From contig JAHJDH010000029.1 of NCBI GenBank assembly GCA_018812625.1, positions 1 through 39,305 of the forward strand: a stretch of DNA of 39,305 bases, read 5' to 3'. Below, one piece after another: positions 1 through 39,305 of the stretch. The stretch's first letter is position 1. Each line of letters starts with the position of its first letter. The notes below the pieces were generated by a model that was not told the DNA's origin, ran no database searches, and saw only the letters and a list, made by a program, of their open reading frames with translations. The stretch comes from Microcaldota archaeon. GTDB taxonomy: Archaea > Micrarchaeota > Micrarchaeia > Anstonellales > Bilamarchaeaceae. The translations under genes and the position numbers were made by a program.

Positions 1-94
1 AAATGAAAGTTCTTCAGACAACCAAACAAACCAATCCACAGGCTAAAATTGCCTGGGGACTAATTCTTTAATTTTTTCTTGAAATAGAACAAGT
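1..94 (+). other. Left edge: possible tail of an upstream gene plus promoter of the glycosyltransferase
   Basis: Two forward frames enter from the left edge and stop here, one at about 46 and one at about 71. Either could be the C-terminal end of an upstream gene, and nothing seen decides between them. An AT-rich TATA-like stretch around 65-76 lies about 25 bp before the ATG at 95 and no Shine-Dalgarno precedes that ATG, so the glycosyltransferase mRNA may be leaderless. Confidence 0.3.
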
Positions 95-1258
95 ATGAAG
101 ATTGCGATATTTACAGACACATACAAACCACAAATGAATGGGGTAGTTGCATATCTATCTAATTGTGTGGAATCACTTTCAAAAAAACATGAGGTAGTTC
201 TATTCGCTCCAGGAGACAAAGAACTAAAAATCGAAAAAAAGGACAACCTGAAGATATACTGGATCCCGTCTTCTCCATTCCCATTTTATGAAGGATACAA
301 AATCGCATCAATGGATTACAAGAGAATAAGTGAAATCCTGAAAAAGGAAAAACCAGATGTTATACATGCTCATGCACCAGTTATTTTAGGAGTACAGGGA
401 ATGATAGCTGCAAAAAGACAAAACATCCCGACAGTAGTAACGCACCACACACATTTTCCGGATTATGTACCATACCTTCTTGATGGAAAACTTCCAAAAG
501 CATTCGATAAGTTCAGCAAAAAAAGCGTTGAAAAACTGATTAAGCAGGTATACAAAAATGCAGATATTGTTACTGCACCCACGCAGGAACTTGTGGACGA
601 ACTCTCAGCATATGGCCTTGACAATGTTATGCTTCTTCCAAATGGAGTAAAACTCAAAAGGTTTGTCAAAAATCAAAAAGCAGTAGATGCGCTAAAGAAA
701 AAACTAGGGATAGAAGATGATAAAAAAGTCGTCGTTTATCTTGGAAGAGTAAGCTTTGAAAAAAAATTAGATGTACTTCTCAAAGCATTTAGAAAAATTG
801 AAAACAGTAATCGGATGCTTCTTATTGCCGGATCAGGACCATGTCTTGACGAGATTAAACAGCTTGCAGAAGAACTTGAAATCAAAAATATTAGATTTTC
901 AGGATTTTTGGAAGATGATGAGATTCCTGCAGCATATGGATGCGGAGAGATTTTTGCATCAGCATCAGATACTGAAACTTTTGGACTGACATTTGTTGAA
1001 GCTATGAACATGGAACTTCCAGTTGTAGGAGTTGCCATGTTTGGAGCAAAAGAACTGATAAAACCAGATAAAAACGGACTTTTGGTTGAGCCTGGAGATA
1101 GCGACAAATTTGCAGATGCAATGGAAAGATTATTGAAAAACAAGAAACTTCGGACAAAACTGGGAAAAACTGGGCATGAGATGGCCAAAAAATACTCTCT
1201 TCAAAATAGTATCAAAAAAACTCTTGAGATTTACAAAAAGGTGACTGAATCTACCTGA
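95..1258 (+). CDS. GT4-family glycosyltransferase
   Basis: Family 4 glycosyltransferase (GT-B fold, retaining) of 387 aa, the usual length. It probably transfers a sugar from a nucleotide-sugar donor to a lipid or glycan acceptor at the inner face of the membrane. The N-terminal Rossmann half opens with MKIAIFTDTYKPQMNGV, the glycine-containing acceptor loop typical of the family. A histidine-rich stretch (HHTHFPDYVPYL) lies near residue 120. The C-terminal half has the donor-site segment IAGSGPC and the E-x7-E signature in ETFGLTFVE. It looks close to diacylglycerol glucosyltransferase and PimB-like enzymes, but the acceptor cannot be read from the sequence. The stop TGA overlaps the probable start of the next gene by 4 nt, which suggests translational coupling. 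The family call is firm; the substrate is unknown. Confidence 0.9.
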   Translation: MKIAIFTDTYKPQMNGVVAYLSNCVESLSKKHEVVLFAPGDKELKIEKKDNLKIYWIPSSPFPFYEGYKIASMDYKRISEILKKEKPDVIHAHAPVILGVQGMIAAKRQNIPTVVTHHTHFPDYVPYLLDGKLPKAFDKFSKKSVEKLIKQVYKNADIVTAPTQELVDELSAYGLDNVMLLPNGVKLKRFVKNQKAVDALKKKLGIEDDKKVVVYLGRVSFEKKLDVLLKAFRKIENSNRMLLIAGSGPCLDEIKQLAEELEIKNIRFSGFLEDDEIPAAYGCGEIFASASDTETFGLTFVEAMNMELPVVGVAMFGAKELIKPDKNGLLVEPGDSDKFADAMERLLKNKKLRTKLGKTGHEMAKKYSLQNSIKKTLEIYKKVTEST

Positions 1259-1680
1259 TAGTTGGGATTGATGCAGGAATAAAAACAGGTTATGCTGCCC
1301 TGAGCCTTGAAGGAAAACTAGTTGCAACTGGATGTGAAAAGGAAGCAAGTGATAAGATAATAGTAAGGGAAGTGTCCAAAATAGGCATCCCAGTCATAAT
1401 AGCATCAGATACCAGTCCGCCATCTCATTTTGTCCAAAAAATAGCAGCAAGATTCAATGTCAAGGTATTTTGCCCAAAAGAAAGCATGAGCAAGAATGAG
1501 AAGCGTGTAATAGGTAAGGGGATGGATAATGTCCATATTAGAGACTCTTATGCTGCTGCAATCAAGGCATATAGAAGATATCAGAATAGATTACGGCAAA
1601 TAGACAGTATGGAGATTGAAAACAAGGAGGAGCTCAAAAAAAGAGCAATAATTGGAGAAAAAATAGCTGGAAAACGATAA
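1255..1680 (+). CDS. DUF460 RNase H-like domain protein, probable CTG start
   Basis: Stand-alone N-terminal domain of the archaeal DUF460/COG2433 family (predicted RuvC/YqgF-like RNase H fold), about 141 aa. Full-length relatives, as I recall them, are several times longer, so this is a minimal version. Family motifs visible are the first-strand acidic loop GIDAGIKTG, the segment IIASDTSPPSHFVQKIAA, and a late acidic motif RDSYAAAIKAY. The frame is open from 1249, but it has no ATG, GTG or TTG before the catalytic GIDAG motif. The first such codon is GTG at 1372, which would delete that motif. CTG at 1255 overlaps the preceding TGA as CTGA, mimicking the common ATGA overlap, so I place the start there. 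A sequencing or substitution error (CTG for ATG) is the alternative. Function unknown; a nucleic-acid role is a fold-based inference. Confidence 0.72.
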   Translation: MIVGIDAGIKTGYAALSLEGKLVATGCEKEASDKIIVREVSKIGIPVIIASDTSPPSHFVQKIAARFNVKVFCPKESMSKNEKRVIGKGMDNVHIRDSYAAAIKAYRRYQNRLRQIDSMEIENKEELKKRAIIGEKIAGKR

Positions 1681-1707
1681 AATGTTGTAATTTACATAAA
1701 AATAAGC

Positions 1708-1724
1708 AAAAGGTTTATATATTG
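1708..1724 (+). promoter_or_regulatory. TATA-like promoter of the TFE gene
   Basis: The stretch AGGTTTATATATTG matches an archaeal BRE/TATA element. It lies about 25 bp upstream of position 1743, just before the TFE translation start region. Confidence 0.55.
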
Positions 1725-1758
1725 AAATTGGGTAATTATAGATGCAGTGGTGATTATT

Positions 1759-2502
1759 TTGGTAAAAAAGAAAATTAAGAAGACTATTATTAAGAAAAAA
1801 ACCCAAAAGAATGTCGTAGCTAAAAAAGCTCCGAAGAAAAAGGCAGTTTCAGCAAAAAAGGCTTTGGTAAAGAAAAAACTCAAAAAACCAGTGCCAAAAA
1901 ATAAAGTAGTCGTGAAGAAAACAATTGCCAAAAAACCAACAATAATCGAAACACCAAAAAGGAATAGAAGACCAGAGCCAAAGATTGAAGTAGTAAAGAT
2001 ACCAACTGCAGAACAAAAAATAGAAATGAAGAAAATTGTAGGCATTCTCAGAGATGCATACATCAGACAAACACTTATTGAGGTTGGTGGAGAAAATGCA
2101 CTGGCCATTGTAAGGAATTTTTATGGGGATAACAGTGATGAAGAGCTTGCAAAAAAATTAAAGATCAAAATCAGTGATGTTCGAGCAACATTGAATAAAC
2201 TCCATAACGAAGGATTGGTAAACTACATAAGACAAAAAGACAGCGAAACAGGATGGTATTCATATAGCTGGACATTGAATCATATTAGGATGAAAAAATG
2301 GGCCAGTGATCAAACAAACAAGATTATTAATGCTGGAGATGAAGGAAGTGAAAATTATTACTGTCCTTCATGCGGAACATCAACTATTACCAGCTTTGAG
2401 GATGCCGTTGTGGGTGATTTCAGATGCGCCCAATGCAACAGAATGCTTGAATTTCTTGACAAAGAAAAGATGATTGAGATTTACGAGAGAAAAAGATTGT
2501 AA
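1759..2502 (+). CDS. tfe: Transcription factor E (alpha subunit) with Lys-rich N-terminal tail
   Basis: Archaeal homologue of TFIIE-alpha, which helps open the promoter by binding RNA polymerase and the TBP-TFB complex. About 247 aa from the TTG at 1759. I prefer that start because GGTGAT lies 5 nt before it; GTG at 1747 or 1750 would add a few residues. Residues roughly 1-85 are a Lys/Ala/Pro-rich basic tail (repeats of AKKAPKK and KKK type) not found in typical TFE. A winged-helix domain follows, containing the segment ENALAIVRNFYG. The C-terminal zinc ribbon has CPSCG and CAQC pairs. The stop overlaps the Nudix ATG by one base (TAATG). The family call is strong; the tail's role in DNA binding is inference. 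Confidence 0.93.
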   Translation: MVKKKIKKTIIKKKTQKNVVAKKAPKKKAVSAKKALVKKKLKKPVPKNKVVVKKTIAKKPTIIETPKRNRRPEPKIEVVKIPTAEQKIEMKKIVGILRDAYIRQTLIEVGGENALAIVRNFYGDNSDEELAKKLKIKISDVRATLNKLHNEGLVNYIRQKDSETGWYSYSWTLNHIRMKKWASDQTNKIINAGDEGSENYYCPSCGTSTITSFEDAVVGDFRCAQCNRMLEFLDKEKMIEIYERKRL

Positions 2503-2885
2503 TGAAAATACAAGAAATTAACTCTTATTTGGTTGTCTCCAAAGGGGATAAGGTACTACTTCTAAGACGTGAAAATGGAACATGGGAGTTCCCAGGAGGC
2601 GGTATAGAATGGGGAGAAGATCCGCAAAAAGCAGCTATTCGGGAAACAAAGGAAGAAACAGGTCTTGATGTCCAGAATGTTTCTTTTGTCACATACACAA
2701 CTGCAACGTACAAAAAAGGAGAAGATGACAAACACTCCATCTACTTAGTTTACAAAGGAGAAACAGACTCGCAGGAAGTTGTATTGTCAGAAGAGCATAA
2801 AGAGTATAGATGGCTAAATGTACTGGAAGCAAAATTCATGAAGCTTGCTCTTAATGCAGATGGAGTTCTGGAGTATCTTAGCTAG
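2502..2885 (+). CDS. Nudix hydrolase
   Basis: 127-aa single-domain Nudix protein, the usual size for MutT-like enzymes that hydrolyse nucleoside diphosphates linked to another group. The Nudix box is complete: G-x5-E-x7-REx-x-EE-x-G is read in GGGIEWGEDPQ followed by RETKEETGLD, giving the metal-binding glutamates. The start ATG shares one base with the TFE stop, so the two are probably co-transcribed. Its stop TAG lies in CTAG, which also holds the stop of the convergent gene on the other strand. Substrate unknown. Confidence 0.92.
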   Translation: MKIQEINSYLVVSKGDKVLLLRRENGTWEFPGGGIEWGEDPQKAAIRETKEETGLDVQNVSFVTYTTATYKKGEDDKHSIYLVYKGETDSQEVVLSEEHKEYRWLNVLEAKFMKLALNADGVLEYLS

Positions 2886-5452
2886 ACATTCTTAAACTCA
2901 GCAATCATATCTTCCAATTCTTCAGTTGTATTGAACAGAAGAGCTTTGCTGTCAGATTCCATCTTCATAATAAGAGGAGCAACTGATGACGATGAATTTA
3001 GCAGAGTAACAAATTCCTGTTTTTCAAACTCATTTTTGAAAATAACTATTGTAATTCCGCGTTTTATTGATGTTAACACTCTGTGGAACATTGATTCAAC
3101 ATCTCCTTCTTTATCAAAGAAATGAAGATACATCTGCTGACCAACTACAGTAATAACACTGTCTGCAGCCTCAGATTCATTGAGACCCGTAAACGGAACT
3201 GCATTGTTAACGCATATGTCCCGAAGGCTACGCATAATTGAAAGATATTGCAAGGTATGACCAGTCTTGGATTTCCAAGAGGAAAGGCCGAAATAGCCAA
3301 GAGCTCCATCAACAAGGCCTTTTTTGCGAAGATCTTCCAGAAGGTATTCAACATTATAATCAGTAATGAAAATAGGCCTTCCTTTGTAGAAAATGGATTT
3401 GAAACCATTTTTAATCTCTGAAGGACTCAGAGGAGTAGTTTCCCATCGGTAGTTTTCATTCACCTTTTGGAATATGCTCAGAACAACATCTGGAGAAAGC
3501 GGAATCCTGGTTCTTGCAACTGGAGGAAAATCAGGAATATCAATTGCAAAGTAAACTGCTTCCTGCCTAGCAAAGAAGATACCCAAACCAACAATACCTC
3601 CAGTAAGAATCACAACAAGCCAGAATAATGGATTGTCAAAGATAGTTGACCTCTTGGTATGAGATATTGGAACTTCAATCACCAGGGAACCTGATGTAAA
3701 TGTGAAGGTATGATTACCAAATGGCAAGTTTTGATCGCTTGTTCTGGAGCCCAGGTCTAGCTGGATGCTGTTTACATTGTTGAAATTATAGGTTCCATAC
3801 TCGCCATCATCGACCTTTATTTCAACTTCTCCAAGAGTAGATGGATTGTCGTCCATAGTAATATCAAAGAGATAGACAGAGCTCTTATCTGGAGAAATTC
3901 CCTTGTATTCGATATCTATTCCAACAACCTTCATGTATGACTGTGCATATTTTTTGCTCTCATCATCTATAAGTTCAATGATGTATTCTCCTCGCTGGAC
4001 ATATACTGGAATATCAAAGAAGCTATCTGACTGTACATTTACATAGCCTTGAGGAAACATTTGCACCTGCGTGGCATTGATATCATTGATGATAAGGAAC
4101 ATGTCCGGAGATGCTGCAGTATCTTCCTTCAATGATGCAGTAACCCTGGTCCGCTCACCTGTGATGTTTGTTGGTACAACCTTGACGCCTTCTTTTATGA
4201 AAAGTTCATTGTCATCATTTTTCTCAAGGTATATATAGAGAGTCTCGATGATAGGATTGTTTGATAGAGTTGAGTTTCCAACAAAATCAACCTTGATAGT
4301 TCCTTTTGTAGCATCAAAAGGGTTGGTGAAGAAATATCTTGATCCATTATGATCTAGTGGGTCAGTAAATTCGTAAGTATTTGGTTCTTCGAGCTCAGTT
4401 GCCCATGGAATCTCATAAATTATTCTTGCAACGTCAGTAGCAGCAACTGCGCCATTGCTTCTCCATCCACCATCAAGAGTTTGTGGAAGGAAAACAAATG
4501 CCCCATTATTTTTCCTGACAACACTTACTGAACCGTATTTCAAAGTGCTTTTCCAGCCAACCGAAGATGAAACACGATACCTAGCATCGAACAGATTAAA
4601 CCCATCAGAAGACTCGGGTTTCTCTGATTGATCAAAGGTAAATGGAAGCGATCTTACTTGGCTATCAGATAGGGAAACAACAAGGGAGCCATCAAGAACT
4701 TTGGTAAATGGCTGGCCCATATAGATGATAACAATACCCCTGTCAACAAGTTTATTGATTGTAATCAAACTGTCCATTCCAATAAGCTCTTTTGGGATAA
4801 CGCCTGTTGGAACCAAAACCACAGCACCTTGAGGAAGGGTTTCAAGATCACTGATTGATATTTCATTTAGAATAACATTTCTCTTGGAAAGGTTTGACCT
4901 GAGTGTGCTGATGAAATCAGAATACGTGGTTGCTTCAATCTTTTTGCTATTTAGTATAAATATTTCCGAGGGAATGTGTTCCTGATAGGGAGTTAGGGTA
5001 ATATTGTAAGTATCCAGATTCTCAGTATTATAATCAATAAAAGCTGCCCCGGTATATAGAGAATCACCGCTCTCGCCAGAGCTTAGAATTTCCCCTCCAA
5101 GAATAGTATTGAAGATTTCGGGTTTGTCGGTTTGAACGTTAAATGCATATGCTTCTGCTTGAAGAAGAGAACTGAAATACAAAAATCCTATCCCAAGAAT
5201 AATAAGTGCAACAAGTAATGCAGCGCCGAGAATTGCAAAGTTAAATCCACCAGGAGGCCTTGAAGAGGACAATTGTTTCTTTTCAGCTTTTTTCTTATCT
5301 TTTTTTGGAGCAGTAAATGATTTGATTGCGTCTTTGATTTTTTCAATTGGAGGCCTCTCGATCATTTTGTAGTGGCCAGTATACTCATACTTGTGCTTGA
5401 TATCGAAATGATATTCTTTTTTCTTTGCTCGAAGCTTTTTTAAGTCGACCAT
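2882..5452 (-). CDS. Large two-TM membrane protein with big ectodomain, end of the VirB4-like operon
   Basis: 856 aa, family not recognised. Residues 1-70 are basic and probably cytoplasmic. A strong transmembrane helix spans about 70-95 and a second about 607-627. The ~510 residues between them are beta-rich with many N-x-S/T sites and should be outside the cell. Residues about 205-250 (GAVVLVPTGVIP and following) recall a Rossmann-like or GATase-like subdomain. The last ~230 residues should return to the cytoplasm and form a mixed alpha/beta domain ending in an acidic helix. The gene is last in a five-gene reverse operon with an HerA/VirB4-type ATPase; the upstream gene ends 2 bp before its start. 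It could be the surface or channel component of that machine, which is inferred from context only. Confidence 0.8.
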   Translation of the reverse strand: MVDLKKLRAKKKEYHFDIKHKYEYTGHYKMIERPPIEKIKDAIKSFTAPKKDKKKAEKKQLSSSRPPGGFNFAILGAALLVALIILGIGFLYFSSLLQAEAYAFNVQTDKPEIFNTILGGEILSSGESGDSLYTGAAFIDYNTENLDTYNITLTPYQEHIPSEIFILNSKKIEATTYSDFISTLRSNLSKRNVILNEISISDLETLPQGAVVLVPTGVIPKELIGMDSLITINKLVDRGIVIIYMGQPFTKVLDGSLVVSLSDSQVRSLPFTFDQSEKPESSDGFNLFDARYRVSSSVGWKSTLKYGSVSVVRKNNGAFVFLPQTLDGGWRSNGAVAATDVARIIYEIPWATELEEPNTYEFTDPLDHNGSRYFFTNPFDATKGTIKVDFVGNSTLSNNPIIETLYIYLEKNDDNELFIKEGVKVVPTNITGERTRVTASLKEDTAASPDMFLIINDINATQVQMFPQGYVNVQSDSFFDIPVYVQRGEYIIELIDDESKKYAQSYMKVVGIDIEYKGISPDKSSVYLFDITMDDNPSTLGEVEIKVDDGEYGTYNFNNVNSIQLDLGSRTSDQNLPFGNHTFTFTSGSLVIEVPISHTKRSTIFDNPLFWLVVILTGGIVGLGIFFARQEAVYFAIDIPDFPPVARTRIPLSPDVVLSIFQKVNENYRWETTPLSPSEIKNGFKSIFYKGRPIFITDYNVEYLLEDLRKKGLVDGALGYFGLSSWKSKTGHTLQYLSIMRSLRDICVNNAVPFTGLNESEAADSVITVVGQQMYLHFFDKEGDVESMFHRVLTSIKRGITIVIFKNEFEKQEFVTLLNSSSSVAPLIMKMESDSKALLFNTTEELEDMIAEFKNV

Positions 5453-5454
5453 GG

Positions 5455-6240
5455 CTATCGTACCGCTCCCATATATCCTTCATTTACAAGATGGTTGAGA
5501 CCTTCTTCCACTTTAGCCTCAGATACTTTGTAGACTTTAGAGAATTCAGAAATATTTATTGCTCCATTGTGTTCCATGATCCATTCTTGAAGTTTTGCCT
5601 TTAGTGCAGAATCTGAAAGTGCTGAGAGCCGATCTACTTCAAGCTTAAGTGAATCGTTTTCAGTTTTTAGATCATAGTTGCTAGTTGTAAGTGCCTGTGC
5701 CTGTTCGGTTAAACGATCAACTTTCTTCTTGTAATCATCAACATCTTTTTTCATAGAATCATAAGAAGTGAAAAGTTTTGTGTAGTCCATTGTAACGGAT
5801 TTTGTTAGATCCTGAATCGCTGTTTCGATCAATTGGTATAGAGTCTTACTCTCAACATGATAAGATTGATCAATAAGTGAGAGGATATTAAGGAGATAGC
5901 GTATAACATCAACCCTTCTTTTTCTTGGGCTGATTTCGGGAGGTATGGTATACATTACCTCAACTTCATCTTTCCTGAGTTTAACAATTGAGAATAAATA
6001 TGGATTTTTATCAATGTCTCTGCTCTCGACATAAATGACGTTGAGCAGTTCTTTTTCAGGTGCAATTTCCAGAAATGAAATTGAACCAAGTACTTTTGTC
6101 AGGTCAGTTAATTTGCCCTTCTTGAGATTTGCTTTAATCTTGAATCCATCAACCTGTGGAGGATGACGGGATTCTTCAGGTTGGAGACTGGTTTTCTGAG
6201 ATTTTTCTTCAGTCTTTTTTTCTGGTAATGGAAGCGCCAT
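5455..6240 (-). CDS. Coiled-coil protein with C-terminal winged helix
   Basis: 261 aa, family not recognised. Residues 1-30 are polar and charged. About 30-135 form an alpha/beta domain. About 140-205 have heptad-like coiled-coil character (KKDVDDYKKKVDRL and TENDSLKLEVDRL). The last ~50 residues look like a winged helix, with a recognition-helix-like SEAKVEEGLNHLVNEGY. There is no signal peptide and no membrane helix, so it is probably a cytoplasmic adaptor or nucleic-acid-binding component. It lies between the two-TM protein (8 bp) and the 856-aa membrane protein (2 bp) in the same operon. A cytoplasmic base or DNA-docking part of the VirB4-like machine is one reading. Confidence 0.75.
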   Translation of the reverse strand: MALPLPEKKTEEKSQKTSLQPEESRHPPQVDGFKIKANLKKGKLTDLTKVLGSISFLEIAPEKELLNVIYVESRDIDKNPYLFSIVKLRKDEVEVMYTIPPEISPRKRRVDVIRYLLNILSLIDQSYHVESKTLYQLIETAIQDLTKSVTMDYTKLFTSYDSMKKDVDDYKKKVDRLTEQAQALTTSNYDLKTENDSLKLEVDRLSALSDSALKAKLQEWIMEHNGAINISEFSKVYKVSEAKVEEGLNHLVNEGYMGAVR

Positions 6241-6248
6241 TTATTTTT

Positions 6249-6746
6249 TCACCTTTTTTTCTTTTTAGTTTGATTTTTATTTGCAGGTTTTTTTGGTTTT
6301 GCTACTGCTTTTGGTTTTGTTGCTTTTGGTTTTGCAGCTGCATTTGGCTTTGTTGCTTTTGCAGGAGATGATGCTCCGATTAATTTTGGAGTATCTCCAC
6401 TAAGACCAGGAGAATATTTGAAAAGTGGAAGAGAAAGAATAAAGCCACCAATTACAAATGCAGAGAGAATTGCCAATCCCTCAAATCTTCCTGTTGATAC
6501 TATTGAATATAATACTGCGATAAATACAAGACCTGCTAGGACGGATGCAAAGAGCATGCTTTTTTCAAATGATTTTCTTCTTTTTGTATGTTCTTGGAGA
6601 TAAGCTTCTGAAACAAAAAGTTCATTGTTCTGTGCAACTCCAAAAATTTTCTTAATTGCACGAATACCATGGATAATTCTGTCTTCCTTGATTGGTATTG
6701 CTTTCTCCCCTTCAACAGTCTTTTGTGTATAAATACAAATTTTCAT
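6249..6746 (-). CDS. Two-TM protein with Lys/Pro/Ala-rich tail
   Basis: 165 aa, family not recognised. Residues 1-60 are a small soluble segment. Two adjacent membrane helices (about 66-85 and 91-108) form a hairpin. The C-terminal ~45 residues consist of repeats of the type AKPKATKPKAVAKPKK and end in KKKKR, a disordered basic tail that could bind DNA or acidic lipids. The ribosome-binding sequence GAGGTG lies in the last codons of the upstream ATPase gene, which supports co-translation. Similar basic tails occur on TFE and on the 42-aa protein at 20802 in this window. Confidence 0.75.
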   Translation of the reverse strand: MKICIYTQKTVEGEKAIPIKEDRIIHGIRAIKKIFGVAQNNELFVSEAYLQEHTKRRKSFEKSMLFASVLAGLVFIAVLYSIVSTGRFEGLAILSAFVIGGFILSLPLFKYSPGLSGDTPKLIGASSPAKATKPNAAAKPKATKPKAVAKPKKPANKNQTKKKKR

Positions 6747-6751
6747 TGCAT

Positions 6752-8344
6752 CTACACCTCTATTACAACCTGGCTTATTTCACGCCCCACGCCGCCGCTC
6801 TTTTTGAGATCGACCTTACCAAATATGTTGATTATAGTAATATCATCAATTCCTGAATCTTTGAGGAATTCACTGATATTTCTTCTGGCAATTCCATCAC
6901 GCTCAAGCGTAATTACAAATGAAACAACATCCATACGCTTGTTGGCCTTCTCGAAGCTCTTGGTGATCTGTTCGATCTTAGTGTCTGTTAATCCAAATTG
7001 CCTTAATTTTCTTCTGAATTCTTCCTTCAAAAACGATACATTTCTGGACACTTTAATATCCCTCTTTTGATTTGCTGATAGAACAGCAACTAAGTCAAGG
7101 AAGTACTCCTTGCTAGGCTCCTCACCTTCTACTTTTTGTAACAAGAATGTTGAAGGATACGGAGTTTGAGTCGTTAAAGACATGTTGACTGCAGCCTGCC
7201 CAACACCAAGCCTGCTGATTTCTTCTCGCATATAGTTACTGAAATTCAACGAACCCTGGAGATAGTCAAGGAATCGCTCGAATTTCACTTTGAGAATAAA
7301 TGTGGTTCCGACATTACTGAATATTGCCTCGCTGATATCTGTTGGATTCTGCGATGCGATGATCATACCGAAATTATACTTACGACCTTCACGAACAATC
7401 ATAACCGCATCAGAGTTTTCATCCTTTCCAATTTTCCATGCCTCGTCGAGAACAATTAAAAGACGAAGTCCTGATTGACGCGCTCCTTCCATTGCACCGG
7501 CAATTCTCATTTTTTCCTTGATAAACTGCAAAATAGTAAGCGCAGCAAGGGCCCTCATTGTTTCATCAGGAAGTCCTACAAGATCCAAATCAACTAAACC
7601 AGAAGTTACAATATCATCTAATTTGACAGTACTTTGCTGAGCAAAGAAATCTTCCCCGGATTTTGTGAATTGTTTAAGCCTATAAATAGCATTTTCAAGC
7701 TCTGCTGGGAATTCATAAGAACCCATTTGAGATTGTTCTGAGAGAACCCTTACAACATCCTTGAGAGTAGGTGGAGTGAGGGGATTTCCAAGCTCATCCT
7801 TCTGCTCACGTGAATCCATCCTGAATTTATTTTCAAGATATGTACGTTCGATTGCCTGCTCTGTGAGCCTTCTCTGCTCTGGGTATTGGTTAATATCAGT
7901 CAAAAGTTCCAGCGTACGCATAATCTGCTTGATACGATCATATGGCTTCATGCCACCAAGATCAAGAAGATTCAGGTAGGACCCACGACCAAGACCGATC
8001 ACTTTTCCACCAGATTGTTTTACCCAGTCGCGATACTCTCCTGCCCAGTCAATAATAAGAGCATTTGAGTTCCAGGCAAATGCAGCTCTAAGAAGGAAGG
8101 TCTTGATGAAATATGATTTACCAGAACCAGAAATACCACAAACAGCTATGTGCGGATTTGCAACATTTTCATGAGTCCAGTAAAATGGAACATTGAAGAT
8201 TTTGGTTCTTCCAATGTAAATGGAAGTAGTTGGATCTCCAAAAAGAAGCTCCATTGGAGGCTCTGGTGGATGTACCAGGATATTCCTCCTAGATATGGCG
8301 CTATTTGGAAGCTTTACTAGTTTTAGCGTACCGGCGATAGCCAT
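6752..8344 (-). CDS. VirB4/HerA-family ATPase
   Basis: 530-aa P-loop ATPase of the FtsK-HerA superfamily (DUF87/VirB4 type), motors that drive DNA or protein translocation and act as hexamers. Walker A is GISGSGKS at residues 70-77, with IIDWAGEYRDW just after the first helix. Walker B is RLLIVLDEA at 294-302. A sensor-like IIASQNPTDI lies near 330. The usual N-terminal VirB4 domain is missing here; its likely equivalent is the upstream gene (2 bp gap), so VirB4 appears split in two. The C-terminal ~80 residues are helical and unassigned. Relatives include conjugative VirB4/TraC and the crenarchaeal DNA importer CedB. I cannot tell DNA transport from protein export or appendage assembly. Confidence 0.88.
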   Translation of the reverse strand: MAIAGTLKLVKLPNSAISRRNILVHPPEPPMELLFGDPTTSIYIGRTKIFNVPFYWTHENVANPHIAVCGISGSGKSYFIKTFLLRAAFAWNSNALIIDWAGEYRDWVKQSGGKVIGLGRGSYLNLLDLGGMKPYDRIKQIMRTLELLTDINQYPEQRRLTEQAIERTYLENKFRMDSREQKDELGNPLTPPTLKDVVRVLSEQSQMGSYEFPAELENAIYRLKQFTKSGEDFFAQQSTVKLDDIVTSGLVDLDLVGLPDETMRALAALTILQFIKEKMRIAGAMEGARQSGLRLLIVLDEAWKIGKDENSDAVMIVREGRKYNFGMIIASQNPTDISEAIFSNVGTTFILKVKFERFLDYLQGSLNFSNYMREEISRLGVGQAAVNMSLTTQTPYPSTFLLQKVEGEEPSKEYFLDLVAVLSANQKRDIKVSRNVSFLKEEFRRKLRQFGLTDTKIEQITKSFEKANKRMDVVSFVITLERDGIARRNISEFLKDSGIDDITIINIFGKVDLKKSGGVGREISQVVIEV

Positions 8345-8346
8345 GC

Positions 8347-9165
8347 TTAGATCACACTCTCCTCAAGCTCTTGGGGCGTTGTTGGGAAGAATCTCTCCCA
8401 TTCAAAGCATTTGAGCATTTCGTCTCCTGCTAGGTTAACTACTTCAACATTAAGTGCATTTGCAAGAACTGTTCGAAGTTCATTTGCTTGTGATCTTGCT
8501 TTTGCTGATGCAGCTTCTTTGCTTATACCAACTGCAGTGGTTTGAGCGTATGCAACAATTCCCATTGGCTTAACACCTCTAATAAGACGAGTTAATTGCG
8601 CATCCCAGAGCGCACTCTCACGCTCAAGTTTATCAAGTCGCAGAACATCTGGAGCAGCTTTATCCCGCTCACGTGCAAGTTTAAGCTGTGATTCTGCTCT
8701 TTTTGTTTCGATCATTTTTCTTTTTTCACCAACATCCTCTACATAAAGCATGTAGGCGATTTTTGTAACATATTTTAGGTTAGAAATTGCCCTCTCGAAG
8801 AATTGGCTATAAGCAATATTTTCATCATTAGATTTTTCAGTAGCTGATTCAAAGATTTTAAGTCCTAAAAAAGCAGTTGCATAATAGACTCCACCGGCGT
8901 TTTTAACAACAACATCCTGAGCTGGAGGAACTTCATAGCCTGCTTCAGACATCATAATGATGTTTGTTCTTTGAGTTATCAAAGGCACCATAATGTACCC
9001 ATATTTCCAAAAAATAACTCCAAACAGTGAACCAAATCCAGCAAAAAGTCCACCAATAACCGCACCGATTGGACCTCCAGCACCCATAAATGCCATCAGA
9101 GCGCCAAAAGCACCGACACCAATTGAAGCATAAATGTATTTTCTTGTTTCGAAACTAATCGCCAT
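8347..9165 (-). CDS. Membrane protein resembling PrgI plus the VirB4 N-terminal domain
   Basis: 272 aa. Two Gly/Ala-rich membrane helices span roughly residues 11-52, as in PrgI-type proteins of type IV secretion systems. The soluble remainder includes a segment around 205-245 (IVAYAQTTAVGISKEAA followed by AKARSQANELRTVLA) resembling the arm-like N-terminal domain of VirB4. Adjacency to an ATPase lacking that domain supports the reading that this is the missing half fused to a membrane anchor. It is first in the five-gene operon, with a TATA-like TTTTAATA about 26 bp upstream at the end of purB. The PrgI/VirB4-N resemblance is by eye and moderate. Confidence 0.7.
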   Translation of the reverse strand: MAISFETRKYIYASIGVGAFGALMAFMGAGGPIGAVIGGLFAGFGSLFGVIFWKYGYIMVPLITQRTNIIMMSEAGYEVPPAQDVVVKNAGGVYYATAFLGLKIFESATEKSNDENIAYSQFFERAISNLKYVTKIAYMLYVEDVGEKRKMIETKRAESQLKLARERDKAAPDVLRLDKLERESALWDAQLTRLIRGVKPMGIVAYAQTTAVGISKEAASAKARSQANELRTVLANALNVEVVNLAGDEMLKCFEWERFFPTTPQELEESVI

Positions 9166-9194
9166 AGTCTAACCCTCATTAATAACGACAGTAT

Positions 9195-9206
9195 GGTATT
9201 AAAATC
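9195..9206 (-). promoter_or_regulatory. TATA-like promoter of the VirB4-like operon
   Basis: Read on the reverse strand, GATTTTAATACC lies so that initiation about 26 bp downstream would fall near 9174, close to the ATG at 9165. The same element is found at 13934 and 17884. It overlaps the last codon of purB, so the operon can be transcribed apart from purB. Confidence 0.45.
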
Positions 9207-10512
9207 AATCCTTTGTGGCATTTTCCACAATTTCTTCAGCATTTCCAATGTAAGTGGAATAATCAAATACTGTATCTGCTTCTTGCTGATCAAGCAGTTT
9301 TTTCTCGATAACAAGCTCTTTCAGGTGTGTTTTTGTTGAAAATGCTTCCTGAGCAGCTGTTCTGACAACTTCGTGTGCTTCCTGCCTCCCCATGCCTTTT
9401 TCAGTAAGGACTATCATCAGGCGCTCTGCCATAATTAGGCCATGGGTAAGTTCAAGATTTTTTTGTATGTTATCCTCTGAGAAGTCAAGCTTTCCAAGAA
9501 TCTTGGTAAGTTCGAGAACCATATAATGAGTACAGATGAAACTCTCACCAAAGATGGCACGCTCATTTGCACTGTTGGTTAAATCCCTCTCATGCTCTAG
9601 TGCTATGTTTTCAATTGCAGTAAGCACATTTGCCCGAACAAGACGTGCAAGGGAGCAAAGACGTTCGCTCTTGTGAGGGTTTCTCTTGTGAGGCATTGTG
9701 GATGAGCCTACTTGTTTCTTACCAAAGCCTTCTGAGATTTCAAGTATTTCTGTTCTCTGTAGATTTCTTATCTCTTTTGCAACTTTTTCAATGGCAGCAG
9801 CAACTAAAGCAAGATCACAAATCACTTCTGCATGCCTGTCCCTTTGAATAACCTGATTTGTTATTAGAGCAGGCTCAAGACCAAGTTCGTCCATCACAAG
9901 AGCTTGAATTTCTGGACCTTGTCCTTTGAAAGTTGCCATTGTACCAACAGCACCGGACATTTTTCCAACTGCAATTCGAGCTCGGGCAGAGGAAAGACGA
10001 TCAAGACTTCTCTTTATTTCCTGGTAGTAAAGTGCAAATTTCATCCCATATGTCATTGGAACAGCATGCTGACCATGAGTTCTTCCAATGCAAACTCTTC
10101 CCTTATTCTCCTTCGCAAGCTTCTTGAGAGAGTCTTTAAGTGTGATGAGGTCAGTTGTAAGAAGATCAATTGCTTCCATGAAGATCAATGCAGTTGCAGT
10201 ATCCTCTATATCATAGCTCGTTGCACCTAGATGGATGTACTTTCCAGCATCTCCGGCCTGCTCAGTTAAAGCTTTGACCATTGCCATCAGATCATGATGG
10301 ATTTCGGCTTCGATTTCAAGAACACGCTCAAAACTTACCTTTGATGCTGCTTCCTCGATTTTTGAAGGGGCATCTTCAGGGATATTCCCAAGTTTGGCGT
10401 GTGCTTTTGCAAGAGCCACTTCGACTGCCATCCACATTTGGATTTTTTTCTCATCTTCAAGGATGGAATTCATCTCTGTCTTGTATCTTTCTTCAAAAGG
10501 AGAAATAGCCAT
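9205..10512 (-). CDS. purB: Adenylosuccinate lyase
   Basis: 435-aa adenylosuccinate lyase of the fumarase/aspartase superfamily. It releases fumarate from SAICAR and from adenylosuccinate in purine synthesis and acts as a cytoplasmic homotetramer. The superfamily signature SSTMPHKRNPHKSE is complete. The region YIHLGATSYDIEDTATAL and the catalytic-histidine segment RTHGQHAVPMTYG are also typical. Length and domain order are normal. The ATG at 10512 has no clear Shine-Dalgarno; AT-rich TATA-like stretches lie at about 10534-10545 and 10571-10581 on this strand. It stands upstream of the VirB4-like cluster with a 39-bp gap; no functional tie is evident. Confidence 0.96.
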   Translation of the reverse strand: MAISPFEERYKTEMNSILEDEKKIQMWMAVEVALAKAHAKLGNIPEDAPSKIEEAASKVSFERVLEIEAEIHHDLMAMVKALTEQAGDAGKYIHLGATSYDIEDTATALIFMEAIDLLTTDLITLKDSLKKLAKENKGRVCIGRTHGQHAVPMTYGMKFALYYQEIKRSLDRLSSARARIAVGKMSGAVGTMATFKGQGPEIQALVMDELGLEPALITNQVIQRDRHAEVICDLALVAAAIEKVAKEIRNLQRTEILEISEGFGKKQVGSSTMPHKRNPHKSERLCSLARLVRANVLTAIENIALEHERDLTNSANERAIFGESFICTHYMVLELTKILGKLDFSEDNIQKNLELTHGLIMAERLMIVLTEKGMGRQEAHEVVRTAAQEAFSTKTHLKELVIEKKLLDQQEADTVFDYSTYIGNAEEIVENATKD

Positions 10513-10701
10513 AAAATGTTATTGAATCCAAGAATTAAAAAAAGAGCAACATAACCATCAAAAATAGATACATTTAAATACTCGAAAAGTCATAATATGT
10601 AACAGACAAAAAAACGGTGACCAGCCGTAAAGAAAGAATAGAGTTAGAAGTATGAAAATCCATAACCAGTAACAGATGTTTCAAATAAAGGAGTGTCGAA
10701 T
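10513..10701. promoter_or_regulatory. Divergent promoter region between purB and the HEAT-like gene
   Basis: A near-palindromic TATA-like CATTTAAATAC at about 10571-10581 could serve either strand. Forward initiation near 10602 would give a ~100-nt leader for the gene at 10702. That leader holds a small hairpin (ACGG/CCGT around 10611-10630) and two copies of a GTAACAGA-type word near 10600 and 10668. The ribosome-binding sequence AAAGGAG at 10687-10693 sets the start at ATG 10702 (8-nt spacing). Confidence 0.4.
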
Positions 10702-11940
10702 ATGGAAAAAATGAAAAACAATTTGCTTACAGGAAGTCCAGAGGCTATTGCAGCCGTAGCACAGTATATTTCAACTGAACGTCCAAAGAGTGAGATAAAA
10801 GAACTTATGGACTGTGCTATTGAGGCAATGGTCAGCCAGAGTGATGAAGGCACAGAAGGACTAAATGTAAAACTAAAATTATATCCACTATTTGACAGTT
10901 TGCTCAAAGCATACACAAAAATTCCAGGACATGAAGGAATTCCTGAAAAAATGAGTAGGGAAGAGCTTCAGGCTGTTGTAGAAAAGATCTGTGTTTATTC
11001 AACAGACGAAGTTGCACAGAACGCAAAACTTTATGATGATCTTACTGCTCTTGCAATAATCAGCCCAGAAGAGACAGTTGCAAAAGCAGATGAAAAATTA
11101 CAGCGGATGTTTGCTGCACTTGGAGAAGGAGCATATGCTCAGACAATTTCTGTGGGAGCAGGAGTTGTAGACAGTACCGACGATAGAACAAGGGAAGTGG
11201 CAAAAAAATGCCTTATTAACGTAGCAGAATACGGAAACAGCAAAGCAAGGAGATTTGCTATTGAGGCCTTAGAGTTATTCCCAGCAGACATGATGGTTAG
11301 AAAGATAGTTGGAAAAATTGAACAAACTGATCCAGACCCAGTGCTCAGAAAAATTGCAGGAGCTGTAATGAAAGCCATTAGAGAAAATGATGAGATTGAA
11401 AGCGCAATTGCAGATGGAGAATTTCTCGTTGAAACACAATACCAGGATCCGACAATGCCGCAGAGAATGTATATTGAAGCTATTTTTGATGCAGTCGTAG
11501 AAATTTTAAGAGACCCAAAGCCTTCTGAGGCAAACACCAAAATAATGGTTCTTATGAAACAACTCACAACATTTGGAGTTGCAGCAGGGCCTATGGGAGA
11601 ATTGATTGACAATCACGACCTTCTAAAGATCAGAAAGAATGTTGTTAATGCAATGGTACATGCACTTGTATTTGGAGATGAAAAAATCCAGAAGATGGCA
11701 GCTTCTGCAATTGAAAAAGTTTGTGCAAGAGAAGATGCAGTTGGCAGGAGCACATTGAAAATTCTGGATAGAGTTGCAACAAGACATAGAAATGATATCG
11801 GCGATATGAATGAAACCGGAGCAAGGATTAGAGTTCTAGTTGCAAAAATCCAAAAAAGTAAGTTCGGAAAAAGTCTTCCGCCACCATTACCGCCAAGGGC
11901 ACGCATAGAACACAAGGCAAGGACACGCCAGCATGCTTAA
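10702..11940 (+). CDS. HEAT/ARM-like helical repeat protein with proline/arginine-rich tail
   Basis: 412 aa from the ATG at 10702, chosen because AAAGGAG precedes it at 8 nt; GTG at 10693 would sit on that sequence. The protein is almost entirely helical with imperfect repeats of about 40 residues (for example AKKCLINVAEYGNSKARRFAIEAL, shown here in part, and later VRKIVGKIEQTDPDPVLRKI), as in HEAT or armadillo solenoids, which are protein-protein scaffolds. No catalytic motif or membrane helix is seen. The end is unusual: LPPPLPPRAR followed by a His/Arg-rich tail, a linear-motif-like segment uncommon in archaea. Specific family not recognised. Confidence 0.75.
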   Translation: MEKMKNNLLTGSPEAIAAVAQYISTERPKSEIKELMDCAIEAMVSQSDEGTEGLNVKLKLYPLFDSLLKAYTKIPGHEGIPEKMSREELQAVVEKICVYSTDEVAQNAKLYDDLTALAIISPEETVAKADEKLQRMFAALGEGAYAQTISVGAGVVDSTDDRTREVAKKCLINVAEYGNSKARRFAIEALELFPADMMVRKIVGKIEQTDPDPVLRKIAGAVMKAIRENDEIESAIADGEFLVETQYQDPTMPQRMYIEAIFDAVVEILRDPKPSEANTKIMVLMKQLTTFGVAAGPMGELIDNHDLLKIRKNVVNAMVHALVFGDEKIQKMAASAIEKVCAREDAVGRSTLKILDRVATRHRNDIGDMNETGARIRVLVAKIQKSKFGKSLPPPLPPRARIEHKARTRQHA

Positions 11941-11965
11941 AAGTAGTCTTGGATAAAGATTTACC

Positions 11966-12673
11966 ATGGCAAAGAGCCGAATTCTGAAGAAGAACGATAA
12001 ATCATACTTAGAGCTACCAGCAGAATTCAAAGACTGCGACGAAATTGAAATGGTCCAGGTAAAAGATGGAGAGTATTTCATTAGTGCAGCTTCAAAAAAA
12101 ATTGATGAAATTGAGATAGTTGTACTAAAAAAACTTCTTTCAATTCGTTTTGAAAAAAGAGTACCAGAGCATGTCAATACAGTACTTACTGAAGTAGAAA
12201 AGCTTATTTTGAAAAAACTTGAGAAAAAAGGATTTGTATCTCTCTACAGAAGCAAAAAATATCCAAATGGGGTATATAACATCAAAAATGAGATTTATCC
12301 TCTAATCAGCGGCAGAGCGGCCGAGAAAGCTCCAGAGCCTGCAAAAGAACCAACAGGGATACTTGCAAATGGATTTTTGACACTAAAAGACAAAAACGAA
12401 GCATACAAATTATCTCAGAAATTAAATGCAGAGATGAAAATGGGCGAGGTAATTGGAGTAAAGGGTTTTGATGGAAGATTTTATGTTGTCACAAAGGAAT
12501 ATTTAGAAAAATCACAGAAAGCAATTGATTCGGTTTTAAAAGAAGAAAAAGACGTTGATTCAATTGCAAAAGAAACAAAAATGGATGTTGAAGGATGTAG
12601 TGCAGTACTAAGACTAATGGCTGAAAACGGAGATGTTTTGGAAAAAACAAAAGGACGTTTTGCTCCCGTATAA
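11966..12673 (+). CDS. Protein with AbrB-like N-terminus and winged-helix-like domains
   Basis: 235 aa. The first ~40 residues (SRILKKNDKSYLELPAEF, then DGEYFISA) resemble a SpoVT/AbrB swapped-hairpin DNA-binding domain. Residues about 60-115 and 170-235 look like small winged-helix units, and an Ala/Pro/Glu-rich linker lies near 118-127. A DNA- or RNA-binding role is therefore likely but unproven. A TATA-like CTTAAAAG at 11938 is about 26 bp from the ATG and no Shine-Dalgarno is visible, so the transcript is probably leaderless. The HD phosphohydrolase follows after 18 bp and may share the transcript. Confidence 0.65.
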   Translation: MAKSRILKKNDKSYLELPAEFKDCDEIEMVQVKDGEYFISAASKKIDEIEIVVLKKLLSIRFEKRVPEHVNTVLTEVEKLILKKLEKKGFVSLYRSKKYPNGVYNIKNEIYPLISGRAAEKAPEPAKEPTGILANGFLTLKDKNEAYKLSQKLNAEMKMGEVIGVKGFDGRFYVVTKEYLEKSQKAIDSVLKEEKDVDSIAKETKMDVEGCSAVLRLMAENGDVLEKTKGRFAPV

Positions 12674-12691
12674 AAACTGGGGATTCAATTG

Positions 12692-13762
12692 ATGATCAAA
12701 GACGAAATCCACGGAACAATCGAATTCAGTGATCTGGAAGAGAAAATAATTGACAGTAAGCTGTTTCAGAGACTAAGACGAATAAAACAAATGTCTGTAA
12801 CGAATCTTGTATACCCTGGGGCAAATCACACCAGGTTTGAGCATTCTATTGGCACTGCTCATTTATCCTCATTAATTGCAAAAAGACTTGATTTTGATGA
12901 GGAAGAAATAAGGAAGATAAAACTCTATGGCCTTCTTCATGATATTGGGCACACTCCATTTTCACATGAAGGAGAGCATGTCCTTAGCAAGTATGTTGGA
13001 GATCACGAAAAGCTTGGAGAGAAAAAGATACTAAGTGGTGAGATTGCAGATATTTTATCTGAAAATTATGATCCAAAAGAAATATTGAAAATTGGAAAAA
13101 CTCCAAAAGGAAATATCATTGAATCTGATATCGGCTCTGACAGAATGGACTATCTTGAGAGAGATGCTCAGAATACTGGAGTTGCATATGGAATAATTGA
13201 TATGGATCGGATAATACATACTCTAATCATGGATGATGGAAAACTATGTATAGATAAAGGCGGACTTGGAGCAGCAGAATACCTCCTTGTTGCAAGGTTT
13301 ATGATGTTCTCGACGGTTTATTTGCATAAGACGGTGAGGATTGCAACTGCCATGCTTTATGAAGCAATAGAAGGAGCAATAGAAGATGGAGTTTCTCCAG
13401 AAAAGCTGGCAGATATGGATGATGAGCTGGCAATGCACGCTATACGGGAAACAAAAGGTTCAGGGCATGTATACGGACTTGAAAACAGATTGCTTTACAA
13501 GGAAGTTTGCGCGCTGCAGATTAATGAAATGGAAAAGGCAAAAGATATAGAAGAGGAATTTCCTGAGGCCATTGTAGATTATCCAGGCAGTTTCTTCAAG
13601 CCAGTAGATTTCATGGTAAAAACAGATAACGGACTTGTGCCCATAACAAAAATGTCAAAACTGGTTCAATCACTGAAAAAAGCTGAAGAAGAAAGAATGC
13701 AGATATTAATTCTGGCAAAAGAAAGTGATGTAAAAAAAATCAAATCTAAGCTGGGGCAATAA
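12692..13762 (+). CDS. HD-superfamily phosphohydrolase (COG1078, dNTPase/SAMHD1-like)
   Basis: 356 aa. HD-domain metal-dependent phosphohydrolase of the group that includes dGTPases and SAMHD1. It probably hydrolyses nucleotides in the cytoplasm. Metal and catalytic motifs are intact: NHTRFEHSIGTAH, then LLHDIGHTPFSHEGEH (the HD pair), then ESDIGSDRMDYLERD. Its length is a little below the usual ~400-450 aa, with a short C-terminal domain. ATG 12692 is preferred to the adjacent TTG 12689; GGGGA lies 8 nt upstream. The last codons overlap the 3' end of the reverse-strand Sec61-beta gene. Substrate not determinable. Confidence 0.88.
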   Translation: MIKDEIHGTIEFSDLEEKIIDSKLFQRLRRIKQMSVTNLVYPGANHTRFEHSIGTAHLSSLIAKRLDFDEEEIRKIKLYGLLHDIGHTPFSHEGEHVLSKYVGDHEKLGEKKILSGEIADILSENYDPKEILKIGKTPKGNIIESDIGSDRMDYLERDAQNTGVAYGIIDMDRIIHTLIMDDGKLCIDKGGLGAAEYLLVARFMMFSTVYLHKTVRIATAMLYEAIEGAIEDGVSPEKLADMDDELAMHAIRETKGSGHVYGLENRLLYKEVCALQINEMEKAKDIEEEFPEAIVDYPGSFFKPVDFMVKTDNGLVPITKMSKLVQSLKKAEEERMQILILAKESDVKKIKSKLGQ

Positions 13763-13910
13763 AACTAGCTACGTGGACAATTATAACCAAGGCTATGATT
13801 ACACCAATAATAAATTTTGGATCAAGCTCTGCACCATCGATCTTAATATCTGGAGATAAACCGACAATTCCAGCAGAACTCATGGGCATTGATACTTTAT
13901 TTGAACTCAT
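13746..13910 (-). CDS. secG: Preprotein translocase subunit Sec61-beta
   Basis: A 54-aa ORF: MSSNKVSMPMSSAGIVGL, then a polar stretch, then DPKFIIGVIIALVIIVHVAS. The conserved PMSSAG motif followed by one C-terminal membrane helix (about residues 33-50) is diagnostic of archaeal Sec61-beta, the small tail-anchored subunit of SecYE-beta. Length is typical. ATG 13910 lies about 26 bp from a TATA-like element at 13934-13942 that also faces PAC2, so the mRNA is probably leaderless. Its 3' end overlaps the end of the convergent HD gene by 17 bp. Confidence 0.9.
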   Translation of the reverse strand: MSSNKVSMPMSSAGIVGLSPDIKIDGAELDPKFIIGVIIALVIIVHVASFIAPA

Positions 13911-13933
13911 TATACTCTCTGTGTGCCGAATGG

Positions 13934-13942
13934 TATTAAAAC
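13934..13942. promoter_or_regulatory. Shared bidirectional TATA-like element (Sec61-beta / PAC2)
   Basis: TATTAAAAC reads as a TATA-like box on both strands. Its centre is about 26-28 bp from ATG 13964 (PAC2) and from ATG 13910 (Sec61-beta). Both genes could be transcribed leaderless from this one element. Confidence 0.5.
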
Positions 13943-13963
13943 TTTTGTCATTTCATTATGTTA

Positions 13964-14701
13964 ATGAGCAACGTCGAAATACACATGAAGGTGAATCTAA
14001 AAAAAATGAAAGGACCAACGATAATTGTTGGACTGCCTGGAACCGGGCTTGTTGGCAGCGTCGCTGCATCACAAATTGTCGAAGCACTTCATATGGATTT
14101 TGGCGGATATATATCAAGTCCTGATTTTGCACCACTTGCGGCAATACATGATTACAAACCTATGCCAGCAGCTAGAATCCATTATTCTATGAAAAAGAAT
14201 TTGATTGTTATAATCTCTGAGATGACGATACCAGTCTCTTCTTCATCAGATCTTGCTGATAAAATATTTGATTTTTCAAAAAATGTCGGCGCAAGTTCGA
14301 TTATTTCACTAGGTGGAATCTCACTCAACGAAGAAAAAGGAGAAGTGTATATTGTTTCAAGTGACGAAAAGATAGTAAGGGATGCTGCAAAAAGAAAAAT
14401 TGCCAAGCCAATAAAGGAAGGGGCAACAACCGGGGTTACCGGAATTTTGCTCACAAAAGGAACTCTTGAAAACTTCCCAATCAGCACAATTTTAGCAGAA
14501 TCATCCGAAGAGTATTTAGATCCAAAAGCAGCAGCAACGGTAATACGGGTTTTTTCAAAAATAACAGGAGTTGTAATAAGTACGACCAGATTGGATAAAG
14601 AAGCAAGTCAGTTTTCCGAGGATATTAAGGAATCTGTCAGAAAGGCAAAAATATCCAAAAAAGGACCTTCAACTGAAGAAGGCGGAACTATGTATGGATG
14701 A
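13964..14701 (+). CDS. PAC2-family protein (COG2047, proteasome assembly chaperone-like)
   Basis: 245 aa from ATG 13964; ATG 13958 is in frame and also possible. The PAC2 fold is shared with eukaryotic proteasome assembly chaperone 2, and archaeal members are ATP-grasp-associated or proteasome-linked proteins of unclear role. Typical features are the early glycine-rich segment IIVGLPGTGLVGSVAA, the central IISLGGISL, and the GVTGILL segment around residue 150. The C-terminal ~40 residues are charged and disordered. The start fits leaderless transcription from the TATA at 13934. Family confident, biochemical role not established. Confidence 0.88.
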   Translation: MSNVEIHMKVNLKKMKGPTIIVGLPGTGLVGSVAASQIVEALHMDFGGYISSPDFAPLAAIHDYKPMPAARIHYSMKKNLIVIISEMTIPVSSSSDLADKIFDFSKNVGASSIISLGGISLNEEKGEVYIVSSDEKIVRDAAKRKIAKPIKEGATTGVTGILLTKGTLENFPISTILAESSEEYLDPKAAATVIRVFSKITGVVISTTRLDKEASQFSEDIKESVRKAKISKKGPSTEEGGTMYG

Positions 14702-14702
14702 T

Positions 14703-16289
14703 TTATCTTTCATACAGTTCCAGAAGCTTGTCCGCTGCAGCCTCAAGAGAATCAACAAGATGAAGGTTATCGAATTTTTTGTATTTTCTCGACGATGCAA
14801 AGTAATTGCCGAGCGCTCCATAATTCTTAACAACAACCAAATCTTTTCCGGAAAGTAGAGTAAGAAGTGCTTCTGTTAGTGTACCGTCAGACCCGGAAAG
14901 TGCAAGCACAACATCTGCCCTCTCGATGATATGTTCTCGAAATTCCATTTTTGTCTCTCCTGCAAATTCAGTGTAATACTCTAGTGAAACGACCCCTTCC
15001 ATATATTGAGGCTGAATGAAAGTTGCATCACCGCATCTCTCGTGAACATATTGAAGAAGTTTGCCAGGGTTTCCATTAGGAGTTCCTGCATAGAATGCAA
15101 AGCTTGATGAAAGAGCAGATTCCAGAAATTTGATTTCAGCATCAGTAAGATCAGCAGCTTTGCCAGATCCAATTACTGCAAGTGATTGCCGCTCTGGCTT
15201 TTCCTGGTAAGGTCTTGGAGATAAAAGAAGTTCTGGGTTTTCAGTGCCAAATGTTTCCCACCTTGCCTTTGCGTTTGCCCAGCCTTTTGATGCTAAAACC
15301 TTTTTGATTTCTTTTTGAGGGGCGGCTGCTTCTTCAGCAACAGTATCAAAGTCAAGTATAATTCCTCTTGGAACTTCCCTCAATGCAGATCGGATTTCGC
15401 GTGCACATTTGGATGGTGCTCCCTGAATCCGAGTATGTGAATTGGGAGTATAATCAACACCCAAAAGCAAAGGATCATCTTCGAATGATTCGTCTGGATT
15501 AAGTCCCCAATTTATGTTTAGATGGTGATTAAGTGTCTCTCCATCTTCGTTGCTTCCTACAACAGACCAGCCGGTATGGCCAATTCTTTGTGCATATCCA
15601 CGATCATCAAAATAATTTTCAAGAGCCCTAATCTGCCTTCCGCTGTCAACAGTAGAATCAACAAACATCACATGTTTTCCATTGAAAGTGCCAAGGCGGA
15701 TGAACTTTTCCAGCCCATCCTCATCAATCCTGCGGCTTCCCTGATCTACTTTCAGGAAACGAACAACAGAAAGACCAAGTGCTTCTTTCATAATAATGGC
15801 AGGAATTCTTCCTCCGCGATCGATACCCACAACTACAGCATCATCGAGAGTAACTCCGCATTTAGCTAAATGAGCATGCACTTGAGCATGAAGCTCTGAA
15901 TATGGAATAGCTCGGACAATTCTCTGCAGCTCTCCGGAATTTTTGAGAATTTTGGTTGCTCTTTGATATTCTTCTTTTGAAATTTCTATAGAAATATCTT
16001 CTATATCAACATTAGTATCCCGCATCAGGGGGATTTTATAATAAGTAGATACATCGTGATGCTCTCTTGTAGTATATGCAAATCTAAAGACTTCATTTGC
16101 ATCATCTGCTTTCATTAAGCGTTCTTGAAGAGGCAGGCTACTAAAGCCAGAAATTGATTTCGTTGGAAATTTGCATCTGTCCCTCGATCTTTTTTTCCAT
16201 GCACTAACCATACTCCACGGAGTAAGGGGCAAGGTAATGCGATGTTGAATCTGATGATAAATACCCATGCTTAGTCCTAGAGACATCAT
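14703..16289 (-). CDS. Phosphoribosyltransferase-SLOG (LOG-like) fusion protein
   Basis: 528 aa in three parts. Residues 1-120 are unassigned. About 120-260 form a PRTase-like domain with GIDRGGRIPA (PPi-loop-like) and the PRPP-loop-like VMFVDSTVDSGRQ at 207-219. The canonical loop has paired acids and a T-G-T ending; here it reads D-S-T-V-D-S-G-R. About 370-528 form a SLOG/lysine-decarboxylase-like domain with AVIGSGKAAD at the start and GSDGTLTE at 466-473, which keeps the G-x-x-G-T-x-x-E active-site pattern of LOG phosphoribohydrolases. One half would make, and the other could sense or cleave, a base-ribose-phosphate. The fusion suggests nucleotide salvage, modification or signalling. A TATA-like TATTTTTAAAC on this strand at 16318-16328 precedes the start. 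The specific reaction is unknown. Confidence 0.8.
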   Translation of the reverse strand: MMSLGLSMGIYHQIQHRITLPLTPWSMVSAWKKRSRDRCKFPTKSISGFSSLPLQERLMKADDANEVFRFAYTTREHHDVSTYYKIPLMRDTNVDIEDISIEISKEEYQRATKILKNSGELQRIVRAIPYSELHAQVHAHLAKCGVTLDDAVVVGIDRGGRIPAIIMKEALGLSVVRFLKVDQGSRRIDEDGLEKFIRLGTFNGKHVMFVDSTVDSGRQIRALENYFDDRGYAQRIGHTGWSVVGSNEDGETLNHHLNINWGLNPDESFEDDPLLLGVDYTPNSHTRIQGAPSKCAREIRSALREVPRGIILDFDTVAEEAAAPQKEIKKVLASKGWANAKARWETFGTENPELLLSPRPYQEKPERQSLAVIGSGKAADLTDAEIKFLESALSSSFAFYAGTPNGNPGKLLQYVHERCGDATFIQPQYMEGVVSLEYYTEFAGETKMEFREHIIERADVVLALSGSDGTLTEALLTLLSGKDLVVVKNYGALGNYFASSRKYKKFDNLHLVDSLEAAADKLLELYER

Positions 16290-16368
16290 ATTATCATAGA
16301 TATTATTGCCAGGATTAGTTTAAAAATAGACCTTATTTGACCATATCTAGCAACATACATAATAAAAC

Positions 16369-16390
16369 TAAAATTTAAAAATAAAAAAAA
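16369..16390 (-). terminator. U-rich terminator after the ferritin gene
   Basis: Immediately after the ferritin stop the reverse strand reads an eight-T run, then ATTTTTAAATTTT. Oligo-U is the known intrinsic termination signal of archaeal RNA polymerase. No stem is needed or seen. Confidence 0.6.
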
Positions 16391-16894
16391 TTATTCCTGA
16401 ACTCTGACTCTTTGTCCAAGTTCCTTATCTATCATAAACAGAGCCCCTGGAACGCCATCTGCCATTTCAAGCTTTGAAACGATATCTTCTGCAGAAGATT
16501 CCTCTTCAACCTGTTCTGTTACGAACCATTGCAGGAAGATTTCTGTTGCATTGTCCTTGTCAGATCTGGCAAGATTATAGAGATCGTTTATCATCCCGGT
16601 TACTTTCCTCTCATGGGAAAGTGAGGCCTTGAATACTTCAAGTGGTGATTTCCAGGAATTCTCTGGTTTTGCAATTTCAGCAAGATTTACTCCAGCTCCA
16701 ATATCAAGAAGATAGGTTAGGATTTTGGTTCCATGGCCCCATTCTTCATGTGCCTGGATTCTCATCCAGTTTGCAAATCCGTTGAGATTATTCTGTTCAA
16801 AGTACACTGACATTGCAAGATAAAGATATGAGGAATAATATTCCGCATTTATCTGCTTGTTCAGAGCAGTTTCCATTGCTTTGGTTATTTTCAT
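16391..16894 (-). CDS. Ferritin (iron-storage, ferroxidase type)
   Basis: 167 aa from ATG 16894, chosen because AGGTGA precedes it; a GTG at 16903 is the longer alternative. Non-haem ferritin of the FtnA type forms a 24-mer that oxidises and stores Fe(II). Ferroxidase ligands are visible: Glu 18 (NAEYYSSYLYL), the EEWGH motif at 50-54, and the later EQVEEE helix with Gln and Glu ligands. Length is normal. It is third in the operon peroxiredoxin-superoxide reductase-ferritin, which combines removal of reactive oxygen with iron sequestration. Confidence 0.95.
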   Translation of the reverse strand: MKITKAMETALNKQINAEYYSSYLYLAMSVYFEQNNLNGFANWMRIQAHEEWGHGTKILTYLLDIGAGVNLAEIAKPENSWKSPLEVFKASLSHERKVTGMINDLYNLARSDKDNATEIFLQWFVTEQVEEESSAEDIVSKLEMADGVPGALFMIDKELGQRVRVQE

Positions 16895-16903
16895 ATTTTT
16901 CAC

Positions 16904-17278
16904 CTAGCTTTTCCACAGTCCATGGATATTGCAGAATTCTCTAGCTTCGATTTTATCTGCAGAAATATTAAACTCTGCTTCTGGAGCATCTCCAGGCTGA
17001 AGGTATTTACGATACACCCTTCCATCTGCAATTACCTCGATCCATTCAATGTAATGCTTTTCTTCCATAGGGTGTGGAATTGATCCTACTTTGACCAAAA
17101 CTCCTGTTTCTGTTTTCTCGATTACAGGAACATGTTTTTCAGTGGATGAATCCGCTGTCTGCTCAGCTAAAAGCTGCATAGGCTGCTCGCAGCAAACCAG
17201 TGTTCCGGCACCTCCTCTTAAAACTTCAGTCATCTGTCCACAAACATTACATTTGAAAACTTGTTTTTGTTCTGCCAT
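16904..17278 (-). CDS. dfx: Desulfoferrodoxin-type superoxide reductase
   Basis: 124 aa from ATG 17278. Reduces superoxide to hydrogen peroxide without making oxygen, typical of anaerobes and microaerophiles. The N-terminal desulforedoxin domain has the Fe-Cys4 set C10, C13, C29, C30. The C-terminal domain has the catalytic Fe(His4Cys) set H49, H69, H75, C116, H119 ([18 protein letters not shown]), and the conserved Glu-Lys before H49 is present. It is therefore a two-iron 2Fe-SOR. A GTG nine bases upstream is an alternative start. It sits between peroxiredoxin, which can remove the peroxide product, and ferritin. Confidence 0.95.
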
Positions 17279-17287
17279 ATTTTTCAC

Positions 17288-17851
17288 CTATATTTTACCA
17301 ATTAAGTCTACTCCTGGCTTTAAAGTGTCTTTGCCAGGACTCCAGGCAGCAGGACAGACCTGCGCGGGATTTTCCCGAACAAACTTTGCTGCTTGTAATT
17401 TTCGAAGTGCTTCTTTTGCGCTTCTTCCAATACTATTATCATGCACTTCAAATGCCTTGAGCACTCCGTCCGGATCAACTATGAATGTTCCTCGAAGGGA
17501 AAGACCCTCGCTTGGAATATGAGTTCCAAATACCTTGCACATCTCATGTGTTGGATCTGCACCCATTGGATATTGAATCTTTTTTATCGCTGGAGAATTA
17601 TCATGCCATGCTTTGTGCACAAATGCAGTATCAGTACTTATACTGATAATTTCTGCATCGGATTGTTTGAAAAGTTCATATGCATTTGCAAATTCCTCAA
17701 GTTCAGTTGGACAGACAAACGTAAAGTCAGCAGGATAGAAAACAAGAACTAACCATTTTCCCTTGTAGTCTGATAATTTGACTTTCTTTATATCTTCATT
17801 CTGAAAGATTTCAAATTCAAAATCTGGTATATTTTCTCCTATTTTTATCAT
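17288..17851 (-). CDS. 2-Cys peroxiredoxin (AhpC/Prx1 type)
   Basis: 187 aa from ATG 17851. Thiol peroxidase that reduces hydrogen peroxide and organic peroxides. The peroxidatic Cys is at about 47 in the motif YPADFTFVCPTE, and the resolving Cys is near 166 in the segment QVCPAAW. Both are present, so it is a typical 2-Cys enzyme. The GTPIPSEG-like segment reads GTHIPSEGLSLRGTFIVDP, as in AhpC. It is the first gene of the oxidative-stress operon and diverges from an Lrp-like regulator; the promoter lies in 17852-17893. No reductase partner gene is nearby. Confidence 0.95.
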   Translation of the reverse strand: MIKIGENIPDFEFEIFQNEDIKKVKLSDYKGKWLVLVFYPADFTFVCPTELEEFANAYELFKQSDAEIISISTDTAFVHKAWHDNSPAIKKIQYPMGADPTHEMCKVFGTHIPSEGLSLRGTFIVDPDGVLKAFEVHDNSIGRSAKEALRKLQAAKFVRENPAQVCPAAWSPGKDTLKPGVDLIGKI

Positions 17852-17877
17852 AGAATTCACTGATATACTCTAAAATT

Positions 17878-17905
17878 GGTTCATTATTAAAACCTAATGG
17901 TTCAT
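17878..17905. promoter_or_regulatory. GGTTCAT direct repeats flanking a shared TATA element
   Basis: GGTTCAT occurs at 17878-17884 and 17899-17905, exactly 21 bp apart (two helical turns). Both copies are followed by an AT-rich trinucleotide. Between them TTATTAAAACC at 17884-17894 reads as a TATA-like box on both strands. The spacing fits leaderless initiation at ATG 17915 and a short leader for ATG 17851. A paired operator for the adjacent Lrp-like regulator is inferred. Confidence 0.5.
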
Positions 17906-17914
17906 AATTCGAAC

Positions 17915-18334
17915 ATGGATGAAAAAGATGAAGTGATTCTAGAGGCCCTGATTGAAAACAGCAGAGTGCCACTCACCCGCATCGCATCGACGTTAAATAT
18001 TAGTGAAACCGCAGTTCGAAAGAGAATTAAGAAGCTAGAGGGTAAGGGCATAATTAGAGCTTATACTATAATTGTAGATCCATTCTATTTAGGTTACGCT
18101 GGAGTTGCACTCGTCGGAGTAGATGCTGCTCCTGAGCGGATTGTTGCTGTTTTTGAAGAGATTAAGGGGCTTGCTGGAATCAGATATTCTGCTATGACTT
18201 CAGGAGATCATATGATGATGTTTGAAGTATGGTACAAAAGCTCTGAGAAACTGAATAAATTTATTTTAAATCTTGAAAAAATGGAAGGAGTAACAAGGGT
18301 TTGTCCTGCTATTTATGTGAAACGGGCCGAATAG
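17915..18334 (+). CDS. Lrp/AsnC-family transcriptional regulator
   Basis: 139 aa from ATG 17915, preferred over ATG 17897 because it is 26 bp from the TATA-like element. The N-terminal winged helix-turn-helix (LTRIASTLNISETAVRKRIKKLEGKGII) is shown here only by its ends: it starts at LTRIAS and ends at GKGII, about residues 20-45. It is followed by an RAM effector-binding domain with alternating hydrophobic strands. Length is typical; Lrp proteins act as dimers or octamers. It diverges from the peroxiredoxin operon, so control of that operon and of itself through the GGTTCAT repeats is the simplest inference. The ligand is unknown. Confidence 0.9.
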   Translation: MDEKDEVILEALIENSRVPLTRIASTLNISETAVRKRIKKLEGKGIIRAYTIIVDPFYLGYAGVALVGVDAAPERIVAVFEEIKGLAGIRYSAMTSGDHMMMFEVWYKSSEKLNKFILNLEKMEGVTRVCPAIYVKRAE

Positions 18335-18388
18335 CTTATTCTGAATTTTAATTACATATTTTTAAACATGTTGTAACACAATATACTT

Positions 18389-19300
18389 ATGAACTGGCAG
18401 ATGAATCCATCAAAGGCCAAAGTGAATGTTGCATATTCGCCGACCAGCTCAAACAGCATTATAGTCTCAAAAATAAGGCATCTTCCAATGCTTGATGGAA
18501 TTGCTTTCACTCCACTTCCAGAAAAAGATCCAGAGAGAAGAGAAGCTCTTGTAAATATGACTAATCGAGAAAGAACCCTTTTCCTGTGGGGAGATGGACA
18601 CCACCACGATGAAAGTTATCATTTTACTTCAAGACCACTTACAAGTAGAGTAAGAAGACTAAAGGTCAATTTAGATGCCCACAGCGACGAATATGTTTCA
18701 ATGGATGATGGAGGAGATATAGACTTTGAAACACATAAACCCCTAAGAGGAAATCTAAAGTTCATGACATTTGCAAACCATATGAGCTGCACTGAAGCAG
18801 AAGGAGTTGAGATATTTACTACTGAGAAAATGAATGTGGGCGTATTGACTGAGATGGCCGATATATTTGTTCAGATAATAACAAACCGTGGAATAGTAAA
18901 ATTCATGGATATTGCTTGTGCGAGGGCTCTTTCTTTTGATGGTGAAGTTGACCTTACCCTTGATCTGGATCTAGTTCGTGGAATGGCTGTAGAGCTGGAA
19001 TTTATGCAAAAAAGGGATTCTGTTGGCTCTAAAGGAGTTCTTGAAGCACTTAAAATGATTATGCCCAGAGTTTCTGTTTTTGATATGGGCGGAATTGTTA
19101 GTCAGATTCCTGATTTTAATTTGATTGAAGGGGTTTTGCTCGGGAAACCTCCAAAAGAAGATGATGTTCAAAGATTTATTTTAGCTTCGGAAAACCCGGA
19201 GCTTGCTAGAGAAAACAAAGGAATGATTGATTTTGTAGGATCTTATGCTGCTATGACAATAGCAAACGCTATTCGAATTTTTTCAGAAACACGCGAATAA
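18389..19300 (+). CDS. Divergent arginase/deacetylase-fold (ureohydrolase-like) protein
   Basis: 303 aa. Three Mn-binding signatures of the ureohydrolase fold can be aligned by eye. GDGHHH at 68-73 corresponds to the GGDHS motif, NLDAHSDEY (DAHSD at 96-100) to DAHxD, and LTLDLDLVRG (D192, D194) to SFDxDxxDP. All six expected metal ligands have candidates. The rest of the sequence does not look like arginase, agmatinase or formiminoglutamase, so the substrate is open. A TATA-like ATTTTTAAACATG at about 18357-18369 is spaced for a leaderless start at ATG 18389. It stands alone between the redox cluster and the GC-richer lipoprotein region. Confidence 0.7.
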   Translation: MNWQMNPSKAKVNVAYSPTSSNSIIVSKIRHLPMLDGIAFTPLPEKDPERREALVNMTNRERTLFLWGDGHHHDESYHFTSRPLTSRVRRLKVNLDAHSDEYVSMDDGGDIDFETHKPLRGNLKFMTFANHMSCTEAEGVEIFTTEKMNVGVLTEMADIFVQIITNRGIVKFMDIACARALSFDGEVDLTLDLDLVRGMAVELEFMQKRDSVGSKGVLEALKMIMPRVSVFDMGGIVSQIPDFNLIEGVLLGKPPKEDDVQRFILASENPELARENKGMIDFVGSYAAMTIANAIRIFSETRE

Positions 19301-19426
19301 TCGTCATAGTAAACAAGCCCACAGACGAAGTGAACCACTAATGGCAGTGATAGATAGGGGAGTGCAGGCGTTAGTACATACGGAAGGCGTTTATCTTTAA
19401 GAAAAAAGAAGTACAAAAATAAAAAA
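19301..19426 (-). terminator. Intergenic region with U-rich terminator of the reverse-strand lipoprotein
   Basis: Just beyond the lipoprotein stop, 19401-19426 reads on the reverse strand as TTTTTTATTTTTG followed by another T-rich run, a likely archaeal intrinsic terminator. The remaining 19301-19400 is visibly less AT-rich than the surrounding DNA, like the lipoprotein gene. No gene or RNA is recognised in it. Confidence 0.5.
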
Positions 19427-20266
19427 TTAATCCGTTGGATGAACCACGTACCATTTCCCGTCGATACCCTGGCCGTTCGTATCGCCCGGTGCATCATCAC
19501 CAGCATAGGTGTAGAGCGGCATGCCATTGTAGCTGACCTGGGTCGTGTTATCGGTTCTCATAGCCACACCAAACTCACCTGGAAATCCGCTCGGGATGGA
19601 TATCGTATCCACAACAAGCAATGGTGGCCAGTTTATCTCGCAGCTATCGTAGCAGGTGCTTATGCCATCAGCATCAGGACTAAACGCGTACAACGTGTAT
19701 CCAGTACCATCAACAAGAATCTCACCCAAGCTGCTATTGTCCGTCTTCACGGTATAGATTATCGCTCCGGTGCATCTCCAGTTTATCTCGGCAGTGCGGT
19801 TCTCATACACTACACAAGCAGGACTGCATCCGGGCCGAGTAATCTGAATCCCCAACCACCAGGTCTTAGAATTGTTATTATACACCGCATCAACGTCGGT
19901 AATGTTCCCAGCATCCATGCAGCTACTCGCCCTGGCGATGCCGAGGGCATCCGCAACAGTCATCCGGCATGGGATTTCCCATTCGCGTACGCACTTCTGC
20001 TGGTATTCGCACCATGAGTATCCAGCCGATCCCTTGCATCCATGAGTATCGGAATCATTCCCTACAATCTGCGGACACGGAGCGAATTCGCAGTTCGGCC
20101 CAGTTCTTCCAACCGCGCTTCCATCAGGGCATATCTTCGCCTCTTGTGTGCATGCAGTAGTATTATTCGCCGGAGGCGTTTGCTGCGTGCAGCCCAGAGT
20201 CAGAATAAGCATAATCGATAAAACAACTAATATGAGCTTCAGAAAATCACCATCTAAAGAATCCAT
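19427..20266 (-). CDS. Cys-rich lipoprotein with PF03640-type secreted repeat
   Basis: 279 aa. N-terminal hydrophobic segment followed by a lipobox-like LILTLGC (Cys about 26), so it is probably a surface lipoprotein. A Cys/Pro-rich module follows (EAKICPDGSAVGRTGPNCE, then C-P), then several spaced Cys pairs. The C-terminal half contains GYTLYAFSPDADGISTCYD and CEINWPPLL, the pattern of the 'secreted repeat of unknown function' family (PF03640/COG4315), partly repeated in LYTYAGDDAPGD. Codon use is clearly GC-richer than the neighbours, suggesting recent transfer. Function unknown. The start is uncertain: no Shine-Dalgarno is seen, and a TATA-like TTATAAATG lies only a few bases upstream. 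Confidence 0.82.
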   Translation of the reverse strand: MDSLDGDFLKLILVVLSIMLILTLGCTQQTPPANNTTACTQEAKICPDGSAVGRTGPNCEFAPCPQIVGNDSDTHGCKGSAGYSWCEYQQKCVREWEIPCRMTVADALGIARASSCMDAGNITDVDAVYNNNSKTWWLGIQITRPGCSPACVVYENRTAEINWRCTGAIIYTVKTDNSSLGEILVDGTGYTLYAFSPDADGISTCYDSCEINWPPLLVVDTISIPSGFPGEFGVAMRTDNTTQVSYNGMPLYTYAGDDAPGDTNGQGIDGKWYVVHPTD

Positions 20267-20512
20267 ATTAACATTTATAACTTGTCGATTGCGTGGAAAT
20301 CATCATCCAAACGGCGGTCTTGTTTCTAAAAGCAGGCAGAATCCAGATGGAGCATTTTTCTCCACATTTATAAACAGTTAAAAATCACTTTCTAGCATAA
20401 TAATCATATGTCGAAAGCGTTAAGGAGAAGCGTCAATACTATTGATTCCAAGTCCAGCGACATTTCCGTGAAAGAACCGCTTGAATCTCTATCCATTAAG
20501 ACAAGGACAGGA
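20267..20512. other. Intergenic region with promoter-like sites, no convincing gene
   Basis: Two near-identical words, ACATTTATAA, occur at about 20274 and 20364. Either could be a TATA box on either strand for the lipoprotein or for a short forward transcript. A forward frame from ATG 20408 (about 46 codons) runs into the antisense of the tRNA gene and is not accepted as a gene. Nothing else is recognised. Confidence 0.35.
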
Positions 20513-20688
20513 TGCAGGAGGAAGGATTCGAACCTTCGAAGGCACTAAGCCACAGGATATCTTGGAACAGAAAGGAACATCAAAACTTCGAGAAAACCTC
20601 AGGAAGTTTGATGGAACTTTATCCTAGGAAAAACATAAGGAAAGTTCCCTTAAGTCCTGCGCATTTGACCAGACTTTGCTACTCCTGC
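20513..20688 (-). tRNA. tRNA-Leu (anticodon UAA) containing a 90-nt intron
   Basis: Reading the reverse strand from 20688: acceptor GCAGGAG pairs with CTCCTGC (20514-20520), with A73 at 20513 and no encoded CCA. A D-arm with CTGGTCAAA is present. The anticodon stem is CAGGA/TCCTG with loop CTTAAGA, giving UAA. The long variable arm has a GGC/GCC stem, and the T-arm is GAAGG-TTCGAAT-CCTTC. The long variable arm and discriminator A fit class II tRNA-Leu. The gene is 176 nt; removing the intron at 20559-20648 gives an 86-nt tRNA. The body was assigned by hand folding. Confidence 0.92.
20559..20648 (-). other. tRNA intron at the canonical 37/38 position
   Basis: The intron lies between G37 and A38. 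A relaxed bulge-helix-bulge can be drawn: anticodon CTT pairs with intron AAG, the inner helix is GAAC/GTTC, and 3-nt bulges AG^G and AT^A sit at the two cut sites, with one A-C mismatch in the central helix. The intron interior forms a hairpin with arms ATCAAACTTC and GAAGTTTTGAT (one bulge). At 90 nt it is longer than many archaeal tRNA introns. Confidence 0.8.
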
Positions 20689-20801
20689 ATATGTAAATAC
20701 GATAGCCCTGAAGAAGAACTCCGGGACCAAATAGCTACCTAACTGTAAAGGAAAACAAATAAATTCTAATCGCAGAAATGCATATGCGAAAGGTGAATAT
20801 T

Positions 20802-20930
20802 ATGGCAACTGAAACAAAAAAGAAAACAACAAAGAAAAAGACTGCAAAACCAAAGACCAGCAAGGCAAAAAGCTCAAAGACAAAGAGCAAAGCTAAAACA
20901 ACAAAAGGATGCAAAAGTTGCTGTGGATAA
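20802..20930 (+). CDS. Small Lys-rich protein with C-terminal CKSCCG
   Basis: A 42-codon ORF with a good ribosome-binding site (AGGTGA at 20791-20796, 5 nt before the ATG). About 18 of 42 residues are Lys and most others are Thr, Ser, Ala or Pro, as in histone H1-like or chromosomal tail peptides. The end is GCKSCCG, three Cys in five residues, which could bind metal or form disulfides. Its stop is 2 bp from the convergent M24 peptidase stop. Length, start signal and composition make it a likely real gene. A nucleic-acid-compacting role is inference. Confidence 0.7.
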   Translation: MATETKKKTTKKKTAKPKTSKAKSSKTKSKAKTTKGCKSCCG

Positions 20931-20932
20931 AT

Positions 20933-21874
20933 CTACAGCACTTTTACTTTTTTTCCATCATAAAAAACTGTTTCTTCAAACCTCATTCCATACTGCTTTA
21001 GATAAAACGCAGGCTCAATTGCAAGAACAGTACCCGCAAGAGAATCTTTTGATTTTGATCTCAGGTTTGGAAGCTCATGAACATCCAAACCAACTCCATG
21101 TCCAATCGAATGGATAAGTTTTGGAAAACCGAATTTCTCAAGTTTTTTCTCTGAAAGCTTTGCAAGAGCCCCTCCTGTTTTAAGATTTGGAATTTCATCG
21201 ATAATAGAGTAAAACAGATTTTGCAGATTTTCATACTGCTCTTTTTTCTTTTTGTTCCCATCGAGGATAAAACAGCGTGTCAGGTCAGAGCAATAATGTT
21301 TGTACTTAACACCATAATCAATCATAACAAGATTTCCGATTTTTTTCTTCCTTGCTTTGTAGTGTGGAAATGAAGTAGAAGAATCAGCTGCAACAATAGG
21401 ATCGAATGCCAATTCAAGGCCCATTTCAATTGTCAGTATTTTGAGCTGCTTTTCAAGATCAAGCTCGCTCTTGGCTTTTTTGAAATCAAGGGATTCGAAT
21501 ATTTCACGAGTGAAGCATGCTGCTTTTTTGATTGATGCAACTTCAGAAGGAGTCTTTTTTGCCCTTTCTCGAAAGAGCTTGAGAGAAACATCAACTGGAT
21601 TGCAAAGAACTTCCAAACGAGATAAAAGTGCAGCAGAAATAGAAGAAAAATCCATCTGCACCTTCTTCCGATAGATATATTTGGAGAGCTCTTTTATCGG
21701 ATCTTTATAAACAATAATTTTGCCTTTGAATTGCGATCTTGCAAGAGCTTCATTCATCTTTGGAACAAATAATATCTTTTGATCTTTAATTAGAAGAAAA
21801 GAATGGTCAATGTCGACTTTTGAATAATAGTAGAAGTTTGGATTAAATTCCTCACCGCGATACAAAAGCAACAT
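20933..21874 (-). CDS. M24-family metallopeptidase (Xaa-Pro dipeptidase-like)
   Basis: 313 aa, pita-bread fold. The N-terminal creatinase-like domain (about 1-125) is followed by the catalytic domain with all five metal ligands in order: Asp in MIDYG, Asp in CSDLTRCF, His in SIGHGVGLDVHE, Glu in AIEPAFY, and Glu in RFEETV. It probably cleaves Xaa-Pro dipeptides or N-terminal residues in the cytoplasm. It is slightly shorter than typical prolidases (~350 aa). A TATA-like TCTTTATAGC at 21896-21905 lies 26 bp upstream of ATG 21874, consistent with a leaderless transcript. The gene converges with the Lys-rich small protein. Confidence 0.9.
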   Translation of the reverse strand: MLLLYRGEEFNPNFYYYSKVDIDHSFLLIKDQKILFVPKMNEALARSQFKGKIIVYKDPIKELSKYIYRKKVQMDFSSISAALLSRLEVLCNPVDVSLKLFRERAKKTPSEVASIKKAACFTREIFESLDFKKAKSELDLEKQLKILTIEMGLELAFDPIVAADSSTSFPHYKARKKKIGNLVMIDYGVKYKHYCSDLTRCFILDGNKKKKEQYENLQNLFYSIIDEIPNLKTGGALAKLSEKKLEKFGFPKLIHSIGHGVGLDVHELPNLRSKSKDSLAGTVLAIEPAFYLKQYGMRFEETVFYDGKKVKVL

Positions 21875-21965
21875 GAACTTGATAAGTAGACAATGCTATA
21901 AAGAATTTCGGTGTGTGCAGGAAAAAAAGAAAAGGAGTTTAAAAAACAGCTGAGTATTGGATTTT

Positions 21966-22781
21966 ATGAAAATTTTACCAATAATTATCCTTATTGCACT
22001 CTTCTTGACATTTGGGTGTATGGGAACTGAAACGAATCAAAGTGGATATAGCAAAGCAGCAATTGCTCCAGCGCCATATGATATGGAAGATTCTGCATCT
22101 TATGAAGGAGAATATGTAACAAAAGAAAGCTATATCAGAGTTAAAGTGAATGGTCAGTTAGACGATCAATTTGAAAAATTAAAGGACCAACTCAGTTCTG
22201 ATGGTGCAAAAGTTAGTGATATCAATTACAATGAATATGGAGATCAGATACAATATAGTGTAACGATCAAAGTTCTGCCAAGTAAATTTGATAGCACAAT
22301 TGATAGGATCAAAGAATATGGAGAAGTGAAAGATCTCTCGATATCTCTTGAGGATGTAACAAAACAGTATACTGATCTTGATACTAGAATATCAAACAAA
22401 GAAAATGAATTAACCAGGTTGAATCAACTCTATAATAAAAGTGAAACAGTCAGTGAAATTATTGAGGTGGAAAGAGAACTGACACGGGTTGAAACAGAAT
22501 TGGAAATGCTCAAATGGCAAAAACAAGATTTAGAATCTAGAATTAGCAGATCAACAATCAGGTTAACTCTTTATGAAGATAAACCAGCAACTCAGAGCTT
22601 GATCTTGAGTCTTGAGAACTTGGCAGTTATGTTCTTTGGTGCTATTGCAGCTGCTATAACTATTATTGTCATCGGGGTTGGATTTTTGATTCCGGTTGCT
22701 ATTGTAATTGGACTTTTGGTCTTGCTATACAAAGCAATCAGACATCGAAAACCTTCTGCTTCCCGGAATCAACCTCGATAG
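21966..22781 (+). CDS. DUF4349-family lipoprotein
   Basis: 271 aa from ATG 21966; TTG 21957 is less likely because a TATA-like GTTTAAAAAAC at about 21937-21947 fits ATG 21966 as a leaderless start. A signal segment with lipobox LFLTFGC anchors the N-terminus. The extracellular domain of ~190 aa contains a coiled coil (about 140-195: RISNKENELTRLNQLYNKSE, then ELTRVETELEMLKW). A C-terminal membrane helix of about 35 residues, rich in Ile/Val/Ala, ends in a basic cytoplasmic tail. This is the usual DUF4349 architecture. Function unknown. The last 44 bp overlap the 3' end of the gene on the other strand. Confidence 0.88.
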   Translation: MKILPIIILIALFLTFGCMGTETNQSGYSKAAIAPAPYDMEDSASYEGEYVTKESYIRVKVNGQLDDQFEKLKDQLSSDGAKVSDINYNEYGDQIQYSVTIKVLPSKFDSTIDRIKEYGEVKDLSISLEDVTKQYTDLDTRISNKENELTRLNQLYNKSETVSEIIEVERELTRVETELEMLKWQKQDLESRISRSTIRLTLYEDKPATQSLILSLENLAVMFFGAIAAAITIIVIGVGFLIPVAIVIGLLVLLYKAIRHRKPSASRNQPR

Positions 22782-23064
22782 TTAATTTTGCAGGCGTTTT
22801 TGAAAGAGGATAGGTAAAATCCACTGCCTGTCCTTTTCTTATTCTTTTTCGCTCGAACTTGATGTTATCCCCAGGGAACTTGGCTTCCACTGTAACCTTA
22901 TAGAGATTTCTGTTAGCAACCACAGTCAAAGTAGTGTTGTTCTCAAAATTCTTTTTTCTGTAGTTAAATGGCCTGTTTCTTAGGATAACGAATACTAGTG
23001 CTAGTATAAATAGTAGAACAAACCCTCCAATACAACCCAATACTAGGGTAGTTTCGTCGCTCAT
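22738..23064 (-). CDS. Small single-TM protein, family not recognised
   Basis: 108 aa. One membrane helix at about residues 8-28 is followed by a basic segment (RNRPFNYRKK) and a predicted all-beta domain of ~70 residues with alternating hydrophobic strands (LTVVANRNLYKVTVEAKF). The ATG overlaps the stop of the PIN gene as ATGA, so the two form a coupled pair. The 3' end overlaps the convergent DUF4349 gene by 44 bp. No catalytic motif is seen. Confidence 0.72.
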   Translation of the reverse strand: MSDETTLVLGCIGGFVLLFILALVFVILRNRPFNYRKKNFENNTTLTVVANRNLYKVTVEAKFPGDNIKFERKRIRKGQAVDFTYPLSKTPAKLTIEVDSGKQKVFDV

Positions 23065-23444
23065 ATGAATCCCAAGCTTGATCGAGATTTAACTACGACT
23101 ACCTTTATTTTAAAGGGTCGCAATCTCTTTCGCAAAAGAGTATCATTAGTTGCAACAATTGCATTGTGCTCTCTTGCATATTCCACTATCCAATCATCCA
23201 CATATTGATCACTTTTAATTACTTCAATCGGATTTGACTCCAGAATTTTTTTTGCAAGACGTGCTGCAATGCCGTTTTTGCTTTTAGATTTGCCAAGATT
23301 CTCAAGCTCAACAATTGTCCGAGATGAAATGACAAATTTATGACTGACCTCTAGAAGATAATCCAGTTCTTTGATTACATTGATTTTGAACTGAAATGGC
23401 ACTAAAAGAAAATTAGTGTCAAGAATTACGATTCTAGGAGCCAT
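23061..23444 (-). CDS. PIN-domain protein (FCF1/Nob1-like group)
   Basis: 127 aa from ATG 23444. PIN-domain nuclease fold; acidic residues typical of the metal site are visible in ILDTNFLL, TIVELENLG, VDDWIVEYA and ATNDTLLRKRL. The ending of ~20 basic and hydrophobic residues resembles COG1412 archaeal proteins related to rRNA-processing FCF1. No antitoxin-like gene is adjacent, so a VapC toxin is less likely than an RNA-processing role. A TATA-like AGTTTTTATG at 23466-23476 is spaced for a leaderless start. The frame stays open far upstream, but that part is antisense to the next gene and is not included. Confidence 0.83.
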   Translation of the reverse strand: MAPRIVILDTNFLLVPFQFKINVIKELDYLLEVSHKFVISSRTIVELENLGKSKSKNGIAARLAKKILESNPIEVIKSDQYVDDWIVEYAREHNAIVATNDTLLRKRLRPFKIKVVVVKSRSSLGFI

Positions 23445-23529
23445 ACACAAGCTACAGCCGAAGTTACATAAAAACTTTTCGTCTAAAAAAGCAAGATTAG
23501 GGAAGTTGTGGGAAACTATGTGAAGAAGG

Positions 23530-23545
23530 GAATATTTATAAAGAG
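23530..23545 (+). promoter_or_regulatory. TATA-like promoter of the Asp-rich lipoprotein gene
   Basis: GGAATATTTATAAAGAG is a strong TATA-like element. It predicts a start of transcription near 23564 and a ~30-nt leader carrying the ribosome-binding sequence GAGGGTGAT (23580-23588) before ATG 23596. Confidence 0.5.
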
Positions 23546-23595
23546 TTGCCCTCAAAAATAGATTATTAACAATTATGGAGAGGGTGATGTAAAAA

Positions 23596-24255
23596 ATGTC
23601 AGAACCAGCAAAAGTAAAAGAAAATAGTGATGTTAGAAAGGAAGGAAAAGAGGGCGCAGAAGGAAATGTCCCAAAGAAAAGAACTGTATTTAGCAGGATG
23701 AAAGTATTGGTTGCCAGTTTGGCAGTCGCAACAACTTTTGGCCTTGCAACAGAAGCATGCAGTGGCAGTGATGAGAACCCACCACCTCTTCCAGTAGATG
23801 GAAGCGTAGTTGATGGTGGAGACCTTGATGCTGATACAGACACTGATGCTGATACCGATTCAGGTACAGATACTGACTCTGGACCAGATGTTGATTCAGG
23901 CATAGTTGATGGTGGAGAAACCGACAGCGGTCCAGATGTTGATGGTGGAGACACTGACAGCGGAACTGTAGTTTGTGATCCATCTGAAGATTCTGTAGGT
24001 AGCGAAACACTCTTACCAGGAGAATCAGTAATAGTCGGTGGATATGAAGTTACTTACAACGGACAATCAAGCAACGGTGCAGACATAACTGTTAGTTGTG
24101 GAGGCACAGTAGTTGACAGCAATGTTGATTGTCATATGTATCAGGTTACAGAAATTCCAGATACTGGCAACAGCATGCAAGTAGAAGTTGAGGTTCACTC
24201 GGCTGGAAATGTTAGTGGTAGAATTTCAGTGGAAGTAGTAAGTACAGCAGAATAG
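23596..24255 (+). CDS. Putative lipoprotein with Asp/Thr/Ser-rich low-complexity linker
   Basis: 219 aa. A basic N-terminus of ~33 residues precedes a hydrophobic segment (MKVLVASLAVATTFGLATEA) and a Cys, arranged like a lipobox, although the segment sits unusually far from the first Met. It is followed by a ~60-residue acidic linker built from short D-x-D units (DADTDTDADTDSGTDTDSG). The C-terminal ~95 residues form a small beta domain with three Cys. Similar Asp/Thr linkers are familiar from bacterial (for example myxobacterial) surface lipoproteins, and Ca2+ binding is possible. Family and function not recognised. Confidence 0.78.
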   Translation: MSEPAKVKENSDVRKEGKEGAEGNVPKKRTVFSRMKVLVASLAVATTFGLATEACSGSDENPPPLPVDGSVVDGGDLDADTDTDADTDSGTDTDSGPDVDSGIVDGGETDSGPDVDGGDTDSGTVVCDPSEDSVGSETLLPGESVIVGGYEVTYNGQSSNGADITVSCGGTVVDSNVDCHMYQVTEIPDTGNSMQVEVEVHSAGNVSGRISVEVVSTAE

Positions 24256-24256
24256 A

Positions 24257-24652
24257 TTAGGATTTAATTCCTAATACTTCTTTTGTTTTTTCCATATCTT
24301 TTTCTACAGGTCTTATTGCAACTTCAGTAAAATCTTGTTTTCGACTAACGATATAGAGGCTCTCAAGATTAATGCCGCGATTAGCAAGTTTACGGGTTAT
24401 CTTTGCAAGCTCACCAGGACGATTGATCATTTTGAAAATAATAGTATCTGCTTGTTCAACTTCGATATCAGAAAGCCTTGACAGTGCTTTCAGAGTAGTT
24501 GTAACATCACCAGTGATTATCCTAAAGACAGCTTTTCCAGAAGCGCCATATGCTGAGATAGCTTCGATATTTACGCCAGTAGAACCAAGAGCCTCTGAGA
24601 CTTGTGCCAAAGATCCAACATCATTTTTTGCCATTACTATGATTTCTTTCAT
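24257..24652 (-). CDS. Tandem ACT-domain protein
   Basis: 131 aa from ATG 24652; GGATGA 5 nt upstream supports this start over ATG 24661. Two ACT domains in tandem: the first is about 1-65 (KNDVGSLAQVSEALGSTGVN) and the second about 70-131 (NRPGELAKITRKLANRGIN). Both keep the glycine turn that binds amino acids. It has no catalytic or DNA-binding part, so it resembles stand-alone COG4747 proteins thought to sense small ligands. It lies 5 kb from the TrpY-like regulator; a shared ligand is possible but unsupported. Confidence 0.85.
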   Translation of the reverse strand: MKEIIVMAKNDVGSLAQVSEALGSTGVNIEAISAYGASGKAVFRIITGDVTTTLKALSRLSDIEVEQADTIIFKMINRPGELAKITRKLANRGINLESLYIVSRKQDFTEVAIRPVEKDMEKTKEVLGIKS

Positions 24653-24717
24653 AACAATCATCCAACAGATAATAAACTCCTCAAAATTAATTAAAGGTTT
24701 CTATGGATAGATGAAGT

Positions 24718-25035
24718 ATGGTTACAAAAGATCAAATAATGGAAAAACTAACCCAAGTGCTTGACCCAGAACTTGGAATAAACATAGTAGACATGGGTCT
24801 TATTTACGAAATTGAAATTAAAAAGAAAAAATCAAATGAAAAATTACAAAAAGTATTTATCAAAATGACATTTACAACTCCTGCATGTCCATTGATTAAT
24901 GAAATATTGCGGGAGGTACAAGAAAAATTAGACGAATTCGAAGAACTGGACATTGAGGTCAATGTTGTATTTGAACCTCTTTGGTCACCAGAGCGAATGA
25001 GTGAAAAAGCAAAAATTAAATTGGGAATTATATGA
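24718..25035 (+). CDS. SufT/MIP18-family (DUF59) protein
   Basis: 105 aa. DUF59 proteins help mature iron-sulfur proteins. The family core DPELGINIVDMGLIYEI and the segment TTPACPL, with the conserved Cys, are present. Length is typical for stand-alone archaeal members. A TATA-like ATTAATTAAAGG at about 24685-24696 lies upstream. The gene overlaps the start of the beta-CASP RNase by 4 nt (ATGA), so the two are co-translated; the reason for that pairing is unclear. Confidence 0.9.
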   Translation: MVTKDQIMEKLTQVLDPELGINIVDMGLIYEIEIKKKKSNEKLQKVFIKMTFTTPACPLINEILREVQEKLDEFEELDIEVNVVFEPLWSPERMSEKAKIKLGII

Positions 25036-26327
25036 AAATTAAATTTTTTGGAGGCGCACAGGAAGTGGGCCGAGTGAGCATATTGCTCGAGGAAGAAAAG
25101 AATAATCTTATGCTTGATTGTGGAATAAAACTTGGAGAAAAAACAGAATATCCAGTAATTGATGATGATACTCTAAAGAGAGTCGAAAATATTACAATTT
25201 CACATGCACATTTGGATCATTGCGGATATTTACCGCATGTTTATTCAAAAAAGTTCAAGCCAAAAATATTTCTAACAAAGCCAACACGCGATTTGATGGG
25301 AATTTTATTGTCAGATTATTGCAGAATAAAAGGAACAAAAGAAAGAACAGGATTTACATCTAAAGATGTTAATAATGTCCTGCGAGATGCACGCATCACA
25401 GAATATGATGAGCTGTTTAATGCCGGATTCAAAACCAGGTTTTATCAAGCTGGACATATACTGGGAAGTGCAATAACATCTGTTGAAAGACCTGAGGGAA
25501 GACTTGTTTTTAGCGGAGATATCTGCATGAGAAAAACAAGAGTTCTGGACAGCTGTGAAAAAAACTTGAGTGCAAAAACGCTTATTGTTGAGAGTACTTA
25601 TGGTGCAAAAGAAGATGTTCTGCCAAGCCATAAAGACAGCTATCAAAAAATGATCAAAGTCATCAATGAAACGCTTGATAAGGGCGGACATGTGATAATA
25701 CCAAGTTTTGCAGTTGGAAGAGCTCAGGAGGTACTGCTTGCACTTGATGACTATATGAGATCAGGCGCACTTCGGCCAACCAAGATATTTATTGAAGGTA
25801 TGATCGGAAAGGCAATGAAAATATATCGCCATAATGCAATATACGCAAATGATGATATCAAAAGAAGGATATTGATGAGCGAAGATGACCCTTTCAAAAG
25901 TCCAAATTTCAATAGATCAAGATCAAAAACAAGGGAAGACGTACTAAAAGAACCTTCAATTATTGTCACAACTTCTGGAATGCTCAGTGGAGGGCCAGTA
26001 CTGTTTTATCTCGAAAAACTTGCAGGAAACCCTAAAAATACAATTATTTTTGTTGGATATCAGGCAGAGGGAACCTCTGGACGCAAAGTTCTTGAAGGAG
26101 GGAAAAAAATCAGAATTGGAGATAATGAGGTAGAGCTCAAATTAAGAGTTGAAAGTGTGAAACTTTCAGGCCATGCTGATTTTAACGAACTTTTACAGTT
26201 TATCAAATCATTCAAAGGACTTGAAAAAGTGTTCATAATGCATGGAGACAAACCAGACCTGAAAGAATACCTTGAGAAGGACTACGAAGTGATAATTCCA
26301 AAACTGCTTGAAGAATATCATATATAG
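25032..26327 (+). CDS. Beta-CASP metallo-beta-lactamase RNase (aCPSF2-like)
   Basis: 431 aa. Metallo-beta-lactamase fold with inserted beta-CASP domain, as in CPSF73-related archaeal nucleases. Zn-binding motif HAHLDH at 58-63, later His in QAGHILGSA, Asp in FSGDI, beta-CASP motifs VESTYG and PSFAVGRAQE, SGMLSGG, and the final His in SGHAD. It lacks N-terminal KH domains, which separates it from aCPSF1 and points to aCPSF2. These enzymes cut or trim RNA in the cytoplasm. It begins within the stop of the SufT-like gene. The TrpY-like regulator ends 2 bp beyond it on the other strand. Confidence 0.92.
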   Translation: MKIKFFGGAQEVGRVSILLEEEKNNLMLDCGIKLGEKTEYPVIDDDTLKRVENITISHAHLDHCGYLPHVYSKKFKPKIFLTKPTRDLMGILLSDYCRIKGTKERTGFTSKDVNNVLRDARITEYDELFNAGFKTRFYQAGHILGSAITSVERPEGRLVFSGDICMRKTRVLDSCEKNLSAKTLIVESTYGAKEDVLPSHKDSYQKMIKVINETLDKGGHVIIPSFAVGRAQEVLLALDDYMRSGALRPTKIFIEGMIGKAMKIYRHNAIYANDDIKRRILMSEDDPFKSPNFNRSRSKTREDVLKEPSIIVTTSGMLSGGPVLFYLEKLAGNPKNTIIFVGYQAEGTSGRKVLEGGKKIRIGDNEVELKLRVESVKLSGHADFNELLQFIKSFKGLEKVFIMHGDKPDLKEYLEKDYEVIIPKLLEEYHI

Positions 26328-26329
26328 AA

Positions 26330-26830
26330 TCATTCTATTGAAAGACGTTTGATTTGAGAAAGCTCTCTTAATTTCAAAAGCGCAGGCCCAGGCAATCTTT
26401 TTTCTATTATTATAGTAAGCTTTGGATTCGGATAGATATCCGGATCATCACTTACAATTTGTCTAATGCTGATATTAGCATCTGAAATTATAGTTGTAAC
26501 TGCACTTACGATACCTATTGCATGAGGCTCTGCCTCAAGCTCTAAAACTTCAAATCCAAGGCTTTTTGCAACTCCACGAATATAAGAAGTTGGCGCTAGA
26601 GACTCGAAAATACTAAAAAGCTCTGGGATTTCGGCTATCATCTGCGAGGTTTCAAGTACTACTCTGCGATCAATTTTGAGAGCTCTTGCAATCTTTACAG
26701 GACTAACCTCAACAGCCCCAGAGTAGATGAAACCTGCCTTATCAACTCGCATCCCCTGACGAAGCAAGAGATCAGCTACTTTACTGCGCATAGGATAACG
26801 AAGAAACGCATCTTCCAGAATTGGATACAT
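26330..26830 (-). CDS. TrpY-like ACT-domain transcriptional regulator
   Basis: 166 aa from ATG 26830. In-frame ATG codons at 26839 and 26869 would add up to 13 residues, but 26839 overlaps an operator-like box and 26830 suits a leaderless start. N-terminal helix-turn-helix region at about 40-70 (VSPVKIARALKIDRRVV) and C-terminal ACT-like domain at about 100-166 (EPHAIGIVSAVTTII, then IRQIVSDDPD). This is the COG2150 architecture, shared by TrpY of Methanothermobacter, a tryptophan-responsive repressor divergent from its trp operon. Here too the gene diverges from trpE, with two TGTACA boxes between. Repression of trp genes and itself with tryptophan as co-ligand is inferred from family and position. 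Confidence 0.8.
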   Translation of the reverse strand: MYPILEDAFLRYPMRSKVADLLLRQGMRVDKAGFIYSGAVEVSPVKIARALKIDRRVVLETSQMIAEIPELFSIFESLAPTSYIRGVAKSLGFEVLELEAEPHAIGIVSAVTTIISDANISIRQIVSDDPDIYPNPKLTIIIEKRLPGPALLKLRELSQIKRLSIE

Positions 26831-26832
26831 AA

Positions 26833-26848
26833 TGTACATATTTGTACA
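26833..26848. promoter_or_regulatory. Paired TGTACA operator boxes (TRP-box-like)
   Basis: TGTACA occurs at 26833-26838 and 26843-26848, 10 bp apart on one face of the helix. It is the word reported as the TRP box bound by Methanothermobacter TrpY. The boxes lie between the regulator's start and the shared TATA at 26856. Confidence 0.7.
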
Positions 26849-26855
26849 GAAAAGC

Positions 26856-26865
26856 TTTAAATATA
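26856..26865. promoter_or_regulatory. Shared TATA-like element of trpE and its regulator
   Basis: TTTAAATATA reads as a TATA-like box on both strands. Positions about 26 bp away fall near 26887 (just before trpE ATG 26893) and near 26835 (just before the regulator ATG 26830). Confidence 0.5.
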
Positions 26866-26892
26866 TCATTAATGCTAAAAACAGTAGGTGAC

Positions 26893-28224
26893 ATGATGAT
26901 TACTAAAAAGCTAAAACTAAATCTGAATCCGTACCAAATGTATTCTCTAATAAATAGAAAATACAGTCATTCATTCTTACTTGAATCCATGGAAGGCGAT
27001 GAAAAGCTTGCCAGGTTTTCATTCATAGGATTTGACCCGGTCAAAAGGATATCTGCAGATGGAAAAACAATAATCATTGATGGCTCAAGAGAAGAAACAG
27101 ATGATCCAATTAGAGCTCTTGCAAATAATATTCCAAAGCGAGAAATGGAAATGGAGGGTTTTGTTGGCGGTGCAGTTGGATATTTTTCTCATGATTATGT
27201 CCACAGAATTGAAAACATACCAGAAAATGATAAACAGAGCTCAAATTTTCCAGACTTTGAATTTGGAATATTTGATGATTGCATAGTATATGATCATCGA
27301 GATAGAAGTGTGAGATATATATCTCATGGAAAGGATAGGTCAGTTGAGATTTTGGATCTTGCTAAGCAGGACGTGTTTCTTGGGCCTTTTGATACGGGAG
27401 CGCCAAAAACAAACATGGACGAAGAAACATACAAAAATGCTGTTATTTTGGCAAAAGAAAAAATCTCAAATGGAGAGATATTTCAAGTAGTTTTATCACG
27501 CAGATATGAATTCCCATATGAGGGGGATCTTCTTCGTTTTTACAATATACTCAAGCAGACAAATCCTTCTCCATATATGTACTATTTGAACTTTGGAGAG
27601 CGAAAGATAATTGGCGCGAGTCCTGAGAATCTGGTGCGAGTTGAAGGAAAAACAATTGAAAGCTCAGCTACTTTAGCTGGAACTATGCCAAGAGGCAAAA
27701 CTCCTGAAGAAGACAGGATTCTGGAAGAAAAACTAAAAAATGATGAAAAAGAAAAGGCAGAGCATTTGATGCTTGTTGATCTGACTCGAAATGATGTTGG
27801 AAAAGTTTGTGAGTTTAATTCCATAAAAGTAGCTGACCTGATGAAGGTGCATAAGTACAGCCATGTTCAGCATCTTGGTTCTCTCATTAGTGGGCAGCTG
27901 AAAGAGGGAAAAGATTGCTTTGATGCATTTAATGCATTATTTCCAGCAGGAACGTTAAGCGGAGCACCAAAGGTTCGTGCAATGGAGATTATTGAAGAAC
28001 TTGAAATAGGTAAGAGAGGGCCTTATGGCGGTGCTGTCGGCTATTTCTCATTCAATGGCAATTGCGATTTTGCAATTGCAATAAGAACATTATTTGCACA
28101 CAGGCAAAATGCATATGTGCAAGCAGGAGCAGGAATAGTATATGATTCAGTTCCTGAAAAGGAGTTTCAGGAAACAGAAAACAAAATGAGGGCGATTATG
28201 AATGCTCTGGGGGTGCACTCATGA
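26893..28224 (+). CDS. trpE: Anthranilate synthase component I
   Basis: 443 aa. Converts chorismate plus ammonia to anthranilate, with TrpG supplying ammonia. The tryptophan-binding LLES motif is at about 29-32, so feedback inhibition is expected. Chorismate-binding signatures include NGEIFQVVLSRR, LVDLTRNDVGKV and PAGTLSGAPKVRAMEII. Length is normal for the short archaeal type. Start at ATG 26893 or 26896: AGGTGA at 26886-26891 lies just upstream. Upstream ATGs at 26872 and earlier lie at or before the predicted transcription start. First gene of trpE-G-D-C-B-A, divergent from the TrpY-like regulator. Confidence 0.96.
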   Translation: MMITKKLKLNLNPYQMYSLINRKYSHSFLLESMEGDEKLARFSFIGFDPVKRISADGKTIIIDGSREETDDPIRALANNIPKREMEMEGFVGGAVGYFSHDYVHRIENIPENDKQSSNFPDFEFGIFDDCIVYDHRDRSVRYISHGKDRSVEILDLAKQDVFLGPFDTGAPKTNMDEETYKNAVILAKEKISNGEIFQVVLSRRYEFPYEGDLLRFYNILKQTNPSPYMYYLNFGERKIIGASPENLVRVEGKTIESSATLAGTMPRGKTPEEDRILEEKLKNDEKEKAEHLMLVDLTRNDVGKVCEFNSIKVADLMKVHKYSHVQHLGSLISGQLKEGKDCFDAFNALFPAGTLSGAPKVRAMEIIEELEIGKRGPYGGAVGYFSFNGNCDFAIAIRTLFAHRQNAYVQAGAGIVYDSVPEKEFQETENKMRAIMNALGVHS

Positions 28225-28787
28225 TACTGATTATTGACAATTACGATTCATTCACCTACAACTTATACCAGTACTTTGGAGACCTTGGGCAGGAAGTAAT
28301 AGTTCGTAGAAATGATAAAATTGGTCTTGAAGGGATAAGAGAGCTTGGTCCAGAAAGGATTGTCTTGTCTCCAGGACCTGGACATCCTGAAAATAAGAGA
28401 GATTTTGGAGTGTGCAGAGACATCCTTGAAGCAAACATATCAATGCCGATTCTTGGAGTCTGTCTTGGGCATCAGGGAATCATAATGCACTATGGAGGCT
28501 CTATTGAAAAAAGCGAAAAACCAATGCATGGAAAAACAAGTTTGATAGAGCACAATGGATGTGGCATATTCAAGAATGTTGAAAATCCTCTTCGGGTTAT
28601 GAGATATCATTCGCTTATTGGAGAAAACATACCAGAATGCCTTGAGGTTACTGCAAGAAGCCATGATGACAATGTGGTTATGGGAATAGCGCACAAAAAA
28701 CTCCAAATTTTCGGAGTGCAGTTTCATCCTGAGAGCATAATGAGCGAGCATGGGAAAACAATTCTCGAAAATTTCATCAGGTGCTGA
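28221..28787 (+). CDS. trpG: Anthranilate synthase component II (glutamine amidotransferase)
   Basis: 188 aa class I glutamine amidotransferase. Catalytic Cys 81 in ILGVCLGHQG and the His-Glu pair in VQFHPESIM complete the triad. DNYDSFTYN at the start and SPGPGHPENKRDFG are typical. It hydrolyses glutamine and channels ammonia to TrpE. ATGA overlap with trpE (28221-28224) implies coupled synthesis of equal amounts. In some archaea this subunit also serves aminodeoxychorismate synthase; nothing here shows that. Confidence 0.96.
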   Translation: MILIIDNYDSFTYNLYQYFGDLGQEVIVRRNDKIGLEGIRELGPERIVLSPGPGHPENKRDFGVCRDILEANISMPILGVCLGHQGIIMHYGGSIEKSEKPMHGKTSLIEHNGCGIFKNVENPLRVMRYHSLIGENIPECLEVTARSHDDNVVMGIAHKKLQIFGVQFHPESIMSEHGKTILENFIRC

Positions 28788-28789
28788 TT

Positions 28790-29776
28790 ATGGAACTGCT
28801 CGATAAGTTAATTGCAAAAAAAGATTTGAGTGAAGATGAGGCGAGCGAAGTAGTAGCTTCGCTAATTAAGCAGGAAATCAGCCCAGTAAAGGCTACTGCC
28901 ATACTTGTGGCACTTAGAATGAAAGGAGAGAGCGAAGAAGAGATTACTGGTTTTGCAAAGGAAATGCGCAAAAGTGCAGTTTCGATTAAACCAAATATTA
29001 GCAACCTGGTTGACACATGCGGAACTGGAGGGGATTCGAGCAGAACAATAAATGTTTCAACAATTGCAGCAATAATTGCAGCTGGAGCCGGAGTTCCAAT
29101 TGCAAAGCATGGGAACAGATCAGTTTCAAGCAAAAGCGGATCTTTTGATGTTCTTGAAAAACTAGGAGTGCATATTCTTGAGCCAGAAGCAGTTGCACGA
29201 TCTATTGAAGAGCTTGGAATTGGATTCATGTTTGCACCGCTTTTTCACCCGTCGATGAAAAACATCATGCCAATTAGAAAAGAGCTTGGAGTCAGATCAA
29301 TATTCAACATGTTAGGGCCTTTGACTAATCCTGCAAGCGCTCCAAATCAGCTCATTGGAGTTTATGATCCGGCTCTTACTGAAAAGTTTGCAGGAGTACT
29401 GAAAAATCTTGGAACAAAACATGCTCTTATTGTACATAGTGAAGGAATGGATGAGCTTGGACTTGGAATTAGCAAGGTTTCGGAATTAAAGAATGGAAAA
29501 ATTGAAAATTATGAGATAGATGCTAATGAATTTAATATTAGAAAAAGACCAATTCCAACTGTAGCAAGTGCAGAGGAAAGTGCCCAGTTTGCATTGCAGG
29601 TATTAAATGGAGAAAAAGGAGCTGCGAGAGATGTTTGCACTCTTAATGCCGGAGCAGCAATCTATGTCGGAGGCCTTTGTAAGACAATTGCAGAAGGGCT
29701 TGAACTGGCAGCGCATACAATTGATGATAATTCGGCAATGGAAAAGCTTGAACAAGTAAAGAGGTTTGGGGGTTGA
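28790..29776 (+). CDS. trpD: Anthranilate phosphoribosyltransferase
   Basis: 328 aa from ATG 28790 (AGGTG 6 nt upstream); the in-frame GTG at 28781 overlaps trpG. Second step of tryptophan synthesis: transfers phosphoribose from PRPP to anthranilate. Hallmarks are DTCGTGGDSSRTINVST at about 75-91, which binds PRPP, KHGNRSVSSKSGS for substrate and Mg, and RKELGVRSIFNMLGPLTNP. Length is that of the stand-alone enzyme. Confidence 0.96.
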   Translation: MELLDKLIAKKDLSEDEASEVVASLIKQEISPVKATAILVALRMKGESEEEITGFAKEMRKSAVSIKPNISNLVDTCGTGGDSSRTINVSTIAAIIAAGAGVPIAKHGNRSVSSKSGSFDVLEKLGVHILEPEAVARSIEELGIGFMFAPLFHPSMKNIMPIRKELGVRSIFNMLGPLTNPASAPNQLIGVYDPALTEKFAGVLKNLGTKHALIVHSEGMDELGLGISKVSELKNGKIENYEIDANEFNIRKRPIPTVASAEESAQFALQVLNGEKGAARDVCTLNAGAAIYVGGLCKTIAEGLELAAHTIDDNSAMEKLEQVKRFGG

Positions 29777-29780
29777 GCTT

Positions 29781-30548
29781 ATGGACATATTAGATAAATT
29801 TATTGAGAATGCAAAGGCAAGTATTGACGATGGATATTACAGAAACATCCAAAATGCAGAAGTAAAGCACATTTCACTTCGGAAAAAAATTGAATCGCAG
29901 AACTTTACATTGATTACTGAGATAAAACATGCATCACCAGCAGGAGAATACGAATTCAAGAATATTGATGTTGAAAAGACTGCTGGTTCATTTGCTAAAT
30001 GCGGATCTGATGCAATTTCTGTTGTTGTTGAGCCAAAAATATTCAAGGGAAATATTTCAAATATTAAAATAGCTAAAAGAGCAGGATTGCCAGTACTCTT
30101 CAAGGATTTTGTATTTACTTTCGAGCAAATAGAAGCAGCTCGAGATGCAGGCGCTGATTGTATTTTGCTGGTTGTAAAGGTAACTGAACGACTGGGCGTA
30201 GATCTTGATAAACTAATTGATAAAGCACATAACGAAGGCCTGGAGGTGCTACTTGAGAGCTATGATGAGCTTGAGATGAAACGCGCCTTGAACACAAAGG
30301 CAGACATACTTGGAATCAATAATAGGGAGCTTACAACACTAAAAGTGGATACCAACCGCACTAAGGAAATCATGTCAGCAGTTGGAGAAATAGATAGGCC
30401 ACTGATCAGTGAAAGTGGAATAAAAACTGCACAAGACATCAAATTTATCATGGATAGTGGAGCACAAGGGGCTTTGGTTGGAACTGCCATATGGAAAGCA
30501 GATGATTTGGAATCCAAGATAAGAGAACTAAAAGGTGCAGGATTATGA
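29781..30548 (+). CDS. trpC: Indole-3-glycerol phosphate synthase
   Basis: 255 aa from ATG 29781; GGGGGTTGAG precedes it. TIM-barrel enzyme that closes the indole ring. Motifs: [11 protein letters not shown] (catalytic Lys and PxG), VLFKDFVF (catalytic Lys), [14 protein letters not shown] and LISESGI. Length covers only the TrpC domain; there is no fused phosphoribosylanthranilate isomerase (TrpF), and no trpF gene stands between trpD and trpC or elsewhere in the cluster. The start lies 4 bp after the trpD stop, and the end overlaps trpB as ATGA. Confidence 0.95.
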
Positions 30549-31696
30549 AAAGATATTTTGGAAAATATGGGGGGCAGTTTGTTCCAGAAACATTAGTTCC
30601 AGCACTAGCGCATCTTGAAGAAGAGTATTGTAAGATTAAAGATGACAAATCTTTCCAGGAAAATTTGAGCAATCTCCTCTTCGACTACTGCGGAAGGCCA
30701 ACGCCATTATACCTGGCAAAAAGATTGAGCAAAAAACTTGGAGTAGGAAGAATATATCTGAAGAGAGAAGATCTTCTTCATACTGGAGCACATAAGATCA
30801 ACAATGCAATAGGACAAAGTTTGCTTGCAAAAAAAATGGGGAAAAAAAGGATAATTGCAGAAACAGGTGCAGGACAGCACGGAGTTGCAACTGCAACAGC
30901 AGCTGCGCTTTTGGGACTTGAATGCGAGATATATATGGGCAGTACTGATGCAAAGAGGCAGGAGCTCAATGTATTCAAAATGAATCTTCTTGGAACTAAA
31001 GTGAATATTGTTGAGAGTGGCTCAAAAACATTGAAAGATGCAATTAATGAGGCACTTCGTGATTATACTGCAAACTTCAAAGACACTCATTACCTGATAG
31101 GCTCTGCACTAGGCCCTCACCCCTACCCGACCATTGTGCGGGATTTCCAGTCAGTAATTGGAATCGAAGCAAAAAAACAGATTCTAGAAAAAGAAGGAAA
31201 GCTGCCAGATTGCCTTGTTGCATGTGTGGGCGGAGGCAGCAATGCCATTGGCCTGTTTTCTGCATTTTTGGATGAACCGGTTGAAATGATTGGAGTTGAA
31301 GCAGGAGGAAATGGAAAACAGCATGCAGAGAGGCTGACAGGAAAGGCAAGAGAAGGGGTGCTTCATGGAATGAAGAGTTATTTCCTTCAGGATGAAAATG
31401 GACAAATACAAAATACTTATTCTGTTTCAGCAGGTCTTGATTATGCAGGCGTGGGACCAGAACATTCAAACCTCAAGGAAATGGAACGTGCAAAGTACGT
31501 ATCGGTTAATGATCAGGAAGCTCTCAGTGCATTCAAAACACTTTCACAATACGAGGGAATAACGCCAGCTCTTGAAAGCGCTCATGCAGTTGGATATGTG
31601 ATGAAAATGGAAAAAGCAGAAGATAAAACAATTATTATCAACCTCTCTGGACGAGGGGATAAAGATGCACCACAGGTAATGGAGTTGTTAAAATGA
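30545..31696 (+). CDS. trpB: Tryptophan synthase beta chain (TrpB1)
   Basis: 383 aa PLP enzyme that joins indole and serine. PLP lysine at about 84 in HTGAHKINN; phosphate-binding [26 protein letters not shown] is the TrpB glycine-rich motif. Length and the N-terminal [12 protein letters not shown] mark the TrpB1 type that works with TrpA, which follows with an ATGA overlap. Confidence 0.97.
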
Positions 31697-32460
31697 GAGA
31701 ACTGAAAAAACCTGCATTAATGCCATATGTTTGCTGTGGGGACCCGAATGTTCAGTTTACAAAAAAACTAATCAAGGCAATGGTCGCAAATGGTGCTGAT
31801 GCAATAGAGCTTGGGATCCCATTTTCTGACCCCATGGCAGATGGAAAAACAATACAAGAGGCAATAACCAGGGCTTTGAAAGGAGGAATGACACCTGGCA
31901 AAGCACTTGAGATGCTAAAAGAACTGAGAAAAGAGGGAGTGGAAGTTCCGATCTTTATTATGACATATTACAATATTCCATTTTCCAGCGGAATTGCAAA
32001 TTTCACTAAATTGGCAAAGGAAGCTGGAGCAGACGGATTCATCATACCAGATCTACCCATAGAAGAATCAGACGAACTTAGAAGTGCATGTGATGAACAT
32101 GATCTGGTTTTAGTGCAGTTTATTACGCCTGGCTGTTCGAGTGAGAGATTGGAAAAAATTGTCAAAAATGCAAAGGGATTCCTGTATGCAGTATCTGTTC
32201 TTGGCATAACTGGAGCTCGGGATGGGATATCAGAGGATGCGATTGAACTTATCAAACGAACAAAGAAAATAACTGAACTGCCAGTTGTAATTGGTTTTGG
32301 GATTTCAAATGAGGCTCAAGCATCACAATACGTAAAAGCAGGAGCAGACGGAGTTATTATAGGAAGCAAGATAGCAAAAATATACTCCAATGAAAACAGC
32401 GTTGAAGAGGTTGCAAGATTCTGTTCAGCAGTAAAGGAAAAACTTCAGAAGAGCAAATGA
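31693..32460 (+). CDS. trpA: Tryptophan synthase alpha chain
   Basis: 255 aa TIM barrel that releases indole from indole-3-glycerol phosphate. Catalytic Glu 39 ([11 protein letters not shown]) and Asp 50 (MADGKTIQ) are present, as are the phosphate-binding GFGIS and DGVIIGS. Last gene of the trp cluster. No T-rich terminator follows its stop; the next feature, 15 bp on, is the promoter-like element of the aromatic leader region, so trp transcripts may run into the aro genes. Confidence 0.96.
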
Positions 32461-32475
32461 TGGATGTAACACTGG

Positions 32476-32491
32476 TTTAAAAATATTTATG
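32476..32491 (+). promoter_or_regulatory. TATA-like promoter of the aromatic leader and aro operon
   Basis: TTTAAAAATATTTATG at 32477-32491 is a TATA-like element just after trpA. Initiation about 26 bp downstream would fall near 32510, at or just before ATG 32512 of the leader ORF, so the leader could be read from a leaderless mRNA. Confidence 0.55.
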
Positions 32492-32511
32492 TGGTAATTT
32501 ATTGTAGAAAA

Positions 32512-32601
32512 ATGAATAATGTGGTAATGATGATCAACACTGTTGAAGCAAACAACTGGAACTATTTCTTCGGCTTCTACAGCTTTAGCTTTGATTATTA
32601 G
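32512..32601 (+). CDS. Aromatic-residue leader peptide, putative attenuator peptide
   Basis: Short ORF of 29 codons from ATG 32512 or 24 codons from ATG 32527 (GTGGTAATG just upstream), stop TAG at 32599-32601. The last 14 residues are [14 protein letters not shown]: one Trp, three Tyr and five Phe. A run of aromatic codons directly upstream of the first gene of aromatic amino-acid synthesis is the hallmark of leader peptides such as bacterial TrpL and PheL. The peptide has no other recognisable domain. It is followed by overlapping RNA hairpins and a T-tract before the DAHP synthase gene. The role in sensing all three aromatic aminoacyl-tRNAs is inferred. Confidence 0.72.
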
Positions 32602-32628
32602 AAAAACCGCAAAGCTTTTTTTCTTCTT
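32587..32628 (+). terminator. Attenuator terminator: hairpin plus T-tract
   Basis: AGCTTTG (32587-32593) pairs with CAAAGCT (32610-32616), 7 bp with a 16-nt loop holding the leader stop codon. The stem runs directly into seven T (32616-32622), then CTTCTT. Oligo-U alone can terminate archaeal RNA polymerase; the stem adds a bacterial-like arrangement. Confidence 0.6.
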
Positions 32629-32638
32629 GTGGGTTTTC
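32601..32638 (+). promoter_or_regulatory. Alternative (antiterminator-like) hairpin
   Basis: GAAAAACCGCAA (32601-32612) can pair with TTGTGGGTTTTC (32627-32638): ten Watson-Crick pairs, one G-U and one mismatch, with the T-tract in its loop. It shares 32610-32612 with the terminator stem, so the two structures exclude each other. Confidence 0.5.
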
Positions 32639-32681
32639 TGATGCAAAACATATTAGTAATATTAATGGAAAGGTGTTATGG

Positions 32682-33500
32682 ATGAAAAATTTGAAATTGG
32701 CTGCCATCTCTGGCAGTAGAAGAACAACCGTTCGGGTTGGAAACGTTAAAGTAGGCTCAGGATTTACTGTAATTGCTGGACCTTGCGGGGTAGAGAGCGA
32801 GGCTCAAACACTCGAAACAGCACATGCAGTAAAGGCAGCTGGAGCAGATATGCTTCGAGGAGGAGCATTCAAACCACGAACTTCGCCATATGCTTTCCAG
32901 GGACTTGGACTTCAGGGACTCAAAATACTTGACAAGGCAAAAGAAGAAACAGGATTGCCCATTGTAACTGAGGTCATTGATCCACGGGATGTTTCATGGG
33001 TATGCGAATATGCAGATGTACTCCAGATCGGAGCAAGAAACATGCAAAACTTCTCACTGCTTCGTGAGGTCGGAAAATCAAACAAGGCAGTTCTTCTGAA
33101 AAGAGGTATGCACTCTACGATCGAGGAATGGCTAAATTGCGCAGAGTATATACTAAACGAAGGAAACCCAGATGTAATACTCTGTGAAAGAGGAATCAGG
33201 ACTTTTGAGAAATACACTAGAAATACTCTTGATATCAGTGCGGTTCCAGCAGTAAAAGAACTCACACATCTTCCAATTATTACAGATCCAACTCATGCAA
33301 CTGGAAGACTTAGCTTGATTCCATCAATGAGCCTTGCTTCAATTGCAGCAGGAGCTGATGGAATGATTGTTGAAGTGCATAGAAACCCAGCAGAAGCTCT
33401 TAGTGACAAAGACCAGGCCATGACTCCGCCCATGTTCATGGAATTGATGGCTAAAGTCAGAAAACTTGAGAAGATAATGAAAGCTGAGGGACTTAGATGA
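32682..33500 (+). CDS. aroF: 3-deoxy-7-phosphoheptulonate (DAHP) synthase, type I-beta
   Basis: 272 aa from ATG 32682 (AAAGGTG 6 nt upstream). Condenses phosphoenolpyruvate and erythrose 4-phosphate, the first step of the shikimate pathway. Motifs: [39 protein letters not shown], and [10 protein letters not shown] with metal-binding His. Only about 25 residues precede the catalytic barrel and there is no ferredoxin-like or chorismate-mutase extension, so the allosteric domain found in regulated I-beta enzymes is absent. Control at the RNA level by the upstream leader would fit that. First gene of the aro operon; overlaps aroB as ATGA. The gene letter varies between naming systems. Confidence 0.95.
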
Positions 33501-34501
33501 AAATGAATATTGGAAACTGTGAGGTGCTTCTTGATTACCCAATTGCAAATCTGGAAAAATTAATTGGGGAGAAAAGAGCGGTAATCATCACAGATTCCAA
33601 TGTACGAAAATATCACGAAAACAAATTCCCAAAGGCTCCTGTAATAGAAATTGGCCAGGGTGAAGAGATAAAAACTCTGAAAACTCTTGAGCAAATTTAT
33701 GAAAAAATGCTCAATCTTGAGCTTGATAGAGCATCTGTAGTAATTGGAATCGGAGGCGGAATTGTCTGTGATATTGCAGGGTTTGTAGCATCAACATATT
33801 GCAGAGGCATGAAACTGATACTCGTTCCAACAACTCTCCTTGCTCAGGTAGATGCAGGAATTGGTGGAAAGAACGGAGTAAATTTCAAAGGATACAAGAA
33901 TATTATTGGAACCTTCAGGCAGCCTGATGCGGTTCTGGTTGATACAAGCTTGCTTGAAACTCTTGATCTGGAGGAGATGAAATGCGGATATGCAGAAGTA
34001 GTAAAACATGCTGCAATTGCAGATGAAAAGGCATTTGAAAATTTAGAGAATTGTGATGATTTGTTTTCAGTTTCCAATTTGAAGGACATTGTTCCGAAGT
34101 GTGCTGCTGTAAAAGTCAATGTTGTTATTGCAGATGAACATGAACATGGAGAGAGGATGAAGCTTAATTTTGGACATACAATAGGCCATGCAGTGGAAAA
34201 AATCCTAAAGCTTCCACATGGACAAGCAGTTGCAATTGGAATGGTTGCTGAGGGAAAAATTGCAGTTCAAAGGGGACTGTTAGGTGAAAAGGAAATGTCA
34301 AGACTTGAAAATTTGCTTGAAAAAATAGGACTTGGAACAAAGGCAAAGATGGATGCAAAGGAAGTTGTTGATGCTATTCGCCACGATAAAAAAAGAAGAG
34401 ATGAAAGCCTGAAGATGCCGCTACTTTGTGGGATTGGGAATGCAAAAATTGTCGAAGTTTCTCTAGAGGAGATGGAGAGGGTCATTAATGATTTGTACTA
34501 G
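33497..34501 (+). CDS. aroB: 3-dehydroquinate synthase
   Basis: 334 aa NAD- and metal-dependent enzyme converting DAHP to 3-dehydroquinate. NAD-binding [16 protein letters not shown], the segment [21 protein letters not shown] (here by its ends LVPTTLL and GGKNGVN), and metal-ligand motifs [10 protein letters not shown] and [10 protein letters not shown] are all intact. This is the bacterial-type route through DAHP. Many euryarchaea instead use the aldol-based AroA'/AroB' pathway, so the presence of DAHP synthase plus canonical AroB is notable. Overlaps aroD by 14 bp. Confidence 0.96.
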
Positions 34502-35123
34502 CATTGCAGAGGAAGGACTAGAAGCTTGTTTGAAGGCCCTAGACTCATTAGAATTTGCAGAGGTTAGACTTGACAAGACAAAATTAAGTGAAAAAGAAGT
34601 AGTGCAGATATTTTCAACTTCAAAAAAACTAATTGCCACTTATAGAGAAGGAGATGAACAAGAGATACGAGAGAAAACATTGATGCTGGCAATAGATTCT
34701 GGAGCTTCAATGGTTGATATTGAATTGGAATCAACAGAAGAATATAGAAAAAAGATAATTGCAAAGGCCAGGGAAAAGAACTGTGAAGTAATAATTTCAT
34801 ACCATAATTATGAACAAACGCCATCAAGAAATGAGCTTGAAAAAATAATCGAACAATGTTTTGAGAAGGGAGCAGATATTGCAAAAATTGCGTGTAAAGT
34901 AAATTCTGAGAAAGATAATGCAAGGCTTCTTGGGCTTCTTGACTGTGAGAAGAAACTGGTAGTTATTGGAATGGGAAGGCTTGGCAGAGTGACCCGTATT
35001 TTAGGCCCTCTTCTTGGAAGTAAATTTACATTTGCATCAGCTGGTACTGGAAAGGAAACTGCAGAAGGGCAATTGAGCAAAAAGGAAATGGAAGAAATTC
35101 TGGAGGTTTTGAAAAATGACTGA
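34488..35123 (+). CDS. aroD: 3-dehydroquinate dehydratase, type I
   Basis: 211 aa class I (Schiff-base) dehydratase. EVRLDKT at the first strand, ATYREGDE, the catalytic His in IISYHNYEQTP and the Schiff-base Lys in IAKIACKV are visible. Slightly shorter than bacterial AroD (~250 aa), as in other archaea. The start lies inside the end of aroB, and the end overlaps aroE/K by 8 bp. Confidence 0.95.
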   Translation: MICTSIAEEGLEACLKALDSLEFAEVRLDKTKLSEKEVVQIFSTSKKLIATYREGDEQEIREKTLMLAIDSGASMVDIELESTEEYRKKIIAKAREKNCEVIISYHNYEQTPSRNELEKIIEQCFEKGADIAKIACKVNSEKDNARLLGLLDCEKKLVVIGMGRLGRVTRILGPLLGSKFTFASAGTGKETAEGQLSKKEMEEILEVLKND

Positions 35124-36441
35124 AGAGCCGGCAGAATTGTTTGCAGTAATTGGAAAACCAGTTCTCCACAGCAAAAGCCCTCAGATGCACAATGCAGCAA
35201 TCAAAGAATTGGGATTGCATGCCCATTATATTAGACTGGCAGCAGACAGTCCAAAAGAGGCACTGGAAACGGCAAGATTAGCTGGAATTACTGGAATGAG
35301 CATCACAGCACCATTCAAGAACATAATTGGGTATGTCGACGAAGTAGACCCAATTGCAGAAAAAATCAAGGCAGTAAACACAGTAGTGATAACGCCTGAG
35401 AAAACAATTGGATATAATACAGATGCACATGGAGTTGCTCATTCGATCATTGCAAAAGGAGTAGAGATTAAAGGAAAAAAAGTAGTCGTGCTTGGGGCAG
35501 GAGGAGCTTCCAAAGCAGCAATAGTTGCAATGATTGAGCACGGAGCAAAAGTTACTGTCGCAAACAGAACAGTTGAAAAGGCAAAAGAATTAGCACAAGA
35601 ATTTGGCATCTCTTATTCATCACTAGATCCAGAAGAACTGAAGAAAGCTCTTGAGAAGTGCAGTATTATCATCGGATGTCTTAGCACCGGAGAGAGAGTA
35701 GTTCCAAAAGATTTGCTAAAGCCAGAAATGGCAATTTTTGATGCATATTATTCGGTTGAATCTTATCTAGTAAAAGATGGAAAAGAAGCTGGATGCAAAA
35801 TGATTGATGCAGGAGACTGGTTGGTTTACCAGGGACTGGTTGCATTTGAACTATTTACAGGGAAAAAAGCACCTGAGAAGACAATGAGGGATGCTGTAAA
35901 CAGTGCACAGTTAAGCCAAGGACAAAGAAACATTTCACTTGTTGGATTTATGGGAAGTGGAAAGGATACAATAGCAAAGGAGATTTCTGGCAAAACTGAA
36001 CAGGTAATTTTTGACATTGATAGAGAGATTGAGAATATCGCAGGTAAACCAATCAAGGAGATTTTTGAAACAGATGGAGAGGAGGAATTCCGTATTCTTG
36101 AGAGCAGAGTTTTATCGGATATAAAAAATCAGAAAAATATAATTGTTAATTGTGGCGGAGGAGTAATAATGAGAAAGAAAAATCGAAAGCTCCTCAAAGA
36201 AAATTCTCTTGTAGTCTGGCTATGGGCAAGTCCAAAAACGATTCTGGAGAGAGTACCAAAAGATGGATCTCGCCCGCTGCTAGAAGTAGAGAACCCAATA
36301 CGGATTATTGAAAAGCTTCTTGGAACAAGAAAATGCCAATATGCAGAAGTATCAGACATGATGATTAACACGGATGGAAAAAGTCCAAAAGAAATCTCAG
36401 AGAGGATAATCTATGAAATCAATAAAACCTTCAAAAATTAA
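35116..36441 (+). CDS. aroE-aroK: Shikimate dehydrogenase-shikimate kinase fusion
   Basis: 441 aa with two enzymes in one chain. AroE part about 1-268: shikimate-binding HSKSPQMHN, catalytic Lys 68 (TAPFK) and Asp 103 (NTDAHG), NADP loop GAGGAS at 127-132. AroK part about 272-441: P-loop GFMGSGKDT at 277-285, DIDREIENIAG, GGG at 347-349 and the LID-like KDGSRPLL. The kinase is the bacterial P-loop family, not the GHMP-type shikimate kinase usual in archaea. In Walker A the residue after Lys is Asp 284, with Thr next, instead of the usual Ser/Thr. The join follows pathway order (steps 4 and 5). Overlaps aroA by 29 bp. Confidence 0.95.
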   Translation: MTEEPAELFAVIGKPVLHSKSPQMHNAAIKELGLHAHYIRLAADSPKEALETARLAGITGMSITAPFKNIIGYVDEVDPIAEKIKAVNTVVITPEKTIGYNTDAHGVAHSIIAKGVEIKGKKVVVLGAGGASKAAIVAMIEHGAKVTVANRTVEKAKELAQEFGISYSSLDPEELKKALEKCSIIIGCLSTGERVVPKDLLKPEMAIFDAYYSVESYLVKDGKEAGCKMIDAGDWLVYQGLVAFELFTGKKAPEKTMRDAVNSAQLSQGQRNISLVGFMGSGKDTIAKEISGKTEQVIFDIDREIENIAGKPIKEIFETDGEEEFRILESRVLSDIKNQKNIIVNCGGGVIMRKKNRKLLKENSLVVWLWASPKTILERVPKDGSRPLLEVENPIRIIEKLLGTRKCQYAEVSDMMINTDGKSPKEISERIIYEINKTFKN

Positions 36442-37657
36442 TGGTAGAATTCTTGCTCCGCCTTCAAAGAGCATGATGCAGCGTGCCTTGATTGCAGCAA
36501 TGCTTGCAGAAGATGAATCAGTAATTACTAATCCAAGTTTTTGTAGTGATTCAGAAGCTACCATCGGAGTAATTGGAACTCTTGGAGCAAAAGTTGAATA
36601 TAATGAGAAAAAGATTACTATCCAGGGGGGAGGAATGCCGCTTGGAGATATACTTGATTGCGGAGAATCCGGAACGTGTTTGAGGATTATTTCGATAATA
36701 GCAGGACTCTATGATAATGAGATAACTGTAACAGGACACGGCTCTTTGAAAAGCAGGCCCATGCATATGATTGAAGAGGTATTATTTGAAGCTGGAGTTG
36801 TATGCAAAACAGCTGATGGTAAGCTGCCTCTGACAATAAAGGGACCTATGATTGGGGGCGAAATGGAAGTTGATGGATCAGAAAGTTCGCAGCATATTAG
36901 TGGACTTTTAATGGCACTTCCCCTGTGCACTGAAGACTCAAAACTGAATGTGAAAAATCTCAAGAGCAAGCCGTATGTGAAGATGACTATTGAGCTTCTT
37001 AGAGACTTTGGCGTTCGGATCAATGCAGATAATAATCTTGAGAAAATTGAAATCAAAGGAAAGCAAAGGTACAAGTCAAGAAGATATAATATCGAAGGAG
37101 ATTGGTCGGGAGTATCATTTTTGCTAGTTGCAGGAGCAATTGCAGGTGAAGCGAGAATACGCGGACTAAACATGAAATCATCTCAGGCAGACATTGCAAT
37201 ATTGAAAGCTTTGAAAAAAGCTGGTGCTATAGTTCGAGAAAACCAGGATTCGGCAATTGTTGAGAAAAATGAACTTATTGCATTTGAATTTGACGCAACA
37301 GACTGTCCTGATCTCTTTCCCCCACTTGCAGTACTTGCATGTAATTGTAAGGGAAAAAGTATAATCACTGGAACAGAAAGACTCAAGCACAAAGAAAGCG
37401 ACAGGGCAGCTGTTCTGGTTGAAGAGTTATCTGCTATCGGGGCAAATATTAAAGTTGAAGGAAATCAAATGATAATAGAGGGAAATAAATTGAAAGGAGG
37501 AACAATCAATTCACATAACGATCATCGAATTGCTATGGCAGGAGCAATTGCAGCTTTAACATGCAAAGGCCAAGTTGAGATTACAGATGAAGAATGCATA
37601 TCAAAATCATATCCAAAATTCTTTGATGATTTGGAGAATATGAAGGTGAGAGAATGA
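36413..37657 (+). CDS. aroA: 5-enolpyruvylshikimate-3-phosphate synthase
   Basis: 414 aa, two inverted domains. Condenses shikimate 3-phosphate with phosphoenolpyruvate. Motifs: APPSKSMMQRALIAA, DCGESGTCLRI, SRPMHMIEE, SSQHISGLLMALP, ERLKHKESDR, HNDHRIAMA. Length is typical. The 29-bp overlap with aroE/K is longer than other overlaps in the operon; its start at ATG 36413 preserves the conserved N-terminus, so the overlap is real. Overlaps aroC by 4 bp. Confidence 0.96.
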   Translation: MKSIKPSKINGRILAPPSKSMMQRALIAAMLAEDESVITNPSFCSDSEATIGVIGTLGAKVEYNEKKITIQGGGMPLGDILDCGESGTCLRIISIIAGLYDNEITVTGHGSLKSRPMHMIEEVLFEAGVVCKTADGKLPLTIKGPMIGGEMEVDGSESSQHISGLLMALPLCTEDSKLNVKNLKSKPYVKMTIELLRDFGVRINADNNLEKIEIKGKQRYKSRRYNIEGDWSGVSFLLVAGAIAGEARIRGLNMKSSQADIAILKALKKAGAIVRENQDSAIVEKNELIAFEFDATDCPDLFPPLAVLACNCKGKSIITGTERLKHKESDRAAVLVEELSAIGANIKVEGNQMIIEGNKLKGGTINSHNDHRIAMAGAIAALTCKGQVEITDEECISKSYPKFFDDLENMKVRE

Positions 37658-38631
37658 ATATTTTTGGAAAGATGTTTAGAGTAAGTATTTACGGAGAATC
37701 TCACGGCAAGGAAGTTGGAATAGTAATTGACGGATGCCCAAGTGGACAGAAGATATCAGACAACGATTTCAAAGTAGATCTTGATCGAAGAAAAAGCGGC
37801 GCACTTGGAACAACTACAAGAAAAGAACCAGATATTCCGATTATCAAAAGCGGCATATGGAATGGAATGAGTACAGGTTCTCCAATTTGCATAGCATTCG
37901 AGAACAAAGATGTAAAATCCAAAGATTATTCTAGTATTAAAGATACCCCAAGACCAGGACATGCAGATTTTGTAGCTTTTCAAAAAAGCAATGGATTTAA
38001 TGATTACCGAGGTGGGGGACATTTTTCCGGCAGACTTACTGCTCCTCTTGTCGCAGCTGGAGTAATTGCAAAAAAGATCATTGGAAAAATAAAAGTTGAG
38101 GCAAAACTAATTGAAGTCTCTGGATCTGATGATTTTGAAAAGGAAATAAGCAAAGCAGTCAAAGATGAAGATTCAGTAGGTGGAATTATAGAATGCAGAA
38201 TAAGCAATGTTCCAGTAGGGCTTGGAGAACCATTCTTTGATTCAATTGAATCAGAATTATCTCATGCAATATTTTCGATTCCTGGAATCAAGGGAATTGA
38301 ATTCGGAGCAGGTTTTGATGGGACAAAAATAAGAGGAAGCGTTTTCAACGACGAAATAATTGATGATAGTGGAAAAACAGATACAAATAATTCTGGTGGA
38401 ATAAACGGCGGGATCACAAATGGAAATGAGATTGTATTTAGAGTAGCTGTAAGGCCAACTGCCAGCATAAAAAAACCACTTAGAACAATAGATTTGCAAA
38501 GTGGAAAAATGAAAAAAATAAGTACTGAGGGAAGGCATGATGCATGTATTGCAGTTCGAGTGCCAGTTGTGGTAGAAGCTACTGCTGCGATTGTACTAGC
38601 AGATATGATAATTAGAAAAAATTCGAGGTGA
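37654..38631 (+). CDS. aroC: Chorismate synthase
   Basis: 325 aa. FMN-dependent enzyme forming chorismate. Signatures: YGESHGKEVGIVIDGCP, RRKSGALGTTTRKEPD, RPGHADF, GGGHFSGRLTAP, and the late GRHDACIAVR and RPTASIKK. Somewhat shorter than typical (~360 aa), the loss being in surface loops. Last common-pathway enzyme; its product feeds both trpE and pheA in this window. Confidence 0.96.
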   Translation: MNIFGKMFRVSIYGESHGKEVGIVIDGCPSGQKISDNDFKVDLDRRKSGALGTTTRKEPDIPIIKSGIWNGMSTGSPICIAFENKDVKSKDYSSIKDTPRPGHADFVAFQKSNGFNDYRGGGHFSGRLTAPLVAAGVIAKKIIGKIKVEAKLIEVSGSDDFEKEISKAVKDEDSVGGIIECRISNVPVGLGEPFFDSIESELSHAIFSIPGIKGIEFGAGFDGTKIRGSVFNDEIIDDSGKTDTNNSGGINGGITNGNEIVFRVAVRPTASIKKPLRTIDLQSGKMKKISTEGRHDACIAVRVPVVVEATAAIVLADMIIRKNSR

Positions 38632-38636
38632 AATGA

Positions 38637-39305
38637 ATGAGACTTGAAAAATTGAGAAAGGAAATAGATGGGATTGATGCTGAGCTGATTAAACTTCTGA
38701 ATAAGAGAATGGAAACAACTTTAATGACAAAAAATTTCAAAACAGAAACTCAAGATCCAAAAAGAGAGGAAGAGGTACTTGAAAAAATTCAGAAATATTC
38801 AGGGGGAATTCTTAGTAAGGAGTTTACAAATGAGCTTTACAGTAAGATCATAAGTGAATCAAAGGAACTTCAGAAGAAAAAACTGAAACTGATAGGGTTT
38901 CAGGGAGAGCATGGAGCATATAGTGAAATTGCAGTAAAAAACTATGATCCAAAAGCAGTATCAATTCCGCACAAATCATTCTCGGATGTATTTGAGGGAG
39001 TAGCAAGTGGGGAACTTGATCTTGGGATTGTACCAGTTGAAAATTCTCTTGCTGGGCTTGTATCTTCAGTAAATGATCTACTGACAAGAACAGACCTTCA
39101 TGTAATTGGAGAAATAAGAGTGCCAATTCACCATTGCCTGCTGGCATATCCAGGAACGGAATATAGAGACCTCAAAGTAACGATTTCGCATCCTCAGGCA
39201 CTTGCACAATGCAGAGGATTCATTTCAAGAAACAAACTGGAAGCAAGAGAGCATTATGATACAGCAGGTTCTGCAATGGCTGTTGCAAGAGATAAGCCAG
39301 CAGCA
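38637..39305 (+). CDS. pheA: Bifunctional chorismate mutase-prephenate dehydratase (cut at right edge)
   Basis: Starts at ATG 38637 (GAGGTGA 5 nt upstream) and is open to the window end, 223 codons so far. AroQ-type chorismate mutase helices span about 1-85 (LRKEIDGIDAELIKLLNKR). The prephenate dehydratase domain begins near 85 with LIGFQGEHGAYSEIA and contains VPVENSLAGLV and ISHPQALAQC. Remaining parts expected outside the window are the TRDNTRF-type motif and the ACT regulatory domain. It directs chorismate to phenylalanine. Confidence 0.95.
   Translation, partial: MRLEKLRKEIDGIDAELIKLLNKRMETTLMTKNFKTETQDPKREEEVLEKIQKYSGGILSKEFTNELYSKIISESKELQKKKLKLIGFQGEHGAYSEIAVKNYDPKAVSIPHKSFSDVFEGVASGELDLGIVPVENSLAGLVSSVNDLLTRTDLHVIGEIRVPIHHCLLAYPGTEYRDLKVTISHPQALAQCRGFISRNKLEAREHYDTAGSAMAVARDKPAA

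Follow-up and report, generated by a model that had tools for sequence, protein, structure and literature searches.

The trpA–DAHP synthase gap and its leader ORF

The window analysed here is a stretch of 39,305 nt (contig JAHJDH010000029.1) from a 1.27-Mb Micrarchaeota MAG, and the archaeal host proposed in the initial annotation was confirmed. Its region 32476–32681 is the gap between trpA (31693–32460) and a DAHP synthase gene (32682–33500) that is followed by the remaining genes of an aro operon. All features listed by that annotation were found in place on re-inspection of the window. The elements ahead of the operon and its genes are the following:

32476–32485, + strand: TATA-like promoter element TTTAAAAATA of the leader/aro operon, about 51 nt 5' of the leader ATG
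32521–32525, + strand: Shine-Dalgarno-like GTGGT of the leader ORF, which doubles as segment 1 and is able to pair with segment 2
32527–32601, + strand: putative leader peptide ORF, start at 32527 or 32530 (aromatic-rich leader ORFs at 34 loci)
32682–33500, + strand: DAHP synthase, consisting of the type I-beta catalytic domain alone and acting at the first step of the pathway (PF00793, 268 bits; NF006421 and TIGR01361 over cut-off)
33497–38631, + strand: remaining operon of overlapping ORFs (aroB-like, aroD, aroE-aroK fusion, aroA, aroC)
33497–34501, + strand: aroB-like ORF, named from its own sequence only
34488–35123, 35116–36441, 36413–37657 and 37654–38631, + strand: ORFs of the aro operon supported by Pfam

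The short ORF terminates at a TAG codon (32599–32601), and its last 14 residues hold one tryptophan, three tyrosines and five phenylalanines, the same nine aromatic residues that had been counted initially. The ORF itself is upheld by the comparison with relatives, which places its start at the ATG of 32527 or 32530 behind GTGGT and not at an upstream GTG codon, giving a peptide of 23–24 amino acids. A GTGGT or GTGAT sequence lies a few nucleotides 5' of the ATG in most group-1 leaders. Comparison further shows a promoter-like TATA element ahead of the leader: a 7/8 match to TTTATAAA occurs at positions −66 to −36 in 16 of 34 leaders (1.6 expected), with a cluster at −57 to −44.

With the DAHP synthase as query, loci were gathered at genus, family, order and phylum level, and about 32 DAHP synthase loci from several families of the class carry an aromatic-rich short ORF; in most close relatives the aromatic run ends this upstream ORF. 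The initial annotation had proposed related genomes as the check on its reading, and the leader ORF is indeed kept in them across families of the class. Examples are the leaders of L007 (MTIARSRWQNFFYYFSFSYRYQENHK), L014 (MEKAKANRFNGFFRYFSFGYFYW), L023 (MERAKPKTINYFYYSRFFWFSFFYYYFRFFWF) and L080 (MTEVKANQQNWSFGFSFGYFG), each followed by its stop codon, of which the last two retain the aromatic property despite having little sequence in common. Altogether 34 leaders were counted, 32 preceding a DAHP synthase and the rest preceding an ADTH synthase (two loci).

Comparison of these 34 leaders shows that the ORF is selected for Trp, Tyr and Phe codons, as had been suggested, with aromatic codons making up 46% of the last 16 codons versus 14.6 ± 1.2% in base-shuffled sequences. 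The excess holds for the eight codons lying outside the pairing arm described below (52% versus 18%), and the other reading frames contain 5–11% aromatics, the +2 frame being full of stops. Phenylalanine is present in all 34 leaders, tyrosine in 33 and tryptophan in 28, which supports the earlier proposal that the mixed codons serve joint sensing of the three amino acids. Taken with the structures described below, the ORF very probably belongs to a leader-peptide sensor.

Distribution of the leader and its link to the pathway

Under one fixed criterion, the leader ORF was detected before 25 of 52 Micrarchaeota DAHP synthases versus 1 of 46 trpE/hisG genes (p 9e-8). The trpE (25 loci) and hisG (21 loci) upstream regions from the same order revealed no convincing tryptophan or histidine leader, and no convincing leader of the aromatic kind was seen at 29 Thermoplasmatota loci with related DAHP synthases. 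A 179-aa ORF without a Pfam match (26330–26869, − strand) is located divergently from trpE in the window. In Methanothermobacter the trp regulator TrpY is also encoded divergently from trpE, and by this analogy the window ORF may be the trp regulator, which would suit the lack of a trp leader.

DAHP synthases without a leader include that of the close relative L008 (G030), a natural loss in which the enzyme is kept, and most of those in the distant group, families f20 and f21. Where the leader is present, the distance from its stop codon to the gene ranges from 72 to about 468 nt, the leader and its hairpin persisting throughout. Searched against Rfam, the window and 19 related loci matched only tRNAs and none of the leader, T-box or riboswitch families. 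One DAHP synthase on an acidobacterial MAG contig (L039) falls inside the Micrarchaeota clade of the tree, which points either to gene transfer out of archaea or to mis-binning of the contig.

A covariance model built from 16 leaders and run over 301 Micrarchaeota genomes matched DAHP synthase loci and also the ADTH operon of G090 (E 9e-5), a genome that lacks this DAHP synthase; the weak matches, on examination, were mostly unrelated coding sequence. The G090 leader (MRNAKVCISGNSFFFSFSYY, then stop) precedes genes for aspartokinase, aspartate-semialdehyde dehydrogenase, ADTH synthase (TIGR01949 over cut-off) and DHQ synthase II, with an apparent chorismate, Phe and Tyr operon further on, and in G175 the leader MEIAKASLRSCRSASYFSSFSYGSY, again ending at a stop, lies before the ADTH synthase gene. 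ADTH synthase belongs to the alternative archaeal entry into aromatic synthesis, and with these two loci the element is tied to the pathway, at its first committed steps, and not to one gene.

The leader-headed operon of G090 (L125, complement of 394–11657 on contig C33) is an apparently complete aromatic operon of the aspartate-semialdehyde/ADTH route, and it contains EPSP synthase-chorismate synthase and shikimate dehydrogenase-kinase fusions. The ADTH synthase ORF of G175 (L156, 7677–8811) has an apparent aspartate-semialdehyde dehydrogenase tail, which may reflect a fusion, a leftover fragment or an error in the sequence.

The tree of DAHP synthases, in which deep branches are weakly supported, places leaders on several separate lineages, both with and without an N-terminal extension. 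Together with the ADTH route, this distribution makes it appear that the leader outlasted replacements of the first enzyme or was recruited more than once. The argument that control by a leader is needed because the DAHP synthase lacks an allosteric domain does not hold in general, since several leaders precede enzymes with a regulatory-domain-like N-terminal extension.

RNA pairings and the U-rich tract

The leader RNA contains two hairpins whose arms recur across loci, and a third, more tentative pairing between segments 1 and 2. Their elements in the window are as follows:

32529–32549, + strand: P1 5' arms GATGATCAA (32529–32537) and GTTGAAGC (32542–32549), from the window fold, partner swaps and pair counts
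32582–32599, + strand: P1 3' arms within the aromatic codons, GCTTTAGC (32582–32589) and TTGATTATT (32591–32599)
32600–32612, + strand: segment 2, stop-codon arm of hairpin 2:3, AGAAAAACCGCAA, from partner swaps
32613–32626, + strand: pyrimidine/U-rich loop tract AGCTTTTTTTCTTC, proposed termination signal, from loop composition
32627–32639, + strand: segment 3, distal arm of hairpin 2:3, TTGTGGGTTTTCT

Hairpin P1, which was absent from the initial annotation, brings the opening codons of the leader together with its aromatic end through 17 bp (32529–32537 with 32591–32599 and 32542–32549 with 32582–32589). When partners were swapped between genomes, none of 1000 swaps was as good as the native pairs (z −6.7 overall, −5.8 in group 1 taken by itself and −2.4 at the 11 distant loci), and the comparison thus shows P1 to be a conserved structure. 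The conserved AGCTTYRGCTAT sequence, the corresponding S-F-[GS]-Y motif and their codon bias are explained by their position in a P1 arm. Reading S-F-[GS]-Y as an arrest peptide was rejected, as the fixed AGC/GGC codons and the P1 pairing with the leader start offer a simpler account.

Hairpin 2:3 joins an arm at the stop codon to an arm 16–46 nt further on. In the window, GAAAAACCGCAA (32601–32612) pairs with TTGTGGGTTTTC (32627–32638) at 11 of 12 positions, and the stem reaches further outward through AGAAA (32600–32604) and TTTCT (32635–32639). This second hairpin, described earlier as holding the T-tract in its loop, is present and co-varies across genomes: its partner swap gave z −7.6 overall and −7.0 in group 1 alone, with 0 of 1000 swaps as good in both cases, and z −2.4 at the 11 distant loci, while unrelated segment pairs used as controls had a mean z of −0.3 (sd 1.1) with extremes to −3.0. 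Since leader lengths vary, a plain MAFFT/RNAalifold consensus of the leaders revealed little structure, and counts over named structures were used instead; these gave 83% of cells paired versus 38–51% in slid registers, and a covariation of 0.299 versus 0.195 in shuffled sequences (0/500). Loop and arm statistics were taken from the alignment, because automated hairpin picking misassigned one subclade, whose arm 2 is located within the final leader codons. Pairing 1:2, between the ribosome-binding site of the leader and the stop-codon arm, would exclude 2:3. Its overall swap score was z −3.2, with controls reaching −3.0, the distant group gave no significant score, and the named-structure test gave 3–5 of 500, so that its conservation is only suggestive.

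Folded as a single sequence, the window RNA is unexceptional (z −0.97), and the evidence for structure therefore rests on comparison. The free window RNA, folded from 32503, prefers 1:2 together with P1. Among 16 leaders, hairpin 2:3 forms in most free RNAs (mean 0.70). Modelling a ribosome on the codon that opens the aromatic run leaves it mostly formed (mean 0.74), while one placed at the stop codon removes it in all 16. As 2:3 is favoured in free RNA, the off state would have to come from kinetic trapping or from a ribosome that occupies the stop codon.

The initial annotation had assigned the terminator to a shorter hairpin, in which AGCTTTG (32587–32593) pairs with CAAAGCT (32610–32616) and runs into seven T. 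This 7-bp hairpin exists in the window, but its terminator role was not supported, with −6.0 kcal/mol for the native pairs versus −5.6 for swapped ones and 231 of 2000 swaps as good. The swap test gave no sign of conservation for this stem, AGCTTTRGCTAT being one P1 arm instead, and since the stem is unconserved, a stalled ribosome covering the 5' arm of a terminator is not the conserved logic of the element. No canonical intrinsic terminator, that is, no common stem abutting a free U-run, was identified between leader and gene across the loci. What comparison does show is a pyrimidine-rich loop: pyrimidines make up 65% of the RNA between arms 2 and 3 but 36% of that beyond the hairpin (p 3e-21), and in the window the loop includes the T7. 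Given the lack of a canonical terminator, we infer that termination takes place at this U-rich tract.

Stretches of poly(U) cause termination by archaeal RNA polymerase (PMC8116511), and the factor FttA/aCPSF1 terminates on unstructured U-rich RNA about 30–36 nt behind the RNA 3' end (PMC11616081). A median of 19 nt separates the end of the U-rich window from that of arm 3, which means that arm 3 would be just emerging when the tract reaches −30 to −36. Hairpin 2:3 and FttA could therefore compete for the tract, a point of consistency between the geometry and the known action of the factor. The FttA gene is over its family cut-off in the genome of the window and in 15 of 17 genus genomes searched.

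Proposed mechanism, rival explanations and known systems

We consider it likely that the element is a translation-coupled attenuator whose leader peptide monitors Trp, Tyr and Phe jointly and governs the entry step of the aromatic pathway in Micrarchaeota in the following manner. With aromatic amino acids in good supply, the ribosome would reach the stop codon and mask arm 2, blocking 2:3; the U/C-rich tract would then stay single-stranded, and transcription would be ended at this site, with FttA/aCPSF1 as the most likely factor. A shortage of any one of the three would make the ribosome stall earlier on the aromatic codons, leaving arm 2 free to form 2:3, which would lock the tract in the loop and permit read-through. 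If the leader is untranslated, P1 and possibly 1:2 would fold the leader and its ribosome-binding site. Transcription is the probable output, and for the sign of the response we lean, with less assurance, towards 2:3 as the read-through form.

Arm 3 carries its own U run and can be read as part of a terminator, by which the sign would reverse. Hairpin 2:3 itself, with its A-tract, GC core and U-run (GAAAACCGC...GTGGUUUUC), would then terminate transcription; a ribosome stalled at the final aromatic codons would mask arm 2 and cause read-through, and released ribosomes would let 2:3 form, the sensing being the same and the role of 2:3 opposite. The proximity of arm 2 to the last aromatic codons fits this arrangement, as do several loci in which stems such as AACCAC/GTGGTT run into T4–T5. 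However, the core stem is short and its loop long, and the U-run in arm 3 is itself base-paired to the A-run in arm 2. In addition, arm 2 is hidden equally well by a modelled ribosome on the stop codon, the conserved pyrimidine tract of the loop is left unexplained, and bacterial relatives of the DAHP synthase have ordinary terminators after their leaders; we regard this arrangement as unlikely, though deserving some weight.

An effect on the translation or stability of the DAHP synthase message, through coupling or exposure of its ribosome-binding site, is a weaker candidate still. It draws on the closeness of the hairpin to the gene start in L024, but the ribosome-binding site of the gene lies outside the hairpin in most loci, and leader and hairpin persist over the whole range of stop-to-gene distances. 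That the UUY/UAY run arose by chance or composition, or that a conserved non-coding RNA merely reads as aromatics through its pairing, seems very improbable: although the AGCTTYRGCTAT portion of the motif serves as an arm in pairing and the single-sequence fold score is low, the aromatic excess extends outside the P1 arm and is confined to one frame, the criterion picked out a single control region among 46, and L023 and L080 keep the property with little shared sequence.

Leader-peptide attenuation is a textbook bacterial mechanism. The preferred reading, an attenuator acting through the loop tract, shares with the E. coli trpL, hisL and pheL type a short ORF with end-product codons before a biosynthetic operon and an RNA structure overlapping the ORF end; as in canonical attenuators, the ORF is conserved, and a conserved hairpin has an arm that a stop-codon ribosome covers in our models. 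It differs from the bacterial systems in having no intrinsic terminator stem with a U-run, the tract lying instead in the loop of the stop-codon hairpin, as well as in its archaeal promoter, its presumed FttA/U-tract termination and its sensing of three amino acids at the common pathway. As it lacks an intrinsic terminator, we regard it as a variant of the leader-peptide attenuator outside the canonical class.

Homologous DAHP synthases of spirochaetes, deltaproteobacteria and acidobacteria (L050, L054, L056, L060 and L063) are also preceded by an aromatic-rich short ORF, which is followed, unlike at the archaeal loci, by a conventional GC stem-loop that leads into a run of T; these are canonical aromatic leaders with terminators. 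No S-F-[GS]-Y/P1 motif was seen in these five, and L050, L054, L056 and L060 had no match to Rfam leader families at the gathering threshold.

Rho-dependent leader control of the tnaC type depends on the ribosome at or near the leader stop, which decides the access of the factor to the nascent RNA. The archaeal leader would share this role of the stop-codon ribosome, with FttA as the proposed factor in place of Rho; the sign and the codons differ, and the archaeal leader has no sign of a ligand-sensing nascent peptide. Promoter-proximal termination linked to FttA/aCPSF1 is described in Saccharolobus, where premature termination is likewise a regulatory step, but a general one without a tie to leader peptides (PMC8448881). 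According to the same 2021 paper, neither transcription attenuation nor antitermination had a known example among archaea (PMC8448881), and we found no later report of archaeal attenuation in the open-access literature. We give about even chances to the full proposition that this is an archaeal transcription attenuator, apparently the first described, in which the ribosome on an aromatic leader gates termination by the CPSF73-like FttA through a U-rich signal hidden in a loop, and that the element was retained through replacement of the first enzyme across DAHP synthase lineages and the ADTH route.

If true, this would mean that transcription and translation are coupled tightly enough in these archaea for sensing at the level of codons, and that attenuator logic is possible without an intrinsic terminator. 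The leader would also offer a natural substrate for testing the mutual exclusion of ribosome and FttA, and it would be one of the few regulatory elements inferred for the DPANN archaea, nearly all of which are uncultured.
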